A stretch of 10,855 bases of DNA from an uncultured Spirochaetaceae bacterium (GTDB taxonomy: Bacteria; Spirochaetota; Spirochaetia; Treponematales; Treponemataceae): NCBI GenBank assembly GCA_902773215.1, contig CACYDQ010000243.1:1-10855 (forward strand), in the 5' to 3' direction. Positions 1-10,855 of this stretch are shown here, piece after piece (position 1 is the stretch's first letter; each line of letters opens with the position of its first letter). The notes under the pieces are model-generated. The model was not told the origin of the DNA. It did not search any database and saw only the letters and a program-made list of their open reading frames with translations. The position numbers and the translations under genes were made by a program.

Positions 1-1287
1 TCAGACATTTGCCGCCGATGCGACGGCCTCGACAGCCTCTTTCTGCTCCGCCGGGGTGGAGACCTTGATGAGCTTGTCGATTATCGTGCGGTTGTCCAGA
101 AGGTCACCCAGGGACTGCTCGTGGTGCAGGCGGGTGATGACGTTGGCAAAGAGGCCGGACACGTTCGTGCTGATATACCACTCCCGCTTGAGCAGCTCGG
201 AATGGAAGACCGCGTTCGTCCCGATTATCCGGTAGAAAAGCCCCTGCTTGTATGCCTCGTCGAACTGCTCGATGGCGTTTCCCGTAAAGAAGGGCAGGCT
301 GATTGCGGCTATGACTTTCGTCGCCCCCTGCTCGTGCAGGAAGGTCATCGCCTTGAGCAGGGTGCCGCCCGTGCCGAGCATGTCGTCGGCGAGGAAGGCG
401 ACCTTACCTTTCACGTCGCCGAGCAGCTTGATGCTCTTGATGTTGGAATTCTTCGCATCCTGCGTGACGACCGAATAGTCCCGCTCCTTGTAAATCATCG
501 CGAGGGGCTTCTTGAGACCGGTCGCATAGAACTTGTTGCGGTCAATCGCGCCGGTATCCGGGCTGACGACGACCAGGTCCTCCTTAGTCAGGTCAACGGC
601 CTTGGCAAGCTCACGGATTATCTGGTAGGAGGCGTGCAGGTTTTCGCAGTGGGTGTGGCTGAACGCATTGACTATCTCGCGCGAATGCAGGTCGAGCGTG
701 ATGATGCGGTTCACGTCCATGTTCTCGTAGATATGTCCGAGCAGGGCGGCGGTCAGGCCTTCCCTCCCCTTCTTCTTGTGCTGGCGGCTGTAAGGGTAGA
801 CCGGCAGGACGAGCGTAATCTGCTTGGCCCCGGCCTGGCGCACGGTGTCTATCGTGACAAGGAGGGCCATCACGTGGTCGTTGACGCTCAGGCGGAAGGT
901 ATTCTTTCCGTCATTGAAGCTGATGGGCTCGTGGTTCTCCACGTCCTGGAAGATGAACACGTCCTTTCCGCGTATGCATTCCAGGAGCTCGCACTTGAAC
1001 TCGCCGTTCGCAAAATAGGTGCAGCGGCTGTTCACCTTGAAGACCGGCGGCCGGTACTTGTCCGTCATCCCCCGGACACAGAGGTCGCTCGTATGCAGGT
1101 CGTTGTCCAGGTTCATCTGCTGGACGACGGCCTCTTTGTCGATGCTGTAACGCTTGGAAATGACATCGCTCTTCAGCGAGAAGCGGTGCTTGTACATGTG
1201 ACGGAGGTGCGTTATGACCTCGTTCGCGAAAGACTCGCCGCCCGGACAGGCCACTACGGCAAGGTTGGTAGGTTCAGAATACGGCAT
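1..1287 (-). CDS. prs: Ribose-phosphate pyrophosphokinase (PRPP synthetase), long form
   Basis: Makes phosphoribosyl pyrophosphate from ribose 5-phosphate and ATP in the cytoplasm, feeding purine, pyrimidine, NAD, His and Trp synthesis. The 428-residue product is about 110 residues longer than the usual enzyme (about 315); the extra length lies mainly at the N terminus (about 1-85) and C terminus. Family landmarks are visible: FANGEF (92-97), the ATP-site region PVYPYSRQHKKKGREG (162-177), DLHSREI (199-205, equivalent to the catalytic DLH), VVVSPDTGAIDR (239-250), a K267/R269 pair in YKERD matching the flexible-loop Lys/Arg, and the PRPP loop LADDMLGTGGT (299-309). In the PRPP loop the usual DDMIDTGGT has Gly305 where classical enzymes have a third Asp. 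The ATG follows GGGAG (1297-1301) at nine bases. It lies downstream of the envelope cluster but has its own likely promoter. The family call is firm; activity is inferred. Confidence 0.93.
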   Translation of the reverse strand: MPYSEPTNLAVVACPGGESFANEVITHLRHMYKHRFSLKSDVISKRYSIDKEAVVQQMNLDNDLHTSDLCVRGMTDKYRPPVFKVNSRCTYFANGEFKCELLECIRGKDVFIFQDVENHEPISFNDGKNTFRLSVNDHVMALLVTIDTVRQAGAKQITLVLPVYPYSRQHKKKGREGLTAALLGHIYENMDVNRIITLDLHSREIVNAFSHTHCENLHASYQIIRELAKAVDLTKEDLVVVSPDTGAIDRNKFYATGLKKPLAMIYKERDYSVVTQDAKNSNIKSIKLLGDVKGKVAFLADDMLGTGGTLLKAMTFLHEQGATKVIAAISLPFFTGNAIEQFDEAYKQGLFYRIIGTNAVFHSELLKREWYISTNVSGLFANVITRLHHEQSLGDLLDNRTIIDKLIKVSTPAEQKEAVEAVASAANV

Positions 1288-1318
1288 TATTCTAATCTCC
1301 CTTTAAGACGTTGCCCCC

Positions 1319-1347
1319 ATTCTATCAGCTTTCGGGGGGAGCGACAA
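1319..1347 (-). promoter_or_regulatory. Probable sigma-70 promoter of prs
   Basis: On the minus strand TTGTCG (1347-1342, 4/6 match to the -35 consensus) is followed after exactly 17 bases by TAGAAT (1324-1319, 5/6). This places the start of transcription near 1312, about 25 bases before the prs ATG, with the GGGAG ribosome binding site between. It lies in the 78-base gap between the barrel-protein gene and prs. That gap holds a C5/G5 dyad (about 1313-1337) but no T-tailed hairpin, so read-through from the upstream operon is also possible. Confidence 0.55.
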
Positions 1348-1365
1348 GAGGGCAGACGGAAGGGA

Positions 1366-2958
1366 TCAATAAGAGACGGAAATGGAGAATACCAGGCCGA
1401 ACATGACCAGGGGCTCGTCCGGAGTGGAAGTCAGCTTGATCTTCCCGTTATCATACGTCGCCCCTCCAAAGACATACGGAACCGTCAGGGATATATCCAC
1501 ATGGCGGAGCCCGGTGAAGGTCAGGCTCGGAAGCAGGTAGCCCTGCTTGCTGATGGGGTTGTACCACCAGCGGACGGCGGGCGAGAAGTCCGTGCCCATC
1601 GCATGTGACCAGCCGAAAGTCACGCCGATATCGTGGGTCATCCGGTCGTCCTCCGGCTTGTCGGGGTCATATGTCATCTGATACTCGGCGGCAATGCCGA
1701 ATTTTCCCCAGGCGTTGGTCTCGATGATGCGGCTTACTCCGCCGACGAACCTCGAAATTCCCGGCTTAAAGTTCAGATCCTTGACGTCGTCAAGGGAGAA
1801 GTGGGTCATGCCCCAGAGGTTTATGTGGTTCTTCAGTATGTCGGTCGTCAGCGACGCGCCGATGGCAGGTTGCATCCAGTACTTATCGCTCGTCGCCCAC
1901 TTCCTGCCGAACAGCTCCAGCGAAACGGGGCCGAAGGGATACTGAATCTTGGCCGCATACGAGAGGTTGTCCTTGCTGATTTCATCGCCGATGGAATACA
2001 TCCCTATGCCCTGGATCTCGCCCTTCCAGATTGGAAGGGTCAGTATGGCATCGAAGCGCTTCCCCGTGTCGGACTTGTCCGCATAGGGATTGACGACCCT
2101 GCCGTCTCCCTCGTCGTCAAGGATGTTTGTGTCGAATATCTGCGAATTGCTCCATGCCGTCCCCGTCTTTCCGGCAGTGACGTAGAGCTTGTCGTTCATG
2201 ATGTAATCGAAGTAGAGGGACTTGAGGTCGAAGTTGAACTCCGGGAACTCGCTGTAGAAGCTTCCCCTGACGACCATGTCATCGAAGGGCTTAGCGGTGA
2301 AGCCGAGCGTATTCTGGAATATCGCGAAGGGGGCCGTGCTTCCCTCAGGGAACATCTGGAAGGTCAGTCCGCCGCTCGCGGTGAAATATCCCCACCACTC
2401 AAACTTTTTTTCATCGGACGTTCCCTTGCTCGGAGAGTCCGTCACAGGAGCGGACTCAACGCCCTGTACGTCCTCAGCCTCATCGAACATGCCCCATAAA
2501 TCCTCATCGACGGACTCATCGTCAGAGGCAACGGGAGGTTCGTCAGGAACAGGGAAGTCTGCCGCCGCATCGTCGGACGGCGCGTAATCAATGCCGGCAG
2601 GAACCGGGTCATCAGGAAGGGGCTCCGTGGAAGCAGCCGGAGAATCGTCCGTACCGACGGACCAATAGCCGGGGTAATCCGGGTCCTGCCCGCCGTCGTC
2701 CCACTCGCTCGTGTCGCTGTAGACCCCCTCACCGGAGTCCGCATCAAAGGAAGCGTCTATCGTCGACGGCGTAGAAGCCCAGAAGCGCGTGTCACTGTAT
2801 ATGCCGTCTCCCGCATCGGCGTCAAAGTTCCGCGTGTCGCTGTAAATTCCCCAGCCGGAGTCCGGGTCGAAGGACTCGGCCACGAGGACGGGAATAAAAA
2901 ACAGGGTACTCGCGGCAAAAAAGACTGCCTTGAACACGCTTCGGCTGGGAACGGACAT
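1366..2958 (-). CDS. Predicted outer-membrane beta-barrel protein with N-terminal Asp-rich repeats
   Basis: A 530-residue exported protein I cannot assign to a named family. Residues 1-27 look like a signal peptide (hydrophobic stretch about 8-26, cleavage probably at VLVA/ES). Directly after it come three copies of an about 15-residue unit with the pattern FD(P/A)D(S/A)GxG(I/V)YSDT at 30-44, 45-59 and 71-85. A low-complexity acidic, Pro/Ser-rich linker follows (about 86-185), then about 340 residues of alternating polar/aromatic strands (for example SLYFDYIMNDKLYVTAGK, SLELFGRKW). The chain ends in SISVSY, a terminal aromatic typical of outer-membrane barrels. The ATG lies one base after the stop of the LolA-like gene, so the two are probably translationally coupled. 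A role as the outer-membrane partner of the neighbouring permeases and carrier is inference from context only. Confidence 0.75.
   Translation of the reverse strand: MSVPSRSVFKAVFFAASTLFFIPVLVAESFDPDSGWGIYSDTRNFDADAGDGIYSDTRFWASTPSTIDASFDADSGEGVYSDTSEWDDGGQDPDYPGYWSVGTDDSPAASTEPLPDDPVPAGIDYAPSDDAAADFPVPDEPPVASDDESVDEDLWGMFDEAEDVQGVESAPVTDSPSKGTSDEKKFEWWGYFTASGGLTFQMFPEGSTAPFAIFQNTLGFTAKPFDDMVVRGSFYSEFPEFNFDLKSLYFDYIMNDKLYVTAGKTGTAWSNSQIFDTNILDDEGDGRVVNPYADKSDTGKRFDAILTLPIWKGEIQGIGMYSIGDEISKDNLSYAAKIQYPFGPVSLELFGRKWATSDKYWMQPAIGASLTTDILKNHINLWGMTHFSLDDVKDLNFKPGISRFVGGVSRIIETNAWGKFGIAAEYQMTYDPDKPEDDRMTHDIGVTFGWSHAMGTDFSPAVRWWYNPISKQGYLLPSLTFTGLRHVDISLTVPYVFGGATYDNGKIKLTSTPDEPLVMFGLVFSISVSY
2704..2871 (-). 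repeat. Three coding repeats of an Asp/Gly-rich 15-residue unit
   Basis: These code for residues 30-85 of the barrel protein. Units 1 and 2 (residues 30-44 and 45-59) are directly adjacent; unit 3 (71-85) is separated by an 11-residue spacer. Each carries D-x-D-x-G-x-G-(I/V)-Y-S-D-T. The spacing of the acidic residues resembles calcium-binding loops, but the canonical final Glu is absent. Binding is therefore only a possibility. Confidence 0.8.
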
Positions 2959-2959
2959 T

Positions 2960-3751
2960 TTACTTGCTCATCATCTCCACATATTTCTTGGTATACACGC
3001 TGTCCTTCTGCTTGGCGAACGAGACATTCGCAATCGTTATCTGCGTCTGCTCGTACTGCATTTTGCCATTGATTTTCTTGCCGCGAAGGTTGTCAACGAC
3101 GACCATCTTGTCGGGAACCGAGTGGTTCTCGAACAGCTTGTAGGAAGGAATGGCGGTCGTGCGCAAAAGCTGCCCCGAAAGGCTGTAGTCTTCTTTCATG
3201 CGGATGAGGCCGTCCTCCTCCGTCACCCACAGCTTTATCGTCGGGTAGTTGACGCTCTTGCTGGTCGCCGTCAGGGTCATCTTGATGCAGGCCAGCTTGC
3301 CGAGCTTGACCTTCTCGGCCTTGTCAATCTTGTAATTCTTGCTGTAGTGCTGGGGCGTGAAGTCCGCCGGGGTCGCGTTGGTCCCGCCGACGTTGTCCTT
3401 GGAGGACGTGAACACGAACTGGCGGTCAGAGGGGTCGTAGAACCAGATGTTGTTGTCGAACTGGACATAGCCCTTGCCCCTGTCCTTCTCGGGACCGGTG
3501 ATGAGGATGGTATAGGCATCCGCGTCATCGCGCCGGTACATGACGACCGACGTCGTGGACTTGCCCTGCCCGGGCTTCTCCTGGACAAGCGAGTAGTTCG
3601 CGGCGAAATCCGTCCCGTAGAACGAAGTTGAGTCATCGACCTTCTTAAGGAGGGCCTTCGCGTCAGATGCGGCCATATCCGCGGCAAAAGCCGATCCGGC
3701 AAGGACGGCGGCCGCAATCACGAATATCGATTTAATAACACCCTTTTTCAT
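2960..3751 (-). CDS. LolA-like outer-membrane lipoprotein-sorting protein (periplasmic carrier)
   Basis: A 263-residue protein with a clear signal peptide (MKK start, hydrophobic 8-21, cleavage after SAFA at residue 23/24). The mature part fits the LolA-like/outer-membrane lipoprotein-sorting family: an unclosed-barrel pattern with YVQFDNNIWFYDPSDRQFV (about 95-113), KLACIKMTLTATSK and the late KLWVTEEDGLIRMKEDY, plus a C-terminal YTKKYVEMMSK. Known relatives shuttle lipids or lipoproteins across the periplasm. GAGGAG lies six bases before the ATG (3763-3758), a strong ribosome binding site. It sits 36 bases after the second permease gene and one base before the barrel gene, in one apparent operon. 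The family call is good, the cargo is unknown, and the canonical LolA itself is smaller (about 180 mature residues). Confidence 0.82.
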   Translation of the reverse strand: MKKGVIKSIFVIAAAVLAGSAFAADMAASDAKALLKKVDDSTSFYGTDFAANYSLVQEKPGQGKSTTSVVMYRRDDADAYTILITGPEKDRGKGYVQFDNNIWFYDPSDRQFVFTSSKDNVGGTNATPADFTPQHYSKNYKIDKAEKVKLGKLACIKMTLTATSKSVNYPTIKLWVTEEDGLIRMKEDYSLSGQLLRTTAIPSYKLFENHSVPDKMVVVDNLRGKKINGKMQYEQTQITIANVSFAKQKDSVYTKKYVEMMSK

Positions 3752-3787
3752 TTTCTTCTCCTCTTGAAATGTGGTTGTTCAGTAGAA

Positions 3788-5104
3788 TCATGCCGTTGTC
3801 GCCAGTGCTCCGACCGGACTTATATGTACGGCATTTCGAATAGTAAACAACGTTGTGGAAATCGTAGTTACAATCACAATCAAAAAGAGAAGGATAGATT
3901 TCACTATATTTATGGAAGGAACCAGATGGCTCTTGGTCAGGAAAATCTCAAAGGCCGAAACGAACGACAAGTTCATGCAGGACAGGCCCCAGGTTCCCAA
4001 AAGGGCGAGGACAAGCCCGAAGAGGAAGCCCAGGACGAGCAGGTAGAAGGACTCCGTCATGAAAACCATGCGGACGCCCAGGTGCTTCATGCCGAGGGCG
4101 CGGAAAGTTCCTATCTCGGTCGTACGCTTGATGACTATGATGCGGTAGGTGCTGCCCATTCCCACGCCGATTATCACGAGGAGGATGAGGATTATCAGGT
4201 CGACGACGGCCTTGAGCGCGTCTATGATAAACTGCAGGTCCTTTATGTTGGAGTCAAGGGGAATCAGGCCGTAAAGTTCCCCCGCAGACGCATCCCAGTC
4301 GTGGATTGCGTCCCGGAAGTCGTCCTTGTCGTCCGTCAGAGGAAACATGTTGTAGACAGCCTCAAGCTTCTTCTGCAAGCCCACTATATCCTTCTTGCCA
4401 AAATCCCTGTCCGGGAAATACGCGCTTATGCGGTTCGCGTAGTCCTCGCCCCTGTCAATCAGTTTTTCCAGGGCCTTCAGGTCCGCATATACCGTGTAGG
4501 TGCCGAAGACGCTCGAATCACAGAAGATTCCCTCGATAATGACGGTCCCCGTGTTGGTGTAGCCGTCGTCGGTGGTCGTCTGTATGGTCAGCGAGTCCCC
4601 GGCCTTCGCGCTCAGTTTATCGGCAAGAAACTCAGAAATCAGTATCCCGTTCCTGCCGTCAAGCTCCTCTATGCCCCCGGACGTGATGTTCAGTCCGGAC
4701 AGCAGGTTCCGCTCCGCCTTGAAGTCCACGCCGCGGAACTGCCAGAGCCGGGTCTCCACCCCCTCGAAAATCAGGGTGGAGCTGGTCGCGTCGCAGTCTA
4801 TCCTCTTGTAGAACTCCACGTTCTTGTCGATGAAGGAACCGAGCATCTCGATTTTGCCGTCAATGTCCGGGATGCTGTTCGTGCTGTTGCGGCCACCCCG
4901 GAAGACCAAATCCCCGCCGTAATAGATGAGGGATTTGTCCCGGATGGACTTGAGCATACCGTCCGTGGAGAAGACGACCATCAGCATAATCGCGCATCCG
5001 ACGGTACAGACCGTGAAGAGCGACACGTACTGCTTCTTGTTGTACAGAAGGGTCTTGAGAGCGAGCTTGCTGTAGAAGCCCAGGGCCTGCAGGATTCTTT
5101 TCAT
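3788..5104 (-). CDS. ABC transporter permease, FtsX/MacB/LolCE type (second of a pair)
   Basis: A 438-residue inner-membrane protein with the four-helix FtsX layout: helix 1 at about 27-46, a large periplasmic domain (47-295), then helices at about 296-318, 350-375 and 400-423. The cytoplasmic coupling segment KRTTEIGTFRALGMKHLGV (326-344) matches the family signature that contacts the ATPase. The C-terminal SPVGALATTA lacks the final Arg of the usual PxxAxR tail. I chose the ATG at 5104 because it overlaps the previous stop as ATGA and has AGGGGG five bases upstream; the longer frame from 5167 only translates the end of the preceding gene. Relatives (LolC/LolE, MacB) use ATP hydrolysis mechanically to release lipoproteins or other substrates. 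The LolA-like gene downstream supports a Lol-like role, as inference. Confidence 0.88.
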   Translation of the reverse strand: MKRILQALGFYSKLALKTLLYNKKQYVSLFTVCTVGCAIMLMVVFSTDGMLKSIRDKSLIYYGGDLVFRGGRNSTNSIPDIDGKIEMLGSFIDKNVEFYKRIDCDATSSTLIFEGVETRLWQFRGVDFKAERNLLSGLNITSGGIEELDGRNGILISEFLADKLSAKAGDSLTIQTTTDDGYTNTGTVIIEGIFCDSSVFGTYTVYADLKALEKLIDRGEDYANRISAYFPDRDFGKKDIVGLQKKLEAVYNMFPLTDDKDDFRDAIHDWDASAGELYGLIPLDSNIKDLQFIIDALKAVVDLIILILLVIIGVGMGSTYRIIVIKRTTEIGTFRALGMKHLGVRMVFMTESFYLLVLGFLFGLVLALLGTWGLSCMNLSFVSAFEIFLTKSHLVPSINIVKSILLFLIVIVTTISTTLFTIRNAVHISPVGALATTA

Positions 5105-6555
5105 ATCTGCCCCCTCATGGCGACGATGGGATTTGCCTGCATGGCGATGCGGACGGGGAAGTACCATCCTATCAGGGTCAGGGCCGCCGCCACCCCCATG
5201 CAGAGGGATATGTTGGACGGAAGGAGGACGCAGCGGAGCGAGTTGCCGCCGAAGAGCTGTACCAGCAGCGAGTTGTGGAGCTCTATTCCTGCCGCGTTGA
5301 CGAGGAAGCAGAAGCCCGCCCCCAGAAGGCAGCCGAGGATTCCCGCCGTTATCGTCAGCAGGGCGGTCTCCCAGAAGAACTGGAGCTTGACGAAGCCCCG
5401 TTTTGCCCCGATTGCCCGGAGCGTCCCCGTCTCCGTCATCCGGCTCAGGGACGATATCATCAGGGTATTGGCGACGACGATGAATCCCGTCAGCAATATA
5501 AGGATAATCCCGACGTTCATCACGAGGCGCAGGAAGAAGACCATCGCGACGTTGCCTCCCGCGGCGGACCTCCAGTTGGTCGCCTGCACGGGCCAGTCCC
5601 GCTGGTCAAAGATTTGGTTGAGCCTGCGGATGACCGCCCCTGCCCGGGACGAATTCTTGAGCTTGATGACGAGGTAAGACCATACCAGGCTCTCGCCCCT
5701 GGGGCTGTCCCCGGAGTCCGGCGCATCCTTGCCGAAGTCCTGCTCCTCTACCTCAATGCCGACCGTATCCCCGGCATCCGCGAAAAGGTCCTCAATGGAG
5801 TCAAAGCCCCCGTTTATCAAGTCCATTGCGTCAGGGTCTATGTCCTCGTCCGCCGTGATGTTGCTGAGATCCAGAAGGTCACGCAGCACGTCCGGTGAGA
5901 TGAGGGCTATCTTGTTCATCGTCGAGTTCTCCACGCCGTACTCATAGATTCCCGTCAGCGTGACAAGACGGACGTTTATCGTCGCCCCGTTTGACGTAAG
6001 CACCTGGAACTTCTCGCCTATCTTGGGATCCTCGGTCAGGTCGAGCGCGTCCTTGAGGGACTCCACCGCCCCCCGGCTCAGCATGAGGCCTGACTGCCCC
6101 TTGTCGTAGGGACCGCCCTCGGTGACATGGATTCCGCTCATGCAGGGAACATAGTCCGCCGCCTCCACGCCGAAGAAATTCAGCCAGGCCCTGCTGTGGT
6201 CACCGCCTTTTATTGCCGCATAACCCGACACCTGGGGCAGGACAGCATCGATTTCTTCCATAGAGGAGACGTACTCCGACACCTCCTGGAAGGGAATGAG
6301 GGAAGGAATGACAGAGAACTCCCCCAGGATGGGCGTGTCGTCGCCGAAGAGACTCAGGCTCATGTTGGAGCGGGGTCTGACGACGATGTCCCCCGTAAAG
6401 CTGTTTATGAAGGTGCGCTCCAGACCGGAATCCGTACCATCAAACACTGCGTTGGACAAGCAGAGAACCGAGATGGAGAAAGCGATGAAGAGGATTATTA
6501 CCACGGAACTTTTGCGCGAAACTACGTTGCGCAAAGCGAAACGGAAAGCGAACAT
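5101..6555 (-). CDS. ABC transporter permease, FtsX/MacB/LolCE type (first of a pair)
   Basis: A 484-residue inner-membrane protein. It begins with the typical short cytoplasmic FAFRFALRNVVSRKSS, followed by helix 1 (about 17-37). A long periplasmic domain (38-335) comes next, then helices at about 337-368, 395-420 and 447-466. The coupling helix SRMTETGTLRAIGAKRGFV (371-389) and the tail NPIVAMRGQI (PxxAxR) are diagnostic for the family. An unusual acidic stretch (about 235-285, rich in Asp/Glu) sits near the end of the periplasmic domain. The start ATG has no Shine-Dalgarno sequence and lies only seven bases after a likely -10 box. With the following permease it probably forms a heterodimer like LolC/LolE. 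The ATP-binding partner is not encoded within the window. Confidence 0.9.
   Translation of the reverse strand: MFAFRFALRNVVSRKSSVVIILFIAFSISVLCLSNAVFDGTDSGLERTFINSFTGDIVVRPRSNMSLSLFGDDTPILGEFSVIPSLIPFQEVSEYVSSMEEIDAVLPQVSGYAAIKGGDHSRAWLNFFGVEAADYVPCMSGIHVTEGGPYDKGQSGLMLSRGAVESLKDALDLTEDPKIGEKFQVLTSNGATINVRLVTLTGIYEYGVENSTMNKIALISPDVLRDLLDLSNITADEDIDPDAMDLINGGFDSIEDLFADAGDTVGIEVEEQDFGKDAPDSGDSPRGESLVWSYLVIKLKNSSRAGAVIRRLNQIFDQRDWPVQATNWRSAAGGNVAMVFFLRLVMNVGIILILLTGFIVVANTLMISSLSRMTETGTLRAIGAKRGFVKLQFFWETALLTITAGILGCLLGAGFCFLVNAAGIELHNSLLVQLFGGNSLRCVLLPSNISLCMGVAAALTLIGWYFPVRIAMQANPIVAMRGQI
5105..5116 (-). promoter_or_regulatory. Ribosome binding site fixing the second permease start
   Basis: GAGGGGG (5116-5110) lies five bases before the ATG at 5104 and inside the last codons of the first permease. 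Together with the ATGA stop/start overlap (5104-5101) it supports coupled translation of the two permeases in equal amounts. Confidence 0.7.
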
Positions 6556-6562
6556 TTGCCAG

Positions 6563-6591
6563 ATTGTATCAGAATATCAGGCTTTCCTCAA
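6563..6591 (-). promoter_or_regulatory. Probable promoter of the permease/LolA/barrel operon
   Basis: On the minus strand TTGAGG (6591-6586, 4/6) and TACAAT (6568-6563, 5/6) are separated by exactly 17 bases. Only CTGGCAA (6562-6556) separates the -10 box from the ATG at 6555, so the expected transcription start falls on or next to the ATG, implying a leaderless mRNA. A short dyad GGCTT/AAGCC (6580-6594) overlaps the -35 box. Read-through from the tRNA promoter is an alternative source of transcript. Confidence 0.5.
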
Positions 6592-6622
6592 GCCGTCGGA
6601 GCGGCAGGATTTCAGGCGGGCA

Positions 6623-6694
6623 TGCTCGATACTGGATTCGGACCAGTGACTTCTACCGTGTGAAGGTAGCACTCTACCACTGAGTTAATCGAGC
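6623..6694 (-). tRNA. tRNA-Val (anticodon CAC)
   Basis: A 72-base cloverleaf can be folded by hand. The acceptor stem is GCTCGAT/ATCGAGC with discriminator A. The D arm is ACTC-AGTGGTA-GAGT, with G18G19 present. The anticodon arm is CTACC-TTCACAC-GGTAG, giving anticodon CAC after U33. The variable loop is AAGTC and the T arm is ACTGG-TCCGAAT-CCAGT. The 3' CCA is not encoded. The T loop has C where the almost universal U55 (pseudouridine) is expected, and the D stem begins with an A10-U25 pair instead of the common G-C. All stems are intact, so it looks like a functional gene; it reads GUG Val codons. It is driven by a consensus promoter just upstream and lies 67 bases before the permease operon in the same orientation. 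Confidence 0.93.
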
Positions 6695-6703
6695 TGAAAT
6701 ATG

Positions 6704-6726
6704 CGGATATTATATGCCAATATCCG
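6704..6726. repeat. Inverted repeat over the tRNA promoter -10 region
   Basis: CGGATATT (6704-6711) and AATATCCG (6719-6726) form a perfect 8-bp dyad around a 7-base centre. It overlaps the -10 box and part of the spacer. A second, self-complementary TATCCGGATA (6721-6730) overlaps its right arm. There is no T tract, so it is not a terminator. It could be an operator or chance in AT-rich DNA. Confidence 0.5.
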
Positions 6727-6737
6727 GATACTGTCAA
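6709..6737 (-). promoter_or_regulatory. Consensus sigma-70 promoter of the tRNA-Val gene
   Basis: On the minus strand a perfect TTGACA (6737-6732), a 17-base spacer and a perfect TATAAT (6714-6709) place transcription start near 6702, eight bases before the mature tRNA. This is what is expected for a strong stable-RNA promoter. Confidence 0.88.
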
Positions 6738-6814
6738 TAGTTTTTGACCGTCGTGACAGGGAATGCGTCCCCCTGCCGGATTCATAAATTTTTCCGTGAT
6801 GAACCTACGAATTT

Positions 6815-6841
6815 TATAAGCCCCCGGCAGATAGTATCTGC
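6815..6841 (+). promoter_or_regulatory. Possible -10 box and 15-base palindrome in front of the EEP lipoprotein gene
   Basis: TATAAG (6815-6820) could be a -10 box, but no convincing -35 is seen 17 bases before it (TTCCGT). The predicted start of transcription would be near 6827. That is where the perfect odd palindrome GCAGATAGTATCTGC (6827-6841) begins; it ends on the base before the ATG. It may be an operator or a 5' hairpin (GCAGA/TCTGC with loop TAGTA). No Shine-Dalgarno sequence is visible. Confidence 0.3.
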
Positions 6842-7837
6842 ATGAGAGTTATGAAAAGCATTTTTCTTACATGCCTGCTCCTCGCCTGCCTCTCCGCATG
6901 CGGGGGCTTCGGGGCCGCCACAGGCTCCGCAGGCAGGGAGACGAGCCTCCGCCTGGTCAGCTGGAACGTGCAGACATTCTTCGATGCGGAGAGTGACGGC
7001 AGCGAGTACAAGGATTTCGTCTCGGACAAACGCTGGGGCGAAGCGGCCTACTGCGAGCGGCTCAGGCGGCTCTGCTCCTGCCTGTCCGTGCTGGACGCGG
7101 ACGTGCTCGTGCTGGTGGAAGTGGAGAACGAGGCAGTCCTCCGCGACATCAGCAACTACCTCTGCCCGGCCTGGCTGCCCGGCAAACGCTACCGGCACGC
7201 GGCCTTCTGCAAGGAGACGGGCAGCTCGCTCGGCTGCGCGGTCCTGTCCCGCTACCCCCTGGAAGGCCTGTCATGTTACGCCCTGGATGCCCGCGCCAGC
7301 TCCGCCACGGCATCCGTCCGCAAAAGCCCTTCCCTCCGCCCCCTGATGCAGGTTCGCGTCACGAAGAACGGGAAGAGGCTCTTCCTCCTGGTCAACCACT
7401 GGAAGAGCATGTCCGGCGGAGCCGGGGAGAGCGAGGTCTGGAGGAATGCGCAGGAGGCGGTACTTGCAGACCGCATGGCACTGCTGGCCGACAGCCCCGC
7501 CATCGCCTGCGGGGACTTCAACCGGGACGTGCAGGACTTTGCGGGCGGGGACGATGGCATCGTAGTCCTCCGTTCAGGGAAAGCAGGTATCGCCGTCAGG
7601 AGCCCCTGGTTCGCTACGGACGGAAACTTGGTCAGCCCGGGCAGCTACTATTATAAGGAAGAATGGTCGAGGATAGACGGCTTCCTCTGCGCGGGCAGGC
7701 TGGAGCTGGAGGACTTCAGGTCCGAGACCGGAGGCCCCTGGTGCCAGGAGGACACGAACATCCCGAAGAAATACAAGGTCTGGAACGGCCAGGGCTACTC
7801 CGACCACCTCCCGATATCCTGCACGGTGCTATTTTAA
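6842..7837 (+). CDS. Lipoprotein of the endonuclease/exonuclease/phosphatase (EEP) family
   Basis: A 331-residue protein with a lipoprotein signal (hydrophobic 6-16, lipobox LSAC, lipidated Cys20) and an EEP (DNase I/exonuclease III-like) fold. The motifs are in order: SWNVQTFFD (40-48, metal/phosphate-site Asn42), LVEVEN (91-96, metal-binding Glu93), LVNHWKS (183-189, catalytic His186), GDFNRD (224-229, Asp225 and Asn227) and YSDHLPI (319-325, Asp321/His322). All catalytic positions are therefore present. The family includes nucleases, phosphodiesterases and lipid phosphatases; the substrate cannot be told from sequence. Acting at the cell surface or periplasm, it could degrade extracellular nucleic acid, as inference. 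The alternative start is the ATG at 6851; an in-frame TGA at 6800 excludes longer forms. The protein is Cys-rich outside the signal peptide. It is divergent from the tRNA gene. Confidence 0.87.
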   Translation: MRVMKSIFLTCLLLACLSACGGFGAATGSAGRETSLRLVSWNVQTFFDAESDGSEYKDFVSDKRWGEAAYCERLRRLCSCLSVLDADVLVLVEVENEAVLRDISNYLCPAWLPGKRYRHAAFCKETGSSLGCAVLSRYPLEGLSCYALDARASSATASVRKSPSLRPLMQVRVTKNGKRLFLLVNHWKSMSGGAGESEVWRNAQEAVLADRMALLADSPAIACGDFNRDVQDFAGGDDGIVVLRSGKAGIAVRSPWFATDGNLVSPGSYYYKEEWSRIDGFLCAGRLELEDFRSETGGPWCQEDTNIPKKYKVWNGQGYSDHLPISCTVLF

Positions 7838-7843
7838 AGGCTG

Positions 7844-7882
7844 CGCCTCCCCCTTGACATTTTTCAGGGGAGGCGGTATAAC
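7844..7882 (+). promoter_or_regulatory. Sigma-70 promoter embedded in an inverted repeat, upstream of the hairpin RNA/glnN
   Basis: A perfect -35 TTGACA (7854-7859), a 17-base spacer and TATAAC (7877-7882, 5/6) predict transcription from about 7889. A perfect 9-bp inverted repeat, CGCCTCCCC (7844-7852) and GGGGAGGCG (7867-7875), flanks the -35 box: the box lies in the 14-base centre and the right arm fills the spacer. This arrangement resembles an operator, although as RNA it could also be the 3' hairpin of the preceding gene. It lacks a following T tract. Confidence 0.65.
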
Positions 7883-7888
7883 TGGGTC

Positions 7889-7953
7889 ATAGGGCAAAGG
7901 TGTCTTAGAAAATAGTCTGCGGGAGCGGAGTATCTTCTAAGACACCTTTTTTT
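7889..7953 (+). ncRNA. Candidate small hairpin RNA or leader ending at an intrinsic terminator
   Basis: The predicted start (about 7889) and the T tract (7947-7953) define a transcript of about 65 bases that is almost entirely one hairpin. I know no named RNA family that fits. It may be a stand-alone small RNA, or the attenuated leader of glnN, whose start codon is about 110 bases beyond the terminator. No ORF of useful length is seen in it. Confidence 0.4.
7896..7953 (+). terminator. Intrinsic terminator: 54-base near-perfect hairpin plus seven T
   Basis: The outer stem AAAGGTGTCTTAGAA (7896-7910) pairs perfectly with TTCTAAGACACCTTT (7935-7949). Inside it lie an A-C mismatch, three A-U pairs (ATA with TAT), a G-G mismatch, then TCTGC/GCGGA (one G-U) closed by the GNRA-type tetraloop GGGA (7921-7924). 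That gives 23 pairs over 25 positions. The T run 7947-7953 follows directly. It could terminate the EEP gene, but it lies downstream of a good promoter, so it must also act on transcripts heading to glnN. Confidence 0.85.
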
Positions 7954-7964
7954 ATCTCGGCAAA

Positions 7965-8027
7965 GGCGTCGCGATAGCTTCTGGCACTCACTGTGTCCGG
8001 GGGACTTGTCGCGGCCTTTTCTTTTTT
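7965..8027 (+). promoter_or_regulatory. Second T-tailed dyad in the glnN leader
   Basis: GGCgtCGCG (7965-7973) can pair with CGCGGCC (8010-8016) with a two-base bulge. A small GTCC/GGAC hairpin (7995-8005, loop GGG) lies within the loop. The pyrimidine tail TTTTCTTTTTT (8017-8027) follows. It could be a weak terminator or part of a leader switch ahead of glnN. The stem is weaker and the loop longer than in the first hairpin, so this is tentative. Confidence 0.3.
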
Positions 8028-8049
8028 AAATATGTGCGGACAGCGCACG

Positions 8050-8054
8050 AGGAG
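8050..8054 (+). promoter_or_regulatory. Ribosome binding site deciding the glnN start
   Basis: AGGAG lies seven bases before the ATG at 8062. It favours this start over the upstream GTG at 7993, whose extra 23 residues run through the T-rich leader and do not resemble the family. Confidence 0.8.
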
Positions 8055-8061
8055 ATATAAG

Positions 8062-10152
8062 ATGGAATCGATGGTTACGGAGCTTTTCGGAAGCATGGTC
8101 TTCAACGAGTCGGTGATGAAAGCCCGGCTCCCCAAGGAGACGTTCAAGCAGCTGATGAAGACGATCAAGGGCGGCGAGAAGCTGGACCCGACGGTCGCGA
8201 CGGTCGTCGCCAACGCGATGAAGGACTGGGCGATAGAGAAGGGGGCGACCCACTTTACCCACTGGTTCCAGCCGCTGACGGGAATCACCGCGGAGAAGCA
8301 CGACAGCTTCATCTCCCCGACCAAGGACGGCAACGTCATCATGGAATTCTCCGGCAAGGAGCTGGTGCAGGGTGAGCCCGACGCGTCCAGCTTCCCGAGC
8401 GGCGGCCTCCGCGCCACTTTTGAGGCCCGCGGCTACACGGCATGGGATCCGACCTCATTCGCCTTTATCAAGGACGGGACCCTCTGCATCCCGACGGCTT
8501 TCTGCTCCTACACTGGCGAGGCCCTGGACAAGAAGACCCCCCTCCTCCGCTCCATGGAGGCGATAAACAGGCAGGCTCTCCGCGTTCTCAAGCTCTTCGG
8601 CAACTCCGATGTCTCCAGCGTCAAGACGACGGTCGGCCCCGAGCAGGAATACTTCCTTGTGGACAAGTCCGTCTACGACAAGCGCGAGGATTTGATTTTC
8701 ACCGGCAGGACCCTCTTCGGCGCGAAGTCCCCCAAGGGGCAGGAGCTTGAGGACCACTACTTCGGCATGATAAAGCCCCGCGTCCAGGCCTTCATGAAAG
8801 ACCTGAACAAGGAACTGTGGAAGCTTGGCATCCTCGCCAAGACCGAGCACAACGAGGTTGCCCCCGCCCAGCACTAGCTCGCCCCTATTTTCTCCACGAC
8901 GAACATCGCGTGCGACCACAACCAGCTGATGATGGAGCTGATGCGCAAGACCGCGAGCAAGCATGGCATGGTCTGCCTGCTCCACGAGAAGCCCTTTGAC
9001 GGCGTGAACGGCAGCGGCAAGCACAACAACTGGTCCATTTCCACCGACACCGGCAAGAACCTGCTTGATCCGGGTGAGACCCCCAGCCAGAACGCCCAGT
9101 TCCTCCTCTTCCTCGCCGCAATCATCAAGGCGGTGGACGAGTATCAGGATTTGCTCCGCATTTCTGTCGCGTCCGCCGGAAACGACCACAGGCTCGGCGC
9201 GAACGAGGCACCGCCAGCCATCATCTCGATTTTCCTTGGCGACGAGCTGAGCGAGATCCTGGACTGCCTGGAGAGCGGCAAACCCTACGGCAAGCACGCC
9301 AAGGAGAAGATGGAAATCGGCGTGAGCGTCCTGCCCGACTTCAACAAGGATGCGACCGACCGCAACAGAACCAGCCCCTTCGCCTTTACCGGCAACAAGT
9401 TTGAGTTCCGTATGCTGGGAAGCCAGGATTCCATCGCCTGTGCCAACATCATGATAAACACCGCTGTGTCCCAGGTGCTCGGTGAGTTCGCCGACCAGCT
9501 GGAGAAGTCCTCTGACTTCCAGAAGGACTTGCAGGCCCTCATCCTCAAGACCATCCGGGAGCACAAGCGGATTATCTTCAACGGAAACGGCTACGATGAC
9601 TCCTGGGTGCAGGAAGCCGAGAAGCGCGGGCTCTACAATCTCCGTTCCACGCCCGACGCGCTCGACCACCTGCTGGACGAGAAGAACCTCAAGGCGTTCA
9701 AGGCGCAGAAGATTTTCAGCGAGAGCGAAATCCGCTCACGCTATGAGATTCAGAACGAGAACTACAGCAAGATTATCCATATAGAGGCCATGACGATGAT
9801 CGACATGACCCGCAAGCAGATTCTGCCCGCCGCCGCGACATTCGCCAGGAGCCTGTCCGAGACGGTTTCCGCGGTGAAGGCCGTCTGCACGGACTGCGAC
9901 ACGAGCTACGAAGGCGGCACGCTCAAGACTGTCTCCGAGCTGACCAAGGCAATCTACGAGGCGGTCGGCAAGCTGGAGTCTGATTTGGACGGAATCCCGC
10001 TCGACATCGGAAAGCAGGGACACTTCTTCCACGATGTCGTCCTTGCGGACATGGAGGGCCTGCGTGCTTCCGTGGACGCGCTTGAGGCCATCAGCCCCAA
10101 GGACGTATGGCCGCTGCCCAGCTACGGCGACCTGCTGTTCAGCGTAAGATAG
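8062..10152 (+). pseudogene. glnN: Type III glutamine synthetase, frame interrupted by one in-frame TAG
   Basis: Would make glutamine from glutamate, ammonia and ATP. Read through the TAG, the frame codes for 696 residues, normal for GSIII (about 700). Signatures are [12 protein letters not shown] (63-74), [14 protein letters not shown] (111-124), VGPEQEYF (191-198, metal ligands Glu194/Glu196), HNEVAPAQH (263-271, Glu265), NGSGKHNNWS (316-325, His321) and NRTSPFAFTGNKFEFR (435-450, Glu448, Arg450). The equivalences to type I ligands come from family knowledge. Codon 272 (8875-8877) is TAG where the family has Glu of NEVAPAQHE; a single GAG to TAG change explains it. The rest of the frame to the terminal TAG (10150-10152) is open and conserved, so the lesion is recent, an error, or read through. 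As written, translation would give 271 residues lacking most of the active site. A downstream ATG (8929) has no ribosome binding site. Confidence 0.92.
8875..8877 (+). other. In-frame amber codon within glnN
   Basis: The codon context is CAC TAG CTC. It replaces the Glu that follows AQH and precedes LAPIF in type III glutamine synthetases. The same frame continues without another stop for 424 codons. TAG also ends this gene and the neighbouring DUF2400 gene, which argues against a general reassignment of TAG. Confidence 0.9.
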
Positions 10153-10161
10153 AGCCAGTCG

Positions 10162-10855
10162 CTAGGGGCGGGAGCCGTCCACCCCCAGGCCGAAGAGGGC
10201 ATAGTCGCCCCGGGCCGGGTCGCCGGGGAAGGCCCCGCCCATCGTCGTAGTAAGCTCCACGGCGCACTTGAGCGTGGCCGCCCTCACCTTCCCGCGTGGG
10301 GAGGGGGCGAGCAGGCCTAGGCGTGTCGCCTCCTGCATGACGTGGGTGTCCAGCGGCACGAGCAGGTCGGCCTTATCGTACCATGACGACCAGAGGCCCA
10401 GGTCCACGGGAGAGGAATCCCGCACCATCCAGCGCAGGAACATGTTCAGCTTCTTGAAAGCGCAAGTCGCAGACCGGGGAATGAGGGTGCAGCTGTCGGG
10501 GAAGCAGGAGGCGACGACCTGGCAGAGATGCAGCCTACGGCGGGAACTGCCGTCCCCGCATGAAAGGCCGTCCGCCCTTCCCTCCGCATCCCGGTACCTG
10601 TCCCGGAAGTAACCGCCGAGCGTCTGACCCCGCAGTATATCCCGCAAAGTAGAAAACATAGTCCGCATTGCCCCATAGCTGAAGGTCCGGTAAAAAGAAG
10701 CGGGCGAGTCGGGGAAGTGCCGCTCCCAGCCCCCCTCCCCTACCCAGTCAGCGGGCTTCGGCCCCGCCAGTTCCAGAATCAGCTCCACATGAGAAAGTAT
10801 CTGATCCCGCCTGCCGAACGCGAGGGCAGCGGCGACAAAGGCGACAAGCTCCTGA
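10162..10855 (-). CDS. TIGR02757/DUF2400 family protein, 5' end outside the window
   Basis: The C-terminal 230 residues are visible and the frame runs off the window edge; the GTG at 10788 is internal, because the codons before it read QELVAFVAAALAFGRRDQIL, which matches the conserved EIxxFIAAxLAYGR segment of the family. Other family landmarks are AFKKLNMFLRWMVR, the following VDLGLW, the LLVPLDTHV motif and the end GDYALFGLGV. The family is widespread and its biochemical function is unknown to me; it has been linked to HhH-type DNA-repair folds, which I cannot verify here. Residues about 78-100 of the visible part are Arg/Gly/Ser-rich. The gene converges on glnN with nine bases between the stops and no visible terminator. 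Confidence 0.85.
   Translation of the reverse strand, partial: QELVAFVAAALAFGRRDQILSHVELILELAGPKPADWVGEGGWERHFPDSPASFYRTFSYGAMRTMFSTLRDILRGQTLGGYFRDRYRDAEGRADGLSCGDGSSRRRLHLCQVVASCFPDSCTLIPRSATCAFKKLNMFLRWMVRDSSPVDLGLWSSWYDKADLLVPLDTHVMQEATRLGLLAPSPRGKVRAATLKCAVELTTTMGGAFPGDPARGDYALFGLGVDGSRP

Follow-up and report, generated by a model that had tools for sequence, protein, structure and literature searches.

The amber codon that interrupts the type III glutamine synthetase (GSIII) gene of an uncultured Spirochaetaceae bacterium is an isolated recent mutation or else an erroneous base, ordinary in kind, and the leader ahead of this gene is a candidate serial attenuator of the ANTAR type. The window (i.e., the whole stretch of DNA that was analysed, 10,855 bases) is an entire contig (C243) of a draft genome, labelled G000 (2.69 Mb, 523 contigs, completeness 72.11%), whose named close relatives are Treponema sp., derived in part from rumen and omasum samples.

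The interrupted glutamine synthetase gene

The GSIII frame runs from ATG 8062 to an in-frame TAG at 8875–8877 and is then open to a second TAG at 10150–10152, comprising 696 codons, and the rest of the frame contains no further stop or frameshift. The preliminary description had reported a single TAG at codon 272 of an otherwise intact 696-codon frame, which is confirmed by the frame and by the domains on both sides of the stop. The features of the gene are as follows.

8050..8054, plus strand: AGGAG resembling a ribosome-binding site, upstream of ATG 8062 (sequence)
8062..10152, plus strand: GSIII gene with one interruption of its frame (ORF and domain reading)
8062..8874, plus strand: N-terminal part, 271 aa, with GSIII_N (PF12437, 282.1 bits) and the beginning of the catalytic domain (PF00120, 24.3 bits)
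8875..8877, plus strand: in-frame TAG, codon 272, a Glu position in every readable relative (codon and protein comparison)
8878..10149, plus strand: C-terminal part, 424 aa, with the remaining catalytic domain (PF00120, 39.1 bits) and Gln-synt_C-ter (PF18318, 147.7 bits)
10150..10152, plus strand: ordinary stop codon of the gene, also TAG (sequence)

The domains that mark GSIII (GSIII_N, Gln-synt_C, and Gln-synt_C-ter) are present in this order, whereas the other mark of the family, an uninterrupted frame with the second Glu of the active-site motif, is missing due to the TAG at codon 272. Judged from its sequence, 8062–10152 is a broken gene of the GSIII family and not a working member. Compared to two GSIII proteins of known structure (PDB 3o6x and 7u6o, assigned to GSIII by sequence), the window gene encodes the three domains in identical order and its HNEVAPxQxE motif aligns residue by residue, with the difference that the codon for the last Glu of the motif is TAG in the window. 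In the alignment with the shorter synthetases of known structure, position 272 corresponds to the second Glu of HEVAPGQHE, such that solved enzymes of both types have the closing Glu of the motif in this column. In the Salmonella enzyme, E212 and E220 are given among the metal-binding residues in the available text of PMC5403932, and residue 272 would be the counterpart of E220.

The preliminary description had proposed to compare the codon in sister strains, and every readable relative compared has Glu. Codon 272 is GAG in 42 and GAA in 16 of 59 fetched loci and masked (NNN) in the last one (58/59 Glu). Nine of the 59 are repeat fetches of the same gene, leaving 50 distinct genomes, 49 of them readable, and position 272 is Glu in all 49 and TAG in none. 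The same residue was found in 119 of 119 full-length database relatives, many of which are near-identical to one another (these are from the best 120 listed; the 574-aa protein P0132, which also has Glu, was excluded for its length).

The earlier claim that the stop falls exactly on a metal ligand is consistent with the Glu column and the motif alignment, but the coincidence is less telling than was supposed. A single base change would turn 175 codons of this gene into a stop, and 86 of those codons occupy invariant columns (31 of 59 when only G to T routes to a stop are counted), so a random nonsense change would hit an invariant residue about half the time. The position of the stop at an invariant residue exceeds chance only weakly. 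Because about half of the codons that are one base from a stop are invariant here, a lone stop at an invariant residue in a draft genome is by itself no evidence of recoding.

Age and origin of the amber codon

The nearest genome compared (G068) shows 94% DNA identity in the GSIII gene, with an open frame and Glu at 272, and four database proteins of 696 aa with 98% identity likewise have Glu at this position. Residues 1–568 are the same in the window and G068 except for residue 29 and the stop (i.e., one residue differs before the stop and none in residues 273–568), and the twelve differences after the stop are all within residues 569–696, where G068 is changing equally fast (6 and 7 nonsynonymous changes). 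When changes were polarised with G174 as the outgroup (15 and 14 sites could not be placed), the part before the stop had 11 synonymous and 2 nonsynonymous changes on the window branch and 17 and 0 on the G068 branch, and the part after the stop had 17 and 7 on the window branch and 26 and 7 on the G068 branch. For codons 273–568, the neutral expectation on the window branch is 47.3 nonsynonymous changes; one change in these residues was polarised as nonsynonymous, even though the residue is identical in the window and G068. Based on these values, function was lost for less than about 6% of the window branch (3.0/47.3), or not at all. Because the C-terminal part up to residue 568 is as conserved as the N-terminal part, the whole enzyme was under purifying selection until very recently, and the stop is either a very recent mutation or an error in the sequence. 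Of the four 696-aa database proteins, P0122 shares with G068 all 14 positions at which it departs from the window and is therefore not independent of G068. The database protein P0121 (7 contigs) is intact and has the residue-29 state of the window.

The strong conservation of the N-terminal part, which differs from G068 by one residue, would also be consistent with an older pseudogene or with a short N-terminal protein retained for a function of its own. Such an origin is scarcely credible, given that the C-terminal part to residue 568 is equally conserved, the frame carries no second lesion, and a search with the N-terminal part gave no near-identical short protein in its top 120 matches (8000 scored). 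When the C-terminal part was used as the query, the only 100% match among the best 120 was a 406-aa protein on a contig of 10,855 bases, which is evidently the ORF of the window itself. The older pseudogene was thus rejected on the conservation after the stop and the single lesion, and the conserved short form was rejected because none is among the database matches listed.

An ordinary lone lesion with no special decoding, whether a nonsense allele or a base error, very probably accounts for the amber codon. With a chance slightly better than even, one nonsense mutation arose very recently in the assembled strain or population and struck one of several synthetase genes. A base error, that is, a wrong base in a fragmented and supposedly low-coverage draft with the gene intact in the living strain, is a serious candidate that we place somewhat short of an even chance. 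It is in line with the fragmentation and incompleteness of the draft, with a lone change at an invariant site that is followed by no relaxed selection downstream, and with the lack of a second truncated copy among the database matches listed. Against it stands a comparison of contig samples from G000 and G068 (60 contigs each, drawn by number, with contig C252 of G068 chosen deliberately and the G000 sample enlarged with 17–18 loci and the window), which share 37.8 kb at >85% identity (one 1.6-kb stretch counted twice). In one direction of the comparison 42 matches with 12 stops were retained, in the other 40 matches with 7 stops, and the stops other than that of GSIII were assigned by eye to match ends, the leader, or shadow frames. 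Thus, in the 42 kept matches (12,671 residues) the GSIII stop is, by eye, the sole interior stop in a true frame, which argues against a very poor draft, even if it leaves room for one wrong base. The near-identity of residues 1–568 to G068 also counts against a base error and, since the state of residue 29 is common to P0121, there is no sign of scattered errors. The base is somewhat more likely real than erroneous. Recent nonsense alleles and single-base errors are both ordinary in draft genomes, and they typically present one stop, intact relatives, and no decay behind the stop, as in the window; we found no feature that sets the stop of the window apart from them. The available text of PMC6785717 addresses indels in long-read assemblies and not single-base stops.

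Read-through of the TAG (by a suppressor tRNA, by pyrrolysine, or by leaky termination), which would yield a full-length and possibly regulated enzyme, is favoured by one point only, namely that the frame beyond the stop is as conserved as a translated gene, and the youth of the lesion explains this equally well. Several results make it highly improbable. The draft contains 33 tRNA matches, 32 of which were read by ARAGORN (the unread one is on C371), and the CUA anticodon, for which the preliminary description had suggested a search, is absent from these 32 of 33 matches (draft 72% complete). RF1-type gene pieces are present on C404 and C42, although they are cut by contig ends and score below the cut-off of the model; the C404 protein carries PAT and the C455 protein carries SPF, which we take to be marks of RF1 and RF2, respectively. 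TAG is a common normal stop that terminates 67 of 218 long ORFs sampled from G000, as well as the GSIII gene itself, and it is at position 272 in no readable relative. Neither the avoidance of TAG nor the absence of RF1 that is expected of a recoded amber gene was therefore observed. Of 98 genomes of the genus, none has PylS_Cterm above the cut-off, compared to 1 of 14 control genomes. Consequently, genome-wide reassignment of TAG, pyrrolysine, and a suppressor tRNA were rejected based on the tRNA, RF1, PylS, and stop-usage data. Literature searches on such an amber codon returned no matching paper. With regard to the preliminary description, its view that genome-wide reassignment is unlikely is borne out by stop usage and the RF1-type pieces, and of the options that it had named, recent nonsense mutation and error are both kept and suppression has become improbable.

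If the codon is a nonsense change, RF1 would terminate translation at codon 272 and the product would be a 271-residue piece that lacks the remaining active site, such that no enzyme would be made from this copy. A restart at ATG 8929 leading to a working half enzyme was rejected, given that no ribosome site is visible by eye and the active site would be split. GSIII_N is present in 188 of 196 genus genomes, and because GSIII is so widely kept, a genuine and tolerated loss of the gene would be more surprising than the loss of a dispensable one, which counts against a real nonsense change. The preliminary description had also suggested a search for a second glutamine synthetase, and two genes came to light. 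Contig C176 encodes an intact type I-like synthetase (394 aa) that carries the two Pfam domains of type I enzymes, which scores 353.2 bits against the NCBIfam type I GlnA model (below the cut-off of 429.15) and is predicted from its sequence to make glutamine. A second GSIII gene is located on C254 (L064 1498–1725; G000:C254:5827–6051) behind a gene that we read as purF, and contains about the first 80 residues before the contig ends; the draft (72% complete) yielded no further Gln-synt_C-ter domain. With the nonsense change in place, the cell would rely on the type I-like synthetase, and perhaps also on the second GSIII, and the knock-out may be bearable through cover by these other synthetases.

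A leader with serial terminators and hexaloop hairpins

The GSIII gene and its upstream region are located apart from the flanking sequence in G068. The block 7848–10152 matches G068 contig C252 at 94%, whereas the flank 2660–7837 matches a different G068 contig (C112) at 88%, with sharp match borders at 7837/7848 and 10152. On C112, a serine-protease-like gene (by ORF reading) is found in place of GSIII, and the genes that adjoin GSIII in G068 are on other contigs in G000. Synonymous distances to G068 are 0.22–0.29 for GSIII versus 0.35–0.97 for the flanking genes. Promoter, leader, and gene have thus moved as a unit, and 7848–10152 represents a relocated or transferred gene block. Elsewhere in the window, the minus strand encodes a 530-aa protein (1366–2958) with three DxDxGxGxYSDT repeats near its start (by eye) and no Pfam or NCBIfam match, adjoining LolA-like and FtsX/LolCE-type genes (2960–6555), and a DUF2400/TIGR02757 gene (10162–10854, minus strand) that the contig end truncates. 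In G128 and G159, the DUF2400/TIGR02757 gene has other neighbours, with no GSIII within the flanks fetched.

The region between the upstream border of the block and the GSIII gene contains the following elements.

7854..7882, plus strand: promoter-like TTGACA (7854–7859) and TATAAC (7877–7882), spacer 17 (sequence)
7890..7907, plus strand: first ANTAR-type hairpin, hexaloop AAAGGT with A1 and G4 (hairpin search, covariation)
7896..7949, plus strand: first terminator-like hairpin with a T tract behind it, its 5' arm common to the first hexaloop hairpin (terminator search, covariation)
7958..7971, plus strand: second ANTAR-type hairpin, hexaloop AAAGGC with A1 and G4 (hairpin search, covariation)
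7963..8030, plus strand: second terminator-like hairpin and T tract, its 5' arm common to the second hexaloop hairpin (terminator search, covariation)

The TATAAC pair was not listed by a promoter scan that required a final T. Among 50 distinct GSIII leaders (window included), at least two terminator-like hairpins lie within 400 nt in 44, one in 4, and none in 2. A -35/-10-like pattern followed by a hexaloop hairpin is present in 44 of the 50, and in 42 of these 44 the first hexaloop hairpin starts 8–12 nt behind the -10 box. At least one hexaloop hairpin was found in 47 of 50 leaders (none in L077, L080, and L089), compared to 0.15 per leader in a shuffle control, which required A at loop position 2 when the leader tally did not (the tally is 47/50 either way).

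Twenty-seven of the 50 leaders, selected for short spacing, were aligned. In this alignment, 19 of 24 terminator pairs are changed on both sides, the first loop has A1 and G4 in 27/27 leaders each, and the second loop has A1 in 26/27 and G4 in 27/27. In the hexaloop stems, 98.1% of cells contain standard pairs, a figure that falls to 59.3% or less when the stems are slid, and 15 cells have changes on both sides. Columns 21–24 and 114–117 pair with two alternative partners, both supported by covariation. Each hexaloop hairpin is thereby predicted to overlap and exclude a terminator, as expected of an ANTAR leader. A covariance model of the 27 leaders (R1) scored 80.1 bits against window 7888–8031, the window itself being among the 27 leaders from which R1 was built. 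In Rfam searches, tRNA alone reached the gathering level in the window, and the leader gave three weak matches, all under the gathering scores.

Known ANTAR targets have hexaloops with A1 and G4 and one hairpin that overlaps a terminator, according to the available text of PMC3369931 and PMC3369936. The leaders described there (nasF, amiE, and the eutP/eutG leaders of Enterococcus faecalis) carry the A1/G4 hexaloop on the 5' arm of the terminator, as here, and share with the window the nitrogen genes downstream and an ANTAR gene in the genome (PMC3369931, PMC3369936). The window leader differs from them, as far as these texts describe them, in having two complete serial terminators, each with a hexaloop hairpin of its own. 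It also differs in the linker. In E. faecalis eut, 5–12 nt separate the hairpins and lengthening to 14 nt harmed induction (PMC3369931, available text), whereas the distance is 50 nt in the window (7908–7957) and 32–62 nt (median 43) in the 27 leaders; the search in the same paper allowed a variable linker. The two-step layout does not occur in the available text of either ANTAR paper, and the main text of PMC3369931, insofar as available, mentions no Treponema or spirochaete, although its supplementary tables may list such hits. Literature searches found no report of an ANTAR-type double leader in Treponema.

A candidate nitrogen regulon in Treponema

Model R1 was used to search 15 genomes, with E-values that are rough. 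Matches at E up to 0.1 were found in all 15, and in 11 of them one or more of the matches are followed by a nitrogen gene. Thirty of the matches were fetched and 14 non-GSIII elements examined, which precede seven ammonium transporter (amt) genes, three genes for the glutamate synthase large subunit (gltB), two gltD-like genes, one asparagine synthase gene, and dapF (gltB, amt, and dapF identities were confirmed by Pfam). Two terminators are present in 9 of these 14 elements (amt 6/7, gltB 3/3), and AAnG hexaloop hairpins in 12. Several results count against the ANTAR reading: 6 of the 50 GSIII leaders have fewer than two terminators by the rule used, five of the 14 non-GSIII elements have one terminator (including all those before gltD, asparagine synthase, and dapF), L344 and L348 have no AAnG hexaloop hairpin of at least 4 pairs, and 4 of the 15 genomes (G119, G132, G108, and G042) show weak R1 matches alone, with no nitrogen gene behind them. 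In G015, a glutamine-amidotransferase gene and an Amt-PII fusion gene also have elements ahead of them, the latter at the place of L341; the fusion gene (L353 16927–18600, G015:C11) encodes an ammonium transporter and a PII domain in one protein behind its leader element.

The R1 matches in G000 are located before GSIII, before the ammonium transporter gene on C151, and at one place on C261. The element on C151 (L345; G000:C151:4326–4463) is a double element before the genome's own ammonium transporter gene, with stems that differ from those of the window and AAAGGC in both loops, and the third match (G000:C261:8991–9078) has an E-value of 5.3e-5. Across 350,650 bases of contigs and loci from G000, R1 matched the window leader alone at E up to 1, and 491,687 bases of G068 gave the GSIII leader and one weak match (E 0.61). 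No match was found at the second GSIII gene on C254 (E up to 1).

The same genome encodes an ANTAR protein (PF03861, 56.7 bits), and its gene lies 23 nt behind the type I-like synthetase gene.

L001 896..1474 (G000:C176), minus strand: ANTAR regulator, 192 aa
L001 1498..2682 (G000:C176), minus strand: type I-like glutamine synthetase, 394 aa

The synthetase and ANTAR genes likely form an operon, and the ANTAR protein is likely the partner of the leader element. In G174, a relative of the ANTAR protein (67% identity in the first 73 residues) is encoded behind glnA, which is divergent from the GSIII gene and its leader. A relaxed ANTAR motif scan gave three matches, two of which are ANTAR proteins of Clostridia. 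In the proposed mechanism, the transcript would end at the first or second terminator when there is no signal, and an active ANTAR protein would hold the small hairpins such that the polymerase passes both terminators; we infer the ANTAR binding, the signal, and this order of events.

On balance, the leader probably represents a serial double ANTAR-type attenuator that belongs to a spirochaete ANTAR nitrogen regulon with a two-step layout, and it is the part of the window that deserves further study. If this reading is correct, the layout would be a variant of the known one, in which the hexaloop hairpins are set apart by a long linker and each opposes a separate terminator, and gut Treponema could switch their nitrogen genes together by antitermination.
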